A stretch of DNA of 64,000 bases from Bifidobacterium thermophilum DSM 20210 (GTDB lineage Bacteria; Actinomycetota; Actinomycetes; Actinomycetales; Bifidobacteriaceae). Where the stretch lies: NCBI GenBank assembly GCA_000771265.1, contig JDUB01000001.1:186001-250000 (forward strand). The letters are read 5' to 3'. Shown piece by piece: positions 1 through 64,000 of the stretch. A program made the translations under genes and the position numbers. The notes under the pieces are model-generated. The model searched no databases, was not told the origin of the DNA, and was given only the letters and a program-made list of their open reading frames with translations. Positions within the stretch are counted from its first letter, which is position 1, and the number at the start of each line of letters is the position of its first letter.

Positions 1-141
1 GTTGGTTGAAAATTGGTGGGTTGCCGCGGGCATGGCCGGTTATGGGCGGATGCCACGACGTGCGGCGGTGGCCGCGACGATGGGCTTATACAGTTCGTCC
101 GGTTTGCCTGGGCTGGTGCCGGTCAGCGTTTTGGTCTGCCG

Positions 142-1203
142 TCACTCGTTCCCGTGAGGTGCGTGTTGGATGGAGTCTCGCTCGATAATCGAACCATGCA
201 CTGTCGTGAATGTATCTTTGATGTCGAAGGATGAACGAAACATCTGGTCGGGCTTGATGTTCGGCTTGTCTCGCTGTTCGATCATCGCCACGAGCTGGCA
301 GACCGCTTCGAAGCCCATCTCATAATGTGGCAATTCGATGGTGGTCAGTCCTGGGCGTAACGCGTCGGTGATATTCGGCAGATTGTCGACGCTGACGATG
401 GAGATGTCTTTGCCGATGCGCATGCCCAATTCATTCGCCGCGGCATAGATGGACGAAGCTCGGACGTCATTGAAGCAGAACACACCGTCAGGCGCGGCGA
501 CTTTCAACAGTTCGACGGCCCGTTCATCGGCGTTCTGGTGTTCCGTCGCTCCCACAATCAGCTGCGGATCATCATTCATACCGGCATCGTGCAGCGCCTT
601 GCGATACCCTGCCAGGCGCTGCAGTTGAGCGATGATTCCTGATTCTGAGCCGAAGAATGCGATTCGTCGGCAACCCGCCTTGATGAGCCGGTTGGTCGCG
701 TCATAGCCGATGCCGAATTCATCAGGGAAAATCGACGGCAGATCATGGTTCACGTCCTCAGCGTCGACCACAACCGTCGGCATGGAACGCAGGGCCGAAG
801 GAACGTCCACGACGCGATGGTACATGAACGCGTATAGGAAGCCATCGGCGTGGTATCGCTTGAGTGTCGCGATTTCCTGCCGTTCCAGCGACTTGTCGTT
901 GTTGGTGTTCATGGAGATGAGGATGTAGCCCAGTTTGCGGGCGGCTTCCTGTGCTCCAAGCATGATGCGCACTGCGGAAGGCGTGGTGATGATCTCGTCG
1001 GTAACGAAGCCCAAGGTGTGCGACTTGTTGGTTTTCAGCGTCCGCGCGAGCATATTCGGCTCATAGTGGAGCGATGCCGCGGTTTCACGGATGTGCTCAG
1101 CGGTGGCGTCGCTTACGCGATTCTTGTACTTGCCATTAAGGACGAGGGATACGGCGCAGACGGAGACACCTGCCTGTTTGGCGATATCTTTGAGAGATAC
1201 CAT
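142..1203 (-). CDS. LacI-family transcriptional regulator of the adjacent sugar transporter
   Basis: A 353-residue repressor of the LacI/GalR family. The N-terminus (MVSLKDIAKQAGVSVCAVSLVLNG) is a standard LacI helix-turn-helix, followed by the hinge (about residues 45-60) and a periplasmic-binding-protein-like effector domain. The start is supported by AGGAGC a few bases upstream. It is the last gene of a minus-strand cluster (binding protein, two permeases, DUF624 protein), with only 9 bp separating it from the DUF624 gene, so it is probably co-transcribed with the genes it controls. The likely operators are the paired palindromes at 5978-6010 in front of the binding-protein gene; that link is inferred. 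The effector sugar cannot be told from sequence. Confidence 0.9.
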   Translation of the reverse strand: MVSLKDIAKQAGVSVCAVSLVLNGKYKNRVSDATAEHIRETAASLHYEPNMLARTLKTNKSHTLGFVTDEIITTPSAVRIMLGAQEAARKLGYILISMNTNNDKSLERQEIATLKRYHADGFLYAFMYHRVVDVPSALRSMPTVVVDAEDVNHDLPSIFPDEFGIGYDATNRLIKAGCRRIAFFGSESGIIAQLQRLAGYRKALHDAGMNDDPQLIVGATEHQNADERAVELLKVAAPDGVFCFNDVRASSIYAAANELGMRIGKDISIVSVDNLPNITDALRPGLTTIELPHYEMGFEAVCQLVAMIEQRDKPNIKPDQMFRSSFDIKDTFTTVHGSIIERDSIQHAPHGNE

Positions 1204-1212
1204 ACGTGCTCC

Positions 1213-1914
1213 TTACTTGTTTGCCGTTCCGGTCGCCTGCATGAGCAGACGGGAACCATCGTTGGTGCTTTCGCCTTCATCTTCCGGCCGGGTCATGCCC
1301 GGGACTTTGCCGAGCTTGCCGACGACTATCATGACGAAGAACACGGGCAATGCTACCCCGAACGCCGGGATAAGGCCTGGCCATGTCATCCACGAGCATA
1401 CCGTGAGGATGAACAGGATGGTCAGGCACAGGCTGCACAGCGGACGTGCGATGACCATCTGCAAGGTCATGCGCGTGATCCACCATCCGGATTCGTCGAA
1501 ATTGGCTTTCAGCGCCCAAGACAGGCTCGAAAACAGACCGTAGAACACGATGCCGATGAGCAGGACACCGGCACTGGCGTATCCGAGCTTGCCGGCGTCA
1601 TGGAAGTTCACCACCCAGTAGTCGAAGATCAGTAGAGCCCACAGCAGCGCTTGCGGCCAGCCGAAGCGGTTCGCCCCGGCCAGGTCGTCCTTCCATGCGC
1701 GGTGGAAAACGGTCCAGGTTTCGTGGATGCTCCAGCTGTGGTCCTCGCTGAGCAGCCAGGTGTGATACGTCGTGTAAGTGGCGGAAATCGAGGGGAACAG
1801 GCCGATGATGACGACACCCATCAAGGTGTGGACGAGGAACGCCACATGGGTGACCGCAATCATGAGCACGACGCGGCAGAAGCGTTCGTATCCGAGGGCG
1901 AATGAGCGTAACAT
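1213..1914 (-). CDS. DUF624 (YesL-like) membrane protein
   Basis: A 233-residue integral membrane protein with about five or six hydrophobic segments and a charged C-terminal tail. The pattern (aromatic N-terminal helix, GLFPSISATYTTYHTWL segment) matches the DUF624/YesL family, which is nearly always found beside LplB/LplC-type CUT1 sugar transporters. RBS AAGGAGAG precedes the ATG. It lies between the second permease and the LacI gene. Its role is unknown in the family; an accessory role in uptake of a complex oligosaccharide is inferred from this conserved neighbourhood only. Confidence 0.8.
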   Translation of the reverse strand: MLRSFALGYERFCRVVLMIAVTHVAFLVHTLMGVVIIGLFPSISATYTTYHTWLLSEDHSWSIHETWTVFHRAWKDDLAGANRFGWPQALLWALLIFDYWVVNFHDAGKLGYASAGVLLIGIVFYGLFSSLSWALKANFDESGWWITRMTLQMVIARPLCSLCLTILFILTVCSWMTWPGLIPAFGVALPVFFVMIVVGKLGKVPGMTRPEDEGESTNDGSRLLMQATGTANK

Positions 1915-1995
1915 GACTCTCCTTCAAGTCAAGCCGGGTGCGGGTTTTCGGCATTGGCAGCAGTGTGTCTGCCGGACCCGCGGTGTGAGAGAATC

Positions 1996-2031
1996 GCCGG
2001 GATGCCGCAAAGGGGATAACGGCACCCCGGC
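1996..2031 (-). terminator. intra-operon GC-rich hairpin after the second permease
   Basis: Arms GCCGGG-a-TGCCG (1996-2007) and CGGCA-c-CCCGGC (2020-2031) pair with one internal mismatch around a 12-nt loop. It sits between the permease stop (2045) and the DUF624 start (1914). There is no T-run, so it is more likely an attenuator or mRNA 3'-end stabiliser than a full terminator. Confidence 0.45.
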
Positions 2032-2044
2032 AAGTGTGCGGGCC

Positions 2045-2986
2045 TCAGCCCTTGACCGCTCCGAGCATCACGCCCTTGTTGAAGTACTTCTGCAAGAACG
2101 GATAGATGATCATGAGTGGCAGGGTCGAGACGATGATGATGCCGAACTTGATTTGGTCGGCGGCCTGCTGCTGGGCGGCGGCATCCACGTTGGTTGCGGT
2201 GCCTTGCGCGACGAGCAGGAGCTGCTGGAGCACGACCTGCAACGGCTGCTTGTCGTCATCGGTGATGAAGATCAAGCCTGTCATAAAGTCGTTCCAGTGG
2301 CCCACGAAGTAGTACAGGCCGATGACAGCGAGAATCGCGGAGCTCAGCGGGATGACGATCTTGAAGAAGTAGCCGAGGTAGCTTTCGCCGTCAAGCTGGG
2401 CTGCTTCGAACAGTTCTTCAGGAATCGAAGTCTCGAAGAAGGAGCGGGCCACGATCACGTTGTACACGCTGACGGCGCCCGGGAGAATGAACACCCACAT
2501 CGAGTTGAGCAGGCCGAGCTGCTTGTACAGCAAGTAGTTAGGGATCAGGCCGCCGCTGATGAACATCGTGACAGTGAACAGGAAGAGGATCACGCGTCGG
2601 GGCTTGAATTCCTTACGGGAGAGTGCGAACGCGCAAGGAATGGTCACGGCGAGGTTGACGGCCGTGCCGAGCACCGAGTAGATGATGGTGTTCATATAGC
2701 CGTGCCAGATGCGGGCGTTGGCAAAGACCTTGGCGTACCCTGCGAAGGTGATACCTTTCGGGAGAAGGAATGCTTCGCCTGCGGCGACCTTGTTCGGGTC
2801 GGAGAAGGATGCGATGACCACGAACCACAGCGGGTAGAGCACCGCAATTACCGCCAGGGCGATGAGCCCGTAGATGATGATGCTGGCCACCCAGTCGCCG
2901 GGAGTCAGGTGCTGACGCTGATGCTTGTTCCAGGGGATTTGGTCGCCCGAAGTCTTTGGTGCGGGCACTGCTGTTGTTGCTGACAT
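2045..2986 (-). CDS. CUT1 carbohydrate ABC transporter permease (LplC/MalG-like)
   Basis: A 313-residue inner-membrane permease with six predicted membrane segments. The EAA-type loop (IPEELFEAAQLDGESYLGYFFKIVIPLSSAILAVIGLYYFVGHWNDF) is the cytoplasmic coupling helix that docks on the ATPase; the WNDF ending and the C-terminal KGVMLGAVKG are typical of the LplC/YtcP branch of MalG-like proteins. It starts 9 bp after the upstream permease with RBS GGAG. No ATPase gene is in the cluster, as usual for bifidobacterial CUT1 systems that share an MsmK-like ATPase encoded elsewhere (family knowledge, not visible here). Confidence 0.92.
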   Translation of the reverse strand: MSATTAVPAPKTSGDQIPWNKHQRQHLTPGDWVASIIIYGLIALAVIAVLYPLWFVVIASFSDPNKVAAGEAFLLPKGITFAGYAKVFANARIWHGYMNTIIYSVLGTAVNLAVTIPCAFALSRKEFKPRRVILFLFTVTMFISGGLIPNYLLYKQLGLLNSMWVFILPGAVSVYNVIVARSFFETSIPEELFEAAQLDGESYLGYFFKIVIPLSSAILAVIGLYYFVGHWNDFMTGLIFITDDDKQPLQVVLQQLLLVAQGTATNVDAAAQQQAADQIKFGIIIVSTLPLMIIYPFLQKYFNKGVMLGAVKG

Positions 2987-2995
2987 GGTTGGCTC

Positions 2996-3985
2996 CTAGA
3001 AAATGCTGGTTTCGGAGATTCTCTTGGAGATCGCGTTCGCCGTGATCAGGAAGATGAAGTTGATGACCGTGTTGAACAGGCCGATGGCCGTGGAATACGA
3101 GAACTGGCTGTTGAGAATACCGATCTTGTAGGTGTAGGTCGAGATGACCTCGGTGGCCGGCAGGTTCAGCGAGTTCTGCATCAGGAAGATCTTGTCGAAG
3201 CCGACGTTCAGTACACTGCCCATGCTCAGGATCAGCAGGATCGAAGCGGTCGGCATGATTGCGGGGATATCCACGTTGCGGATGAGCTGCCAGCGGCCGG
3301 CGCCGTCGATCTTCGCGGCTTCGTACAGGGAGGTGTCCACGCCGGCGAGGGCGGCCAGATAGATGATGGAGTTCCATCCACAGTGCTGCCAGACTTCGGA
3401 GATCCAGTAGACCGAGGTAATCGCCTTCGGATTGCCCATCACGCTCTCCGGGCCGAGGAACCGACCGATGATGCCCGTTCCCGGGGTCAGGAAGATGTTG
3501 AGCATCGAGACGATGACCACGATGGAGATGAAGTGCGGCATGTAGGTGACGGTCTGGACGAAGCCCTTGACCTTGCTGGAATGGATTTGGTTGATCAGCA
3601 GGGCGAGAATGATCGGGAAGATGAAGCCCATCACCAGGGTCCACAGGCTGATGCGGATCGTGTTGCCCATGATCTCGCCGAACAGCGGGGAGTGGAAGAA
3701 CTGATTGAAGTAGTAGAAGCCCACCCAGTCGCCGCCGGTCAGGCCCTTGTCCGGGTCGAACTTGCGGAAGGCGAGCTGGATTCCCCACATCGGCACGTAG
3801 GCGAAGACCGCCACGAAGATGAGGGCCGGCGCGCTGAGCACCCACAGCTCCCAGTAGCGGCTGAAGTGGCGCGCGAGCTTGTCGATGATGTTGGGTTTCT
3901 TCTGTGTATTCGCTTCAGCGGCGTATGGCTGTCGGGTGGCTGGTGCCGACGGAGCCGCCGCTGCGGTGATTGATGGCGTGGTCAT
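2996..3985 (-). CDS. CUT1 carbohydrate ABC transporter permease (LplB/MalF-like)
   Basis: A 329-residue permease with a polar, Ala/Pro-rich N-terminal tail of about 40 residues and then six membrane segments. The coupling loop (YEAAKIDGAGRWQLIRNVDIPAIMPTASIL) has the EAA-type GAGRWQ pattern, and the C-terminus FLITANAISKRISETSIF is typical of LplB proteins. The ATG has GGAG upstream. It forms the heterodimeric membrane channel with the product at 2045-2986. It follows the binding-protein gene after a 246-bp gap that holds two strong hairpins, which fits lower expression of permeases than of binding protein. Confidence 0.92.
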   Translation of the reverse strand: MTTPSITAAAAPSAPATRQPYAAEANTQKKPNIIDKLARHFSRYWELWVLSAPALIFVAVFAYVPMWGIQLAFRKFDPDKGLTGGDWVGFYYFNQFFHSPLFGEIMGNTIRISLWTLVMGFIFPIILALLINQIHSSKVKGFVQTVTYMPHFISIVVIVSMLNIFLTPGTGIIGRFLGPESVMGNPKAITSVYWISEVWQHCGWNSIIYLAALAGVDTSLYEAAKIDGAGRWQLIRNVDIPAIMPTASILLILSMGSVLNVGFDKIFLMQNSLNLPATEVISTYTYKIGILNSQFSYSTAIGLFNTVINFIFLITANAISKRISETSIF

Positions 3986-4080
3986 GCTAGCTCCAAATGT
4001 TGTTGGTGTATCGGCCGGGTGACGTGTGACGGCTGTGAACCTGCTTGTTCTGTGGTCGCGAGGCGTCTACAAGAGGAGGT

Positions 4081-4105
4081 GGTGGAGGAGCTCAGCTCCT
4101 CCACC
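4081..4105. promoter_or_regulatory. perfect 11-bp hairpin between binding-protein and permease genes
   Basis: GGTGGAGGAGC (4081-4091) and GCTCCTCCACC (4095-4105) form a perfect 11-bp stem with a 3-nt loop. It is the second of two hairpins between the binding-protein gene and its permeases. The arm is also a strong anti-Shine-Dalgarno-like sequence. Probable role: partial termination or mRNA stabilisation (inferred). Confidence 0.5.
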
Positions 4106-4147
4106 GTTCAAGGAATCAGGGGTAAGTCTTGTTGTTGTGCGGTGTGT

Positions 4148-4201
4148 CCGCGGGGCGCATGGGGCGCGATGCCTACGTCGCTTACGTCATGCGCCCCGCG
4201 G
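4148..4201 (-). terminator. strong 14-bp stem downstream of the binding-protein gene
   Basis: CCGCGGGGCGCATG (4148-4161) is perfectly complementary to CATGCGCCCCGCGG (4188-4201). It lies 30 bp past the stop of the minus-strand binding-protein gene and before the permeases. There is no U-tract, so partial read-through is likely, giving more binding protein than permease. Confidence 0.6.
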
Positions 4202-4231
4202 AATCCGCCTGATTGGCAGTCTACGAGAGGC

Positions 4232-5833
4232 TCAGGCCTGCTTGTCGTAGTACTTCTGCCAGATCTTGATGTTGGTCTCGAGGCCGAGCGTCGGCTCCTT
4301 GACCTTCTTCAGGTAGTCGCTCCACTCGCTGTCGATGCCGCCCTTCTGCACCCACTTGGCCAGCTGGTTGTCGGTGTAGTTGAAGATCGCGGTGTTGTTG
4401 TTCGACAGGGTGTCCATGTCTTCGCTGCTCGGGTGCACCCAGATCGGGATGACGTCCTTGACCGGGTCGACGTTCTTCTTGATGGTTTCGCGCACGGCCT
4501 GGTCGCTGGCGGTGACCTGCTCGGCGTTGGTGTCGTTGACGATCGTCACGTCATCGGGGATCCAGCCGGCGAAGCGATCCTGGAGTGCGACGGCACGGGT
4601 GTCCGGATACTCGGCGTAGGCCTTGGCCTTGTCGATGGTGTACTTGTGGTTGCCGTTGTCGGTCACGATATCCGGGATGGAGCCGTAGAAGCCGGAGACG
4701 GAGAGCTTTTCGCTGTACATCGCGTTGATGAGCTTGAGCGCTGCATCCTTGTTCGCGGTCTTCGGGTTGAGGCTGAGCACGTAGGCGTATTCAGCTGCCG
4801 GCTGCGAGTAATCCCACTTGACCTTGGAATCGGGGTCGGAGGCCTTCTGCTTGAGCGGAGGGAGGGTGATGTACTGATCGGCGAGCTTGTCACCGAACTC
4901 CGAGTAGTTGGACCAGCCGAAGGTGACACCGCTGATGGCGGTCTTGCCGTCGCTGATGGTTTGCGAGTTGTACTTGGATGCGTCGCGGGTCAGTGCGTCC
5001 TTCGGAATCAGGCCGTCGGCCATGAGCGAATGCAGGTAGTTGATGGTGTCCTTGAGTTCGGGAGAGGTCAGGTAGCTTGCCACTTTACCATTCTTGACGT
5101 AGTAGCCTTGGCTGGATGCGGAGGCGCCCATGAAGCTGGTCGTTAAGCCGGTGGAGTTCATCAGCGTCAACGGGCTCCACAGGCCGAAGCCCAAGCCGCG
5201 GATGTTCATCGGGACCTCATCGGTCTTGCCGTTACCGTTCGGATCCTTGGTCTTGAAGGCCTCAAGCGTGGTCTTTAGCTCGCCCCAAGTGGTCGGGACC
5301 GGCAGGCCGAGCTTGTCGAGCCAGGTCTTGTTGATGAACATATGCGTGGCGGAGACACGGTAGCCCTTGCCGCGATCGGAGGGGAGCAGGTACAGGTGGC
5401 CGTTGTCTTCTGCGAACTTCTTGGCATCGGGCTGCGCCTTGAAGAACTTCTGGACGTTCGGCAGCTTGGACAGGTCCTTGGACATGTCTTCGAACTGCGA
5501 GGAATACTTAGTGACGTCGGTGGAGTCGTACAACGCCAGGCCGATGTCGGGGAAGTCGCCGGCCGCCATCTTGGCTGCCTTCTGCTGGCCCCAAGCGTTA
5601 TCGCTGATCTCCTGCCAGTTGATCGTGCAGTCGCAGGCGGCTTCGAGATCCTTGGAGAATTGGGTCTTCTTCATCGGGTTGTCGGTGACGTTGCGCCTGA
5701 CTTGGATGGTGACGATCGGTTTGCCGTTGGCGTCTGTTGTGGCCTTGCCGCTGCCACCGCAGGCGGCGAGGGGGATGAGCATGGATGCCGCGGCGATGGT
5801 CGCGATGGCCATCCGTACACTTCTTTGTGCCAT
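4232..5833 (-). CDS. Extracellular solute-binding lipoprotein of the CUT1 sugar transporter (LplA-like)
   Basis: A 533-residue lipoprotein. The signal peptide runs RMAIATIAAASMLIPLAAC and ends in a lipobox (LAAC), with Cys about residue 26. The mature protein (IVTIQVRRNVTDNPMKKTQFSKDLEAACDCTINWQEISDNAWGQQKAAKMAAGDFPDI) has the long-form binding-protein fold paired with LplB/LplC permeases. The ATG at 5833 is preceded by GAAGGACA; the open frame continues 5 codons further to a TTG that overlaps this RBS and is rejected. It is the first gene of the operon, downstream of the twin LacI-type operators. The substrate is not determinable; an oligosaccharide is likely. Confidence 0.92.
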   Translation of the reverse strand: MAQRSVRMAIATIAAASMLIPLAACGGSGKATTDANGKPIVTIQVRRNVTDNPMKKTQFSKDLEAACDCTINWQEISDNAWGQQKAAKMAAGDFPDIGLALYDSTDVTKYSSQFEDMSKDLSKLPNVQKFFKAQPDAKKFAEDNGHLYLLPSDRGKGYRVSATHMFINKTWLDKLGLPVPTTWGELKTTLEAFKTKDPNGNGKTDEVPMNIRGLGFGLWSPLTLMNSTGLTTSFMGASASSQGYYVKNGKVASYLTSPELKDTINYLHSLMADGLIPKDALTRDASKYNSQTISDGKTAISGVTFGWSNYSEFGDKLADQYITLPPLKQKASDPDSKVKWDYSQPAAEYAYVLSLNPKTANKDAALKLINAMYSEKLSVSGFYGSIPDIVTDNGNHKYTIDKAKAYAEYPDTRAVALQDRFAGWIPDDVTIVNDTNAEQVTASDQAVRETIKKNVDPVKDVIPIWVHPSSEDMDTLSNNNTAIFNYTDNQLAKWVQKGGIDSEWSDYLKKVKEPTLGLETNIKIWQKYYDKQA

Positions 5834-5977
5834 TTCTCTGTCCTTCAACTTAATGATTTGTTTGTGGTGCTGCGGAACTTATTAGGATTCAACTGACAGG
5901 CTGTTGTGGATTGGATCCGTATTGCTTGCTTGCTGACTCCTGTGTCGGTTTCCGTTCGCACGCTCGATTGTAAAACA

Positions 5978-6010
5978 TTAAACGTTTAACGGCAAACGTT
6001 AAACGTTTCA
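5978..6010. promoter_or_regulatory. Twin LacI-type operators upstream of the sugar-transport operon
   Basis: Two palindromes centred on ACGT: TTAAACGTTTAA (5978-5989, perfect) and TTAAACGTTTCA (5999-6010, one end imperfect). Their centres are 21 bp apart, two helical turns, so two dimers could bind the same face. The AAACGTTT core with a central CG is the classic LacI/GalR-family operator. They lie about 145 bp upstream of the binding-protein ATG. Regulation by the LacI protein at 142-1203 is inferred from the neighbourhood. Confidence 0.8.
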
Positions 6011-6602
6011 CGCGTGTCGTTTTTACATGGGAACGTAACCATCCTTGATATCACAGCTAATTGCTGATCTTTGTCGGTGTTTGGTGATGCTTGGTGATGC
6101 TCAGTCTTGGTGGGGTGGCGGTGAGATTTGGTTGCGGGTTGTATGCGGTTGTGATAGCGGGTGGCATCCGGTGGATGGCGACGGGTGGCGGTGAATGTGT
6201 TGTGCCGGTGAATGGCGTCGACGAATGACGGTGATTTGGCAGTGGTGAGCGGGTAGCGGATGGTTAGTGCTTAGGACATGGCGGCTCTTGATATTCCTTG
6301 CTGCTTCATCAATGCTGCGTTCCACTTAGCCTGTCGCGCACTGAACCCGCCAGGTCGCTGATTTCCCCGAACTTACCAAGCCGCTGTGTCCGTGGAATCT
6401 GCCGAACCCGTCGTGCCGCCGATCCTGCTCAGCCCGTCGCGTCCACTGAACCAGCCGTGCCCACTGAACCGGCCATGCTCACCGAACCCGCCAATCCCAC
6501 CAGCCCCACCGAACCCCAAACCCACCGCGCTCATCGTACTCGCGATCCCATCAATCGCACCAGCCCCACCGAACCCACCAAGCTTGCCGCGCTCACCGGC
6601 CC
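6011..6602. other. Non-coding, strand-skewed low-complexity stretch upstream of proS
   Basis: About 6050-6250 is G/T-rich on the plus strand (repeated GGTG/GGCG words) and switches near 6300 to C/A-rich text with degenerate CCNACCGAACC words running to about 6600. A reading frame is open across 6298-6732 in phase with proS, but its translation is only low-complexity Pro/Thr/Ala text and I do not regard it as coding. No RNA gene, T-box or clear promoter was recognised. Confidence 0.5.
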
Positions 6603-6674
6603 CACCGACGCCACCGCGCCCACCGACGCCACCGCGCCCACCGACGCCACCGCGCCCACCGACGCCACCGCGCC
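6603..6674 (+). repeat. Four perfect 18-bp tandem repeats upstream of proS
   Basis: The unit CACCGACGCCACCGCGCC is repeated exactly four times (6603-6620, 6621-6638, 6639-6656, 6657-6674). In the proS frame it would read as (PTDATA)4. It lies 59 bp before the chosen proS start. Being a perfect tandem repeat, copy number may vary between strains by slippage. Confidence 0.9.
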
Positions 6675-6732
6675 CGCGATGCCAGCAGACGCTCGTCCCC
6701 CAATGTCCCATAACGCGAATACCTTGGGATTC

Positions 6733-8553
6733 ATGAGTTCCAAAGCACTTCGTATGTCTACGCTGTTCCTGCGCACGCTGCGCGAGGATCCTGCCGATGC
6801 GGATGTCGATTCCGCGAAACTGCTGCAACGCGCCGGGTACATCCGCAAAGCCGCTCCAGGCATCTGGACGTGGCTGCCGCTCGGCCTGCGCGTTCTCGAT
6901 AAGATCGAGGGCATCATTCGTGAGGAAATCAACGGTATCGGCGCCCAGGAAGTGCATTTCCCGGCCCTGCTGCCCCGCGAACCGTACGAGGCGACCCACC
7001 GCTGGGAAGAGTACGGCGAAAACATCTTCCGTCTCAAGGACCGCCATGGTGCGGATTATTTGCTGGCCCCCACGCATGAGGAGATGTTCACCCTGCTGGT
7101 CAAGGACATGTACTCCTCGTACAAGGACCTGCCGGTGACGCTTTACCAGATTCAGACCAAGTACCGCGACGAGTTCCGCCCGCGCGCCGGTCTGATTCGC
7201 GGCCGCGAGTTCATCATGAAGGACGCTTACTCCTTCACCGTTGACGAGGAGGGCATGCGCAAGGCCTACATGGACGAGCGCGGCGCCTACGAGCGCATTT
7301 TCACCCGCCTTGATTTGAAGTATGTCCCGGTGTTCGCCATGTCGGGCCCGATGGGCGGATCTGCATCCGAGGAGTTCCTTGCCCCGATGCCGATTGGCGA
7401 GGATACCTTCGCGCTTGCCCCGTCCGGCAAGGCTTGGAACGTAGAGGCGCTGACCACGCCGGAACCGCCGGTCGAGGATTATTCCGACACTCCTGCCGCC
7501 GAAAAGGTCCCGACCCCTGACGCGATGAGCATTGACAACATGGTCGCGCGCGCCAATGCGGATCATCCGCGCAGCGACGGCCGTCAGTGGCAGGCGAGTG
7601 ACATCCTGAAGAATGTGGTCATCGCCGTCAAACACCCTGAGGATGCCGACCATGATAAGCCGTGGCGCGAACTCGTGGTTGTCGGTGTGCCCGGCGATCG
7701 CGTTGTCGATATGAAACGTCTGGAAGCCCAGTTCACCCCCGCCGAGATTGAGGAAGCGACCGAGGATGACTTGAAGGCGCATCCGGAGCTGGTCCGCGGC
7801 TATATTGGCCCGATGGCCCTTGGCCCGCAGGCTGCGGCGCGCGGTGTCGAGCACCCGATTCGCTATTTCGTTGACGCGCATATCGCCCACGGTTCCGCGT
7901 GGTTCACCGGTGCCGATGAGCATGAAGTCGACTACTACAACCTCGTGTATGGCCGTGATTTCACCGCCGACGGCACTGTCGAGGCCGTCGAGGTTCGCCA
8001 TGGCGATATGAGCCCGGATGGTTCCGGCCCGCTGAGCTTCGAACGCGGCGTGGAAATCGGTCAGGTCTTCCAGCTTGGTCTCAAGTATTCCAACGCGCTT
8101 GGCCTGAAGGTCCTCGATCAGAACGGCAAAGCCGTCCCGGTGTGGATGGGCTGCTACGGTATCGGCGTCAGCCGTGTGCTCGCGTGCGTCGCCGAAACCC
8201 ATCATGACGACAAGGGTCTGGCCTGGCCTGCAGTCATCGCCCCGGCCCAGGTGCATGTCCTCGCCACCGGTAAGAACGCCGAGGCCTTCGACGCCGCCGA
8301 AAAGCTGGTCGCCGAACTTGAAGATCGTGGCATCGAAGTGCTGTATGACGACCGCAAGAAGGTCTCCCCGGGTGTCAAGTTCAAGGATGCCGAGCTGATT
8401 GGCGTGCCGCTGGTCGCTGTCGTCGGCCGTGACACGGTCAACAACGGCACGATTGAGGTGCGTGACCGTGACGGTTCGAACTCCGAGGCCGTCGCCGCCG
8501 ATACGGCTGCGCAGACCATCGCCGACCGTCTGGCCGCATTGCTTGACAAGTAG
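6733..8553 (+). CDS. proS: Prolyl-tRNA synthetase (class II, bacterial type)
   Basis: A 606-residue enzyme that charges tRNA-Pro. Class II motifs are visible: motif 1 near [18 protein letters not shown], motif 2 in [25 protein letters not shown], and motif 3 in [14 protein letters not shown]. The region between motifs 2 and 3 (about residues 220-400) is the INS editing domain of bacterial-type ProRS, and the C-terminus is an anticodon-binding domain (QVHVLATG...VLYDDR...[13 protein letters not shown]). The start [19 protein letters not shown] matches bifidobacterial ProRS N-termini. No convincing RBS lies upstream of it or of the alternative ATG at 6703, so a leaderless or weakly initiated mRNA is possible. 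The frame is open a further 145 codons upstream (see repeats). Confidence 0.95.
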
Positions 8554-8632
8554 AGGCCGGGTATCGCACAGACAACGTACGGCATGATGCGATTCGTGTT
8601 CCGTGCGTGTGCGCGCAGATATAATCCAACCT

Positions 8633-8669
8633 GTGGCGGGCGTCATCTGAGTAAGGTGACGCCCGCCAC
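8633..8669. terminator. GC-rich hairpin downstream of proS
   Basis: GTGGCGGGCGTCA (8633-8645) pairs perfectly with TGACGCCCGCCAC (8657-8669) around an 11-nt loop. It lies 80 bp after the proS stop. No T-run follows, but the 13-bp stem is the strongest structure here and resembles bifidobacterial terminators. Confidence 0.65.
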
Positions 8670-9335
8670 TGCGTGTGGATGCCGCGGGATTTACGGGATT
8701 CGCAGGATTCATGCGATTTGCGGGCGCTGCGGGATTCGTACGGGATTTGTGGAATTCATTGGATTCGCTGGGTTTGTCGAATCGGCGTCCTCGCCTGAAC
8801 GACTGTTCTCGGCGGCTTCCAGCCGAGCGACTTTCCTGAAAACCTCATTACGCCGACGACATGTGCGCGTTAGGCTGCTGGCGCCACTACCCAAACCGGT
8901 TACGGTGGAACGGTGGAACCCTGCCAATGTTGCTGGGATGTGGTATCTCGACCTGATTGTAAGCGGAAACGTCGAAGGCATTCCCAGCCGACGTTCTCGT
9001 TCAAACCGGCTGTCCTTGTGGCTCGTACCACATCGACAGACGCGAAGCAACACCGGTATCATGAGTTATCCACATTCCGCCGTTTCTCACTTTTCCTTGA
9101 TTTCTTGCGGATTGCGATAGCTGAATGCATCTTTTGACCACATTTTCCGATTGGCTGGCGCAGTACCCATGCCATCCGGAAGAATGAATAGTACCGCAGA
9201 CGCGACGGTGACATCCTGCAATACGACAGGCTTCTCTCCTCGCTCCAATCTCCAGTTGTGTGGTAGGACGTGTTCCCGTCGCGGCTGCAGTCCACATATC
9301 GCAGTCATGGATTCGCAATCATGAGGGGGAAAGCA
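8670..9335. other. Non-coding stretch between proS and the ssb-like gene
   Basis: About 8690-8790 is a degenerate run of GGATTYG/GGGATTT words. TTATCCACA at 9066-9074 is a perfect consensus DnaA box, but only one copy was found. The 22-bp element at 9128-9149 also occurs near 19557. Apart from these I see no gene here; short frames on both strands lack a start context and codon character. Confidence 0.5.
9128..9149 (+). repeat. 22-bp element shared with 19557-19578 (copy 1)
   Basis: This element reads CATCTT-T-TGACCACATT-T-TCCG. The copy at 19557-19578 differs at only two positions (T to C, T to G). Here it is 186 bp upstream of the ssb-like gene; the other copy is 43 bp upstream of the DUF559-type gene. 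Each copy has one DnaA-box-like 9-mer nearby. A common regulatory site for two DNA-transaction genes is possible but unproven. Confidence 0.5.
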
Positions 9336-9956
9336 ATGGTGCAGCAAGGTCTGATAACCATCAATGGATACGCCGGTTCCGACCCGGTCAATTTCGGCAA
9401 GGATGTGCCCGCCTGTTCGTTCAGGATCGGGTGTACTCGCCGCTATTTCGACAACTCCGCAAAGGAATGGAGGGACCGCCCGACCATATGGATTACGGTC
9501 AAGGCGTTCCGTTCGCTGGCGCGCAATGTACTGGCTAGCGTGCATAAAGGCGATCCGATCATCGTGTCGGGCACGTTGGCGAACGAGCAGTGGGAACGCG
9601 ATGGCGAAACCCATTCCAGAACGGTCATCGAAGCGGCTTCCATCGGCCATGATCTTGGACTTGGGGTATCGCAGTTCACTAGGCAGAAATCAGGATTTGC
9701 GTCCGGGGTACCGGCGCCTCGGACGTCGACGCAACCGCAGGAACAGCAGCAGCCGCAGGGGCAACCGCAAATGCAGCAGGTTTCCATGTCAGGTGCGCCT
9801 AATCAGGGAGCCGTGCCTCCGGAAGCCTCCGCCGGGCAAAACCAAGGGGGTCTTCCGTGCGACCCATTCGCTGAGACGCAACAGCCCCAAGCGGCTGAGG
9901 GCGAAGCATATCCCATGCCCGAAGATGATGAGAACCCTCCTGAGGAGGTATTTTGA
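9336..9956 (+). CDS. ssb: Single-stranded DNA-binding protein (secondary SSB)
   Basis: A 206-residue SSB-like protein. Residues 1-110 form an OB-fold: QQGLITINGYAGSDPV, the SFRIGCTRRYFD strand, PTIWITVKAFRSLARNVLASVHKGDPIIVSGTL, then the arm WERDGETHSRTVIEAASIGHDLGLG. The linker is Gln/Pro-rich, and the acidic tail PEDDENPPEEVF resembles the SSB C-terminal tip that recruits partner proteins, though it ends in VF rather than PF. The ATG at 9336 has a strong RBS (GAGGGGGA, 9323-9330); the frame extends 22 codons upstream without RBS support. It is a lone gene, not between rpsF and rpsR, so it is probably a second SSB, perhaps for recombination or DNA uptake (inferred). Confidence 0.88.
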   Translation: MVQQGLITINGYAGSDPVNFGKDVPACSFRIGCTRRYFDNSAKEWRDRPTIWITVKAFRSLARNVLASVHKGDPIIVSGTLANEQWERDGETHSRTVIEAASIGHDLGLGVSQFTRQKSGFASGVPAPRTSTQPQEQQQPQGQPQMQQVSMSGAPNQGAVPPEASAGQNQGGLPCDPFAETQQPQAAEGEAYPMPEDDENPPEEVF

Positions 9957-9988
9957 CCAGGGGCGGCTTGAAATCGGGCAAACAAAAA

Positions 9989-10022
9989 TGGCCACGAAGA
10001 CATGTAGGAGTCTTCGTGGCCA
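9989..10022 (-). terminator. Terminator of the M13 peptidase gene (possibly bidirectional)
   Basis: TGGCCACGAAGAC (9989-10001) pairs perfectly with GTCTTCGTGGCCA (10010-10022), a 13-bp stem with an 8-nt loop. The plus-strand AACAAAAA just before it reads as TTTTTGTT after the hairpin on the minus strand, giving an intrinsic terminator for pepO. It lies only 33 bp after the plus-strand ssb stop and may serve both convergent genes. Confidence 0.85.
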
Positions 10023-10133
10023 CGTGGTGGGGAGGAATACTGCCGGCCGGTCATATCCGCGACACGACGGAATATGGCGGCGGTGCATGGTCCGGCGGCT
10101 GCAATCGTGCGCCCTATCGGCACACAGGTGGCA

Positions 10134-12212
10134 TCACCAGATGCGTACCCGCTTGTCGGGGTCGAGCCACATCGCGTCCTCGGGCTGCACGTTGAACGCC
10201 GTGTAGAACAAATCGACATTGCGCACGATGCCGTTGGTACGGAATTCTGCGGGGGAGTGGGGGTCGATCTGCAGGTACTGCTCAGCGAGTTCGTCGCGCT
10301 GCTTGGTCCGCCAAATCGAGGCGTAGCTCAGGAAGAAACGCTGAAGCCCTGTGAAACCGTCGATGACGGGCGCGGTGTCGAGTGCTGCCTTGATGGCGTC
10401 GGTCGAGCCGTCCTCCGGTTTGCCGGCAGCGGCGTCGAGGGCGAAGGCGTATGCCTTGAGCGCGATATTCACGCCGCCCAGGTCGCCGATGTTCTCACCA
10501 ATGGTTAGCGCGCCGTTGACGTGTGGGGCTTTGTCCGGCTCGTCGGCGTACTTCTCGACGAGCTGGCTCGGCACGAAACCGTTGTACTGCTCGATGAGCG
10601 CCTTGGTCCGCTGCTCGAAGTGCTCACGGTCCTCGTCGGTCCACCAGTTGTTGAGTTTGCCGTCGCCGTCGTACTGGCTGCCCTGGTCATCGAAGCCATG
10701 GCCGATTTCATGGCCGATGACAGCGCCGATGCCACCGTAGTTCGCTGCGTCATCGGCTTCGGGATTGAAGAAAGGAGGCTGCAGAATTGCTGCCGGGAAC
10801 ACGATGACATTCAGTGACGGCTCATAATAGGCGTTGACTGTCTGCGGGTTCATCAGCCACTCATCACGGTCCACAGGCTTGCCGGCCTTGGACAGTTGGT
10901 ACCCGTTCTCGTACAGGGACGCGGCACGCATATTGTCCACAAGTCCGGCGTCATCGCGTACGTCAAGGGCGGCGTAGTCACGCCAATGACTGGTGTACCC
11001 GATTTTCGCGGTGAACTTTGAGAGCTTTTCCAGCGCCTTACCCTTGGTCGCTTCGCTCAACCAGTCGCTGGTGCTGATGGACACGCGGTAGGCGTCAATC
11101 AGATTCCCGACGAGCTGTTCCATGCGCTGCTTGGAGCTTTCAGGGAAGTGACGTTTGACGTATTCGCGCCCGACGTCCTCACCGCACACGCCGTTGACCA
11201 GCGAAACGCCGCGCTTCCACCGGTCACGCTGCTGTTTGGCTCCGGAGAGCACCTTGCCATAGAACGCGAAATTCGTCTCGTCGAACTCATGGCTGAGCAT
11301 ACCCGCCCATCCGATGATGGTGTGGACGCGTGCCCACAGCTTGAGGTCATCCAAGTCGCTTGCCGCCCAGAATGCGTCAAGCCCGGACAGGAAGCTCGGT
11401 TCATGCACGATCGTATGTTGCACAATCGCCCTGAAATCAAGCGGTTGCGCCTTGCCTGCCGTCGTTGCGTCGTATGCCGTCTGCCATGCGTCCACCCAAT
11501 CGGATAGGCCGAAATGCTCCAGCGACTCGCTCAATGCCGCGTAGTCAGTGGGATTGTAGGTTTTCTGCGAATCCCTTGTGGCCACGTTGTCCCAATGGTG
11601 CGAAGCGATGGAGGTATCAACCTCAAGGAAGCGCTTCGCCTGTTCTTCTGATTCCAGCTCGTCGCCGTACCCGGCCTGGCGCAGTTGCTTGGCGACCATC
11701 GCCACATACTGTTCGCGGACCTGGGCGTAATGATCCTCGCGGTAGTATGCCTCATCCGGCAAGCCGATGCCCGCCTGTTCGATGTGTACGATGTTATGCT
11801 CGGGGTCTCCCGGGTCTCCATATATCGCCATCGCGAACAGGTCCGGTCCCCCGGTCGGGTTCAACGAGCCGAGCACGCGGGTGAGCGCGGTCTTATCCGC
11901 GGCATGGTCGATGGCATCAAGATCGGGGCGAATCGGCTCAATGCCAGCGGCGTCCACGGCATCGGTGTCGCAGAACGCGCGGTAGAGGGCACGGGACTTC
12001 GTCGCGGGGCAATCGTCATCCTCAAGGATGTCGCGAATCTGGCTTTCGGCGTTCTCTGCGAGCTTGTCGAAGGAGCCATAGCGGGAACGGTCATCCGGAA
12101 GACGATAGGTGTCGATCCAAGGCCCGTTCACGTAACGGAACAGGTCGTCGGCGGGCTTGATAACGGAGGAGAAAGAGGCCGGGTCAAGGCCGGAAACCAA
12201 AGCGTTGCTCAT
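10134..12212 (-). CDS. pepO: M13-family zinc metalloendopeptidase (PepO/neprilysin-like)
   Basis: A 692-residue cytosolic oligopeptidase. The zinc site HEIGH is at about residues 501-505 (VIGHEIGHGFDDQGSQYDGDGKL), the third ligand lies in ENIGDLGG about 60 residues later, and the substrate-binding NAYYEPSLNVIVFPAAILQPPFF segment precedes the zinc motif, all diagnostic for M13. The N-terminal half is the usual helical M13 domain. No signal peptide or N-terminal membrane anchor is present, unlike neprilysin, so it is probably intracellular and cleaves imported peptides. It is a single gene, divergent from the DUF308 gene and ending at the terminator at 9989-10022. Confidence 0.95.
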   Translation of the reverse strand: MSNALVSGLDPASFSSVIKPADDLFRYVNGPWIDTYRLPDDRSRYGSFDKLAENAESQIRDILEDDDCPATKSRALYRAFCDTDAVDAAGIEPIRPDLDAIDHAADKTALTRVLGSLNPTGGPDLFAMAIYGDPGDPEHNIVHIEQAGIGLPDEAYYREDHYAQVREQYVAMVAKQLRQAGYGDELESEEQAKRFLEVDTSIASHHWDNVATRDSQKTYNPTDYAALSESLEHFGLSDWVDAWQTAYDATTAGKAQPLDFRAIVQHTIVHEPSFLSGLDAFWAASDLDDLKLWARVHTIIGWAGMLSHEFDETNFAFYGKVLSGAKQQRDRWKRGVSLVNGVCGEDVGREYVKRHFPESSKQRMEQLVGNLIDAYRVSISTSDWLSEATKGKALEKLSKFTAKIGYTSHWRDYAALDVRDDAGLVDNMRAASLYENGYQLSKAGKPVDRDEWLMNPQTVNAYYEPSLNVIVFPAAILQPPFFNPEADDAANYGGIGAVIGHEIGHGFDDQGSQYDGDGKLNNWWTDEDREHFEQRTKALIEQYNGFVPSQLVEKYADEPDKAPHVNGALTIGENIGDLGGVNIALKAYAFALDAAAGKPEDGSTDAIKAALDTAPVIDGFTGLQRFFLSYASIWRTKQRDELAEQYLQIDPHSPAEFRTNGIVRNVDLFYTAFNVQPEDAMWLDPDKRVRIW

Positions 12213-12416
12213 AGCTTCACCCTAGCCAGATTCGGTGACAATCCGGCATTGTTCCGTCGGGGGTACCTGGCGGGTGGAGCAGCCGACCCGCAGAGTGCGG
12301 GCACGGGCGCAAGAAACCGGACAATATTTCGCATGTCGTTGCCCCACAAGACCATCGTGCGCGAATACAATACGAAATGTAGGCAAAATCCGGTGCCTGT
12401 AAGGAAAGGAGTAGTC

Positions 12417-13097
12417 ATGACTGATCAGAATATGAATCAGAATCCTTATGGACCGTATGCCAACAACCCCAACCCGAACGCGGGACAGAATCCCGAATCC
12501 GACGACAGGAACCAGTATTCGTTCAACCCGTTCCGCCTGGTCGAGGAGATGCTGCCGCAGCGTGCGAAGAACACCATCCGCGGAGCCTATGGGCTGATTG
12601 GCATCGTCGCCGTCATCCTCGGTGTCGCGTTGCTGGTATGGCCGGGCAAGACCCTGGTCGTCGCGGCCATCGCGCTGGGCGTATTCTTCGTTGTCGCCGG
12701 CGTGGTGCGTATCGTCAGCGCCATTGTCGAACTCGGTCTGCCCGCCGGATGGCGTGTGCTTGATATCATCGTCGGCCTGCTGCTGACCATTGGCGGCGTC
12801 ATCATGTTCAAGTACACGGCGTTGTCCGCGCAGACCCTGCTCATCGTCATCACCTTGACCGTCGGCATCTGCTGGATTGTTGAAGGCATTATGGCGCTGA
12901 CCGAATCCTGGATGCTACCGAAGCAGGGGTGGGCGATTTTCTACGCGATCATCTCGATTATCGCGGGCATCGCGATCCTGTTCTGGCCGGGGCCGTCGGC
13001 GTTGACGCTGATGATTTTCGGCGGCATCACGCTCATCGTGCTCGGTGTCAGCGCAATCGTGCGTGCGTTCACCTTCGGCAAACCCAGCAAGCGCTGA
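12417..13097 (+). CDS. DUF308 (HdeD-like) membrane protein
   Basis: A 226-residue membrane protein. A hydrophilic Asn/Pro-rich head of about 40 residues precedes six hydrophobic segments arranged as repeated hairpins (for example GIVAVILGVALLVWPGKTLVVAAIALGVFFVVAGVVRIV and AIISIIAGIAILFWPGPSALTLMIFGGITLIVLGVSAIVRAF). The recurring hydrophobic-WPG pattern is typical of the DUF308/HdeD family. The start ATG has RBS AAGGAAAGGAG (12401-12411); longer upstream frames are non-coding. HdeD relatives are linked to acid tolerance, but a function here is only inferred. It is transcribed divergently from pepO and ends at the hairpin at 13128-13159. Confidence 0.85.
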   Translation: MTDQNMNQNPYGPYANNPNPNAGQNPESDDRNQYSFNPFRLVEEMLPQRAKNTIRGAYGLIGIVAVILGVALLVWPGKTLVVAAIALGVFFVVAGVVRIVSAIVELGLPAGWRVLDIIVGLLLTIGGVIMFKYTALSAQTLLIVITLTVGICWIVEGIMALTESWMLPKQGWAIFYAIISIIAGIAILFWPGPSALTLMIFGGITLIVLGVSAIVRAFTFGKPSKR

Positions 13098-13127
13098 ACG
13101 TAGCTGAAGAACAGTCATCGGAATGAG

Positions 13128-13159
13128 CGGGCCGCCTGCCGCAACTGGCAGGCGGCCCG
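13128..13159. terminator. Hairpin terminator after the DUF308 gene
   Basis: CGGGCCGCCTGCC (13128-13140) pairs perfectly with GGCAGGCGGCCCG (13147-13159) around a 6-nt loop, 30 bp past the stop. Only a short TTGC follows, not a full T-run. Confidence 0.75.
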
Positions 13160-13239
13160 TTGCATTCCAGCCAACGGTTCGCCGTCTGGCTTCAAGGCAA
13201 CGGCTTGCTTTGTAAGCCGCACGAAGTAGGGTTGCAATT

Positions 13240-14019
13240 ATGATCGAACTGAAAACACCTCAGGAAATCGAAGCAATGAAGCCTGCCGGCCATTTTGTCG
13301 GTAGCATTCTCAAGGAACTGCGCGCCCAGACCGGCGTGGGAACCAATCTGCTTGACATCGACGATTACGTCCGCCGCCGCATCGAAAGCCGTAAGGGTGC
13401 AGAATCCTGCTACGTGGATTACGCCCCGGACTTCGGCACTGGCCCGTTCAAGCATTACATCTGCATTTCCGTCAACGATGCCGTGCTGCACGGCGTCCCC
13501 TATGATTATGACCTGAAAGACGGCGATCTGGTCAGCCTCGACCTGGCGATCAGCGTCGACGGGTGGGTCGGCGACTCCGCCATCAGCTTTGTGGTCGGCA
13601 AGAACAAGGATCCCGAGGACTTGCGCCTGATCAAATGCACTGAGGATGCGCTCGCCGCCGGCATCGCGCAAGCTCAGCCGGGCAACCGTCTCGGTGATAT
13701 CTCCGCAGCCATCGGCGATGTTGCGCACGAGCAGGGCTACACCGTGAACCTCGAGTTCGGCGGCCACGGCGTGGGTCATATCATGCACGGCGATCCGCAC
13801 GTCGCCAACGATGGCAAAGCGCATCACGGCTACAAGCTGCGCCCGGGGTTGGTCATCGCGATCGAACCGTGGTTCATGAAGACCACCGACGAGATCTACC
13901 AGGATCCGAAGGACGGCTGGACGCTGCGTTCCGCCGATGGTTCGCGCGGTGCGCACACCGAGCACACCATCGCCATCACCGAGAACGGCCCGGTGATTCT
14001 CACCGCTCGCGACGAATAA
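13240..14019 (+). CDS. map: Methionine aminopeptidase type I
   Basis: A 259-residue enzyme that removes the initiator methionine from new proteins. Metal-site segments are visible: HGVPYDYDLKDGDLVSLDLAISVDGWVGDSAISF (both Asp ligands), GGHGVGHIMHGDPHVAN (His ligand), LVIAIEPW (Glu) and HTEHTIAITENG (final Glu). Length matches bacterial type I enzymes, and there is no N-terminal SH3-binding extension. There is no strong RBS before the ATG. It is a single gene closed by the terminator at 14047-14084. Confidence 0.95.
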   Translation: MIELKTPQEIEAMKPAGHFVGSILKELRAQTGVGTNLLDIDDYVRRRIESRKGAESCYVDYAPDFGTGPFKHYICISVNDAVLHGVPYDYDLKDGDLVSLDLAISVDGWVGDSAISFVVGKNKDPEDLRLIKCTEDALAAGIAQAQPGNRLGDISAAIGDVAHEQGYTVNLEFGGHGVGHIMHGDPHVANDGKAHHGYKLRPGLVIAIEPWFMKTTDEIYQDPKDGWTLRSADGSRGAHTEHTIAITENGPVILTARDE

Positions 14020-14046
14020 ACCGCCCCGAATTACCTTGGGTATCCC

Positions 14047-14089
14047 CGGCGGGGGCGGAACGGGTATACGTTTCGCCCCCGCCGATTTT
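14047..14089 (+). terminator. Intrinsic terminator after map
   Basis: A 16-bp stem (14047-14062 with 14069-14084, one G-T pair) has a 6-nt loop and is followed directly by ATTTTT. It begins 27 bp after the map stop. This is the clearest textbook terminator in the window. Confidence 0.9.
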
Positions 14090-14299
14090 TCGTGTCGCCG
14101 CCAGAGCGTGGATATCGGACCATCGGCGTTCCGATCCCCGCGAAAAGCGTCATGATGACCATTGTGCAAGACGGCCGGGTCATCACCAAGACACGGTCTG
14201 GTATCATGAACACACTCCAGAACATGCATGAACATTGTCGTATTATCGCCGTGAACAGCGTGTGGCAGATGCGAAGGCATTCTACAGAAAGGGGAGCTG

Positions 14300-15592
14300 A
14301 TGGCGACAGCCGAGTTGAAGATCGATTCCGAACAGTACGATCTGCCGCTGGTCAAAGCGACCTCGGGTCCGGACGGCATCGTTGTGTCCAGTTTGCGCAA
14401 CGACGGGTGGGTCACGCTTGACCCCGGTTTCCTGACGACCGCGCAATGTGAATCAAAAATCACGTTCATCGACGGCAACAACTCGATTCTGCGCTACCGA
14501 GGCTACCCGATTGAGCAGTTGTGCGAAAAGTCCGATTTCCTTGAAGTCGCCTGGCTGCTGCGTCACGGTGAACTGCCCACCCGCCAGCAGTACGAAAAGT
14601 TCTGCTCCGACATCAACCATCGCACCATGGTCGGCGAGGATTTCCGCACCTTCATGGGGTCGTTCCCGCGCACTTCGCACCCGATGAGCGTGCTCGCCTC
14701 CGCCATCAACGCGCTCGCCGCATTCTACCCTGACACCACGGATGTCAACGATTCCGATCAGCTTGACGAAGCGGCCGAAATCATCATGGCGAAGGCGCGG
14801 ACCATCGTCAGCTACATCTTCCGTCGCCGTCGCGATGAGCCCATGCTCTATCCGGACGTCTCTCGCGGCTATGTAGACGATTTCCTGCGCATGTGCTTTG
14901 CCGTGCCATACGAGCCGTTCGAATCCGACCAGCTGTATGTGCACGCGCTCGGCCGTCTGCTCATTATCCATGCCGACCATGAACAGAATTGCTCGACCTC
15001 CGTGGTACGCATCGCGGGCAGCGCGCACGCGAACCTGTATTCCGCGGTCGCCGCGGGTGTCAATGCGCTGTCCGGTCCGTTGCATGGCGGTGCCAACGAG
15101 GCGGTGCTGCGTCAGCTCAAAGCCATCCGTGATTCAGGCAAGACCGTCAAGGAATTCGTCGAATGGTCCAAGGACAATGGCAAGCGCATCGCCGGGCTCG
15201 GCCATCGCGTGTACAAGTCGTACGACCCGCGCGCGGCCATCGCAAAGTCGTATCTGACGAAAATCGTGGAGCATGAAGCGACGTTGAAGCTTCCGAAGGA
15301 TGAGCGCGCGCTGTTCGACGTGGCTACGGAACTTGAGCAGATCGCGTTGAACGACGAGTATTTCGTCTCTCGCCATCTGTACCCGAACGTCGACTTCTAC
15401 ACCGGGTTAATTTACCGCGCGATTGGTTTCGACCCGGCCATGTTCACGACGCTGTTCGCGCTCGGCCGCATCCCCGGCTGGATTGCGCAGTACCGCGAAA
15501 TGCTGGACGACCCGATGACCAAGATTGGCCGGCCGCGCCAGGTGTATACGGGTGAGGCGAAGCGCGATTATGTTCCGATGGATCAGCGCTGA
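14300..15592 (+). CDS. gltA: Citrate synthase
   Basis: A 430-residue type II-like citrate synthase that condenses oxaloacetate and acetyl-CoA. The N-terminal beta-rich segment (DLPLVKATSGPDGIVVSSLRNDGWVTLDPGF...YRGYPIEQL) and catalytic regions are visible: HADHEQNCSTS (His), GLGHRVYKSYDPRA (His/Arg) and PNVDFYTGLIYRAIG (Asp). The C-terminus RPRQVYTG is typical. RBS AAAGGGGAG precedes the ATG. In bifidobacteria, which lack a full TCA cycle, it feeds the oxidative branch to 2-oxoglutarate and glutamate. It is a single gene; the long low-complexity region and palindrome array A follow it. Confidence 0.95.
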   Translation: MATAELKIDSEQYDLPLVKATSGPDGIVVSSLRNDGWVTLDPGFLTTAQCESKITFIDGNNSILRYRGYPIEQLCEKSDFLEVAWLLRHGELPTRQQYEKFCSDINHRTMVGEDFRTFMGSFPRTSHPMSVLASAINALAAFYPDTTDVNDSDQLDEAAEIIMAKARTIVSYIFRRRRDEPMLYPDVSRGYVDDFLRMCFAVPYEPFESDQLYVHALGRLLIIHADHEQNCSTSVVRIAGSAHANLYSAVAAGVNALSGPLHGGANEAVLRQLKAIRDSGKTVKEFVEWSKDNGKRIAGLGHRVYKSYDPRAAIAKSYLTKIVEHEATLKLPKDERALFDVATELEQIALNDEYFVSRHLYPNVDFYTGLIYRAIGFDPAMFTTLFALGRIPGWIAQYREMLDDPMTKIGRPRQVYTGEAKRDYVPMDQR

Positions 15593-15725
15593 TTTGTGCT
15601 GATGGCGTTGACTTGGTTGGCTCCGTTGGCGGCGTTTCGAGTCGGATAGTGCCGAAGGCTTGAGTGTACCGGTGGCATTGATGGTCTTTGACGCTGATGG
15701 CGCTGATGATGTGATGACTGACGGC
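15593..15725. other. Low-complexity intergenic DNA downstream of gltA
   Basis: The stretch consists of degenerate GATGGCG/GTTGGC words and merges into the direct-repeat block that starts at 15726. No gene, hairpin or start context was seen. Confidence 0.4.
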
Positions 15726-15885
15726 GTTGCTGGTGCCGGTGCGTTGGCCGACGACCTTGGCTGACGGCGCGTTGATGGTGCCGGTTCGTTGGCTGACGAC
15801 GTTGACCGATCACGTTGGTCGATGACGTTGCTGGTGCCGGTGGTTGGCCGATGGCGAGTCCGATGACGGTGTTGCTGGTGCCGAG
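15726..15885 (+). repeat. Degenerate direct repeat of about 45 bp, four units
   Basis: The word GTTGCTGGTGCCGGT, or a close variant, begins units at 15726, 15771, 15827 and 15871 (spacings 45, 56 and 44 bp). The intervening text shares GTTGGCYGAYGACG words. It is non-coding and different from the palindrome arrays. It looks like an old, decaying minisatellite. Confidence 0.6.
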
Positions 15886-16246
15886 GGTACCGATGGTCTC
15901 ACAGATGGTGTCGAAGGGCTGAGAATACCGATGGTCCGGGGAAGTGGGATTGCTTGTCTCTGGTATCTCTCTGGTATCTTCGTCCTGGCGCAATCGTGTC
16001 AGCAACATAGAAACACTGACGAGCGCAGTCTTCCCGTGGCGGGGTAGATTCCCGTTGACCGTGCCGATGACGGGCGCCGCACAACCTGTATCGCGGCGCC
16101 CGTTAGTGTTTGACTGGGTTGGATTACGCTTCGCCCAGCCCTCGTACGTCGTGATTGCCCTGTCGTGATTGCCCTGTCGTGATCACCCATGTCGTGTGAT
16201 CGCCCGCATCTGTGCAAGCCGCCCTATGCGCTCATCCTCACGTTGG
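15886..16246. other. Intergenic DNA before palindrome array A, with one GC-rich hairpin
   Basis: ACGGGCGCCGC (16070-16080) pairs with GCGGCGCCCGT (16093-16103), an 11-bp perfect stem with a 12-nt loop. It lies about 480 bp beyond gltA and ends no recognised gene, so an unannotated transcript or a structural element is possible. No tRNA fold or open frame with a start context was found. Confidence 0.45.
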
Positions 16247-16778
16247 TTGTGAGTCGTGGCTCACAATCGGTTGTGTTCTGTCGTGTCGGTGCGTGGATGA
16301 GCGTCGTCAGCGTGTTTGGTTGTGAGTGGCGGCTCACAACCAGTGGGTTGAACAGCGCCTTTCAGTAGTCGCTTCTCCATTCATGTTGTCGATTGTGAGT
16401 GACAGCTCACAACCAGTCGTAATCTGTCGTGTCAGTGCGTGGATGAGCGTCGTCAACGTGTTTGGTTGTGAGTGGTGGCTCACAACGTGGGCGCAGTGGG
16501 TCCCAACCTATGGCTGTTCTGTTCGTTCGCGCTGCAGATTGTGAGTGGCGGCTCACAATCAGCGGTGTGGAATATAGTCCGGCGGCCGATAGCCGTCGCT
16601 CTGATCGTTGGTTGTGAGTGGTGGCTCACAACCAACAACAAAGAGAAGCTGTTCGCGGTCGTCATTGATTGCGTCGTGTTGTCGATTGTGAGTGACGACT
16701 CACAACCAGAACAGAGGTGCGGTCAGTGCCTCTCAAATGCGTGGCGTTTGCCAGCGTGTTGTGAGCGACGACTCACAA
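16247..16778 (+). repeat. Phased palindrome array A: 8 copies of TTGTGAG-N6-CTCACAA
   Basis: Copies start at 16247, 16320, 16393, 16466, 16539, 16612, 16686 and 16759, each 20 bp, with spacings 73, 73, 73, 73, 73, 73 (74 once) and 73. Seven copies have both arms intact; the last has GAGC for GAGT. The 53-bp spacers are partly homologous: that after copy 1 (16267-16319) and that after copy 3 (16413-16465) match at 46 of 53 positions. At copy 6 the pairing extends outward (GTTGG/CCAAC). No coding frame here is credible. It lies in the convergent gap between gltA and the DUF1304 gene. Confidence 0.95.
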
Positions 16779-17050
16779 CCAACATGGGAGAAGGACAAAT
16801 GACCTTGATGGGTTTGAATTCGCCAAGCTTGCGGTTGATTAATCCCCGGTCGGTGAATGTTCCGATTCATCAAGATCTCGATTATCCGAGACCTAGCCGT
16901 GCGAGTCTAACCCTGCCTTGGGCTCTGTCGGTTCGGACTCCAGCCGACTAGAACCCAAGACGCGCAGTTTCGCCCAATCTGAGTCCCAACCTGCCCGAGC
17001 CCGTTGGAATCAATAGCGCATCATCAGAGACAATACGCGGAATCCGCCGC
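16779..17050. other. Intergenic DNA between array A and the DUF1304 gene
   Basis: A hairpin with CTTGGG (16917-16922) and CCCAAG (16954-16959), plus an inner GTCGG/CCGAC pair, is the only structure. Its loop region resembles a tRNA T-arm (GGTTCGGACTCC), but no acceptor stem or D-arm could be assembled. It may terminate the minus-strand DUF1304 gene or a transcript through array A. Confidence 0.4.
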
Positions 17051-17416
17051 TCATACTCCAAAAACGAGCGTGAATACCAAAGCGACGATCGCGATTCCGC
17101 CCTGCTTCAGAATAATCCACGGACTGCTGGTATAACTGCCATATGCGGCGACTGCGATGATGTATCCCAAGAGCCATGCGACCGCTGCCTGCGAGTGGTA
17201 TGCGAACAGCGCGATCAGCAACAGGACACCGATCAGCAGGTTATACACCCCTTGGTTGCGGAACAGCGTTGTCACAGAATCGCGCGACAGTTCCTCGTGC
17301 GTCATGCCGAACACGCGCCCCGTCGAGGATGATGTAGTCGCGATGGTCTCCAAATAGAAGATGTACATGAATTCAAGAGATACCAAGGTCACAAGGACCA
17401 TGCTGACAATGTGCAT
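17051..17416 (-). CDS. DUF1304 small integral membrane protein
   Basis: A 121-residue protein with four hydrophobic helices. The pattern EFMYIFYLET in the first helix, TLFRNQGVYNLLIGVLLL in the second and GSYTSSPWIILKQGGIAIVAL at the end is characteristic of DUF1304. RBS AGAAAGAAG precedes the ATG. It is encoded alone downstream of dapD on the same strand. The function of the family is unknown. Confidence 0.85.
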   Translation of the reverse strand: MHIVSMVLVTLVSLEFMYIFYLETIATTSSSTGRVFGMTHEELSRDSVTTLFRNQGVYNLLIGVLLLIALFAYHSQAAVAWLLGYIIAVAAYGSYTSSPWIILKQGGIAIVALVFTLVFGV

Positions 17417-17531
17417 GATAGTACTTCTTTCTTCTGTTTCTCACGATTGCGTGTGGAACGGACCGTAGATAACGCTCGACATCCGCATCACTGCAGATGG
17501 CTTGACGTTCGCCGTCGGTTGCATCAGAAAA

Positions 17532-17577
17532 CGGGGCAAACGAAAAGTAATACAGGTTGTATGATTCATCTGCCCCG
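17532..17577 (-). terminator. Probable terminator of dapD
   Basis: On the minus strand, CGGGGCA (from 17577) and TGCCCCG (to 17532) form a 7-bp stem with a long loop containing a small inner hairpin, followed by TTTTC. It begins 19 bp past the dapD stop. The stem is short, so confidence is moderate. Confidence 0.55.
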
Positions 17578-17595
17578 CATTTTTCGAGATATTCG

Positions 17596-18585
17596 TCAGT
17601 TCTTGTGCAGCTTCTCGTTGAGCGCGATGCCGACCTTGCGGTAGCGTGCCTCGATGCGGCCGCTGACCGAATTGCGGATGAACAGGATGTTGTTCTTGCC
17701 GCTCAAGTCCGAACCCTTGACAACGTCGAGCGGTTCGCCGGCCGCGACTTTCGCCTTGTCATAGACGGTCACCTTGGTGCCGGCGGTTACGTATAGGCCC
17801 GCTTCGACCACGCAGTTATCGCCCAGGGAGATGCCGATGCCGGCGTTGGCTCCGAGCAGCGAATGCTCGCCGATGGAATTGCGCAACTTGCCGCCGCCTG
17901 ACAGCGTTCCCATAATCGATGCGCCGCCGCCGATATCCGAGCCGTTGCCCACGACTACGCCCTGTGAAATGCGGCCTTCAACCATGGAAACGCCGAGCGT
18001 GCCAGCGTTGAAGTTTACGAAGCCCTCATGCATGACTGTCGTGCCCTCCGACAGGTAGGCGCCGAGCCGCACACGGTCGGCGTTGCCGATGCGCACGCCG
18101 GTCGGGACCACATAGTCGACCATACGTGGCATCTTGTCGACGAGCATGACTTCGACGTTGGCACTGGGGGCGCCGTTGACGGCGTTCGCTGCGGCCGCCT
18201 GTACATCCATCTTGCGCAGGGCGAAATCTTCGATTGCGAACGGGCCGTAGTTCGTCCAGACGACGTTCGTGAGCACGCCGAAGATGCCGTCAAGATTGAT
18301 GGTGTTCGGCTTTGCCAGGCGCAAGCTCAACAGGTGCAGACGCAGGTAGGCATCGGCTGCATCCGTGGGGGCTGCGTCCAAATTGCTGACCGTGAAAATC
18401 GGGATGCGTCGTACCCCGCGTGCGTCGGCTTGTTCGCGGACGAGAGCGTCGAACCCGGGTGCCGGGCGGTCGGCTGGCGATGGAGCGGTGCCGAGGGTAA
18501 GTTTCGGATACCACACGTCGAGCGTGGTGCCGGCGGCGTCGATGCTTGCCAGTCCCCATCCCCATGCGGTGCGTTGGTCTGCCAT
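17596..18585 (-). CDS. dapD: Tetrahydrodipicolinate N-succinyltransferase (actinobacterial type)
   Basis: A 329-residue enzyme of the succinylase branch of lysine/diaminopimelate synthesis. It transfers succinyl from succinyl-CoA to tetrahydrodipicolinate. The C-terminal half shows hexapeptide-repeat, left-handed beta-helix sequence ([69 protein letters not shown]). The N-terminal domain starting [19 protein letters not shown] fits the long actinobacterial DapD class. The ATG at 18585 has RBS AGGAG; the frame continues 150 codons further into array B, where it encodes only repeat-derived text. It is a single gene, divergent from array B and the nuclease-fold gene. Confidence 0.93.
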
Positions 18586-18825
18586 GATATTCTCCTGCTT
18601 TCTGGTGCCTTGAGGTGCCAATGTCCTAGAGGTTTGCGATGTCCTGAAGGTGCGCTTTATGCATGGTGCGCTTACTGGCGAGTATATTACGGTTCGCCGG
18701 TTATCGACAGGCGGATTCCGGTGCGCGAGTTGCGTTGCGGTGATGGGGTGGGCTGGGTGGCATCTGGCCGGGTGGTGTTTGTCGTGGTGGTGTTTGGCGG
18801 TTGATGGTGCCGTCCTGATTGTTGG
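18586..18825. other. Upstream region of dapD
   Basis: GGTGCGCTT occurs twice in direct orientation near 18650-18672, and a TATATTAC word lies near 18680. No gene was seen. The rest is G/T-rich DNA leading into array B. Confidence 0.35.
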
Positions 18826-19356
18826 TTGTGAGTGGTGGCTCACAATCGGTAAGTGGAGTGGTTGCATCTGTAGTTGTTTGGGGCGCCCTGTTGTTGGTTG
18901 TGAGTGGCCGCTCACAATGTGGGTGTGTTGGGTCCCGTTCTGCTGCGGTTCTGCTCGTTCATGCTGTTGGTTGTGAGTGGCGGCACACAATCGGTTGCGT
19001 TCTTGTACGTCGAGTACACGGAGAGCAGTCATCAAGGTGTTTCGTTGTGAGTGGTGGTTCGCAATCGATGGTGTGGAATGCTGTCCGTTGGTTGGTTGTT
19101 GGTGTCCTTATCGTTGGTTGTGAGTGGGGACTCACAATATGGACGCAGCAGACCCGTTCTGCGGCTGTTCTGTGTGTCAATATCGTTGGTTGTGAGTGGG
19201 GACTCACAACCAACGATACTGGCCTGTCGGTCGGTGGTTGGTTATTGCCGCTCTTGTCGTTGGTTGTGAGTGGGCGCTCACAACCAGTTGTGTTCTTATG
19301 CGTCGGTGCAGGGACAGCCATCGTCAACCTGTTTTGTTGTGAGTCCCGGCTCACAA
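18826..19356 (+). repeat. Phased palindrome array B: 8 copies
   Basis: Copies start at 18826, 18898, 18971, 19045, 19118, 19190, 19264 and 19337, with spacings 72, 73, 74, 73, 72, 74 and 73. Copies 3 (CACACAA right arm) and 4 (GGTTCGCAA right end) are decayed; the rest keep both arms. Several spacers resemble array A spacers: those after copies 3 and 7 resemble the one after A copy 1, those after copies 2 and 5 resemble the one after A copy 4, and the one after copy 4 resembles the one after A copy 5. Copy 6 has a full six-base outward extension (CGTTGG/CCAACG). Confidence 0.95.
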
Positions 19357-19556
19357 CGGACGCATGCCGGAGACCGTCGGATCCCTGGCAGGTCACAAGC
19401 GAAAACTCGACGGATGCTGGGCACATACCTGAGACAGATATCAGACTCTTGCGAGGCGGATATCGGGAATAGATACCGATAGATGCCACACTGCCCGCTG
19501 CCGCCGACCGCCGCCCGCCTGCGACAATCAGGGAACGACCTTACTGTGGATAACTT

Positions 19557-19578
19557 CATCTTCTGACCACATTGTCCG
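19557..19578 (+). repeat. 22-bp element shared with 9128-9149 (copy 2)
   Basis: This copy reads CATCTT-C-TGACCACATT-G-TCCG, 20 of 22 identical to the element at 9128-9149. It follows directly on a DnaA-box-like TGTGGATAA (19545-19553) and sits 43 bp before the nuclease-fold gene, a promoter-like position. Confidence 0.5.
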
Positions 19579-19621
19579 TTCCAGCTTCCGACGGAAAGCG
19601 CGACAAGCTAGCGTCGACCGC

Positions 19622-20638
19622 ATGAACATGAACACCGTTGAACATCGAAGATCGGGGCTGATGACGCAGGCAAATGGCCGTCGCACCGAAACGACTCAGG
19701 TCCGTCTGTTACGTATCCAAGCTGAGACGCTGATCCGTTGTCGTGAACTTCAGGCGCGCGCCGCTTCCCCGCTGATTTTTGCGCTGAGCACCGCATTGAA
19801 ATTGCTGTGCATCGATGTGCCGAATGAATTGAATCATGACGAGTTGGTCGTGGTCGCGGATTCGCAGAAAACTCGCAGACGGATCGCGGGCGTCCGCTGC
19901 GTGTATTGGAGCTATCCCACGCGGCTGGTGCATCTTGAGGGTATTACGTGCGTCGCGCCGGATACGACGTGGCTGATGTACGCACGTCGTTCGAGGCTGG
20001 AATCGTTGGTGTTGCTGGGCGATGCGTTCATGCGCAGGGATAGCGATCAACGGTGGATGACGTTGCGTGATTTTCGCGATTCGTGCCATGCGACGCATGA
20101 GCAGATTCGAAAAGCCAAGCGAAGAATGCCGGCGGGCACTGTGAATTCTCGCAGAGCCATGGTGCTGATGAGGGAGAACACTGATTCTGTCCGAGAAAGT
20201 GAATTGCGGTTGATGCTGCTGTCCTATGGCTTGCCGATGCCGCAAGTCAATCCGCACGTCGATATCAGGAATGACACCGGGCAGGCGAACGTGGGCGGAC
20301 GTCGGCGATTCTTCCTCGACCTTGCATATTCTGAGTGCAAAGTCGCTGTGGAATACGACGGTAAACAGCATGCGAGCAATTGGGAGGAGGATGTTCGCCG
20401 TCGTACGTTGCTCGAGGATGCTGGCTGGATGTGCGTGAATGTCACCTGGAATGATATGCGCAGTGATGTTGAACGACGCGCGCTCGCTGTAAGTGTGGCC
20501 TCGCGCCTGGAACGCCGGTCGGGGAGGAAACATGCCGTGACAGGGCCGATTCCATTGCGACGATTGGCTTCTCGCTTGCTGCGGATAGATAAAGAGGCTG
20601 ATGATTCTATGACCGAGAAGGCTGATGCGCACGGTTGA
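19622..20638 (+). CDS. DUF559-type (Vsr/PD-(D/E)XK-like) nuclease-fold protein
   Basis: A 338-residue protein. Residues about 190-300 (SELRLMLLSYGLPMPQVNPHV...RRFFLDLAYSECKVAVEYDGKQHASNWEEDVRRRTLLEDAGWMCVNVTWND) match the DUF559 family, related to Vsr and PD-(D/E)XK nucleases; the FLDLAY...VAVEYDGKQH segment carries the expected acidic residues. The N-terminal part contains a segment resembling actinobacterial AbiEi-like proteins (VVADSQKTRRRIAGVRCVYWS...VAPDTTWLMYARRS), but no clear helix-turn-helix. Such proteins are common singletons in actinobacteria, and their role (DNA repair, defence or none) is unsettled. The start codon lacks a strong RBS. Confidence 0.75.
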   Translation: MNMNTVEHRRSGLMTQANGRRTETTQVRLLRIQAETLIRCRELQARAASPLIFALSTALKLLCIDVPNELNHDELVVVADSQKTRRRIAGVRCVYWSYPTRLVHLEGITCVAPDTTWLMYARRSRLESLVLLGDAFMRRDSDQRWMTLRDFRDSCHATHEQIRKAKRRMPAGTVNSRRAMVLMRENTDSVRESELRLMLLSYGLPMPQVNPHVDIRNDTGQANVGGRRRFFLDLAYSECKVAVEYDGKQHASNWEEDVRRRTLLEDAGWMCVNVTWNDMRSDVERRALAVSVASRLERRSGRKHAVTGPIPLRRLASRLLRIDKEADDSMTEKADAHG

Positions 20639-21134
20639 TGGGTTGATGGTGTGTTAATTGCGTAGTGCGGACAATTCGGTTGTTGTTAGACGATGGCAGT
20701 GCCGATGCCCGATCGCTGGGAGAAAACTGACGGTTTACTGACGGTTGCAGGCGGTTGCCGGCGACATTGACTTCGATTCCGCACCCGGTGTCGCACGCAA
20801 GACGCGCGTTGGATTCATGGGCCGGTGACGGGAAGATCACTGATGTCATGGCGATATTTGACACGCATGATGATTGCGCAATGTGTGCCAAATTTGTGGC
20901 TGGATTGACGTCGGTCCGGTAGGAAGTCGTGCAATAGGGCGCGGCTTCGCAATAATCACGTGGACGTTCTTGCTGCGTTGCGGTCGAAAAGTCAATGATA
21001 TCCCTTTGCTTCTCGGTTGCACCGTAGGTGTCGTCGTTGCGTGTAACGTTTTGGAATCCGATTGTGCCCGGACGGAATCATGTCCTCCGGGGCGGTGTGT
21101 AGTTACCGAGGTTGTCGCGATTTTCCCGGCGTGG
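20639..21134. other. Intergenic DNA without a recognised gene
   Basis: TTTGACACGCAT (20857-20868) and ATGTGTGCCAAA (20881-20892) form an imperfect inverted repeat with a 12-nt loop, 220 bp past the nuclease-fold gene. Open frames on both strands here lack an RBS and look non-coding. Confidence 0.4.
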
Positions 21135-21434
21135 CTACGAGTGTGACACAAACCGTGACTGTGTCAGAGATCCGTTCCTGGGACTCTTGCGATTCGACGT
21201 CGCTGTAGTTTCGTAGGCATCCGTGTTGCGCCGGTTTCCGCCGACCTCGCCGCGCGTCATGTACGCTGCACCGCTCGCCTCGTCGGCCTCCGCGCCCATC
21301 AACGCGTCCGGCATCAGCTCCAGCATCCGTGAGGGCCGGTAACGCATCTCCTCCTGCCCGCGCGCGACCTGCAACAGCAAGTCCCGCGCCTGTTCATCGT
21401 CCAATGATGCTACCGTATGCCTTACGGTCATCAT
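21135..21434 (-). CDS. Hypothetical 99-residue protein
   Basis: The product (MMTVRHTVASLDDEQARDLLLQVARGQEEMRYRPSRMLELMPDALMGAEADEASGAAYMTRGEVGGNRR...) has a plausible start (RBS GGGAAGGACC just before the double ATG) and a helical, acidic first half with normal amino-acid use. The last 30 residues become Ser/Thr/Asn-rich and look out of frame or degenerate. It could be a small real protein, an antitoxin-like or regulatory fragment, or the remnant of a longer gene. I do not recognise a family. Confidence 0.4.
   Translation of the reverse strand: MMTVRHTVASLDDEQARDLLLQVARGQEEMRYRPSRMLELMPDALMGAEADEASGAAYMTRGEVGGNRRNTDAYETTATSNRKSPRNGSLTQSRFVSHS
21144..21166. promoter_or_regulatory. Inverted repeat TGACACA-N9-TGTGTCA
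   Basis: Perfect 7-bp arms (21144-21150 and 21160-21166) flank a 9-nt loop. It lies at the 3' end of the 99-residue ORF on the minus strand. It could be an operator or a weak terminator; nothing decides between them. Confidence 0.3.
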
Positions 21435-21652
21435 CTGGTCCTTCCCGCCATCAATTTCACTTATCCATCAATGGCGATACTAGGCGGTGATCCTTTTCAA
21501 AGCCCGCAAGAAACAGGGCTTCATACACCAATTTCTGGGACATAACTGACCGGTGGTTTGGCATGACCAGCGGTTTCGTTCGACTGACTATGTGGCTTGA
21601 CTGGTTGTGTGGCTTGACTGGTTTGACCGGCTTCTTGACTCTGCTCCCTTGA

Positions 21653-22365
21653 TTGTGAGTGGTGGCTCTCAATCATGCGGCAACAAGTCCGAATACGTCG
21701 TCACCCGTCCGTGCATCCCACTTGATTGTGAACGTCCACTCACAATCACCCACAATGATCTTGGGTGATGAAGGCATCGCTGTTTGCTCTGACGATGATT
21801 GTGAGCACTGACTCACCTTGCGCACACGAATGAGCAATTGCCGGCGACTGATATGGTCTCTCCCCGTCTGATTGTGAGTTGTCACTCACAACTGTTCGTT
21901 TGTATGTCCCAACTGGTAGCTGAAGCCGACCGATGACTGGTAACTGGTGATTGGCGATAGGTGGCTAGTCGCTGCTAACTGCTGGCTGCTGACGACTGAC
22001 GGTGACTGGTGAGAGCTGGCATCGTTGACATAGCTTGGCGGGTTGCGAGCGCTGGCTCACAATTAGGCGCAGGGGCCGTGGTGATTGGCGACCGTAGGGG
22101 GCCTGGAGCTTCGGTTGTGTTTGTCGACTCACAATCAGATAGGGGAAGATCGCGCTCGCCGCATGATAGCGGGGGAGGTTGCGCTTGACGCCCAGATATT
22201 GGTGAGTGCTGACTCACAATCAGATCGGAGAAAGGCCAGCTCGTGGCCCAATGGGAGCGGGATCACAGAAAAATGTGAGTACTGACTCACAATCAGGGCA
22301 GGGGAGACGCGTGTGTCGCGCGTGGTACGTGATTTCGGAGTTGGGCTGTGAGTGCCGGCTCACAA
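21653..22365 (+). repeat. Phased palindrome array C: 9 partly decayed copies upstream of prfB
   Basis: Copies start at 21653, 21726, 21799, 21872, 22043, 22115, 22200, 22273 and 22346. Spacings are 73, 73, 73, 171, 72, 85, 73 and 73. Most copies carry arm substitutions (for example GTGAACGTCC at copy 2 and CTCACCT at copy 3), so this is the most decayed array. The 171-bp gap (21892-22042) holds low-complexity ACTGGT/CTGCT text where one unit may have been lost. The last copy ends 70 bp before the prfB GTG. The array begins inside a short minus-strand frame that I do not consider a gene. Confidence 0.9.
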
Positions 22366-22435
22366 TCAGCGAAGGGTGTGAACGTTCGGACGGGTCGGCG
22401 GACGATTTCCGCCTGTGCCTGTAAGGTGGATAAAC

Positions 22436-23569
22436 GTGGCAGACTATGACTTTACGCAAGATTTGAACGAGACCAAGGCGAAATTTGACATGATCGCCAA
22501 GGCCATCGATATGGACGCCCTTGCCTCGTCAATCAAGGATCTCGAGGTAGAGGCGAGCGCGCCCGGCCTGTGGGACGACCAAGAACACGCTCAGCAAGTT
22601 ACCAGCAAGCTCTCGGCAGCGCAATCCCAACTGAAGCGTCTCAAGGACGCCCAACGGCGCATTGACGACGTCGAGACCCTGTACGAGCTCGGTTCGGAGG
22701 AAGACGACAAGGATTCCATGGACGAGGCCGTCAACAATCTCAAACAGCTCGATCAGGACCTCGTCGACATGGAGGTCCAGACCCTCATGGACGGCGAGTA
22801 CGACGCACGTTCCGCCGTGGTCACCATTCGTTCCGGCGCCGGCGGCGTCGATGCCGCCGATTTCGCCCAGATGCTGCTGCGTATGTACCTGCGCTGGGCG
22901 GAACGGCATAATTTCAAGACGAAGATGATGGACACGTCCTACGCCGAGGAAGCCGGCATCAAATCCGCCACATTCCAAGTCGATGCACCGTACGCGTACG
23001 GCCGGCTATCGGTCGAGGGCGGCACACATCGTCTGGTGCGCATTTCGCCGTTCGATAACCAGGGCCGTCGTCAGACATCCTTCGCCGCGGTCGAGGTGAT
23101 TCCGCTCGTGGAATCCACCGATCACATCGATATTCCGGACTCCGATATCCGTGTCGACACCTTCCAAGCGTCGGGTCCTGGCGGTCAGGGCGTGAACACC
23201 ACGTATTCCGCGGTGCGCATCACCCACTTGCCCACGGGCCTCGTGGTTTCCATGCAGGATGAACGCAGCCAGATTCAGAATCGTGCGGCCGCCATGGCGG
23301 TGCTCCAGTCCCGCCTGCTGGTGCTGCGTCACGAAGAGGAAGCCAAGAAGAAGAAAGAACTCGCCGGCGATATCAAGGCCAGCTGGGGAGATCAGATGCG
23401 TTCCTACGTGCTGCATCCGTACCAGATGGTCAAGGATTTGCGTACCGGTTATGAGACTTCGCAGACTCAGGCTGTGTTCGATGGCGATATCGATGGTTTC
23501 ATCGAGGCTGGCATCCGTTGGCGTCACGACCAGCGCAAGCAGGCCGCCGAGGAAGCTGCCCAAGCCTAA
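22436..23569 (+). CDS. prfB: Peptide chain release factor 2
   Basis: A 377-residue RF2 that releases peptides at UGA and UAA stops. The GGQ loop ([19 protein letters not shown] at about 249-251) enters the peptidyl-transferase centre, and SPF (about 204-206, [12 protein letters not shown]) is the RF2 codon-recognition tripeptide. The start is GTG at 22436 with RBS AAGGTGGA (22423-22430), giving the N-terminus [14 protein letters not shown]. Upstream in-frame codons overlap the RBS and are rejected. No in-frame TGA or programmed frameshift site is present. Palindrome array C ends 70 bp upstream. It is followed by ftsE after 144 bp. Confidence 0.96.
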
Positions 23570-23713
23570 GGCGACGCAGGCCTTGGAACATCGAAAGCCT
23601 TGAAACAACAACTGAACCACATCTGACAACACTTGACAACGTGCTGCCTCGTATCCGCCTTGGGGCAAGGATTCGGGGCACACGTCCGGTAATCGACACG
23701 GAAGACGGGAATC

Positions 23714-25069
23714 ATGTCGCTGATAACGCTTGATGATGTTACAAAGATTTATCCGAAAGGCACACGGCCGGCACTGGATGACATCACGCTGCATATCGAC
23801 CGTGGCGATTTCGTGTTTCTTGTGGGCGCGTCAGGTTCCGGCAAAACGACGTTGCTGAGCCTGCTGTTGCGTGAGGAGGAGGCGACCGACGGGGAGATTC
23901 GCGTCGCGGGCAATGACCTGCGTCGTTTGACGAATCGGCAGGTCCCGCAGTACCGCCGTTCCATCGGCTTTGTGTTCCAGGATTACAAGCTGTTGAACAA
24001 CAAGACGGTCTGGCAGAATGTCGCGTTCGCGCTTGAGGTGATTGGCACGAGCCGCTCAACCATCAGGACGTTGGTGCCCAAGGTGCTTCAGACGGTCGGG
24101 CTTTCCGGCAAGGAGAAGAACTATCCGCATGAGCTGTCCGGCGGCGAGCAGCAGCGCGTGGCTATCGCGCGTGCGTATGTGAACCATCCGCAGATCCTGC
24201 TTGCCGACGAGCCTACTGGCAACTTGGATCCGACGACATCGCTCGGCATCATGGAAGTCCTTGATGCAATCAACCGCACCGGCACGACCATCGTGATGGC
24301 CACGCATAACGAGGAAATCGTCAACTCGATGCGCAAACGCGTCGTCGAGTTGCATAACGGCAAGATTGTGCGCGACGAGCAGCATGGTTCATATGATTCA
24401 GCCTTGTATTTCCCTGATCGTGATGTCGAATCGAAAGCTTCAAACGCGAACGCGGTGCGGACGTCTGAGGGCCAGGACGAAGTGTCCGGGCGGCAGGCCG
24501 GAACTTCCGATGCTATGGCGGTCGAAGCTAGTGCTGACGATCCTGATGCGAAGTTCCGTCCTCAGCGTTCCGCGTCACCGCAGGCTTCGGCGACGCTTGG
24601 TGTCGCCCAATCACTGATGGCTTCGGAGAACGGCGATGAGGGTATCGCCCGACTCGCCCATTCGGTTCATTCCGGGCGCACAGGCCGATATGGCGAGGTC
24701 TTCCAGTCCGTGGAAACCACGATGACCTGGGGCAAGGGTCTGAGTGCAGAGGATATCGCCGCGAAGCGCGAGCATGAGGAAGCGTATGCCAAGCGGCACG
24801 GCACCAATGTTGAGACACCCGGGCCACACAGTCACGAAGACCAGCCCTCGGATGAGCAGGCTGTACAACCGCAACAGGGGGGTGCAGACAACAGCCGGGT
24901 GGCGCCTCCCGCCCCGCCATCGCCTCCTGCCCCGCCGATGCCGCCCGCCGTTGATGGCGAAGCAGCTACACAACGGGTAGATGGGACGCAAGCCACGAGC
25001 GAAACGCAAGACACCAGCGACGCACAAAACACGAATGATGCGGATGGGAAGGAAAGTCAGCAGTCATGA
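23714..25069 (+). CDS. ftsE: Cell-division ATP-binding protein FtsE with long C-terminal extension
   Basis: A 451-residue protein. Residues 1-225 are a standard FtsE ABC ATPase: Walker [10 protein letters not shown] (38-46), Q-loop VFQDYKLL, signature [14 protein letters not shown], Walker [13 protein letters not shown], and switch His in MATHNEEIV. FtsE is normally about 220-230 residues, so the remaining 225 residues are an extra tail, rich in Ala, Ser, Gln and Asp and ending in a Pro-rich run ([15 protein letters not shown]) and an acidic Thr/Asn stretch. FtsE and FtsX form a membrane complex that couples division to peptidoglycan hydrolysis. The stop overlaps the ftsX start (ATGA). Confidence 0.95.
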
Positions 25070-25989
25070 GATTACGATTCATTCTTTCCGAGACATGGAC
25101 GAGTCTGCGTCGCAACGTACCGATGATCCTGTCGGTCATGCTGGTCACGTTCATCTCCTTCCTGTTCATCGGCGCCTCTGTGCTGATGCAGGCGCAGATT
25201 ACCAAGGCGAAAGGCGACTGGTACGACAAAGTCGAGGTCGTGGTCTGGCTGTGTCCTGACGGCACGAGCCAATCAGCGAACTGCTCGTCCGGCAAGGCTC
25301 CTACGGACAGCGAGATCGTGGATATCGAGGAGAAGATTCAGGATGAGCTTGGATCCGTGGTTTCCAAAGTCACGTATGTCAGCCGTGAAGAGTTCTATAA
25401 GAACACCTTCCTCAAGCAGTATCCGAACGGCGTATATCAGGGCAGGACGCTGACTGCGGCGGATATGCAGGCATCGTTGAGGCTCAAGCTTACCGATCCG
25501 ACCAAATACCAGCAGGTTTCAGAAGTGCTGTCGGGCGTGAGTGGGGTTGAGGAAGTCCAGGATCAGCGGCAGATCTTCGATCCGGTGTTCAATGTGCTGA
25601 ACAAGGCGACGGTGGTGACGGTGGTCCTCGCAGGTGTCATGATTGTGGTCGCCGTGCTGCTCACTGGCACGACCATACGTATGAGCGCCGCATCGAGGAA
25701 GAACGAGACCGAGATTATGCGGCTGGTCGGTGCGTCGAACTGGACGATTCGTCTGCCGTTCATCCTTGAAGGCATGACAGCATCCATGATCGGCTCACTG
25801 CTGGCGGTCGGCGCATTGAGCGGAATTGTACAGATTTTCATCACCGATGGAATCGCGCAAACGGTTCAGTGGATGCCGTTCATCACGCAGAAAACCGTAT
25901 GGCTTGCGGCGCCGGCGCTCGTCATCGGCGCGATGGTGTTGTCCGCGCTTTCGTCCGCTGTGTCGTTGCGACGCTACCTCAAAGTGTAA
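25066..25989 (+). CDS. ftsX: Cell-division membrane protein FtsX
   Basis: A 307-residue protein with FtsX topology: a short cytoplasmic N-terminus, first membrane helix ([25 protein letters not shown]), a large extracellular domain (about 50-175) and three more C-terminal helices. It contains [27 protein letters not shown], the conserved cytoplasmic segment that contacts FtsE. It overlaps ftsE by 4 bp (ATGA), so the two are translationally coupled. The CHAP hydrolase directly downstream is its probable effector: the extracellular loop of FtsX activates PcsB/CwlO-type hydrolases in other Gram-positives. Confidence 0.96.
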
Positions 25990-26225
25990 GGAAAGTGCAC
26001 GGTGCCTATGGGATGTGCAGGCATGTCCGGATGCCGAGAGAACTCGTCTCGGTCGGCGGTCAGCGCCATTCTTGCCGCCGCAGCGTCGTTCAAGCTCGTC
26101 TTGAATTTTGGTATTGAGATGCTCCAGGTATACACGTCGATGGCAGATACGCGACGGGGGTATTCCCATTGACCATTGAGCATCGTTATGTACAATGTGC
26201 GATACACCACAAGAAAGGCTGTGAT

Positions 26226-27686
26226 ATGAAGCGCACGAAAAAGATCGACGCCATTGTGGGCGCACTGATCGCATCGCTCACTTTTATCGCTGCAGGCACT
26301 GCAAGCATGATCGCGCCGCCGCAGCCGGCGCAGGCGGTTACGATGCAGCAGTACAAGGCAAAGCTCCAAAGCCAGAGTGATCTCAAAGCCAAACTGGCGG
26401 GTGTCAGCGCGCAGTTGGCGAATCAGATCCTCCAACTCAACGATTTGAACCAGAACCAGATCCCCGCCGCGCAGCAGGCGTTGGAAGACGCGCAGAACAG
26501 TGCGGAACAGGCGCAATCCCAAGCGCAGGCTGCGCAGGAGAGGCTTGAGGCCGCTCAGCAGGACAAGGCAAACTTGCAGGAGCAAATCAAGCAGACCGGC
26601 GCGAACTATGACGATGCGAAGGAAGCAGTCGCCCAGATGGCGCGTGAAAGCTTCCACGGCACCACTGCCTCGGAAGTGATGAATGTGGTGACCAATTCCA
26701 CCACGACCGAGGATTTCGTCAACAAGATGCAGGCCGATGCCGCAGTCACGCGAACCGAAAGCAATGCTGCAAGCGACGCCGCGACGCAGCTGAGCACTGC
26801 GAAGAACCGCGAGCAGCGGCTTGCGGCAATCGAGGATGAAATCACCACGTTCAAGCAGAAGTCCGACACGCAGGCGGCCGCGGCCCAGAAGGCCGTGGAA
26901 ACTGCCCAAGCCAAGCAGTCCGAGCTGAATGATCTGTTGGCTCAGGGCAATGCCGAGCGTGCCTCGTTGGAAAGCCAGAAAAGCCAGCTGACTTCGCAGT
27001 CGGCGAAGGAGGCCGCCGAGATCGTCGCGATGGAGTCGGAAATCACTTCGTGGTCGAGCAACTACTCGAATCAGCAGGCAACACCTTCCAACGGCGGTGC
27101 GCAGTATACCGGCAAGAAGCCTTCGTCGGGTTCCAGTTCCAAGGGACCAAGCGGCTCGACTGCGTCAAGACCGAGTGCTCCAAGCAATTCGAATTCGTCG
27201 AATACTTCGCATAATTCAAATAATTCAGGTAGTTCGGGCGGTTCCGGCGCCTCCGGTATGAATTATGGCGTGCCGGGAAGTTGCCCTGCCGGCTCTTCAT
27301 TCTGCTACGGGCATCGCACAGGCAACATCGGCAACGGCAACACTTATCCGGCGCGGAACTGCACCCTGTGGGCGTATATTCGCCGTTCGCAGTTGAGCCT
27401 GCCGGTGGGTTCGTATATGGGCAACGGTGCCGACTGGGCGGGTACCGCGCGTTCGCTGGGATATTTGGTGAACAACACGCCACATGTCGGAGCGGTGATG
27501 GTATTCGCTCGCGGGCAGCGTGTGACACGTTGGTATGCGAATGCGGCGTACGGTCATGTCGCCGTAGTCGAGCGCGTGAACTCTGATGGTTCGGTGCTGG
27601 TTTCCGAAGGCGGCACCGGGTTCGCGACATTCCCCGCGTATGAGACGATTTCGAACGCCGGGAGCTATCAGTACATTCATTACTGA
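26226..27686 (+). CDS. Secreted coiled-coil CHAP-domain peptidoglycan hydrolase (PcsB-like)
   Basis: A 486-residue exported protein. The signal peptide (KIDAIVGALIASLTFIAAGTASMIAPPQPAQA) is followed by a long Gln/Ala-rich coiled coil (about 40-285, with a central break near FHGTTASEVMNVVTNSTTTEDFVNKM as in PcsB/CwlO proteins). A Ser/Asn/Gly linker follows, then a C-terminal CHAP amidase domain with the nucleophile in ARNCTLWAYIRRS and the His in AAYGHVAVVERV. The ATG at 26226 has RBS AGAAAGG. Its place after ftsEX argues that it is the hydrolase gated by FtsEX during septation. The terminator at 27762-27804 closes the unit. Confidence 0.93.
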   Translation: MKRTKKIDAIVGALIASLTFIAAGTASMIAPPQPAQAVTMQQYKAKLQSQSDLKAKLAGVSAQLANQILQLNDLNQNQIPAAQQALEDAQNSAEQAQSQAQAAQERLEAAQQDKANLQEQIKQTGANYDDAKEAVAQMARESFHGTTASEVMNVVTNSTTTEDFVNKMQADAAVTRTESNAASDAATQLSTAKNREQRLAAIEDEITTFKQKSDTQAAAAQKAVETAQAKQSELNDLLAQGNAERASLESQKSQLTSQSAKEAAEIVAMESEITSWSSNYSNQQATPSNGGAQYTGKKPSSGSSSKGPSGSTASRPSAPSNSNSSNTSHNSNNSGSSGGSGASGMNYGVPGSCPAGSSFCYGHRTGNIGNGNTYPARNCTLWAYIRRSQLSLPVGSYMGNGADWAGTARSLGYLVNNTPHVGAVMVFARGQRVTRWYANAAYGHVAVVERVNSDGSVLVSEGGTGFATFPAYETISNAGSYQYIHY

Positions 27687-27761
27687 TCCGAACCGCTGGG
27701 CTGAACCACTGGACTGCTGAGCCGTCCTTTGGCTGACGGGCTGGGTCTTTCGCCCTCTAAA

Positions 27762-27804
27762 AATGGCGGGAGCGTGTTGCTTGATGCGACGCACTCCCGC
27801 CATT
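27762..27804 (+). terminator. Terminator after the CHAP hydrolase gene
   Basis: AATGGCGGGAG (27762-27772) pairs perfectly with CTCCCGCCATT (27794-27804) around a 21-nt loop, 76 bp past the stop. The sequence after it is CCTATAC, with no T-run. Confidence 0.65.
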
Positions 27805-27901
27805 CCTATACGCGGAGTCGATGGCGCGGCTGTGTGCGGTTTCCGGCGAGGTAGGAGGGAAGAACGGAAGAGAAGAGAAGAAGAGAAATCGTTCGCGTTG
27901 A
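27805..27901. other. Purine-rich leader to array D
   Basis: From about 27850 to 27890 the plus strand is almost all purine (GAGGTAGGAGGGAAGAACGG and similar). It carries no start codon with coding potential behind it. It directly precedes the first copy of palindrome array D. Confidence 0.5.
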
Positions 27902-28877
27902 TTGTGAGTGGCGACTCGCAATCAAACTGTGAAATCGTGAAACGTCCCACGATTGTTGTCCTCTTCGCGTTGATTGTGAGTGACTGTTCACAACCTGAGC
28001 AGACCTGGGCGGTTGTTCTTGACAAAATCATCTCCGGTTACTGATGTTTGTGAGTGACTGCTCACAAACAAGGCGAATGAAACTGTCCCGGAGAAGATTT
28101 CCTGCCATTGTTCGGCTGATTGTGAGTCGCCGTTCACAACCTTGGACGATTGCGCGTTGTATCTACTGTCATCCGCACTCGTTGCATCATTGTTTGTGAG
28201 TGGCGACTCACAAACAAAATAGTGGAGTGCGTGAATAGGGACGCTGACGAGGTCACGGCCGTTTGATTGTGAGTGATGACTCACAATCTTGTTGTTGAAT
28301 CGATTGATGATGGTAATCGTGGTGGGAGTTGACGGAGCCACGGCTCACGATTGTGAGTGGTGACTCCGAGCTTGATTCGTGAAATCGGGAGATAGACATG
28401 TGATTGACACAGAAAATCACCCGTTGTGAGTGGCGACTCGCAATCGACGTTTTTTCTGCGGTGGCATAAGAGACTGATGCGATGCTGGCGGCTGGTTGTG
28501 ACTGGCGGCTCACAACGATTGTTGATCAGATGTCGGGTGGTGGATGTCGGCGGTTGTTTTGCCATTGATTGTGAGCGGCGGCTCACAATCTGTGATGTAG
28601 TGCGGCAATTACGAAGAGATGCGTGTATCCCGCCATTGCTGGTTGTGAGTGGGACACACAGTCAATGCCGGAACTGTCTTGTGAGAGAGATCTGCAGTCC
28701 TATTGTCGTTGATTGTGAGTGGGGACTCACTAGGTCTCAGCAGGAAATTGTCGGTAACGAATATGTGGCATGGAACCGCTGCTGGTTGTGGGTGGGGACT
28801 CACAATCGGTTGGATGATGGGCGCAAAGGGTATGCGCCGATAAGGGGTCGCCGCCGGTGGGTAGTGGTGACTCACAA
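27902..28877 (+). repeat. Phased palindrome array D: 14 copies between the CHAP gene and smpB
   Basis: Copies start at 27902, 27974, 28048, 28120, 28194, 28267, 28351, 28424, 28496, 28569, 28643, 28713, 28786 and 28858. Spacings are 72, 74, 72, 74, 73, 84, 73, 72, 73, 74, 70, 73 and 72. Copies 7, 11, 12, 13 and 14 have damaged arms, and copies 1 and 8 have CTCGCAA right arms. Copies 3 and 5 use TTTGTGAG...CTCACAAA, so outer bases differ from the usual GG/CC but still pair. Unlike A and B, most D spacers look unrelated to each other by eye. It is non-coding. Confidence 0.95.
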
Positions 28878-29182
28878 TCAATCGACTGTTTCGGTTGGAG
28901 AAGAGGATCGGAAGACGGTGCAGGGGAAGATGGTGCAGTGGAGAAGCAGCAGAGAAAGATGGTGCATGGAAAGAGGTGCGCTGAGCGGCGGGACGGACAC
29001 AGATGCCGGACTCTATACGGGCGTGTGCGACTTCGTGTACAATGGTTGGTTCGACAGGCAGCGTGGCGGGCACCGCATACGTTCTCGCTCATCGTAGGGT
29101 GATGGATGACGCGACGATCCCGCACATCATCGGGGCATCCAAGACGAGAGCGTGCCCCAGGGACATGAGGAACGAGGACGGA
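28878..29182. other. smpB upstream region
   Basis: TACAAT at about 29038-29043 is a good candidate -10 box, roughly 140 bp before the smpB start, but no matching -35 is obvious. GGGCATCC and a later GCGTGCCCC near 29130-29158 can form a short leader hairpin. No tmRNA (ssrA) sequence was recognised here. Confidence 0.4.
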
Positions 29183-29662
29183 ATGGCGAAAGAACAGGGG
29201 ACTGTGATGATCGCGCAGAACCGCAAGGCGCGGCACGACTATAGCATCGAGGACACGTACGAGGCTGGACTGGTGCTCACGGGAACCGAGGTCAAGTCGC
29301 TGCGCGAGGGACGCGCGTCGCTCGCTGAAGCATTCGTCAGTATTGATAGGCGTGGCGAGATGTGGCTTGAGGCTGCAAATATCCCGGAATATCTCAACGG
29401 CACGTGGAACAATCACGCCCCGAAGCGCAAGCGTAAATTGCTGCTGCATGCTGCGCAGATTGAGAAGCTGCAGCGTCAGACCCAGGCGAAAGGCTATACG
29501 ATCATTCCGCTGAGCCTGTATTTCAAGGACGGCAGGGTCAAAGCAGAAATCGCGCTCGCACGAGGCAAGAAGGAGTACGACAAGCGTCAGGCTTTGCGTG
29601 AGGAGCAGGACAAGCGCGAGGCGTTGCGCATCATGCGCTATAAGAACAAGCAGGTGATCTGA
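29183..29662 (+). CDS. smpB: SsrA-binding protein SmpB (trans-translation)
   Basis: A 159-residue tmRNA-binding protein that rescues stalled ribosomes. Family sequence is clear: [106 protein letters not shown], with the basic C-terminal tail that folds into the mRNA channel. The ATG at 29183 (MAKEQGT) is preceded by GAGGACGG; an ATG six codons upstream is less well placed. It works with release factors, whose gene prfB is 6 kb upstream in the same direction. Confidence 0.96.
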
Positions 29663-29942
29663 GCGTTATCGTTTCGCTGGTCTGCGAAGATGGTTGATGG
29701 CGCGGGCATTCAATGTTGGCCGTCTTGCTGCGGAATCGTGACACCGTCGTCCACAATCGTGCCCGCATATCGAGACTCCCCGTTGCAAGCCTACACTGCA
29801 CGGTTACGGTGAAGTGTAACGTCGCCGTAGCATGGCGGGCTTATTCTGCGGCTATCGGCGAGGACGGGGCATCCGCCCGGGTGCCCATGCCGATGGCGCG
29901 GCCGCTAGGCTCTTGCGTCCGGAACAGAGAGAGGGTTCAGCC
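29663..29942. other. Intergenic DNA before the amino-acid ABC locus
   Basis: CGGTTACGG and GTGTAACG-type words near 29800-29822 may form a weak hairpin. No clear promoter or terminator for smpB was found. Confidence 0.3.
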
Positions 29943-30920
29943 ATGTCAGTCATGTCTTATTTTCGCCGCGCTGGAAGCCAAACCGCAAGCATGCTGAAAC
30001 GTTTCGGTGCCGCCGCCTGCTGTGTTGCCATGCTCGCCGGCGCCGCTGCATGCGGTACGAGCGATGCATCGGATACGAAGTCCGGCTCCGGTTCGTCGTC
30101 AAGCTCGTCCACGGCCGGTTACGATGTCTCCGGTGTGAAGAAGGACGCCTCGATTGCGGCGTTGCTGCCTGATTCGGTGACCAAGGACGGCAAGCTCACC
30201 GTCGGCATGGATACGTCGTACGCGCCGGCCGAGTTCCTCGCGGAGGATGGCAAGACTCCGGTCGGATATGACGTTGACATCGTCAAAGCGATGGCGAATA
30301 TCTTCGGTTTGAAGGCGGACCCGGTGACCGCGAATTTCGATTCGATCATTCCGTCGGTCGGCAGCAAGTACGATATCGGCGTGTCGTCGTTCACGGTGAC
30401 GAATGAGCGTCTTGATTCCGTTGATTTCGTAACGTTCTACAAGGCGGGTTCCACGTGGGTGACCAAGAAGGGTAACCCTGAGAAGGTGGATACTTCGGAC
30501 CTGTGCGGCAAGAAGATTGCCGTGCAGACCGGTACCACGCAGGAGGAGTCGGTCGCCGAGATTTCCAAGCAGTGCAAGGCGAATGGCAAGCAGCCGGTGG
30601 ACGTGCTTTCGAGCAAGTTGCAGACCGATGTGACGACGAATGTGGTGACTGGCAAGGCGGTCGCGTTCTATGCGGATACCCCAGTGGCCGGCTATGCGAT
30701 CTCGCAGACCGGCGACCAGCTTGCCACGCTCGGTGAAGATGAGGGTGTCGCCCCGGAGGGCGCAGCCATCAAGAAGGGTGATTCCGCCACCGACGAGGCG
30801 GTGCAGAAGGCCCTGCAGAAGCTCATGGATGACGGCACGTACGGGAAGATCCTCAAGCATTGGGGTGCCGAGGGCGGTGCCGTGACCAAGGCGGAAATCA
30901 ACCCCAAGGTCGAGGACTGA
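29943..30920 (+). CDS. Amino-acid ABC transporter substrate-binding lipoprotein 1
   Basis: A 325-residue lipoprotein of the family-3 (polar amino acid) binding proteins. The signal peptide ends in lipobox LAGAAAC, then a Ser/Gly linker, then the bilobal domain (KLTVGMDTSYAPAEFLAEDGKTPVGYDVDIVKAMANIFGLK...FDSIIPSVGSKYDIGVSSFTVTNERLDSVDFV). The double ATG has the GA-rich GAGAGAGGG upstream; 29943 is used. It is followed by its own terminator and then by a close paralog. The ligand is unknown; the transporter family typically handles Glu, Gln, Cys or Arg. Confidence 0.93.
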   Translation: MSVMSYFRRAGSQTASMLKRFGAAACCVAMLAGAAACGTSDASDTKSGSGSSSSSSTAGYDVSGVKKDASIAALLPDSVTKDGKLTVGMDTSYAPAEFLAEDGKTPVGYDVDIVKAMANIFGLKADPVTANFDSIIPSVGSKYDIGVSSFTVTNERLDSVDFVTFYKAGSTWVTKKGNPEKVDTSDLCGKKIAVQTGTTQEESVAEISKQCKANGKQPVDVLSSKLQTDVTTNVVTGKAVAFYADTPVAGYAISQTGDQLATLGEDEGVAPEGAAIKKGDSATDEAVQKALQKLMDDGTYGKILKHWGAEGGAVTKAEINPKVED

Positions 30921-30975
30921 GCTGCGCGTCTCGTCCGGGCGTGTTGCCTACGCGCCCGCAGGGTATCCATGGTAT

Positions 30976-31032
30976 GCCGGTCGTGTCGCGGATGACGCCT
31001 GTTGCGTCCCGGCACGACCGGCGTGTCTTTTT
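30976..31032 (+). terminator. Intrinsic terminator between the two binding-protein genes
   Basis: GCCGGTCGTG (30976-30985) pairs perfectly with CACGACCGGC (31013-31022), followed by GTGTCTTTTT. A further small hairpin GCCGCA-GTC-TGCGGC follows at 31036-31050. It separates the two paralogous genes, so the second should have its own promoter. Confidence 0.85.
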
Positions 31033-31132
31033 CGTGCCGCAGTCTGCGGCATAGTATATTATGCGAAGCAATGCATAGATATGCATGTTGGAATGGCAGA
31101 CAGTCTGACCACATGCATGAAGAGAGGAACAT

Positions 31133-32068
31133 ATGTCATTCAAGGCTTTCAAGACCGCGCTCGCCTGCACGCTGAGCGCCGCCATGTTGCTCGGTGCCGC
31201 CGCATGCGGTACCACCGATGAAGCGACGTCCGGCTCCGGTTCTTCGTCGAGTTCGTCCACGACCGGTTACGATGTCTCCGGCATCAAGAAGGACGCGTCC
31301 ATCGCTGCCATGCTGCCTGATTCGGTGACCAAGGACGGCAAGCTCACCGTTGGCATGGAGCTCACGTATGCTCCGGCTGAATTCCTTAAGGAAGACGGCA
31401 AGACTCCGGTCGGCTACGACGTCGACCTGTCCAACGCGCTGGGCAAGGTGTTCGGCCTGGACACTCAGATCATCTCCGCTTCCTTCGACTCAATCGTCCC
31501 GTCGGTCGGTAGCAAGTACGATCTTGGCATCACCTCGCTGACCATCACCAAGGAGCGTATGGACGCGGTCAACTTCGTCAGCTACTACAAGGCTGGCGCC
31601 ACATGGGTGGTCAAGAAGGGCAACCCGCAGAAGGTCGATACCTCTGACCTGTGCGGCAAGAAGATCGCAGTGCAGACCGGTACGGTCGAGGAGGAGGACG
31701 CCAACAAGGCGGCCAAGCAGTGCAAGACCGACGGCAAGAAGACCATCGAGGTGCTCTCCAGCAAGCTGCAGACCGATGCGGCAACCAATGTGGTGACCGG
31801 CAAGGCCGATGTCTTCTATGCGGATTCCCCGGTCGCGGGTTATGCGATTTCCCAGACCGACGGCCAGCTTCAGGCGCTCGGCAAGGACGAGGGCTCGGTC
31901 AAGCAGGGCATCGCCATCGCGAAGAACGACGACCAGACCACCAAGGCCGTGCAGAAGGCCGTGCAGAAGCTTATGGACGACGGCACATACATGAAGATCT
32001 TGAAGCACTGGGGCGTGCAGTCCGGCGCTTTGGACAAGGCGGAGATCAACCCGACCGATCTGAGCTGA
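31133..32068 (+). CDS. Amino-acid ABC transporter substrate-binding lipoprotein 2
   Basis: A 311-residue paralog of the preceding gene, with lipobox LLGAAAC, the same Ser-rich linker (SGSGSSSSSSTTGYDVSGIKKDASIAAMLPDSVTKDGKLTVGM) and the same fold throughout. Many blocks are identical, so this is a tandem duplication. The pocket-region substitutions (ELTYAPAEFLKEDG, LSNALGKVFGLDTQIISASFDS) suggest a different affinity or ligand. RBS GAGAGGAA precedes the ATG. It lies directly upstream of the permease and ATPase genes, so it is the likelier main partner. Confidence 0.93.
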   Translation: MSFKAFKTALACTLSAAMLLGAAACGTTDEATSGSGSSSSSSTTGYDVSGIKKDASIAAMLPDSVTKDGKLTVGMELTYAPAEFLKEDGKTPVGYDVDLSNALGKVFGLDTQIISASFDSIVPSVGSKYDLGITSLTITKERMDAVNFVSYYKAGATWVVKKGNPQKVDTSDLCGKKIAVQTGTVEEEDANKAAKQCKTDGKKTIEVLSSKLQTDAATNVVTGKADVFYADSPVAGYAISQTDGQLQALGKDEGSVKQGIAIAKNDDQTTKAVQKAVQKLMDDGTYMKILKHWGVQSGALDKAEINPTDLS

Positions 32069-32140
32069 CCAGCTGGCCAGCTGGTATCAGTTGGTATCAG
32101 TGGGTGTCAGTTGACATCAGCGGAAGAGACATGCTGATAC
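32069..32140 (+). repeat. Short degenerate direct repeats after binding protein 2
   Basis: The words GGTATCAGT, GGTATCAGT, GGTGTCAGT and GACATCAGC follow each other within 32088-32121. They are non-coding, with no evident function. Confidence 0.4.
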
Positions 32141-32180
32141 GCCCGTCGGTCATGCGACGTAAGCCGCATAGCCGGCGGGC
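32141..32180 (+). promoter_or_regulatory. Long imperfect hairpin between binding protein 2 and the permease
   Basis: GCCCGTCGG-t-CATGCG (32141-32156) pairs with CGCAT-ag-CCGGCGGGC (32165-32180), giving about 13 pairs with small internal loops and no T-run. It probably causes partial termination or 3'-end protection, so that binding protein exceeds permease. Confidence 0.5.
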
Positions 32181-32385
32181 ACACTCATTGGGGAATCATC
32201 GTTGGGGAATCAATCGTGACTGATACAACAGTCTGACCATGTGGTGCGCGGCACTGATTTGTGATATTGGGATACGGACATTATCTTGACTGTGTCGCAG
32301 GGCGTGGCGACAATAAAGTTCACAAGGTGTTCACGCTGATGGTGTGAACTGGGCAACGAACTGACAACAGGAGATGGCGCAAACC

Positions 32386-33378
32386 ATGGCGAAGAAACAA
32401 GTCGACGGCGAAGGTCTGGACATACCCGACCGCATCCACGCGTTGCCCGTGAAGCGTACCGGCCCAGTGGTCGCCGCTGTGATTGTGGCGTTGCTTGCGG
32501 CGATGCTCGTGCAGGGGCTGGTCACCAACCCGCGGTTCGAGTGGAACATCGTATGGAAATACCTGTTCAACGAGAACGTGCTCGAAGGCATCGGTTATAC
32601 CCTGCTGCTTACGGTGATTTCCATGGTCGTCGCGATTATCCTGTCGGTGATTCTGGCGATTATGCGCAAGTCCATCAACCCGGTGCTGCGCGGGGTCAGC
32701 TGGTTCTTCATCTGGTTCTTCCGCGGCACCCCTGTGTACACGCAGCTCGTGTTCTGGGGCCTGTTCTCCGTGCTGGTGCCCAAGTTGTCGCTCGGTATCC
32801 CGTTCACGTCGGTGACCTTCTGGAGCATCGATTCGTCCACGATCATCACCGCGTTCAACGCGGCATGGATCGGGCTCGCGCTCAACGAGGCGGCCTACCT
32901 GTCCGAAATCGTACGTGCCGGTCTTGAAGCCGTGGACCCGGGGCAAACCGAAGCGGCGAAGGCGCTCGGCATGAAACGCTCGTTGATTATGCGGCGCATC
33001 ATCCTGCCGCAGGCCATGCGCATCATCATCCCGCCGACCGGCAATGAGACCATCGGCATGCTCAAGACCACGTCGTTGGTACTCGCCGTGCCGTTCACGC
33101 TGGAACTCCAGTTCGCCACCAACGCCATTGCGAACCGCATCTACAAGCCGATTCCGTTGCTTCTGGTCGCCTGCATCTGGTACCTGCTGATTACTTCCAT
33201 CCTCATGGTCATCCAGTCCCGTCTCGAAAAGCATTTCGGCAAGGGCTTCGAAGCCCGATCCATCGTGGCCGAAGATAATGGCGATCAGCAGCTGGACGGC
33301 CCGGTCGCCGTCAGTGAGACGAAGAAAGACCGCATCGCCCGCGGCAACAACGTGAAGATGATCGGGCTCAACGCGTGA
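32386..33378 (+). CDS. Amino-acid ABC transporter permease (His/Glu/Gln/Arg family)
   Basis: A 330-residue permease. Family signatures: [70 protein letters not shown] (the EAA coupling loop) and [12 protein letters not shown]. Start choice is uncertain: ATG at 32374 directly abuts the AGGAG (32369-32373), whereas ATG at 32386 lies 12 nt after it; the latter is used. It has an extra N-terminal membrane segment and a long polar C-terminal tail. It probably forms a homodimeric channel with the ATPase encoded 20 bp downstream. Confidence 0.92.
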
Positions 33379-33398
33379 GCGTGAGGGAGGAAACAGAC

Positions 33399-34250
<852 letters not shown>

Positions 34251-34275
34251 GTGTCGGCAGGAGTTCACAGGTGCG

Positions 34276-34320
34276 CTGTATCGGGGAACCGTGAACCGAT
34301 ACAGCCCCTTGGAAAAGGGG
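34276..34320 (+). terminator. Tandem hairpins after the amino-acid ABC operon
   Basis: CTGTATCGG (34276-34284) pairs with CCGATACAG (34296-34304); immediately after, CCCCTT (34305-34310) pairs with AAGGGG (34315-34320). The AAGGGG arm would also serve as ribosome binding site for the small ORF at 34326, so the second hairpin could hide it. Either a terminator or a translational switch. Confidence 0.55.
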
Positions 34321-34325
34321 AATCT

Positions 34326-34562
34326 ATGACTAGTGCGGTGCTATCGCGAAGCGGTACGGTTCGACGCCATGGTAGGTATGATGCTGTCGCGGCGCTGCGT
34401 GCGGGATTTGCGAGATTCTTGGTTCTTCTCGCGATTATGGGCGTCATTACTACGGGAATGAGGGGAACACAGTCCGATCGCATGGTCGTGACGTCGGTTT
34501 CCATGAGCGTAGAGGCATTGCTCGGCGACTGCCCCAAGTGGCTTCCCTGGTGCGTTGTCTGA
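34326..34562 (+). CDS. Small hypothetical protein with one hydrophobic segment and Cys/Trp-rich C-terminus
   Basis: A 78-residue ORF with an RBS-like AAGGGG 5 nt before the ATG. A basic N-terminus (RRHGRYDAVAALRAGFARF) precedes one hydrophobic segment (LVLLAIMGVITTGM), and the end DCPKWLPWCVV has two Cys separated by aromatic residues. It lies tail-to-tail with the histidine kinase gene. It could be a small membrane or exported peptide, possibly a signal or substrate for the nearby sensor and exporter. No family is recognised and it may be a chance ORF. Confidence 0.4.
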   Translation: MTSAVLSRSGTVRRHGRYDAVAALRAGFARFLVLLAIMGVITTGMRGTQSDRMVVTSVSMSVEALLGDCPKWLPWCVV

Positions 34563-34714
34563 CACGGCATGATAAGACCGTCTCATTGGGGGTGAGCGGT
34601 CTCGTATGAGTCACGGGCTACGCCATGGCAGCGGCCGTGCAAGAGAAATCTATGTGAGAGAAATCCTTGTGCGGGCAAGCCGTGCAAGAAGAACAGAAAC
34701 ACTTACGAATGCTC

Positions 34715-36118
34715 TTATCGAGCGGCAACATTGTGGTTCTCGTCGGCGGCGTGGCTCTGCGGGTGCAGGGGGATACGCGCGTAGAGCGTCCACGTCTCGT
34801 CCTCGCTGTTGAAGCGCAGCTCGCCGCCGAGCGATTCGATGATGCCGCGGTGGAGCAGCAGTCCGCTCTGCGATCGCGGCAGAGCGCCGTCATGGCTGGC
34901 TGAGGCCTGAGCAACCTTCGGCGACTGCTGGTCTGTGCCTCGCCCACGTGTGCCCTTGTGTGCCAGTGCGTTCGTCTGCATGAGTGACATATTGTCGTCA
35001 TCGTAGGTGATGGTGAGCATCGGCGCGCTGTCCGGGGATGCGTGCCGCAGCAGATTCGTGAAGATCTCTCCGATGAGCGTCACTGCTTCGTCGCCGGACT
35101 GTACGCAGACGGGCGACGATATTTGCCCTGAAATGTGTACATCGACATGCATACGGTGCGGAGTCAACAGATGCTGTCCTTGTTCGATGGCGATGCCGAT
35201 GCGCGACGGCAGTGGAAGGTCATGCGAATCGTCAGTTTGGTCGTTGCGAGGCTGTTCATCCGCGGAGTTCATGGTTCTGATTACCGAGCGGATACTCGCC
35301 AGAGCGCTTTCGCTGAGTTGCCTGACCGTTCGCCAGTCCTCTTCAGACGCGGAGGCGGCATTACTGGCAATCTTGGCAGCGGCATCATCGGTAGCGCCGT
35401 AGGTAGCGCCAGCGGCAGAGCTAATCGCGCCGGTTGCGCCTACCGCATCGATAGCATCAATATGCTGCTGCGCGAGCAAGAAGATACTCGACAGATTCGC
35501 GGTGACCGCATCATGCGTCATCTGCGCGAACTTGGTGACTTCATGCTGATGCGCCTGTTGCGTTCGCAGGAGTTCCAGCTCGGCATCGCGGTGCCGTTGC
35601 CGATCGTCGATGGCGATGGTGCGGATGGATGCGCAACTTGCGTATGTGACGATATACAGCACGAGAAATACGAATAAGGAAAGTGCTTCTCCTTGTGACA
35701 GCGCGTGGCGGAAGTCGAAGGCCAACAGCAGGGTGATGATTGAAGCGACAAGACTCCAGATTGACCATCGGGTGGGTGTCGAATACGCGAGCGTACCTAT
35801 GGCCAGCGGCGTAAGCATATGAATGATCGAACCGGCATCCGAGAGTGATATTCCGGGAGTGAACATCAGCAGTAGTACCACGGCGAATGAGACGATGGAC
35901 ATCGGTACCGGTGCGAAGGCGATGCCCAGCGGGCAGCAGCAGGCGATGATACAAGCCACCCATTGCACCGGGGTCTTCGCAGGGAAGAACGCCAGCACTG
36001 CAATCATGAGTATCGTGGTCACCAAGCAAAGGGCGACGTGCAGTTTATGGTGGCGCAATCGTTGCGGAATGACGGTTGTGATGGTGTTGCTGATTACAGT
36101 CCGATGGTTTTCGTCCAT
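34715..36118 (-). CDS. Sensor histidine kinase (membrane)
   Basis: A 467-residue kinase. Residues 25-175 contain about six hydrophobic helices, then a coiled segment (DRQRHRDAELELLRTQQAHQHEVTKFAQMTHDAVTANLSSIF) whose His in MTHDAV is the probable phosphorylation site, HisKA_3-like. A long Ala/Gly/Thr insertion follows (about 240-285). The ATPase domain shows an N-box-like EIFTNLLRHA and a final SGLLLHRGIIESLGGELRF segment, with weakly conserved G-boxes. RBS GGGAGG lies inside the end of the regulator gene, with which it overlaps by 25 bp. The signal is unknown; it probably controls the divergent ABC exporter. Confidence 0.85.
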   Translation of the reverse strand: MDENHRTVISNTITTVIPQRLRHHKLHVALCLVTTILMIAVLAFFPAKTPVQWVACIIACCCPLGIAFAPVPMSIVSFAVVLLLMFTPGISLSDAGSIIHMLTPLAIGTLAYSTPTRWSIWSLVASIITLLLAFDFRHALSQGEALSLFVFLVLYIVTYASCASIRTIAIDDRQRHRDAELELLRTQQAHQHEVTKFAQMTHDAVTANLSSIFLLAQQHIDAIDAVGATGAISSAAGATYGATDDAAAKIASNAASASEEDWRTVRQLSESALASIRSVIRTMNSADEQPRNDQTDDSHDLPLPSRIGIAIEQGQHLLTPHRMHVDVHISGQISSPVCVQSGDEAVTLIGEIFTNLLRHASPDSAPMLTITYDDDNMSLMQTNALAHKGTRGRGTDQQSPKVAQASASHDGALPRSQSGLLLHRGIIESLGGELRFNSEDETWTLYARIPLHPQSHAADENHNVAAR

Positions 36119-36795
36119 AACGCCACCGCCTCCCGTTTGTTGGTCACGCCCATCTTGCGCGACGCGCGTGTGATGTAGGTGTTGATGGTCGACGGGCTAA
36201 CGTCGAGCACCTGCGCGATATCGGCGTTGCTATATCCGTGCGAACACATGGTGAGCACCTGCTTTTCCTGCTGGCTCAGCGAGAGGATGTACGGCAGGCC
36301 TTCCTGCCGGATGCGCAGATGCGCCCGCCCCGGTGCCTCGAAGGGCGGTCGGACGGCGAGAGCGCCGGTGTCCGCGACCTCCATGATGATGCTTTTGAGG
36401 GCCGACAGCTCGTTCTTGCCGATAACCGCCTGCATGCCGGCGTCGGCGGCATCATGGTAGAACTGGGTCGGCTCGTATGAAGTGATGCCGAGTATCGGCA
36501 TCGTGCCGTTGGTGTAGCGGATGGCTCGGCTCATATCGACGCCCGACAGGCCGCGCATCGAGATGTCGGTGATGAACAGGTCCGGCAGATCGCGGATGCC
36601 GGATTCGCATTGTCGGTAGTGGTCGAAGGCGTCCGAGCCGTTATATTCGGTCCAGGTGATGGCGACGCGCGGCCACGCGGACATGATCTCGCGCAGCATC
36701 TTCAGCGCCAGGATGTCGTTGTCGACGAGCACGACCTGCACGGTGCCCGTCGTCTGGTCGCTGCCGGTCGCGGATGGTGTCTGCTGTTGGCTCAT
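36094..36795 (-). CDS. Response regulator, NarL/LuxR type
   Basis: A 233-residue two-domain regulator. The receiver (about 18-140) has acidic pocket D25/D27 (VVLVDND) and phosphoacceptor D77 (LFITDISM); the C-terminal LuxR-type helix-turn-helix is LSQQEKQVLTMCSHGYSNADIAQVLDVSPSTINTYITRASRKMGVTNKREAV. The ATG at 36795 is used; an ATG 29 codons upstream would add residues not typical of receivers. It is the first gene of a two-gene unit with the kinase. It is divergent from the adaptor/ABC genes, so the shared 344-bp region likely holds its binding sites. Confidence 0.9.
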   Translation of the reverse strand: MSQQQTPSATGSDQTTGTVQVVLVDNDILALKMLREIMSAWPRVAITWTEYNGSDAFDHYRQCESGIRDLPDLFITDISMRGLSGVDMSRAIRYTNGTMPILGITSYEPTQFYHDAADAGMQAVIGKNELSALKSIIMEVADTGALAVRPPFEAPGRAHLRIRQEGLPYILSLSQQEKQVLTMCSHGYSNADIAQVLDVSPSTINTYITRASRKMGVTNKREAVALWTKTIGL

Positions 36796-37139
36796 GGTGG
36801 TGCCTGGCTCCGTGCTTGTTCGAATACGGTATTCATACACCAGCATAGCTCTGTGTCGGTGCCGCCGGATTGGCGTCAACAATGGGTTTCACGGAAACCG
36901 TTCCGCAGGATATTCCAAAAACAGCGCCAATATGTGAGACGCGCAATCATGATTTGCTTGGGAGATGAGGCGCTGTATCGGCGGAAAGTCAACGAAAAAC
37001 GGGTAATCGTGCCGCAAAGCCATGTTTGGCGCGAGTGCCAGTATCGCAATCGTGTAGGTATTTGCACGACAAGGATTTGCCTGCGGATTCCTCCGCGCCG
37101 ATAATGACAACGTTTCGATTCTGCACGAAGGAGCACAGA
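36796..37139. promoter_or_regulatory. Divergent promoter region between the two-component and ABC exporter genes
   Basis: Contains the palindrome GGTTTC-ACG-GAAACC (36885-36899), a candidate operator, and ACGACAAGGATTTGC (37066-37080), repeated after the exporter operon at 40193-40207. A GAAGGAG RBS ends the region before the adaptor ATG. Binding by the neighbouring response regulator is inferred. Confidence 0.55.
37066..37080 (+). repeat. 15-bp direct repeat flanking the ABC exporter operon (copy 1)
   Basis: ACGACAAGGATTTGC is identical to 40193-40207. This copy is 59 bp before the adaptor gene; the other is 28 bp after the last exporter gene and 144 bp before a lipoprotein gene. It could be a regulator box used twice, or the scar of insertion of the three-gene block. 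Confidence 0.7.
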
Positions 37140-38294
37140 ATGCGGCTGCATCACCAGAAAACCGGTGGAAGCCAGAACGCTGGCCGCAACACTGTGTCCG
37201 TCTCCGTGACTGTCCTGCTCGCGCTCGTCATGCTGGCGGCCGGCGTGTGCGGCGGGTTCCTGCTCACCCGTGAGCCCGAACCCGCCGCGTTCGAGTCGGC
37301 TACGCGCGCGGGCACACTCGCCGTGCGATCGGAACCATATGATGACGAGCGTTCCGTCACCGTCACGGTGGAACGCAGTGAATCCGGTTCCGTAGCCGCT
37401 CCGGTTGGGGGAGTGGTTACGGAGTTGAGACAGTGCGCGGCCGGAAGCAACATCGAATCAGGCTCCGCGTTCATTGCCATTGACGGACAACCCCAACTCG
37501 CCCTGTATCTCAGGACTCCACCGTATCGGACGATGACCAGCGGCATGAAGGGCGGTGATATCGCGGCGCTCAATGCGGAACTCAGACGGCTCGGATATGC
37601 GGCCCCGGATTCAGACATCATGACGTGGGATACAGTGAAAGCTTTCAATGCGCTTGCCACAACCGCCGGGACGCAGGGAACCACGCAAGAGCGCCAGTGG
37701 AGCATCGATACGTCGTTGTTCGCATGGTTGCCCCAACAGCAGGTGACTGTCAAGGAGTGCCAAGCCCGATATGGCGGGCAGGTCGAGCAGGGAGCCGATG
37801 TGCTGACGACTACCAGCCAACCGGTCCGTGCGACGTTCCGACGCAATGATTCCTCGATGGTGCAAGGTGATCGGGTCATGGAAGTCAACGGTGCGACGTT
37901 CACCATCACCGATCAGACAGCAGACAGCACTGACGCCTCCCTGCTCTCACCCATCGGTGCGAGCAACGAATACCGTGCCGCCCAACAGCCGACAGCCTCC
38001 GGGCAGGCTTCCGATACCGGAGGGGCCCAAAGCGACACGGGACAAGACACCGCTCCGAACACCATCAACGTTACATATCGCTGGAAGCTCGCCAAAGCGC
38101 TGAACGTGGTCACGGTGCCGCCGGCGGCGATGTACGATGTCTCCGCGGATTCGGCATGCGTGGTTTCGCGCGGCAAGCCGGTCGCCGTCCATGTGGTCGC
38201 CTCCCAGCTTGGCAAATCGATGGTCAGCGTGCAATCCGGCGCATCCCTGACTTCCGTCGATGTTCCCGCCAGCACAGGCAAGGCGTGCCGATGA
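37140..38294 (+). CDS. Membrane-anchored adaptor (HlyD/MacA-like) of an ABC exporter
   Basis: A 384-residue protein with one N-terminal membrane helix (VSVTVLLALVMLAAGVCGGFLLT). An outer domain follows, containing a lipoyl/biotinyl-like segment (GSVAAPVGGVVTELRQCAAGSNIESGSAFIAIDGQP) and a peptidoglycan-binding-like helical stretch (GGDIAALNAELRRLGYAAPDSDIMTWDTVKAFNAL). This architecture is usual for adaptors of actinobacterial MacB-type exporters. RBS GAAGGAG supports the ATG at 37140. The stop overlaps the ATPase start (ATGA). Confidence 0.82.
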   Translation: MRLHHQKTGGSQNAGRNTVSVSVTVLLALVMLAAGVCGGFLLTREPEPAAFESATRAGTLAVRSEPYDDERSVTVTVERSESGSVAAPVGGVVTELRQCAAGSNIESGSAFIAIDGQPQLALYLRTPPYRTMTSGMKGGDIAALNAELRRLGYAAPDSDIMTWDTVKAFNALATTAGTQGTTQERQWSIDTSLFAWLPQQQVTVKECQARYGGQVEQGADVLTTTSQPVRATFRRNDSSMVQGDRVMEVNGATFTITDQTADSTDASLLSPIGASNEYRAAQQPTASGQASDTGGAQSDTGQDTAPNTINVTYRWKLAKALNVVTVPPAAMYDVSADSACVVSRGKPVAVHVVASQLGKSMVSVQSGASLTSVDVPASTGKACR

Positions 38295-38989
38295 GCGGGC
38301 AAGACCGGCTCGAGTCCATACGACCCGCGGTTGCAGGATTGGCGGGAACCAGTACAGTTCAGGACAATTCCGGTGATGAGCAGTCTGCCCATGTCAAGCT
38401 CGACGATGTCGGGCACAGCTTCGACGGGGACGACTGGCTGTTCAGGCATATCACCATGACGCTGTATCCCCGGCGCGTTTATGCGCTGGTCGGTCCTTCC
38501 GGCTCGGGCAAATCCACGCTATTGTCCATTGTCGCAGGCTGGCAGCAGCCAGCGCAGGGCAAGGTCATACGCGTCTCATGCGGTCGGGTGTGCTGGGTAT
38601 TGCAGAATCCTCATGGAGTAGCGCGTAGGAAGGTCATCGACCATGTGGCACTGCCCTATATTTCTCGCGGGGAACGCAGGAACGAAGCCGAAGAGCACGC
38701 TTTGTCACTGTTACGCGTGTTCGGGCTTGACCATCTTGCCGCCAAACAGTTCCGTGACCTGTCCGGTGGCGAGGCTCAGCGGCTGATGCTTGCGCGCGCG
38801 GTCGCCTCCCACGCGGGACTGCTTCTTGTGGATGAGCCGACAGCACAACTTGATTTGGCGACTGCGGCGAGCGTGAACCGAACCTTGCACGGGTTGTCGA
38901 TATCAGGGGCGATTGTCGTGGTCGCCACACATGATCCGCGCACCCGCGACGCGTGCACGGACATCATCGATTTGAGGGACTACCAGTGA
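38291..38989 (+). CDS. ABC exporter ATP-binding protein (LolD/MacB-like)
   Basis: A 232-residue ATPase. Walker [10 protein letters not shown], signature LSGGEAQRLMLARAVA, Walker B GLLLVDEPTAQLD and switch VATHDPRTRDA are intact; the Q-loop reads VLQNPHGVARRKVIDHVALP. It overlaps the adaptor gene by 4 bp and the permease gene by 4 bp (GTGA), so all three are translationally coupled. It most resembles ATPases of peptide or lipoprotein export and antimicrobial-peptide resistance systems. Confidence 0.9.
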   Translation: MSGQDRLESIRPAVAGLAGTSTVQDNSGDEQSAHVKLDDVGHSFDGDDWLFRHITMTLYPRRVYALVGPSGSGKSTLLSIVAGWQQPAQGKVIRVSCGRVCWVLQNPHGVARRKVIDHVALPYISRGERRNEAEEHALSLLRVFGLDHLAAKQFRDLSGGEAQRLMLARAVASHAGLLLVDEPTAQLDLATAASVNRTLHGLSISGAIVVVATHDPRTRDACTDIIDLRDYQ

Positions 38990-40164
38990 GCCGGGAACAA
39001 GATACCGTTGCGCCTGCCATTGACCGGGATACGGCTGCGACAGGGCGTATGCGTCTGCGTGGTGTCGTGGACGAAGCATGGCGGGATATCGTGTCCGGAA
39101 CCTCGCATGCGTTCATGCTTATGTTGATTCTCGCCGCGTTGGTCGGCGGGTTGTCTGCTGCCGACCTGTTCAGCATTCGGTCAATAGCGCAGCAGGTTGA
39201 CCGGTATATCGCATCGGGCGCGTCGACGTACGTCATCGAGTTCAAAGGCAGGATTAGCGGTGAAGCATGCGAACGGTTGTCCAGTGTGGACGGGGTGCTC
39301 GCATCCGGCGCGTTACGGTCGAAGAACGACAAGGTCACATCCGCCGTCCTGCCATCTGCGAGTATTCCTTCGCTTGATGCCACGACCGGGGCGCTTGGTG
39401 TCTTTGCTTCTTCGACCCGTTCCGGCACTGTTACGTTGTCTACCAGGGATTACGATGGCATCTGGCTCTCCTCCCAGGCAGCGCAGTCTGTGAACGCTTC
39501 CGCCGGAAGCAAACTCGCATTGCATGCCGGTGGCAGTGTACGGATCGCCGGCGTATTCCAGTATCCGGACGACGGTAGGTCATCCAATTACCAATATGTG
39601 GCGCTCAGCCAGGTTCCGGTTGATGCAAACGATTTCGACCAGTGCGTGGTGAAGACCTGGCCGGTTCCGGATGCCCTGCAGGCATTGTTGCAATCCACGG
39701 TATCCTCATGGCCTTCGGATGCTTCGCAGCAACCAACGATCAGCCAATTGAATGCGACGCAAGGCTCGAAGTTGGATGCCGTCAAGGCGTTCCGGGAGAG
39801 ACAGAGTGCACTGGCTCCACTCGTGATGCTGGTCATTGCGTTCTTCATCGGATTCGCCGTTGTCCGTGTCAGGCGGCTCGAACTTGCATCCGCCATGCAT
39901 TGCGGCGAACCCAAGACCGCGCTCTGGCTGCAGATGCTGCTCGAGGCGTTGGTCTGGTGCTGTTCGGCGATACTGGTGACGCTGCCATTGACGATCTGGG
40001 CGATTACCCATATGGATACGGGGATCATCATTGCCTCACCGACGCTTGTTGGTATTCTTTCCAGAGTTCCAGCGGCGGCCCTTGCGGGTGTGTTGGCCGG
40101 TGTCACGCTTGCGATGCTGGTCACTCGCGAACGTGACCTGTTCAGATATTTTAAGAATCGATGA
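38986..40164 (+). CDS. ABC exporter permease (FtsX/MacB-like)
   Basis: A 392-residue membrane protein. One N-terminal helix (HAFMLMLILAALVGGLSAADLF) is followed by a large extracellular domain of about 220 residues, then three C-terminal helices (LVMLVIAFFIGFAVVRVRR; LEALVWCCSAILVTLPLTIWAIT; VPAAALAGVLAGVTLAMLVT). This is the MacB/FtsX layout. The GTG start at 38986 overlaps the upstream stop and has GAGGGAC before it. The extracellular part has no recognised catalytic motif. Substrate unknown; together with the two-component genes, an antimicrobial-peptide efflux or signal-export system is likely. Confidence 0.85.
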   Translation: MSREQDTVAPAIDRDTAATGRMRLRGVVDEAWRDIVSGTSHAFMLMLILAALVGGLSAADLFSIRSIAQQVDRYIASGASTYVIEFKGRISGEACERLSSVDGVLASGALRSKNDKVTSAVLPSASIPSLDATTGALGVFASSTRSGTVTLSTRDYDGIWLSSQAAQSVNASAGSKLALHAGGSVRIAGVFQYPDDGRSSNYQYVALSQVPVDANDFDQCVVKTWPVPDALQALLQSTVSSWPSDASQQPTISQLNATQGSKLDAVKAFRERQSALAPLVMLVIAFFIGFAVVRVRRLELASAMHCGEPKTALWLQMLLEALVWCCSAILVTLPLTIWAITHMDTGIIIASPTLVGILSRVPAAALAGVLAGVTLAMLVTRERDLFRYFKNR

Positions 40165-40192
40165 CCGGAAGCTGGGATTTGTAGTGTTGTTA

Positions 40193-40207
40193 ACGACAAG
40201 GATTTGC
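40193..40207 (+). repeat. 15-bp direct repeat flanking the ABC exporter operon (copy 2)
   Basis: Identical to 37066-37080 (ACGACAAGGATTTGC). It lies immediately downstream of the exporter operon and upstream of the first lipoprotein gene. Confidence 0.7.
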
Positions 40208-40254
40208 ATCGTGCGATGAAGTGCGAAACAATGCAATTGTGACGTCAACGAGGC

Positions 40255-40302
40255 GTCGCCTACGAGGCACAAGATAGAGTCGCCTACGAGGCACAAGATA
40301 GA
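40255..40302 (+). repeat. Perfect 24-bp tandem duplication
   Basis: Two adjacent identical 24-bp units (40255-40278 and 40279-40302). Each unit contains a small GCCT-ACG-AGGC inverted repeat and ends in CACAAGATAGA. It lies 50 bp before the lipoprotein start, in its promoter or leader region. Confidence 0.85.
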
Positions 40303-40351
40303 AAAGGGTTTTCAACGATGAGAATGATGACAATGATGCAAGGGCATTGGT

Positions 40352-40876
40352 ATGCGTATGAGTGATTGGTCCGGGATGTTGACTCATACCGTTGCTCGTA
40401 TTCGAAATGTGTTTTTGATTTTCGGCGTCATCGTGGCATGCCTCTTGTGCGTCGCCTGCGGCTCGGGACATCAGAACGCGACCCCAGCCCCATCGCAAAG
40501 CACTGCGAAGGCCGAGAATGGACATGTGTTCAAAGGTCCATACGCTCGAAAATTCGCAGACACGTACAACAGCCTTCAGACCGGTTTTGCCCGGGGACTC
40601 ATAGAGGATGGCAAGATCAGCGAGAAGGACATCAATGCTTTGGAATTCAAAGTCGAGGGTTGCGTAGATGCCCAAGCTCAAAGCGAAGATGATTTCATCA
40701 CCTTCATTTGGGAGGAAGGCACGACGACACCGACTCCATACCATGGTGCGAATGCGAAGAGGATGAACAAGATTGCGAAGCAATGCATGGAACGTTACGA
40801 CGGGTATAAGATCAACGATCTGTCCCACTACGTATACGTCCATGAACATCCCGATGATAACGATCAATCCAAATGA
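40352..40876 (+). CDS. Small lipoprotein, paralog of the following gene
   Basis: A 174-residue predicted lipoprotein: signal helix (VFLIFGVIVACLLCVACGSG) with lipobox CVAC, a short Thr/Ser/Ala spacer, then a charged domain (NGHVFKGPYARKFADTYNSLQTGFARGLIEDGKISEKDINALEFKVEGCVDAQ). The segment shares the F.G.YA..F...Y pattern and the conserved E...C of the next gene, so the two are related. AAGGG precedes the ATG. Function unknown; a surface partner of the exporter system is conceivable from position only. Confidence 0.75.
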   Translation: MRMSDWSGMLTHTVARIRNVFLIFGVIVACLLCVACGSGHQNATPAPSQSTAKAENGHVFKGPYARKFADTYNSLQTGFARGLIEDGKISEKDINALEFKVEGCVDAQAQSEDDFITFIWEEGTTTPTPYHGANAKRMNKIAKQCMERYDGYKINDLSHYVYVHEHPDDNDQSK

Positions 40877-40887
40877 TAAATAACCGC

Positions 40888-40932
40888 GAAGGCGGGCTTG
40901 CGCTACGGGACTCGCGGCACAAGCCCACCTTC
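40888..40932. terminator. Hairpin between the two lipoprotein genes
   Basis: GAAGGCGGGCTTG (40888-40900) pairs with CAAGCCCACCTTC (40920-40932) with one mismatch; the loop is 19 nt. It lies 11 bp past the first lipoprotein stop, with no T-run. Confidence 0.6.
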
Positions 40933-40976
40933 CGACTCTGCGAAACGAAAGAATCACCACTCCGAGAAGTGAAATC

Positions 40977-41660
40977 ATGAAAAAGACCAACAATAGGGGG
41001 AACCGTCACACCGCTGTGACAGTCATGGTATGCGCCATGGCGTGCTGTGCAACATTGCTTTCGGGCTGTGCGGGCGGAGGACATACCGCTCCGTCCACTG
41101 GCACCGCGACAAGTGCATCGAGTAGCGCCACTGCGAAGGACGGCACCGTCTTCACCGGATACTACGCGCAACAAATCAAACGCACCTACGATGATGCACA
41201 CCAGTCCCTGACCAAGAAGATACTGAAGGACAGCAAAATCACCGACGAAGAGTTCAACGAACTCAGCGAGCATTTCAGCGATTGCGCGAAACAGCAAGGC
41301 GTCGATGTCACTTTTGACTCGCAAGGCGGCATGCAAACCACGTATCCCGCCGGAATGAGCCAAAGCGATGGCGATTCCGCTGTCGCCCAATGCGACGAGG
41401 ACAATGATTTCACCAGCATGAGCATTCTGCACGACAGCATGAAAAGCAATCCCAAGAACGAGGATCCAGCGGTACCGTTGCTCCAATGCCTGAAGAAAAA
41501 CGGGCTCGCCGAACAATCCATGACGGTGGATGATTACAAGGCGATCGTCAGCGACGAGAACAAGGACAAGGACGTATTCGGCAAGTATTTCGACGAATCC
41601 GCCCCAGGGTATGATGCCGCGAAGGCGAAACTGTACGAAGCGTGCCAAACGAATTCGTGA
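40977..41660 (+). CDS. Small lipoprotein, paralog of the preceding gene
   Basis: A 227-residue predicted lipoprotein with lipobox LLSGC and a spacer rich in Ser, Thr and Ala. The mature domain (GTVFTGYYAQQIKRTYDDAHQSLTKKILKDSKITDEEFNELSEHFSDCAKQQGV) is similar in order and pattern to the previous gene, with an extra C-terminal part (PAVPLLQCLKKNGLAEQSMTVDDYKAIVSDENKD). Cys residues recur in similar contexts (SDCAKQ, VAQCDED, LLQCLKK, YEACQTN), suggesting disulfides or heme/metal-free cysteine pairs. I recognise no family. Confidence 0.75.
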   Translation: MKKTNNRGNRHTAVTVMVCAMACCATLLSGCAGGGHTAPSTGTATSASSSATAKDGTVFTGYYAQQIKRTYDDAHQSLTKKILKDSKITDEEFNELSEHFSDCAKQQGVDVTFDSQGGMQTTYPAGMSQSDGDSAVAQCDEDNDFTSMSILHDSMKSNPKNEDPAVPLLQCLKKNGLAEQSMTVDDYKAIVSDENKDKDVFGKYFDESAPGYDAAKAKLYEACQTNS

Positions 41661-41670
41661 TGTGCATTCC

Positions 41671-41719
41671 AAGCGCCGATTGGCCGGTTATGTGAAAGTG
41701 ACTTTCGCCATCGGCGCTT
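41671..41719. terminator. Compound hairpin between the lipoprotein gene and glmS
   Basis: AAGCGCCGAT (41671-41680) pairs with ATCGGCGCTT (41710-41719), with an inner GAAAG/CTTTC pair in the loop. It starts 10 bp past the lipoprotein stop. A TTGACA (41718-41723) overlaps its end and could be the glmS -35 box, although no good -10 lies at the usual distance. Confidence 0.55.
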
Positions 41720-41748
41720 GACATAATCGTCCGATACACTGGTGTGCT

Positions 41749-43638
41749 ATGTGCGGAATCGTAGGATATGCAGGCGGCATGACCGCATGCGGCAAACCAT
41801 TGGAAGTATGCATGCAAGGCCTGGGCAGGCTGGAATACCGTGGATATGATTCCGCCGGCGTCGCCCTCGCCGCGCCGGGCATGGATCTGGTGGCGGTGCG
41901 CAAGAAGGCCGGGCGCCTGGACAATCTCAAGGCTGATCTCGCCCGCTCGCCGCTGCCGGACGCGACCGTCGGCATCGGCCACACCCGGTGGGCGACCAAC
42001 GGCGAGCCGAGCGACACGAACGCCCACCCGCATGTCAGTGCGGATGGCAAGATTGCCATCATCCACAACGGCATCATCGAGAACGCGTCACAGCTGAAAA
42101 TGGATTTGCAATCCGAAGGCTACGTGTTCTCCTCCGGCACTGATACCGAAGTCGCGGCGAAACTGCTCGGCAAGGTTGCCAACACCATCATCGAGGAAAC
42201 CGGCAAACCCGACCTGTTTGAAGCGTTGCGGCGCGTGGCCCGCATGCTGACCGGCGCGTTCACCATCCTCGCCGTGGACTGCCGCCAGCCTGATATCGTC
42301 GTCGGCACACGGCATGATTCCCCGCTCGTGGTGGGTCTGGGCGAGGGGGAGAACTTCCTCGGTTCGGATGTCGCCGCGTTCGTCGCCTACACCAAGCAGG
42401 CCATGGAAATTGGGCAGGACCAGGCCGTGTGCATCAGCGGTGACCATGTAATCGTCACCGATTTCAACGGCAACCCGGTGAAGGATTCCAAGCGTTTCAC
42501 CGTCGATTGGGACGCTTCCGCGGCGGAAAAGGGTGGCTGGCCCTCGTTCATGGACAAGGAGATTCACGAGGACCCGGAGGCCGTGGCCAATACGCTGCTC
42601 GGCCGCTTTGACGACCAGGGCGATATCGTGCTCGACGAAGTGCATATCGGGCTGGACGTGTTCCGCCAGGTCGACAAGATCATCGTCGTGGCGTGCGGCA
42701 CGGCAAGCTATGCGGGCATGGTCGCCAAATACGCGATCGAGCATTGGGTGCGCATCCCGGTCGAGGTGGAGCTTGCGCACGAATTCCGCTACCGCGACCC
42801 GATTCTGACCCCGCGTACGCTGGTCGTCGCGATTTCGCAGTCCGGCGAGACAATGGACACGCTGATGGCCTTGCGCCACGCCCGCGAACAGGGGTCGCGC
42901 GTACTGGCGATCTGCAACACGCAGGGTGCCAGCATCCCGCGCGAATCCGACGCTGTGCTGTACACGCACGCGGGCCCGGAAATCGCGGTCGCCTCCACCA
43001 AGGCCTTCGTCGCGCAGATTGTCGCCGCCTACCTGCTTGGCCTGTATCTGGCGCAAGTGAAGGGCACGATGTACCGCGACGAGATCAGGCACATCCTCGA
43101 GCAACTCAAGGATATGCCGCAGAAGATCCAGTGGGTGCTGGACAATCAGGCGGGCAACGTCGAGCAGGCCGCCAAGCGGATGGTCAACGCGCATTCCTTC
43201 CTGTTCCTTGGCCGTCATGTGGGCTACCCGGTTGCGCTGGAAGGCGCGCTGAAACTCAAGGAAATCGCCTACACCTTCACCGAGGGCTTCGCCGCGGGCG
43301 AGCTCAAGCATGGGCCGATCGCGCTGGTGGACGCGGGCGAACCGGTGGTCGTGATTGTGCCGTCGGCACGCGGGCGCAACATTCTGCACAACAAGGTGAT
43401 TTCCGGCATCGAGGAAGTCAAGGCGCGTGGCGCGTTCACCATCGCGGTCGCCGAATTGGGTGACCCGGATGTCGAACAGTATGCGGATGTTGTCTTCTGG
43501 CGACCGGTCTGCCCCACGCTGCTCAGCCCGCTGGTGGACGTGGTGCCGTTGCAGTTGTTCGCCATGGATATGGCCATGCTCAAGGGGTATGACGTGGATA
43601 AGCCGCGCAATCTCGCGAAATCCGTGACTGTCGAGTGA
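41749..43638 (+). CDS. glmS: Glutamine--fructose-6-phosphate aminotransferase
   Basis: A 629-residue enzyme making glucosamine-6-phosphate for cell-wall precursors. Cys2 of MCGIVGYAG is the glutaminase nucleophile; HTRWATNGEPSDTNAHPH is the glutamine-binding region. Two SIS sugar-phosphate isomerase domains follow (CGTASYAGMVAKYAIE, SQSGETMDTLMALRHA, and the second with LGRHVGYPVALEGALKLKEIAYTFTEGFAAGELKHGPIALV). The C-terminal KPRNLAKSVTVE is invariant. There is no clear RBS, so translation may be leaderless. No glmS-ribozyme-like sequence was recognised in the short upstream region. Confidence 0.97.
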   Translation: MCGIVGYAGGMTACGKPLEVCMQGLGRLEYRGYDSAGVALAAPGMDLVAVRKKAGRLDNLKADLARSPLPDATVGIGHTRWATNGEPSDTNAHPHVSADGKIAIIHNGIIENASQLKMDLQSEGYVFSSGTDTEVAAKLLGKVANTIIEETGKPDLFEALRRVARMLTGAFTILAVDCRQPDIVVGTRHDSPLVVGLGEGENFLGSDVAAFVAYTKQAMEIGQDQAVCISGDHVIVTDFNGNPVKDSKRFTVDWDASAAEKGGWPSFMDKEIHEDPEAVANTLLGRFDDQGDIVLDEVHIGLDVFRQVDKIIVVACGTASYAGMVAKYAIEHWVRIPVEVELAHEFRYRDPILTPRTLVVAISQSGETMDTLMALRHAREQGSRVLAICNTQGASIPRESDAVLYTHAGPEIAVASTKAFVAQIVAAYLLGLYLAQVKGTMYRDEIRHILEQLKDMPQKIQWVLDNQAGNVEQAAKRMVNAHSFLFLGRHVGYPVALEGALKLKEIAYTFTEGFAAGELKHGPIALVDAGEPVVVIVPSARGRNILHNKVISGIEEVKARGAFTIAVAELGDPDVEQYADVVFWRPVCPTLLSPLVDVVPLQLFAMDMAMLKGYDVDKPRNLAKSVTVE

Positions 43639-44516
43639 TGCCTCGCATGTCCGCGGCCACTTGCAGCGTCGGGGCGCCCGGTATGGCTTCGTTGCCTCAT
43701 GAGCGCCCCGACGCGCAATCCGGCTCCGATGATGCCGGGACGCGCGTGCCGCAAGCCAGGCGGCACCGCTGGGTGACCAACGAGCCTGAAATCCCGTTCC
43801 GTTGCATCGTGCTGTATGAGGATGAGCGGATCATTGTCATCGACAAGCCGCATTTCGTGCCGACCACGCCGCGCGGCATGTGGTACCGGCAGTCCGCGCT
43901 TATCAGGCTGCGTGAGCACTACGCGGAGCCGCAGATCACGCCGGCGCACCGGCTGGACCGGCTGACTGCCGGAATCGTGGTCTTTGTACGCGACCCGGCC
44001 TGCCGTGGCGCCTACCAGATGCTGTTTCAGAACCATTTGGCGCATAAGACTTACGAATGCCTGGCCCCGGCGGCGCCGATCACACGCCCGCATACCGGCA
44101 CGCTCACACGCCTCAACGCCCCGGCGGTGTTCCCGCTCCTGCGCTGCTCGCATATCGTCAAGGACCGCGGCCGTCTGCAAGCCTACGAGGTACCGGGGGA
44201 GCCGAACGCGCGGACGATCATAGACCTGCCCGACGCATGCGGCATGACCGCCGACACTCCAGACGCCACGGCGCTGCCCGCCGGCACCCGCCGGTACGTT
44301 TTACACCCCGTGACCGGCAAAACCCACCAGCTGCGCGTCCACATGAGCTCAATCGGCCTGCCGATCATGGGCGACCCGTTCTACCCGACGCTCAAGCCTT
44401 ATGGGCCGGATGATTTCAGCACGGCGTTGCAATTGGTCGCGCGCCGGCTCGAGTTCACCGATCCGGTCAGCGGACGGGATATGGCGTTCGTGTCGTCGGT
44501 TCCGTTGCGATGGTGA
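43638..44516 (+). CDS. RluA-family pseudouridine synthase
   Basis: A 292-residue RNA pseudouridine synthase. The catalytic motif HRLDRLTAGIVVFVRDP contains the nucleophilic Asp; IIVIDKPHFVPTTPRGMWYRQSALIRLREHY and HPVTGKTHQLRVHMSSIGLPIMGDPFYPTL are further family segments. There is no S4 domain; instead a 50-residue polar N-terminus. The ATG overlaps the glmS stop (TGATG), so it is translationally coupled; a GTG three bases earlier is possible. The target RNA cannot be inferred. Confidence 0.88.
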   Translation: MPRMSAATCSVGAPGMASLPHERPDAQSGSDDAGTRVPQARRHRWVTNEPEIPFRCIVLYEDERIIVIDKPHFVPTTPRGMWYRQSALIRLREHYAEPQITPAHRLDRLTAGIVVFVRDPACRGAYQMLFQNHLAHKTYECLAPAAPITRPHTGTLTRLNAPAVFPLLRCSHIVKDRGRLQAYEVPGEPNARTIIDLPDACGMTADTPDATALPAGTRRYVLHPVTGKTHQLRVHMSSIGLPIMGDPFYPTLKPYGPDDFSTALQLVARRLEFTDPVSGRDMAFVSSVPLRW

Positions 44517-44679
44517 TGAATACGGCCGAATGGTCTTGGAATGTTGTAGCAATCACACCGGTGGATGGTGCACGGCCGCGAATCGGCTAATCGCAACTGA
44601 AACAGTTAAGTTCAATCACCACAAGGAAAGCCGGTTTTTCGGGCGTTTGACCGCCTCGGCATAGGTGAGACGCAGTGGG

Positions 44680-44707
44680 TATCCGACGTACGGATATCGC
44701 CTATACT
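44680..44707 (+). promoter_or_regulatory. Candidate operator and -10 box for the second LacI gene
   Basis: The palindrome TATCCG-ACGTA-CGGATA (44680-44696) lies just upstream of TATACT (44702-44707), a near-consensus -10 box 35 bp before the LacI ATG. Autoregulation is the simplest reading. The palindrome differs from the AAACGTTT operators at 5978. Confidence 0.5.
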
Positions 44708-44741
44708 TGGCACCATATCAACAGCTATCAAGGGGCGAACA

Positions 44742-45755
44742 ATGAACCGGAACCTGACTGTCTCCATGCAGGATGTTGCAAGGGAAGCCGGCGTTTCGCC
44801 CCAAACGGTCTCCCGCGTCACCAACGGGAGCAAAAGTGTGCGCGACGAAACCCGAGTGCGCGTCGAGGAAGCGATGGACAAGCTCGGCTATCGCCCTAAC
44901 TATGCCGCACGCGCGCTCAAATACGGCCGGTTCAACGATATCGGCGTCGTGGTGTTCAGCCTGTATGATTACGGCGATTCCCGCATTCTTGACGGCATCG
45001 TCGCGGCTGCGGTGGATGAGGGGTACGCGGTCACCGTACGCACGATGGGCGTCGGCAAGGAACGTTCACTGCAGGCTGCGGTCGAGCGCATGGCACAGCT
45101 GCCGGTTGACGGCATCATCGTCGTGCTGCAGCAAGATGTCCCTGATTTTGATACCTTCGTTCCGCCGAAAGAGATGCCGGTCGTGCTCGTGTGCGAGGGG
45201 GCATCTACGAACTGCCCCACTGTGGACGCCGACCAGTACGGGTGCTCCACGAGCATTGTCGATTATCTGTTGGAACAAGGGCACAGCACCGTGCATCATA
45301 TCGCCGGGCCGATGCAGTCGCGTGCGGCGCGCAGCAGACTGCAAGGGTGGAGCGACCAACTTGATCGCCATGGCATCGCCGCACCGCAAGCCCTGATTGG
45401 CGACTGGGGGGCGGACAGTGGGTATCGTGCCGGATTCGAGCTGGCCCACGACCCCGAATGTACCGCCGTGTATGCGGCGAACGACCAGATGGCGTATGGT
45501 GCGATCCTGGGTTTGAAGGATGGCGGCCGTCGCGTGCCCGAGGATGTCAGCATCGTCGGTGTGGATGATTCGCTCAGGGGCATTGTGCCCAAACTCGATC
45601 TGACGACCATGCGCATGCGCTTCGACATCATCGGGCATGAGGCGTTCACCATGATCCGCAAGCAGTGCGAAGGTGAGAACGTGCCAGTGAACGTGAAAAC
45701 CGTGATTCCCGGCGAGCTGATTGAACGCGGGTCGGTGGCCCGGTACCCGCGTTGA
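44742..45755 (+). CDS. LacI-family regulator next to the GH42 beta-galactosidase
   Basis: A 337-residue LacI/GalR repressor. The helix-turn-helix is MQDVAREAGVSPQTVSRVTNGSKSVRDETRVRVEEAMDKLGYRPNYAARALKYGR, then the effector domain (IGVVVFSLYDYGDSRILDGIVAAAVDEGY...AVYAANDQMAYGAILGLKDGGRRVPEDVSIVGVDDS). RBS AAGGGGCG precedes the ATG. It is 172 bp upstream of the GH42 gene in the same direction and most likely controls it; galactosides are the expected inducers (inferred). Confidence 0.92.
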   Translation: MNRNLTVSMQDVAREAGVSPQTVSRVTNGSKSVRDETRVRVEEAMDKLGYRPNYAARALKYGRFNDIGVVVFSLYDYGDSRILDGIVAAAVDEGYAVTVRTMGVGKERSLQAAVERMAQLPVDGIIVVLQQDVPDFDTFVPPKEMPVVLVCEGASTNCPTVDADQYGCSTSIVDYLLEQGHSTVHHIAGPMQSRAARSRLQGWSDQLDRHGIAAPQALIGDWGADSGYRAGFELAHDPECTAVYAANDQMAYGAILGLKDGGRRVPEDVSIVGVDDSLRGIVPKLDLTTMRMRFDIIGHEAFTMIRKQCEGENVPVNVKTVIPGELIERGSVARYPR

Positions 45756-45903
45756 GCCTCGCCGGTGGGCCCGACATGCGACGACTGCGGTGACACCTCG
45801 GCGAACGGTGCGGCGGGGCGCATGCGGAAAACACGCGTGCGGCGAGGTATGAAGCGCCGTCAAGGAAAAACACGGCAGTCAATGGTATGGTAAACATCGG
45901 TAA

Positions 45904-48015
<2,112 letters not shown>

Positions 48016-48056
48016 CGGCGGGCGCCAGCGAACACATACGGAAATCAAGGAGCAGC

Positions 48057-49478
48057 ATGACACGACCATCCCGCGGACGGCACCTCATCGCGAAGGCGTT
48101 GTCCGCCGTCATGTCCGTATGCATGCTGCTCACGGTCGCCGCATGCGCGGTGCAGGACACGCGCACCGTCATCACCGTATGGTCATGGGAGCCGAGCATG
48201 GGCAAGCTCGCCCAGTCCTTCGAGGCCGCGAACCCTGACGTCCATGTCATCGTGAAGAACACGAGCGGCTACGAGAACCTCAATACGGCGATTCAGGACG
48301 GGTATGGGCTGCCGGATGTCGCGCAGATTGAATATTTTGCGCTGCCACAGTATGCGGTCAGTGGCCAATTGCGTGATTTGACCGACCGCGCGCAAGGCTA
48401 CGCGAACTTCTACACGACCGGCACATGGTCCTCGGTGCAGCTTGGCCGCCGTATCTATGGCCTGCCCATGGATTCGGGCCCGATGGCGTTCTTCTACAAC
48501 GATAGTGTGTTCAGGCAGGCCGGGGTTGACCCGACAACCATCCACACGTGGAAGGATTATTACCGGGCGGCCAAGAAACTCAAGAAAATCGGGGTGTATA
48601 TCGCCGCGGACGCCGGGGATGCAAGCTTCTTCAACGCGATGATCTGGCTCGCCGGCGGCAGACCGTACCGGACCTCCTCCGACGGCAAAACCGTCACGGT
48701 GAACCTCAAAGGTGACACGGGCACGAAAACCTTCCTCGAATACTGGCAGAAAATGATGGATGAAGGGCTGATCAACACCCGGCTGACCACATGGTCGACA
48801 GGGTGGAAGAACGCACTGGGCAGCGGGACCGTCGCCTCGGTACTGTCGGGTGCGTGGATGCCCTCCATGCTGTTGTCCGATGTGCCCGGAGCTGCAGGAC
48901 AATGGCGGGTCGGCACTATCCCGACCGTTCACGGTAGCACAGCCAACGCTGAAATCGGCGGGTCCGCGTTGACGATGCTCAACACGACGCGCAAACCCGA
49001 AGCCGCATACCGCTTCATCGAATATGTGTGCCATGATGCCGAAGGTATTGCCACGCGCGTTGACGGAGGGGCTTTCCCCGCAGATACTTCCACATTGGAA
49101 TCCAAGACTTTCCTTGAAAAGACGACCATCCGCGACTCGCGCGGCATCCAGATCCCGTATTTCGGCGGCCAACAGTTCAATAAGGTGCTCGCGCAGGCGG
49201 CGCAGAACGTGTCCTCCGGATACCAGTATCTGCCGTTCGAAGTGTATGCGCGCAGCGATTTCCGCGCGACCATGGGCAAGGCCTACAAGTGGGAGTCCGC
49301 CAACCAGCGGCGGATCGTTGCCAAAAAGCGTTTCGAGGCGGGCATGACCGACGACGACGGCAATCCCGTGACTGTGCCGAATGATCCGGGGCCGAAGGTT
49401 TCGCTCGCAGGAGCGCTCGCCAGTTGGCAGAACGACATTCAGGAGTACGGGGTCAATCAGGGCTTCACCATCCAGTGA
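48057..49478 (+). CDS. Orphan sugar ABC transporter substrate-binding lipoprotein
   Basis: A 473-residue family-1 (CUT1) binding protein. The signal peptide (SAVMSVCMLLTVAACAV) has lipobox VAAC. The mature part shows the family sequence (VITVWSWEPSMGKLAQSFEAANPDVHVIVKNTSGYENLNTAIQDGYGLPDVAQIEYFALPQYAVSGQLRDLTD...SGAWMPSMLLSD). RBS AAGGAG fixes the start at 48057. It follows GH42 by 41 bp, so it should bind a GH42 substrate. No permease genes follow: the next gene is coaBC on the same strand, so it must use permeases encoded elsewhere or be a remnant system. Confidence 0.92.
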   Translation: MTRPSRGRHLIAKALSAVMSVCMLLTVAACAVQDTRTVITVWSWEPSMGKLAQSFEAANPDVHVIVKNTSGYENLNTAIQDGYGLPDVAQIEYFALPQYAVSGQLRDLTDRAQGYANFYTTGTWSSVQLGRRIYGLPMDSGPMAFFYNDSVFRQAGVDPTTIHTWKDYYRAAKKLKKIGVYIAADAGDASFFNAMIWLAGGRPYRTSSDGKTVTVNLKGDTGTKTFLEYWQKMMDEGLINTRLTTWSTGWKNALGSGTVASVLSGAWMPSMLLSDVPGAAGQWRVGTIPTVHGSTANAEIGGSALTMLNTTRKPEAAYRFIEYVCHDAEGIATRVDGGAFPADTSTLESKTFLEKTTIRDSRGIQIPYFGGQQFNKVLAQAAQNVSSGYQYLPFEVYARSDFRATMGKAYKWESANQRRIVAKKRFEAGMTDDDGNPVTVPNDPGPKVSLAGALASWQNDIQEYGVNQGFTIQ

Positions 49479-49608
49479 TGCAGGTGATGTAGAAACCTGT
49501 ATTCGCTGCGGCACGTCGGTTGCGCAGCCTATACTGGCGGCAGCGCTGACGGCGACCGCCGCAGCGACAGTACAGACCGCCGCAACAGCGCGGCGTTTGG
49601 GAGGTCGT

Positions 49609-50940
49609 ATGGCTTCAACCCATATCATGCTCGGTGTCACCGGCAGCATCGCGGCGTTCAAAGCATGCCAACTGGTCAGTGATTGGGGCAAACGCGGGTA
49701 TGAGACGCGGGTCGCCATGACCGCGGCCGCGCAACGGTTCGTCACCCCGCTTTCGTTCGCGTCCCTCGCTCACACGCCGGTACGCACGGCAATGTTCCCC
49801 GATACCGCGGATTCCCAGGATGCATTGGATGCGCAGCGGCTTGGCATCAGCCATATCGATGACGCGAAATGGGCGGACGTGCTGGTGATCGCGCCCGCGA
49901 CCGCCGATATCATCGCCAAAATCGCACACGGCATCGCCGACGATTATCTCACTTCGATGGTGTTGGCATATGAGGGTCCCAAAATCCTGTGCCCGGCGAT
50001 GAACACGCGCATGTACAACAATCCCGTCACCCAGCGCAATATCGCCGCATGCCGCGAATTCGGGTGGACGATCGTCGAACCGGCAACCGGGCGGCTCGCC
50101 TGCCAGGACACCGGCAAAGGCAAGCTTGCCGATTTGGAGGACATCGAGGATGCCGTTGAACAGGCCGCCGAGAGTGCGGCCGCCAGCAGATGCGGCACGA
50201 AGACGGAGACCGACCAGCCTGCGAACGACGAATTGGCCGGATTACACGTGCTGGTCACTGCCGGCCCCACCCAGGAGCCGCTCGACCCGGTACGGTACCT
50301 GACCAACCATTCGACTGGGAAAATGGGGTATGCACTCGCCCAGGAGGCGCAGGCCATGGGAGCTGAGGTCACGCTCGTATCCGGGCCGGTCGCGCTTGAC
50401 GAGCCGGACGGCGTGCACACTGTCCATGTACAGACCGCGCAGGAGATGTTTGACGCGGTACATGGCCACTTCGCGCAGGCGGATATCGCAATCATGGCCG
50501 CCGCGGTCGGCGATTTCCGCCCGGAGCATCGCAGCGAGCAGAAAATCAAGAAAGCCGGGGGAGTTATGCCGCCGATCACGCTGGTACAGAACCCGGACAT
50601 CCTCGCTTGGGCGGGCGAGCACAAACGCCTGGACGGCTCGCAGCTCGTCTGCGGGTTCGCGATGGAGACGCAGGACCTGCTCGCCAACGCGCAATCCAAG
50701 CTGGAACGCAAGCATTGCGACATGCTCGTCGCCAACGACCTCAACGAACCGGGGGCCGGTTTCGCGCACGATACGAACCGGGTGGTGATCCTCACACCGG
50801 ATACTGACAAGAATGCCACCGCGGGCGAGGACGGGTCGACAATCCACGCAGAACCGCAGCCACTGATGGATAAGCGCGACCTTGCGGCTGTCATTCTTGG
50901 CAGGCTTGCCCGGATGCGGCAGGAACGTCTGGCGGATTAG
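49609..50940 (+). CDS. coaBC: Bifunctional phosphopantothenoylcysteine decarboxylase / phosphopantothenate--cysteine ligase
   Basis: A 443-residue fused CoA-pathway enzyme. The N-terminal flavoprotein domain (HIMLGVTGSIAAFKACQLVSDW, LVIAPATADIIAKIAHGIADDYLTSMVLA, CPAMNTRMYNNPVTQRN) is the decarboxylase. The C-terminal half (LAGLHVLVTAGPTQEPLDPVRYLTNHSTGKMGYALAQEAQAMGAEVTLVSGPV...CGFAMETQDLLANAQSKLERKHCDMLVAND) is the ligase. RBS GGGAGG fixes the ATG at 49609; the longer frame upstream is non-coding. It neighbours coaX, the pantothenate kinase of the same pathway. Confidence 0.95.
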   Translation: MASTHIMLGVTGSIAAFKACQLVSDWGKRGYETRVAMTAAAQRFVTPLSFASLAHTPVRTAMFPDTADSQDALDAQRLGISHIDDAKWADVLVIAPATADIIAKIAHGIADDYLTSMVLAYEGPKILCPAMNTRMYNNPVTQRNIAACREFGWTIVEPATGRLACQDTGKGKLADLEDIEDAVEQAAESAAASRCGTKTETDQPANDELAGLHVLVTAGPTQEPLDPVRYLTNHSTGKMGYALAQEAQAMGAEVTLVSGPVALDEPDGVHTVHVQTAQEMFDAVHGHFAQADIAIMAAAVGDFRPEHRSEQKIKKAGGVMPPITLVQNPDILAWAGEHKRLDGSQLVCGFAMETQDLLANAQSKLERKHCDMLVANDLNEPGAGFAHDTNRVVILTPDTDKNATAGEDGSTIHAEPQPLMDKRDLAAVILGRLARMRQERLAD

Positions 50941-51017
50941 AGCGAATCGGCACCCGGAGGTTTGTAAAGAATCCGGATCATGAGGGCAATTACGAAAACG
51001 CGGATGAAAGGACGCCC

Positions 51018-51794
51018 ATGCTGCTGGCAGTAGACATCGGCAATACGAATATCGTGCTCGGCTTCCTCGATGGGGACCACAAGGAGCAGATGAGGGGCAC
51101 CTACCGGATCACCACGAAAGCCAACCACACGTCGGACGAATACGGGCTCATGATCACCGAATTCCTCGCGATGAGTGGGTATAGCCCGAGCGATGTGCAG
51201 GACGTGATTATCGTGTCTGTCGTGCCGAAAGTCATGCATTCCTTCCGTGCGAGCATCGTGAAATTCCTCGGCATCGACCCGATGATTGTCGGTCCGGGTA
51301 TCAAAACGGGCATCAACGTGGTCATGGACAATCCCAAAACCATGGGCGCCGATTGCCTCGCCGACTGCGTGGGCGCGTATTTCACCTACGGCGGGCCGGC
51401 GCTTGTCGCGGATTTCGGGACGGCCACGACCTTCAACTACGTGGATAGTAAGGGCAGCATCCGCAGCGGGCTGATCACCACCGGCATCCGCACCGCGGCG
51501 GCGGCCCTGTGGAACGAAACCGCCCAGTTGCCGGAAGTTGAGATTACACGGCCCAAGTCGATTCTCGCGAAGAACACGAAGGACGCGATGCAGGCGGGGC
51601 TCTACTACAACTTCCTCGGTGGCATCGAACGCACCATCCGACAGTTCCAGCAGGAGATCGACGGGGAATTCCGCGTCATCGCCACCGGCGGGCTTGGACG
51701 CATGTTCAAGGACGATACCGACCTGATCGACGTATATGACCCCGATTTGATTTTCAAAGGATTGGCATCGATTTACGCGCGCAACACCCGCTGA
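51018..51794 (+). CDS. coaX: Type III pantothenate kinase
   Basis: A 258-residue enzyme phosphorylating pantothenate, the first step of CoA synthesis. The ASKHA-fold signatures are MLLAVDIGNTNIVLGFLDGD (phosphate loop), MGADCLADCVGAYF, ALVADFGTATTFNYVDSKG and VIATGGLGRMF. A canonical GGAIxPG loop is replaced by SGLITTGIRTAAAALWNETAQLPEVEI. GAAAGGACG is the RBS. It is co-oriented with coaBC, 77 bp downstream. Confidence 0.93.
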   Translation: MLLAVDIGNTNIVLGFLDGDHKEQMRGTYRITTKANHTSDEYGLMITEFLAMSGYSPSDVQDVIIVSVVPKVMHSFRASIVKFLGIDPMIVGPGIKTGINVVMDNPKTMGADCLADCVGAYFTYGGPALVADFGTATTFNYVDSKGSIRSGLITTGIRTAAAALWNETAQLPEVEITRPKSILAKNTKDAMQAGLYYNFLGGIERTIRQFQQEIDGEFRVIATGGLGRMFKDDTDLIDVYDPDLIFKGLASIYARNTR

Positions 51795-51970
51795 ATTCGC
51801 CGGTTTGGCTTTGATGCGCACACGGGCAGAGGGCCGGAGCGCAATCGGGGCCGGACGGGCGGCACCAGACAATCCGCCTGCACGCGTATCATGATGTGAG
51901 GTGGTCGACCCGCATGGGCGGCCAACCGACTCAACATAAGCAGGCTCAACGGCCGAACAGAGGAGCAACC

Positions 51971-53674
51971 ATGGCCAAGTCCAATGGTGCGTACGGTACA
52001 TCCGACGCAACCGAACCAGACACCACAACCCAGCCGCCGCATGCGACGGAAGACACCCGCGCCAATACTGGCGCGAACGCTGATACCAACGCGAGCACCG
52101 ACGCCAGTCTGAATGCGCACGCGAAGCAACGCAAGAAGAGGCATGACGGGCATCGCCCAATCATCTGGGTGGTTGCCGCCTTGGTGATTGTCGCGCTCGT
52201 CGCATGCATCGCCATCGTGAACTCACACTCGCGCAAGACGGCCACCCCAACCCAATCAGACAGCATCGCCATCGGCATCAAACTCGCGCCCGTGAGCCTC
52301 GACATCCGCAACCAGTCCGGTTCCGCGCTCGAACAGCTGCTCATCGGCAACGTGTACGAGGCGCTCGTCTCACGCAACTCCAACAACGAGGTCGAACCCG
52401 GTCTCGCGAAAAGCTGGACCATCAGCAACGACGGGCTGACCTACACCTTCAAGCTCAACGAGCATATGAACTTCTCCAACGGCGACACGCTTGACGCCAC
52501 CGATGTCGCATGGTCCATCAACCAGCTCAAATCCAAGCACTACTACAACAGCGACCAGGTCGAGAACCTCAAGCAAGCCAACGCCCCGGACGCGACCACC
52601 GTGAAACTCACGCTAAGCCAACCCGATGCGAATATGCTGTGGTACCTTTCCGGCCGGCCCGGCTTGGTCTTCGACAAGGACGCGCACTACGACGCGAAAA
52701 CCACGGCGGTCGGTTCCGGGCCGTATCTGGTTAAGTCTTTCGATTCCAGCAGCAAGCTCGTTCTGCAGGCGAACCCGAAATATTGGGGCAGCGCGCACAA
52801 GGCCCGCACGAACACAGTCACCGTGCGCTTCCTGCCGGACGACAACGCGGCGCTCAACGCGCTGACCAGCGGGGACGTGCAGGTGCTGTCCCCGGTCAAC
52901 GCGAATATGACCGGCAAGCTCAAAAGCAGTGGGAAATACACCGTCAAGGCGAACGACGGCAGCGACAAATTCGTGCTCGCGTTCAACTGCACGGGTGCGA
53001 AAACCTCCGACAAACGCATACGGCAGGCGATCCGCTATGCGATTAACCACAAGGAGATCATCGCCTCGCGCGGGGGAGTGGATGCGGCGCTCGGTGGGCC
53101 AATCCCGTCCGTTGACCCCGGCTACGAGGACTTGACCGGCCTGTATCCGTACGATCCCGCCAAAGCCAAGAGCCTCATGCAACAGGCGGGGTATTCCACC
53201 AGTCACCCGCTCAAGCTGACGCTCACCTACGCGACAAGTATCTACGGTTCCGAGCTTGGTGAGCAGCTGCGCAGCCAATTGAGCCGCATCGGCATCGATT
53301 TGAGCATCAACAGCGTGGAATTCTCCACATGGCTTCAGGACGTGCACACCAACGGCGATTACGACCTCTCGCTCGTCGACCATGCGGAAAGCCACGACTT
53401 CTACAAGTGGACGCAGCCCGACTACTACTACCATTACGACAATCCGCAGGTGCAGGCGCTGTACGCCAAGGCGCTCGCTGCAACGGACGACGAGGACAGC
53501 GCAAGCTATCTCAAGCAGGCGGCGAGGATTGTCAGCGAGGATGCACCCGCCGACTGGCTGTTCGCCTACCGGGTGAGCGTCGCACAGGCCAAAGGGGTCA
53601 CTGGGTTCCCTTCCCGGCTGACCCAGAGTGTGCTGCCGTTGTGGAAGGTCACGTATACGCCGGCACAGGCGTAG
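51971..53674 (+). CDS. Peptide ABC transporter substrate-binding protein (family 5)
   Basis: A 567-residue OppA/DppA-like binding protein. A polar N-terminus of about 55 residues precedes one hydrophobic helix (IIWVVAALVIVALVACIAIVNS), so it is either an uncleaved anchor or a lipoprotein at LVAC. The family-5 domain follows (GNVYEALVSRNSNNEVEPGLAKSWTISNDGLTYTFKLNEHMNFSNGDTLDATDVAWSINQLK). RBS AGAGGAG fixes the ATG at 51971. It is the first gene of a five-gene transporter. The substrate is probably peptides or a related compound. Confidence 0.93.
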   Translation: MAKSNGAYGTSDATEPDTTTQPPHATEDTRANTGANADTNASTDASLNAHAKQRKKRHDGHRPIIWVVAALVIVALVACIAIVNSHSRKTATPTQSDSIAIGIKLAPVSLDIRNQSGSALEQLLIGNVYEALVSRNSNNEVEPGLAKSWTISNDGLTYTFKLNEHMNFSNGDTLDATDVAWSINQLKSKHYYNSDQVENLKQANAPDATTVKLTLSQPDANMLWYLSGRPGLVFDKDAHYDAKTTAVGSGPYLVKSFDSSSKLVLQANPKYWGSAHKARTNTVTVRFLPDDNAALNALTSGDVQVLSPVNANMTGKLKSSGKYTVKANDGSDKFVLAFNCTGAKTSDKRIRQAIRYAINHKEIIASRGGVDAALGGPIPSVDPGYEDLTGLYPYDPAKAKSLMQQAGYSTSHPLKLTLTYATSIYGSELGEQLRSQLSRIGIDLSINSVEFSTWLQDVHTNGDYDLSLVDHAESHDFYKWTQPDYYYHYDNPQVQALYAKALAATDDEDSASYLKQAARIVSEDAPADWLFAYRVSVAQAKGVTGFPSRLTQSVLPLWKVTYTPAQA

Positions 53675-53831
53675 AGCGTAGCGGCGCAACGGCTGCGATA
53701 CGGTTTGGCAGCAGACTGCTGACTGGCGGCACGCGGCGATACGCGGCACGATATACGGCAAGACAACGCGGCAACATCTGGCAGGACGCGGTGATACGCG
53801 GCAAGAGTTATAGGCAAGGAGCATCAAGGCA

Positions 53832-54800
53832 ATGAGATATCTGATTCGTCGGCTGGTGCTGTTCGTAGCCGCCCTGCTCGGCCTGTCGTTGCTGGTGTTT
53901 GTCACGTTGCGGATTTTGCCGGGTGACGTGGCGTCCGTCATGGCGGGCACGAACGCCACGCCTGCGCGCGTGGCCGCGTTGCGCTCGCAGATGGGGCTGG
54001 ACCGTTCGTACCCGCAGCAATATGCGGATTGGCTGTCGGGCCTGATGCACGGGAATATGGGGGTGTCTGCGATCAGCGGACGCTCGGTCTCCTCACAGGT
54101 CGGGTCACATGCGGCCATCACCATGCCACTGATTGTATTGAGCCTGATCGTCGCCCTTGGCGTGGGCGTTCCACTTGGCTGCCAGGCGGTGCTTGCCGCG
54201 AATTCGCGGGTGCGTGGCGTGTTGCATATCCTCGCCATCGTCGGTGGTGCGGTGCCGGCGTTGTGGGGCGGGCTGCTGCTCATCATGCTGTTCGGCCGCG
54301 GGGTCGGACTTGTCGGCATCCTGCCGTCGCAGGGATTCCCCGATGCCGGCTGGCGCAACCCGGTAGCGGCTCTCGCATCGTTGATTCTGCCCGCCATTGC
54401 GACCGGATTGGTGGCGGGGGGCGCAATCATGCGTTATACCCGCGCCTGTCTGATCTCGATGGAGGACAGCGACGCCGTGGCGATGGCCATGGCGTGTGGG
54501 ATGTCGCGTCGACAGGCGATGCTCGGCGTGGGATTGCGGTTGTCTGCCGCGCAGCTGGTGTCGGTGGCGGGGTTGACTTTCGCACAGATGGTCACCGGCG
54601 TCATGGTTGTTGAAAGTCTGTTCAATCTTCCCGGATTGGGCGCCATGCTGATCGGCGATGTCGGCAATCGTGATCTGGTCGCCGTGCAAAGCGAACTGTT
54701 CCTGCTCGCCGCATTCTTCCTGCTGCTCGGCGTGCTGGTCGATATGCTTCATCATGCGCTTGACCCGCGGTTGGGCGAGCAATCCGAGGAACGGGGGTGA
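53832..54800 (+). CDS. Peptide ABC transporter permease (OppB/DppB-like)
   Basis: A 322-residue permease with six membrane segments. Family segments: RRLVLFVAALLGLSLLVFVTLRILPGDVASVM, DRSYPQQYADWLSGLMHGNMG, MEDSDAVAMAMACGMSRRQAMLGVGLRLSAAQLVSVAGLTFAQMVTGVMVVESLFNLPGLGAMLIGDVGNRDL. RBS AAGGAG lies 11 nt upstream with a second AAGG closer. It forms the pore with the next permease and overlaps its frame region by a possible GTGA start. Confidence 0.93.
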   Translation: MRYLIRRLVLFVAALLGLSLLVFVTLRILPGDVASVMAGTNATPARVAALRSQMGLDRSYPQQYADWLSGLMHGNMGVSAISGRSVSSQVGSHAAITMPLIVLSLIVALGVGVPLGCQAVLAANSRVRGVLHILAIVGGAVPALWGGLLLIMLFGRGVGLVGILPSQGFPDAGWRNPVAALASLILPAIATGLVAGGAIMRYTRACLISMEDSDAVAMAMACGMSRRQAMLGVGLRLSAAQLVSVAGLTFAQMVTGVMVVESLFNLPGLGAMLIGDVGNRDLVAVQSELFLLAAFFLLLGVLVDMLHHALDPRLGEQSEERG

Positions 54801-54808
54801 GGGAAGAT

Positions 54809-55957
54809 ATGGCTTCATCGCGTAATCGTCGTGGGCGCTCGCAGGAAACCGGGCGTCCGACATCGTCGGGGCAATCCGAGGCAATCGTTCCCTCGGCTGA
54901 TACAAGGCTTTCTGAGCTTTCGGGCGATGCAGAGCATCCGGGTGCAACTAGGCTTCCCGCCGATGTCGGGCATCCTGCCAATACCGCGGGTTCGCGGCAT
55001 GTCGGGCCTGTGAGACACCTGTCCCGCGGCGGCTTCTACGGCAGATTGCCGTTGCATGTCAGACAAGGGATTATCCTGCGCGGCATGTGGGGCCGGCCGG
55101 CCGGGCGGTTTGCGCTGATTGTCATGGCGTTGTGGCTGGTCGTGTCCGCGGTGTCGCTTGTGTGGACGCCCTACCCGCTGCTGCATACCGATGGCGACGA
55201 TGCGTGGGCGTCGCCGTCCGCTGCCCACCCGCTCGGTACGGATGGCGTGGGCGCGGATGTGCTCAGCTGGCTGATGGCCGGCTCACGCACGGATTTGGCG
55301 GTTGCCGTGCTGACTGTACTGGTGTCCGCGGCGATTGGACTCGCGCTCACCGCCGCGATGGTATCGACCCGCCGGATGCTCGCCTCGGCAAGCGTAGTGG
55401 TCGTGGACGCGCTGATTGCGATTCCGACGGTGCTGCTCGCCCTGCTGTTTGCCGTTCCCTTCGGCACGTCAATTGCGGTGGTCGTCGCGGCATGCGGTAT
55501 CACGTACGGGCTGAATATGGCGCGAATACTAAGGCCGACGGCGGCTTTGGCAGCCCGGAGTGCATATGTGGAGGCGGCCAGAGCGAGCGGTGTCGGCCCG
55601 TGGCGTGTGTTCGTGCGGCATATCGTGCCCTCGACCTTCCCGGTGCTTGCCGTGCAGCTGTCGATGAGTGCGGGGACTTCGATTCTGGCCGAGGCGGGGT
55701 TGACCTATCTGGGTGTCGGTGTGCCGTCGGGCGTGCCGAGTTGGGGGCATTCGCTGACCACGTCGGTGCGGCTGATCAGCGTGTATCCGCTGACGGTGCT
55801 GTGGCCGGGCTTGGTAGTCACACTCGTGGTGACCGCGCTGTATCTGCTGGGTGATGCGATTCGCGATTGTGCGGACCCGTTGGCCAATCCTGAGCTGCGT
55901 CGGGTGGAGGTCGGACGTTCAGGGCCGGCAGATCGAGGCGAGGAGGCGGAATCGTGA
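54809..55957 (+). CDS. Peptide ABC transporter permease (OppC/DppC-like)
   Basis: A 382-residue permease. A polar N-terminal tail of about 95 residues is longer than usual for the family; then the typical DppC region (LIVMALWLVVSAVSLVWTPYPLLHTDGDDAWASPSAAHPLGTDGVGADVLSWLMAGSRTDLAVA) and the coupling loop (AARSAYVEAARASGVGPWRVFVRHIVPSTFPVLAVQLSMSAGTSILAEAGLTYLGVGVPSGVPSWG). The ATG at 54809 has GAGGGAAG upstream; a GTG at 54797 overlapping the previous stop is an alternative. Confidence 0.92.
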   Translation: MASSRNRRGRSQETGRPTSSGQSEAIVPSADTRLSELSGDAEHPGATRLPADVGHPANTAGSRHVGPVRHLSRGGFYGRLPLHVRQGIILRGMWGRPAGRFALIVMALWLVVSAVSLVWTPYPLLHTDGDDAWASPSAAHPLGTDGVGADVLSWLMAGSRTDLAVAVLTVLVSAAIGLALTAAMVSTRRMLASASVVVVDALIAIPTVLLALLFAVPFGTSIAVVVAACGITYGLNMARILRPTAALAARSAYVEAARASGVGPWRVFVRHIVPSTFPVLAVQLSMSAGTSILAEAGLTYLGVGVPSGVPSWGHSLTTSVRLISVYPLTVLWPGLVVTLVVTALYLLGDAIRDCADPLANPELRRVEVGRSGPADRGEEAES

Positions 55958-56970
55958 ACAATCTGGATGCGAGTGAGCCGAATATGGGCGGCATGACTGC
56001 GAATGCTGCCGGGGTCGATGGCACCGGTGCGGGCGGTGCTGCCGATGCGGGTCATGCCGGTGCAGACAATGCCGGTGTTGGTCATGCCGACGTGAGCCGT
56101 GCGACGAACGCCGCCGGTAGTGCGCGCCCCACAATCCTTGATGTCCGCGATCTGAATGTGACCATCGGCGGGCATGCTGTATTGAAGCGGGTGTCTCTGC
56201 ATGTCGACGCTGGTGAACGCGTTGGGCTGATTGGGGCATCCGGGTCAGGTAAATCCATGCTGGTCAAAGCGGTGACCGGCTTGTTGCCTCGAACCGCGCG
56301 CGTGGACGGCAGTTTGAACATTGGCGGCAAGCGGGTCGACACCATGGATGATGCGGAACTTGCCGATTTGCGCGGTCGATACGTTGGGCTTGTGTTCCAG
56401 AACCCCGGAGCGGCGCTCAATCCGGTGCTGACCGTTGAGCAACAGGTCTGTCTGCCGCTGCGCCTGCATTATGATTTGGACGCAGATGAGCGGCACGACC
56501 GAGCGATGACCATGCTGGAACGGGTCGGCCTGCCGCCAAGACTCGCGGGCGCCTACCCGCATGAGCTCTCCGGCGGCCAACAGCAGCGTGTCGGCATCGC
56601 CACGGCGTTGATTACCTCGCCGCGGCTGATTATCGCTGATGAGCCGACCACTGCGCTTGACGCGATTGTGCAGCGTTCCATCATCGATCTGCTCGTTTCG
56701 TTGGTCGAATCGGCCGGTGCATCGATGCTGTTCATCACCCATGATTTCGCGGTGCTTTCACGGGCGACTACGCGATGCGTCGTCATCGACGGCGGGCGTG
56801 TGGTCGAGACGGGTGGAACTGAAGATCTGCTGCGTAATCCTGGGGAACCGGCGACACGCGCGTTGGTGCGTGCCGCGAAGCTGCTGACACTGGGCACGGG
56901 TGTGGGTGCAGGTGTGGATATGGACGGCACTGCGCGTATGGGTGCGAATCGGGAGCGTCACCATGGGTGA
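55954..56970 (+). CDS. Peptide ABC transporter ATP-binding protein (OppD/DppD-like)
   Basis: A 338-residue ATPase. It opens with an unusual head of about 60 residues rich in Ala, Gly, Asp and Asn (GGMTANAAGVDGTGAGGAADAGHAG), then Walker A GASGSGKSM, Q-loop VFQNPGAALNPVLTVEQQV, signature [16 protein letters not shown], Walker B RLIIADEPTTALDAIVQ and switch ITHDFAVLS. The GTG start at 55954 overlaps the previous stop and has GAGGAGG upstream. The head lacks any motif and could be partly untranslated if initiation is internal. Confidence 0.92.
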   Translation: MNNLDASEPNMGGMTANAAGVDGTGAGGAADAGHAGADNAGVGHADVSRATNAAGSARPTILDVRDLNVTIGGHAVLKRVSLHVDAGERVGLIGASGSGKSMLVKAVTGLLPRTARVDGSLNIGGKRVDTMDDAELADLRGRYVGLVFQNPGAALNPVLTVEQQVCLPLRLHYDLDADERHDRAMTMLERVGLPPRLAGAYPHELSGGQQQRVGIATALITSPRLIIADEPTTALDAIVQRSIIDLLVSLVESAGASMLFITHDFAVLSRATTRCVVIDGGRVVETGGTEDLLRNPGEPATRALVRAAKLLTLGTGVGAGVDMDGTARMGANRERHHG

Positions 56971-57835
56971 GAAAAGCAGGAACACCGTATCGGCAGAAGT
57001 CATCGTTACCGACGGGCGCGATGTCGCGTCAGACAAGAAGGAACCGCTGCTGTCCGTGCGGGGGGTCGACAAGTCCTTCGGCTCCCATTCTGGGCGGACC
57101 CAGGTGCTGTTCAACGTGGATATGGATGTCGCCGAAGGGGAGTGTCTGGCGGTGATCGGCGGGTCGGGGTCCGGAAAAACCACGCTGACCCGCATTGCAT
57201 TCGGCTTGGAGCAGGCCGATTCGGGCACGGTTACGTATCGAGGCGTTGCCTTGAGCGGAGTGCGTTCGCTGGGCATGCTACGGCTGAGAAACGAATCGGG
57301 GCTGGTGTTCCAGAATCCGTTCACGTCACTCGACCCGCGCTGGACGGCCGGGGAATCGATTGCGGAAGGACTGATTGCAAGACAAGCCGGGCATAGAGCG
57401 GGCGACGCTGGGAGGCGAGCGGCATCGGACGATATCGCCGGTGCGGTCCGCCGGGCGTTGGGGATGGTCGGGCTTGATCCAGATGAGTTCATCGGACGGT
57501 ATCCGGTCGATATGTCAGGCGGGCAGGCGCAGCGGGTCGCCATCGCGCGGGCGATAGTCGCCGAACCGCGCATCGTGCTTGCTGACGAGCCGATGAGCGC
57601 GGTCGACGTCTCAGGGCGTGTCCAGATTCTGGACGCATTGGCGGAAATCCGGAGGAAACGGCCTCGGACTGCGATGGTCATCGTGTCCCACGACCTGGGA
57701 GTTGTGCAGCATATTGCCGACCGGATTGTCGTGCTGCATGACGGGCGAATCGAGGAGACCGCCGCCACCAGCGACCTGCTTACGCATCCGCGATCCGCCT
57801 ATACCAAACAACTCATCGACGCCGCCGCATGGTGA
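56963..57835 (+). CDS. Peptide ABC transporter ATP-binding protein (OppF/DppF-like)
   Basis: A 290-residue ATPase, the second of the pair. Walker A GGSGSGKTT, Q-loop VFQNPFTSLDPRWTAGESIAEGL, signature [16 protein letters not shown], Walker B RIVLADEPMSAVDVS and switch VSHDLGVVQHIADR. The ATG at 56963 has GGGAGC upstream and overlaps the previous gene by 8 bp. It ends the operon, converging on the dehydrogenase gene 14 bp away. Confidence 0.93.
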   Translation: MGEKSRNTVSAEVIVTDGRDVASDKKEPLLSVRGVDKSFGSHSGRTQVLFNVDMDVAEGECLAVIGGSGSGKTTLTRIAFGLEQADSGTVTYRGVALSGVRSLGMLRLRNESGLVFQNPFTSLDPRWTAGESIAEGLIARQAGHRAGDAGRRAASDDIAGAVRRALGMVGLDPDEFIGRYPVDMSGGQAQRVAIARAIVAEPRIVLADEPMSAVDVSGRVQILDALAEIRRKRPRTAMVIVSHDLGVVQHIADRIVVLHDGRIEETAATSDLLTHPRSAYTKQLIDAAAW

Positions 57836-57849
57836 TCGGCGGATAGCCG

Positions 57850-58887
57850 CTATTTGACGACTGCGTTGAACTCGTCGCCGGTCGCGAACGAGGCGACCGA
57901 TTGGAAGACCTGACGAGTCAAGTTGCGATACGCTTCCTCGTTGCGCCACGCGACATGCGGGGTCAGAATGATGCCCGGAATCCGGCGCAGCGGGTCGTCT
58001 TGGGGAAGCGGCTCATGCTCGAACACATCCAACGCGGCCTTCACATCCCCGCGGGCGAGACGCTTGGCAAGCGCACCCTGTTCGATTACTTCGGCGCGCG
58101 CGGTGTTGATGAACAGTGTGCCCGGCTTGATATGTTCCAGCGATTGCGCGGTGACGATGCCCTTCGTTGCGGCGAGCAGCGGCATATGCAGCGAGATGAT
58201 GTCGGAGCGCTCGAACATCTCGCCCATATCGTCGACCGGCGTGGCCCCGAGCCGCGTGACCGCGTCCTGGTCAAGATGCGAGTTCCATACGAGCACCTTC
58301 ATGCCGAAACCTTGCAGCATACGTGCGAACACCTGGCCGATGCCGCCGAATCCCACCAATCCGACCGTCTTGCCATGCAAAGCGTAACCGTCGGCGCCTT
58401 CCCAGCTGCCGGCATGCACTTGGCGGTTGAGATCGCCGACGTGCCGGGCGAGTTCCATCAGCAGTGCGAACGCGTGCTCGGCTACCGCATGATCGCCGTA
58501 GCGCACGACGTTGCACACACGCACGCCGCGCTCTCGGGCAGCCTGCAGGTTGATGTAGCTCGCGACACCTGTGCCGCCGAATGCGAAGCAACGCACATGG
58601 ATGCTTTCAGTCAGCCGGTTGAAGATCGAATCGGTGACATGGAATCCGATGACCATCACGGCGTCGGCGTCTTGGCAACGGCTGACGATGGTGTTTTCGT
58701 CGAGTGTGAAATCGCCGTACATGCGCAGACGGATCACGTCGTGCAACAGGCTGATGTTCTCCTTGAAATACGGAATCATGGAGGCAACGACCACCGGCAT
58801 GACCGCGAGCGGCAGATCGGTGCGTTCGGGCTGTGTTTCGATGATTGGCTGGATGTCGGCTGCAGCTGATGTTGATGTTTCGCTCAT
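57850..58887 (-). CDS. D-2-hydroxyacid dehydrogenase (NAD-dependent)
   Basis: A 345-residue enzyme of the D-isomer-specific 2-hydroxyacid dehydrogenase family, reducing 2-oxoacids to D-hydroxyacids. The NAD-binding glycine motif is VGLVGFGGIGQVFARMLQGFGMKVLVWNS; catalytic residues are Arg in FINTARAEVIEQ, Glu in DVFEHEPLPQDDPLRRIPG and His in ILTPHVAWRNEEAY. The first 20 residues are a polar extension. Substrate is not predictable (lactate, hydroxyisocaproate, glycerate and others share these motifs). It is a single minus-strand gene; array E begins 110 bp upstream of its start. Confidence 0.9.
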   Translation of the reverse strand: MSETSTSAAADIQPIIETQPERTDLPLAVMPVVVASMIPYFKENISLLHDVIRLRMYGDFTLDENTIVSRCQDADAVMVIGFHVTDSIFNRLTESIHVRCFAFGGTGVASYINLQAARERGVRVCNVVRYGDHAVAEHAFALLMELARHVGDLNRQVHAGSWEGADGYALHGKTVGLVGFGGIGQVFARMLQGFGMKVLVWNSHLDQDAVTRLGATPVDDMGEMFERSDIISLHMPLLAATKGIVTAQSLEHIKPGTLFINTARAEVIEQGALAKRLARGDVKAALDVFEHEPLPQDDPLRRIPGIILTPHVAWRNEEAYRNLTRQVFQSVASFATGDEFNAVVK

Positions 58888-59000
58888 GCTTCCACCTTAG
58901 ACGCACGCGTGCCGGCAGTGTTGCGAGAGCATTTCGATGCGTTAGTTCTGGTTCTGGTGTTGGTGTTGGGGCGTAGCGATATCCCCCGCCCCTTACCTGA

Positions 59001-59897
59001 TTGTGAGTGGTCGCTCACAACCAATGAGTCGTTCATACGATAGTGTGCGGCGGCCGCCCCGCACTGTACTTTGTTGTGAGTGGCGACTCACAATCAAGTA
59101 CGGCGATCGGTCGGAGCAGATACGTCTGGTGGGTAAATGCCACTTCGTTGTGAGTGATGACTCACAATCAATGAGTCGTTCGTGCGGCAATGTGTGTCGA
59201 CTGCCCTACGCTGTTGTTGGTTGTGAGTGGCGACTCACAATCAACGTGAGGGTAGGTCATTGTGGATGCGACTGGTGAGCCGATGCCACTTCGTTGTGAG
59301 TGGTCGCTCACAGTAACGTGACAATCCCTCCGTTGCACCTATTGTCCGTGCGATATTACCTATTGGTTGTGAGTCGGTGCTCACAATCGGCAGACAACTC
59401 GTGTGGCGGCGTTCGGGGTTTCCGCCGTTCAACCACTGGTTGTGAGTAGCAACTCACAACCAACGCGCTGTTCGTGTGGAAGCATGCGTCGGTCGCTCTG
59501 CGCTCGAGCTAGTTGTGAGTGGTCGCTCACAACTAACGGGGCAGTGAGCCGTCGTGGGGTGGTTCGTGAGCTGATGTCTCTTCGTTGTGAGTGGCGACTC
59601 ACAGCCAACGAGAGAGAGTGCGGTGTTCCGATGCGAATCCGCAGACGTTGATGCGTCGTTGTGAGTGGCCGCTCACAATCAGCATGAGCGATTGTCCATC
59701 GTGGGCGCGGTGGTGTGTGAAAGTTCTTTGGTTGTGAGTGGCGACTCACAATTGGAAGATGGGTCGGGGTATGCGCGGTCTGGATGGTCTGACCGAGTTG
59801 TTCGTTGTGAGTGGTCGCTCACAATCAGCGTGAGGGTTGGCCATTGCAGGTGCGGCTGTTGAGTGGAAGCTCTTTGGTTGTGAGTGGCGACTCACAA
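59001..59897 (+). repeat. Phased palindrome array E: 13 copies, the best preserved
   Basis: Copies start at 59001, 59074, 59148, 59221, 59294, 59367, 59440, 59513, 59585, 59659, 59732, 59805 and 59878. All spacings are 72-74 bp (73 in nine of twelve). Eleven copies keep both complete arms; copies 5 and 9 end in CTCACAG. Spacers after copies 1 and 3, and after copies 10 and 12, are recognisably similar, indicating growth by two-unit duplication. At copy 13 pairing extends eight bases outward (CTCTTTGG/CCAAAGAG). It lies between the dehydrogenase and a membrane-protein gene, both on the minus strand. It is non-coding. Confidence 0.97.
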
Positions 59898-60156
59898 CCA
59901 AAGAGATGAGACAGAGGATGCGGGCTGATGATGCTGTCTATTATTGGTTGACTGTGCTTAACGCCTGTTGCCTATCGTCTAACGAATATCGCCTGATGGA
60001 TGAGGAAATAGGCGCCGAATCTCGTTCGCAGCCATTCCAATGGAGACTGGCCGCGAACAGATCGCAGTAAGCGACTGCGGAGTGCTACCAGCTTGTCGGA
60101 TTCCTATGGGCCGGTTCGCGCGCAAGTCGGAGTAACACCTGCGGCGGCAGACGCGC
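59898..60156. other. Intergenic DNA between array E and the membrane-protein gene end
   Basis: No repeat copy, hairpin or gene was recognised after the last palindrome. A weak AT-richer stretch lies near 59938-59950. Confidence 0.35.
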
Positions 60157-61920
60157 TCAGCGCGTGAACACTCCCTGCAGCCACGTGTATAGCGCCGGAT
60201 TCGAGACATTCCAAGCTTCGAGCCGCCCGGTTGTCATCAGCCAAAGCGCTTGCAGCGCGAGCCCAAGCACGAGGAAGACCACAATCGTAACGGTCAGCCA
60301 GCGGCGTCCCTTCATTCGACTTGCCGCTTCCACTGGCATCAGCAAACACATGGTGCCAATGACCGCCAGCCATGCCATATCGCACATATACCGCGCGTTG
60401 ACGCCGAACGGTCCGTCAATACACGCTATGACACCGACAAGCAGCAGACACGTGATGCCAATTGCACATGACCTTGACATTCCTCGCGTCATTTCGTGCG
60501 ACTTTTCCAGCGATACTGCCGACGACATCCCTGATTGTGTTCCAGACGACACCCCCGTCGTCTCGACTTCTTCCGTCCGCTTGTGCAAGCCGCCCGTGTC
60601 GCTCGAGGCATGCGAGCCGCGTGAAAAGCGTGAGACAATGAACCATATGACCGCTGGCAGCGCGAGCAGGCAGATCGGCGACAACGCGACGATACCTCCC
60701 ACCGTCGGCTCCGCGATGACATCTCTGTTATGGATCAGAAACGCCCAGGGATTCCCGGCACCCGTGGCGAAGACATCCGCGGTAAACGGGAACTCACGGG
60801 TGAATCTGATCGGGGCGAACAGCAGCAGAGCGGCACTGAACAGCCGGGCTTGCGGGCTAACGTGGCGTTGCGTCATATCGAAGCCGGTCAGATTATAGGC
60901 AGCACCGAAATCGAGCGGATTGCCAAATCGGGCGGCGTTGTACCACATCATGACGCCACCGACGAGAAGGAACGGCACGATTGCCGCAAGACTGGCTTGA
61001 ATCGCGTGTCGTGACCGAACGGCAAGCATTTCGCGCGACCTGATTTGCGGCCATAGCAAGATAAAACCGAAGACCGCTGTCAGAATAAATGTCGGTCTGC
61101 ACATCATGGTGAGTGCGACGAGTAGCGATCCCGCAGCGACCATCCCGGTTCGGGGAACCGAGCCGATATCGTCAGCGGACCGTGCCCACAGCGCGATTCC
61201 CGCGGGTGCGAGAGCCAGCGAGGCGAGGATTGGAATCGAGTAGAACCACGGGACGAGGACGAGATAGGACAGCCCCGATGTCGCAATGACTGCGGTGCAC
61301 GTCAGCACGACGAACCAGCGTGGCGTCCCCTTCCAGAACCGTTTCCACAGGGTCTGCACCAGGAAAATCAGTGATGCGCAAGCGGCGATTGCCAGAATTG
61401 CGCACGCGGCGGCGGTCGACAGATCCATTCCGGTCAGTGCTTTGTATGGGGCGAACAGCACGATTGCCGGGAGTGGTCCGAAATAGCAGTAATAGCGGCC
61501 GTGATAGAACGCCCAATCCCATAGCGATGGGTCGCCGCTCGCCGTGCCCTGCGCCCCTCTGGCCTGTACGTCGTACGGATTGTCCATGGCCGCGAGCCAG
61601 TCGGGCACATGGACATCAAGCCATGTTCTGCCGTGGAGGAACGCGTCAGCGAGCCGCTGATACTGCGCCCGGTTCACAAGGAAGGTTCCGTCGGCGTAGT
61701 GCAACTGGTATGTGGCGTCAACAGGGTGAGTCGATATGGTGAGCAGCACGATGATGACCGAGGCGAGGACCCACACAATCGCGAATGGCAGCCAATCCGG
61801 GCGAAGAATGCGGAGAATGCGGTGCCGGGTGTGCGACTTGGCGCGCTTGATGGTTGTTGTTGCGGCGGTGTCGCTTGCGAACGTCGGGGCGCCCGTGCGA
61901 TCGGTGGCGGTGCTGTGCAT
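60157..61920 (-). CDS. Large polytopic membrane protein, glycosyltransferase-like fold possible
   Basis: A 587-residue membrane protein with about twelve hydrophobic segments. After the first helix (LPFAIVWVLASVIIVLLTIS) comes an extracellular loop (YQLHYADGTFLVNRAQYQRLADAFLHGRTWLDVHVPDWLAAMDNPYDVQARG...DWAFYHGRYYCYFGPLPAIVLFAPYKALTG) with acidic and aromatic residues as in GT-C type mannosyltransferase-like proteins. The rest alternates helices and short loops, with a Ser/Thr/Glu-rich cytoplasmic insertion near residue 450. The ATG at 61920 has TGGAG upstream. Function is not assigned; a role in cell-envelope polysaccharide synthesis is a guess from fold pattern. Confidence 0.75.
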   Translation of the reverse strand: MHSTATDRTGAPTFASDTAATTTIKRAKSHTRHRILRILRPDWLPFAIVWVLASVIIVLLTISTHPVDATYQLHYADGTFLVNRAQYQRLADAFLHGRTWLDVHVPDWLAAMDNPYDVQARGAQGTASGDPSLWDWAFYHGRYYCYFGPLPAIVLFAPYKALTGMDLSTAAACAILAIAACASLIFLVQTLWKRFWKGTPRWFVVLTCTAVIATSGLSYLVLVPWFYSIPILASLALAPAGIALWARSADDIGSVPRTGMVAAGSLLVALTMMCRPTFILTAVFGFILLWPQIRSREMLAVRSRHAIQASLAAIVPFLLVGGVMMWYNAARFGNPLDFGAAYNLTGFDMTQRHVSPQARLFSAALLLFAPIRFTREFPFTADVFATGAGNPWAFLIHNRDVIAEPTVGGIVALSPICLLALPAVIWFIVSRFSRGSHASSDTGGLHKRTEEVETTGVSSGTQSGMSSAVSLEKSHEMTRGMSRSCAIGITCLLLVGVIACIDGPFGVNARYMCDMAWLAVIGTMCLLMPVEAASRMKGRRWLTVTIVVFLVLGLALQALWLMTTGRLEAWNVSNPALYTWLQGVFTR

Positions 61921-62497
61921 GACTCCACTGTATCTCAGGGACACGCGGGATTGACGAAAGTCGCGGCGGTAAAGCGGTTGCCGAAGCGGGTCGGGGCCCA
62001 CGCCGGCAGAGGGTGGATGAACCTCGAGACAAGGCAAAAGCGTCTCGTTGCAAGTTCCGGGCAATCGAAAAGCCGTCTCACGATATGAGATGCTGTGATA
62101 CGCCGTTGTCAGGGGGCGTGCTACGGTAAGAGCCATGACGTATTTCTCATGTTGTTGTTGTCGCTAACCGACGCCCCTTGGCGAGCGGTTGACAACGCAC
62201 AACTTGAGATAGGATTCCGGCAGACCACATGGAAGGGCATGCGGATCTGCACACGATTACAGCAAGATGAATAACCATCATGAACATCGTCTACGCTGGA
62301 TTGTGACGCAATCACGATGAACCGGCGATTTGCCGGGCAGTTACCCGAATCGATGTGGTCGGAACAACCGATATCACGTCTTGCCGGAATCGTTTCTTGT
62401 GCACTCAACCGATGGCCAGGCACCACACCGCCGACCCATCCATCGGTCAGCCCATCACAAAGCAAGACACAAAGCCCAAGCACAGAAACGAGACATC
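61921..62497. other. Long intergenic region upstream of the cysK/cbs-type gene
   Basis: GGGGCGT (about 62114-62120) and ACGCCCC (about 62170-62176) form a 7-bp stem around a long loop, a possible 5' leader structure or terminator. No known riboswitch or T-box was recognised. The open frame running into the cysK/cbs gene from 62330 has no RBS at its start and low coding quality. Confidence 0.4.
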
Positions 62498-63508
62498 ATG
62501 ACCATCCACGATTCACTCACCGACCTCATCGGCAACACCCCTCTTGTCCGTCTGCACCACGTCACCGATGGCGTGAAAGCGGACATCGTCGTCAAAGTCG
62601 AGTATTTCAACCCGGGCGGCTCATCCAAGGACCGCATTGCCGAGCGCATCATCACCGCTGCGGAGGAATCCGGCCAACTCAAGCCGGGTGGTGTGATCGT
62701 GGAACCGACCAGCGGCAACACGGGTGTCGGCCTCGCCCTGGTCGCCCAGCAGCGCGGCTATCGCACGATTTTCGTCGTGCCGGACAAAGTGTCCGAGTCC
62801 AAGCGTGCAGTGTTGCGGGCGTATGGCGCCGAAGTCGTCGTCACCCCGACCAACGTCGAGCCGGACGACCCGCGTTCCTACTACAACGTGTCCGACCGAC
62901 TCGCCGCCACCATCCCCGGCGCGTTCAAGCCGAATCAGTACAGCAACCCGAATGGTCCGCGCAGTCACTATGAGACCACCGGCCCGGAAATCTGGGAAGC
63001 GACTGACCACAAGGTCACGCATTTTGTCGCCGGCATCGGCACGGGAGGTACGATTTCCGGCACCGGCCGCTACCTCAAGGAAGTCTCCAACGGGGCCGTC
63101 AAGGTCATTGGTACCGATCCGGAAGGCTCCATCTACTCCAACCCGAATGACGTCCACCAGTACAATATCGAGGGTGTTGGCGAGGACTTCTACCCAGAGG
63201 CCTTCGATCGCAACATCACCGACGACATCAAGCAGGTCACCGACGTCGAGGCCTTCGAGATGACCCGCCGCCTGGCCAAGGAGGAAGGCCTGCTGGTCGG
63301 CGGTTCCTCCGGCATGGCGGTCGCCGGAGCACTCAAATACGCGCGTGAGAACAATCTGGACGAACATCAGCTGGTCGTCGTGCTGCTGCCGGACTCCGGA
63401 CGCAGCTATTTGGAGAAGATTTTCAACGACGACTGGATGCGAGCCAACGGCTACGGCGACGTTGTCGACCGTACCAGCAGCCCGTCCATCGCCGAGCAAT
63501 ACCTGTGA
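62498..63508 (+). CDS. PLP-dependent cysteine synthase / cystathionine beta-synthase
   Basis: A 336-residue fold-type II PLP enzyme. The PLP lysine is K44 in EYFNPGGSSKDRIAERII; the Asn-loop EPTSGNTGVGLALVAQQRGY and phosphate-binding GIGTGGTISGTGRYLKE are intact, and the C-terminal SGRSYLEKIFNDDWM segment is typical of cystathionine beta-synthases lacking CBS domains. Assignment between O-acetylserine sulfhydrylase (cysK) and cystathionine beta-synthase (cbs) is unsettled. The downstream metB-type gene favours cbs in the transsulfuration route. RBS is weak (ACGAG). Start ATG at 62498. Confidence 0.9.
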   Translation: MTIHDSLTDLIGNTPLVRLHHVTDGVKADIVVKVEYFNPGGSSKDRIAERIITAAEESGQLKPGGVIVEPTSGNTGVGLALVAQQRGYRTIFVVPDKVSESKRAVLRAYGAEVVVTPTNVEPDDPRSYYNVSDRLAATIPGAFKPNQYSNPNGPRSHYETTGPEIWEATDHKVTHFVAGIGTGGTISGTGRYLKEVSNGAVKVIGTDPEGSIYSNPNDVHQYNIEGVGEDFYPEAFDRNITDDIKQVTDVEAFEMTRRLAKEEGLLVGGSSGMAVAGALKYARENNLDEHQLVVVLLPDSGRSYLEKIFNDDWMRANGYGDVVDRTSSPSIAEQYL

Positions 63509-63625
63509 TTCCGCTCGCGTGATTCCACACGATTGATTCAGCCTGATTTCGCCCGCACATCAGCGGTCCGACAATCAACCCTACATCCGATACCAACCCG
63601 TCATCACCAAAACCGATACCGACAC

Positions 63626-63670
63626 GCGGGACAAACCCCGCACAACCAGATACGCTCGAAATCAGCGTAT
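63626..63670 (+). promoter_or_regulatory. Leader hairpins upstream of the metB-type gene
   Basis: GCGGG (63626-63630) with CCCGC (63637-63641), and ATACGCT (63650-63656) with AGCGTAT (63664-63670). The second is a perfect 7-bp stem ending just before the GAAAGGAA ribosome binding site. They may affect initiation or terminate the upstream gene. No known riboswitch is recognised. Confidence 0.35.
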
Positions 63671-63686
63671 GAAAGGAACAACAATC

Positions 63687-64000
63687 ATGTCCGTCGCATC
63701 ATTCGACCAGTCCGCCAAGGATTTCGCCGCAACCAAGCTCGCCACGCGCGCCATCCACGCCGGCCAGGAGCCTGACCCGATCACCGGCGCCGTCGTCACG
63801 CCGATTTACATGACCTCGACCTTCAAGCAGGACGGTGTCGGCGGTCTGCGCAACGGCTACGATTACAGCCGTTCCATCAACCCGACGCGTGATTCCTTCG
63901 ACGCCCAGCTGGCCGCCATCGAAGGCGCCAAGTATGCGCTCGCCTTCTCATCCGGCCTCGCCGCGATTGACGTGCTGCTGCGCTCCACCTTGAAGCCCGG
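63687..64000 (+). CDS. Cystathionine gamma-synthase/lyase, Cys/Met metabolism PLP family (partial, 5' end only)
   Basis: The first 104 residues of a fold-type I PLP enzyme; the gene runs off the window. N-terminal family sequence is clear: KLATRAIHAGQEPDPITGAVVTPIYMTSTFKQDGVGGLRNGYDYSRSINPTRDSFDAQLAAIEGAKYALAFSSGLAAIDVLLRS, with the tyrosine and arginine of YDYSRSINPTR that bind the cofactor phosphate of the partner subunit. RBS GAAAGGAAC precedes the ATG. With the upstream PLP gene it would interconvert homocysteine, cystathionine and cysteine. Synthase and lyase cannot be separated from this part. Confidence 0.92.
   Translation, partial: MSVASFDQSAKDFAATKLATRAIHAGQEPDPITGAVVTPIYMTSTFKQDGVGGLRNGYDYSRSINPTRDSFDAQLAAIEGAKYALAFSSGLAAIDVLLRSTLKP

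Follow-up and report, generated by a model that had tools for sequence, protein, structure and literature searches.

The 73-bp-period palindrome arrays described here are, in our moderately confident reading of sequence data, rows of duplex sites at which a dimeric protein would bind; the likeliest candidate is the DUF559 protein encoded between such arrays, and the combination suggests an undescribed repeat-plus-enzyme system. The analysis began from array E, a row of 13 palindromes in a 64-kb stretch of DNA (hereafter the window; C1:186001-250000 of a 2.22 Mb genome in 48 contigs), which also contains four sister arrays and the candidate partner gene:

16247-16778, + strand: array A, 8 class I palindromes
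18826-19356, + strand: array B, 8 class I palindromes, on the upstream side of the DUF559 gene
19622-20638, + strand: DUF559 gene flanked by arrays B and C; its 338-aa product has a PD-(D/E)XK/Vsr-like domain at the C terminus
21653-22365, + strand: array C, 9 class I palindromes of mixed center orientation, on the downstream side of the DUF559 gene
27902-28877, + strand: array D, 13 class I palindromes, in the interval between a CHAP gene and smpB
59001-59897, + strand: array E, 13 class I palindromes at intervals of 72-74 bp

All 13 palindromes that the initial annotation had placed in array E at a period of about 73 bp were recovered, with + strand starts at 59001, 59074, 59148, 59221, 59294, 59367, 59440, 59513, 59585, 59659, 59732, 59805, and 59878, and hence with intervals of 73, 74, 73, 73, 73, 73, 73, 72, 74, 73, 73, and 73 bp. 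Eleven of the 13 match TTGTGAG-N6-CTCACAA exactly and the other two (59294 and 59585) carry one mismatch each; the site at 59440 is better read on the - strand. When up to three mismatches are allowed, the window contains 51 matches to this pattern, all of them in arrays A to E, as compared with a mean of 2.2 and a maximum of 7 in 100 dinucleotide shuffles. The five arrays are all intergenic, lying between predicted genes. Elsewhere in the window, tandem repeats of 18 and 36 bp occur at 6443-6675, within a long open reading frame (6298-8553).

Across the window genome, the pattern with up to two mismatches has 124 forward matches (4 for a reversed control pattern), and exact pairs at the array spacing number 52 (0 for the reversed control). 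At least 25 arrays are present: the five class I arrays of the window, and 20 arrays of a second class in the stretches fetched. The class I consensus is approximately TGRTTGTGAG-YGGYGR-CTCACAAYCA, while class II, with the consensus TGTGAGGATTNRCTCACA, forms short arrays on at least 11 contigs; the two classes have the GTGAG half-site in common. A third class, TGCGTATG-N6-CATACGCA, was found in B. apri, again with a period of 73 bp. In that species, a class II array is followed directly by a class III array at L135:10203-11206, and L023:5063 holds class III sequence that is not beside the DUF559 gene of that class.

Weight matrices for classes I and II identified 461 sites and gave no matches in 160 kb of shuffled sequence. 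Class I intervals are 72 bp (17 cases), 73 bp (83), and 74 bp (25), with few others, and class II intervals are likewise 72 bp (14), 73 bp (145), and 74 bp (52), with few others; among these sites, no class I site has a class II neighbor within 400 bp. The sharp 73-bp peak forecast by the initial annotation is therefore present in both classes, and the lesser peaks it expected near 84 and 146 bp exist but are small (84 bp once, 85 bp twice, and a few at 144-147 bp). B-DNA has about 10.5 bp per turn, such that 73 bp is close to seven turns. The mean periods of 73.12 and 73.21 bp correspond to approximately 10.45 bp per turn over seven turns, in agreement with the seven-turn spacing originally proposed. 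The off-period class I spacings (63, 82, 84, 85, and 85 bp) lie near six or eight whole turns (P = 0.03, or 0.01 with the two 85s counted as one event). Two observations run against our preferred reading: the off-period class II spacings are out of phase with the helix, and successive intervals do not show the negative autocorrelation that an absolute phase would produce (r = +0.11 over 249 pairs).

A strict triple pattern, which overlooks arrays with mismatches, occurs in four of 112 genus genomes: 26 times in the window genome (G000), 71 in B. apri (G008), 11 in B. boum (G014), and 5 in B. thermophilum (G101); these are the four array-rich genomes. Among 84,980 species genomes, a pair pattern identified 60 stretches, 57 of which belong to B. 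apri, B. boum, or B. thermophilum; B. minimum, Pseudoscardovia radai, and Paractinoplanes lichenicola account for the other three, one stretch per species. The first two of these three are true 73-bp arrays; the Paractinoplanes lichenicola match, with spacings of 44, 58, and 71, was rejected as such. Beyond the four main species, 73-bp GTGAG arrays are thus seen at L018 (B. minimum, a species with class II arrays) and at L062:1010-1172 (Pseudoscardovia radai), and no DUF559 gene was found in these two 8-kb stretches. Viral contigs contained neither arrays nor a DUF559 relative.

The product of the DUF559 gene at 19622-20638 is probably the partner protein of the class I sites. In each of the four array-rich genomes, this gene has class I units to its left and right, with 8 + 6 units (gaps of 268 and 1020 bp), 6 + 5 (689 and 245 bp), 11 + 4 (198 and 151 bp), and 10 + 8 (272 and 151 bp). 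Its orthologs in the other three array-rich genomes are 82, 68, and 68% identical, and the identity elsewhere is at most 43% among the matches listed. Some homolog of this protein exists in 81 of the 112 genus genomes; among the matches listed, orthologs of at least 68% identity are confined to the four genomes with strict triples. A paralog in the window genome (C12:112475-113446) is bracketed by class II units, 9 at a gap of 82 bp and 4 at a gap of 123 bp, the 4 units extending to the contig end, and its B. apri relative (67%) is located among class III units, of which 10 stand to one side and 4 lie close by on the opposite side. Manual merging of 16 matched pieces gave 12 DUF559 genes for the four genomes, 6 of which are bracketed by 73-bp arrays; another of the 12, at L136, is flanked left and right by an inverted motif pair. 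At L175:430-1375 (B. thermophilum, contig C9), a 135-bp tandem array occurs upstream of a further, distant one of the 12, with an inverted pair on its other side.

Several of these observations weigh against the assignment of the arrays to DUF559 proteins. The most serious objection concerns class II: arrays of this class exist in B. boum and B. thermophilum, but a DUF559 gene flanked by them was not found in either species, and B. minimum has class II arrays as well. Since classes I and II have a half-site in common, the class I protein may serve both. The B. apri ortholog of the class II gene is, as noted, flanked by class III units. Furthermore, 4 of the 12 genes, which are more distant, have no tandem array within 1.5 kb; a few inverted pairs occur there.

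The association of DUF559 genes with regularly spaced motifs extends to other bifidobacteria. We scanned 19 DUF559 loci, representing 18 further species and one more locus of B. apri and selected mainly by homolog rank, using 18-base windows with at least 14 matches at all lags of 30-120. Twelve of the 19 contain a ++-- cassette, in which a motif occurs twice in direct and twice in inverted orientation; its direct copies are offset by exactly 42 bp (four turns), and all strict matches were at lag 42. Cassettes occur on both sides of the gene at five loci (L138, L140, L141, L148, and L154) by strict matching and at two more (L139 and L152) by looser matching. The motif sequences vary from species to species, and the 42-bp spacing is constant. 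Control loci matched in 9 of 97 cases, all of them from array-bearing species at a lag of 73 or 74; the 33 controls from other genomes, mostly shorter stretches (127 kb vs. 135 kb of DUF559 loci), gave no cassettes. In G001, the cassette motif has 29 occurrences (0 for the control) at nine places, two of which flank the DUF559 gene; if this density is assumed to be typical, and if loci are treated as independent although relatives are not, the chance of 12 in 19 is about 2e-14. At six cassette loci, one cassette is separated from the DUF559 gene by a large Amidohydro_3 gene, and because this gene intervenes, the cassettes were rejected as simple transposon ends at those six. Counting against the DUF559 reading, strict cassettes are absent from 7 of the 19 loci, and a second set of 30 DUF559 loci with 1.5-kb flanks matched at 1 of 12 within the genus and 0 of 18 outside it, in a test that requires inverted copies, that overlooked the class II-flanked gene of the window genome (L194), and that misses some cassettes lying further off.

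The DUF559 protein scores 29.1 bits against PF04480 (cut-off 20.6), and the residues D233, E244, G247, and H250 are invariant in all 25 aligned homologs. In a PDB profile search, the top match was 3hrl, which is endonuclease-like (E = 0.02). From these features, we infer that it may be an active nuclease. The N-terminal part (∼200 residues) has no Pfam match, and structure prediction from three sequences gave a poor model, with a pLDDT of 45.9. A search with PADLOC returned one weak match (E = 0.018), for a homolog, and none for the two proteins submitted from array species. Across the order, 204 of the 297 genomes sampled contain homologs, as found with one query protein.

The arrays could instead be sites of a chromosome-organizing or centromere-like protein, with the DUF559 genes merely located in insertion-tolerant regions. 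Tandem palindromes at whole helical turns would be expected of such sites, and their places are conserved; in addition, all class I pairs of the window genome fall in one 44-kb segment (50 of 52 pairs being listed), and the class I stretches of the three related species are likewise confined to one contig region each. However, the three classes each bracket their own DUF559 gene, as the 42-bp cassettes do in other species, and more than 20 dispersed arrays are ill suited to a single centromere. Both dnaA and parB are on contig C47, away from the class I region, and no parA/parB-like genes were found adjoining the class I arrays, the ParB_N match being on C47 and the arrays on C1. We consider this explanation unlikely. 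Agreement of site orientation with local GC skew was seen for 15 of 16 class I arrays and 28 of 51 class II arrays; a leading-strand orientation was dropped as a candidate given that the class I arrays all share one region and that class II reaches only 28 of 51. Many arrays (L013-L072 and those of the window) are themselves strongly skewed in G/C between strands, by up to ∼0.6, and are usually G-rich on the strand of the site orientation, with exceptions.

If the arrays were operators, through which DUF559 (or a neighbor) represses its own gene and a regulon, palindromic dimer sites and the closeness of arrays and cassettes to DUF559 genes (gaps of 14-1020 bp) would both be accounted for. This role is improbable, as units occur on both sides of the gene and arrays elsewhere have no preference for promoters. 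By a simple ORF caller, the class II arrays lie in 15 convergent, 13 divergent, and 18 tandem gene contexts, with 5 at a stretch edge, and the class I arrays in 2 convergent, 4 divergent, and 9 tandem contexts, with 1 at a stretch edge; no promoter or transcript bias was detected in these contexts.

Comparison between species gives no support to the idea of a single local element, as arrays recur at orthologous intergenic sites and are tied to DUF559 genes. The places of arrays B, D, and E are also occupied in related species, that of array D (between the CHAP gene and smpB) holding an array in B. apri, B. boum, and B. thermophilum. Many class II arrays are positionally conserved between species as well, with 33 orthologous pairs usable; among the incomplete set of loci compared, no counterparts were found for 4 of the 19 own stretches (L114, L116, L118, and L126). 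At 26 of 26 smpB loci examined in other species, no 73-bp GTGAG array was present. Another Bifidobacterium (G084) has a 62-bp tandem repeat upstream of smpB, at approximately 1142-1331 of L087. Unit number varies between species by whole units (e.g., 3, 2, and 6 at one place), and spacers common to related arrays are in preserved order. The spacers of array D are common to B. apri, B. boum, and B. thermophilum, and absent from array D of the window genome. Array D is more similar between species than its flanks are; a recombination hot spot was rejected, as identity does not rise toward the arrays over the 33 orthologous pairs. Identity between B. thermophilum and B. boum reaches 97-98% at four pairs of loci (L019/L053, L035/L067, L038/L069, and L058/L059), whereas other species pairs are nearer to 85-90%, which suggests mosaic exchange between species.

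The initial annotation had also stated that spacers drift in sequence while the period is kept. This applies to much of the data, in that 160 of the 354 spacers across all arrays examined have no detectable relative, and it is less apt for array E itself, where some spacers are recognizably related to one another, with two kinds alternating. At different loci of one species, 71 similar spacer pairs were found, many of them in one 53-member cluster that is largely from B. apri, and this similarity suggests copying between arrays. These recognizable copies in array E and B. apri, together with the whole-unit differences between species, are what would be expected if the 73-bp period were a functionless by-product of tandem duplication. 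Such an origin is nonetheless decidedly improbable: most spacings are within 1 bp of 73 despite the many spacers without a relative, and differently sequenced motifs elsewhere keep exactly 42 bp. The arrays are not recent tandem copies with conserved spacers, and three differing classes share one 73-bp period; the spacing, instead of the spacer sequence, thus looks constrained.

Inverted repeats of this kind can fold. Across 149 class I sites, the arms showed no covariation at any position (z of 1.8 at most); a first-pass signal came from class II-like sites misfiled as class I and was gone after reclassification. Among 213 class II sites, the core is nearly invariant and hence carries little information, with a single instance of an inner pair altered in both arms. 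Covariation at two class II positions beyond the core (z = 5.9 and 3.6) is not expected of a pure duplex site and counts against our reading. Because compensatory changes are missing from the class I arms, a duplex protein site fits class I better than an RNA hairpin does. Action of the arrays as RNA or single-stranded hairpins (transcribed repeats, terminators, or stabilizers), for which the capacity to fold and the class II changes speak, is highly improbable in view of the class I result, the lack of any tie to transcription direction, and zero Rfam matches in the window at gathering scores.

For the DUF559 protein as the dimeric partner, the following mechanism may be proposed. Each palindrome of ∼26 bp (half-site ∼TGRTTGTGAG, 6-bp center) would hold one dimer, and the center-to-center distance of seven turns would align neighboring dimers along the same face of the helix, where they could touch or be bridged. 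In this group, DUF559 genes carry their own palindrome class on either side, with copies dispersed in intergenic DNA. Units are gained or lost as wholes, probably via recombination between palindromes, and seem to be copied between arrays. Cutting or nicking by DUF559, followed by repair, might spread or maintain the units. DNA binding, nuclease activity, and any such spread or maintenance by this protein are each deduced from sequence. We more tentatively propose, as a possibility we would not yet bet on, a REP-like class independent of RAYT, in which bifidobacterial DUF559 proteins each have their own phased sites around the gene, spread or maintained by cutting or nicking and repair, with protein and site class co-evolving such that the motif is specific to a species or paralog and the spacing is fixed, at 73 bp (seven turns) in one group and 42 bp (four turns) in others.

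If this is true, the widespread and functionally uncharacterized DUF559 family would gain a DNA partner in bifidobacteria, and REP-like repeat systems would have arisen with an enzyme unrelated to RAYT. The many paralog-motif pairs, in which the spacing is constant, offer natural material for learning how the protein reads DNA and what role helical phase plays. Whether dispersed palindromes are selfish or useful has long been debated, and that question could become testable in a genus that is both harmless and cultivable.

Several known systems resemble the one described here. As in CRISPR, short repeats are separated by many unrelated spacers of fixed length, whose order is kept between relatives; unlike CRISPR, the repeats vary within an array instead of being near-identical, and many small arrays occur genome-wide. 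CRISPR-like acquisition was rejected: no phage match was found for array E and no plasmid match for array D, and in class II the spacers are not free of pattern, showing weak preferences by position as well as a faint dyad midway between sites. The centromere of plasmid F, sopC, is bound by SopB and comprises 12 palindrome-containing repeats of 43 bp. It is similar in its tandem palindromes at approximately whole turns and in being bound by a dimeric protein (as proposed here), but the present arrays are chromosomal and numerous, and their spacers are not conserved. With the DUF559/Vsr-like endonucleases (PF04480; PDB 3hrl), the partner gene has in common a score above the profile cut-off and the conserved active-site set; it differs in the additional ∼200 N-terminal residues and in its linkage to repeats. 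No prior description of such repeats in bifidobacteria, or of a linkage between repeats and DUF559, was found in titles and the openings of abstracts, a scope that mostly excludes subscription literature, and a word search of the main text of PMC3733652 and PMC12306157 found no mention of Bifidobacterium or DUF559.

The closest parallel is with the REP/RAYT systems, in which dispersed extragenic palindromes form several classes per genome, each beside its own single-copy enzyme gene, with some tandem clusters (PMC3116915). No GTAG or CGTC tag is apparent in the palindrome consensus, and Y1_Tnp (PF01797), which 7 of the 112 genus genomes have, was not found in any of the four array-rich genomes; because of this absence, membership in RAYT/REP proper was rejected. 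Like REP/REPIN-RAYT, the system described here has dispersed extragenic palindromes, with classes I, II, and III and the species-specific cassettes beside an enzyme gene of their own, DUF559 taking the place of RAYT. It differs in that this enzyme has a predicted nuclease fold of the DUF559 type, and in that its arrays are tandem and helically phased.
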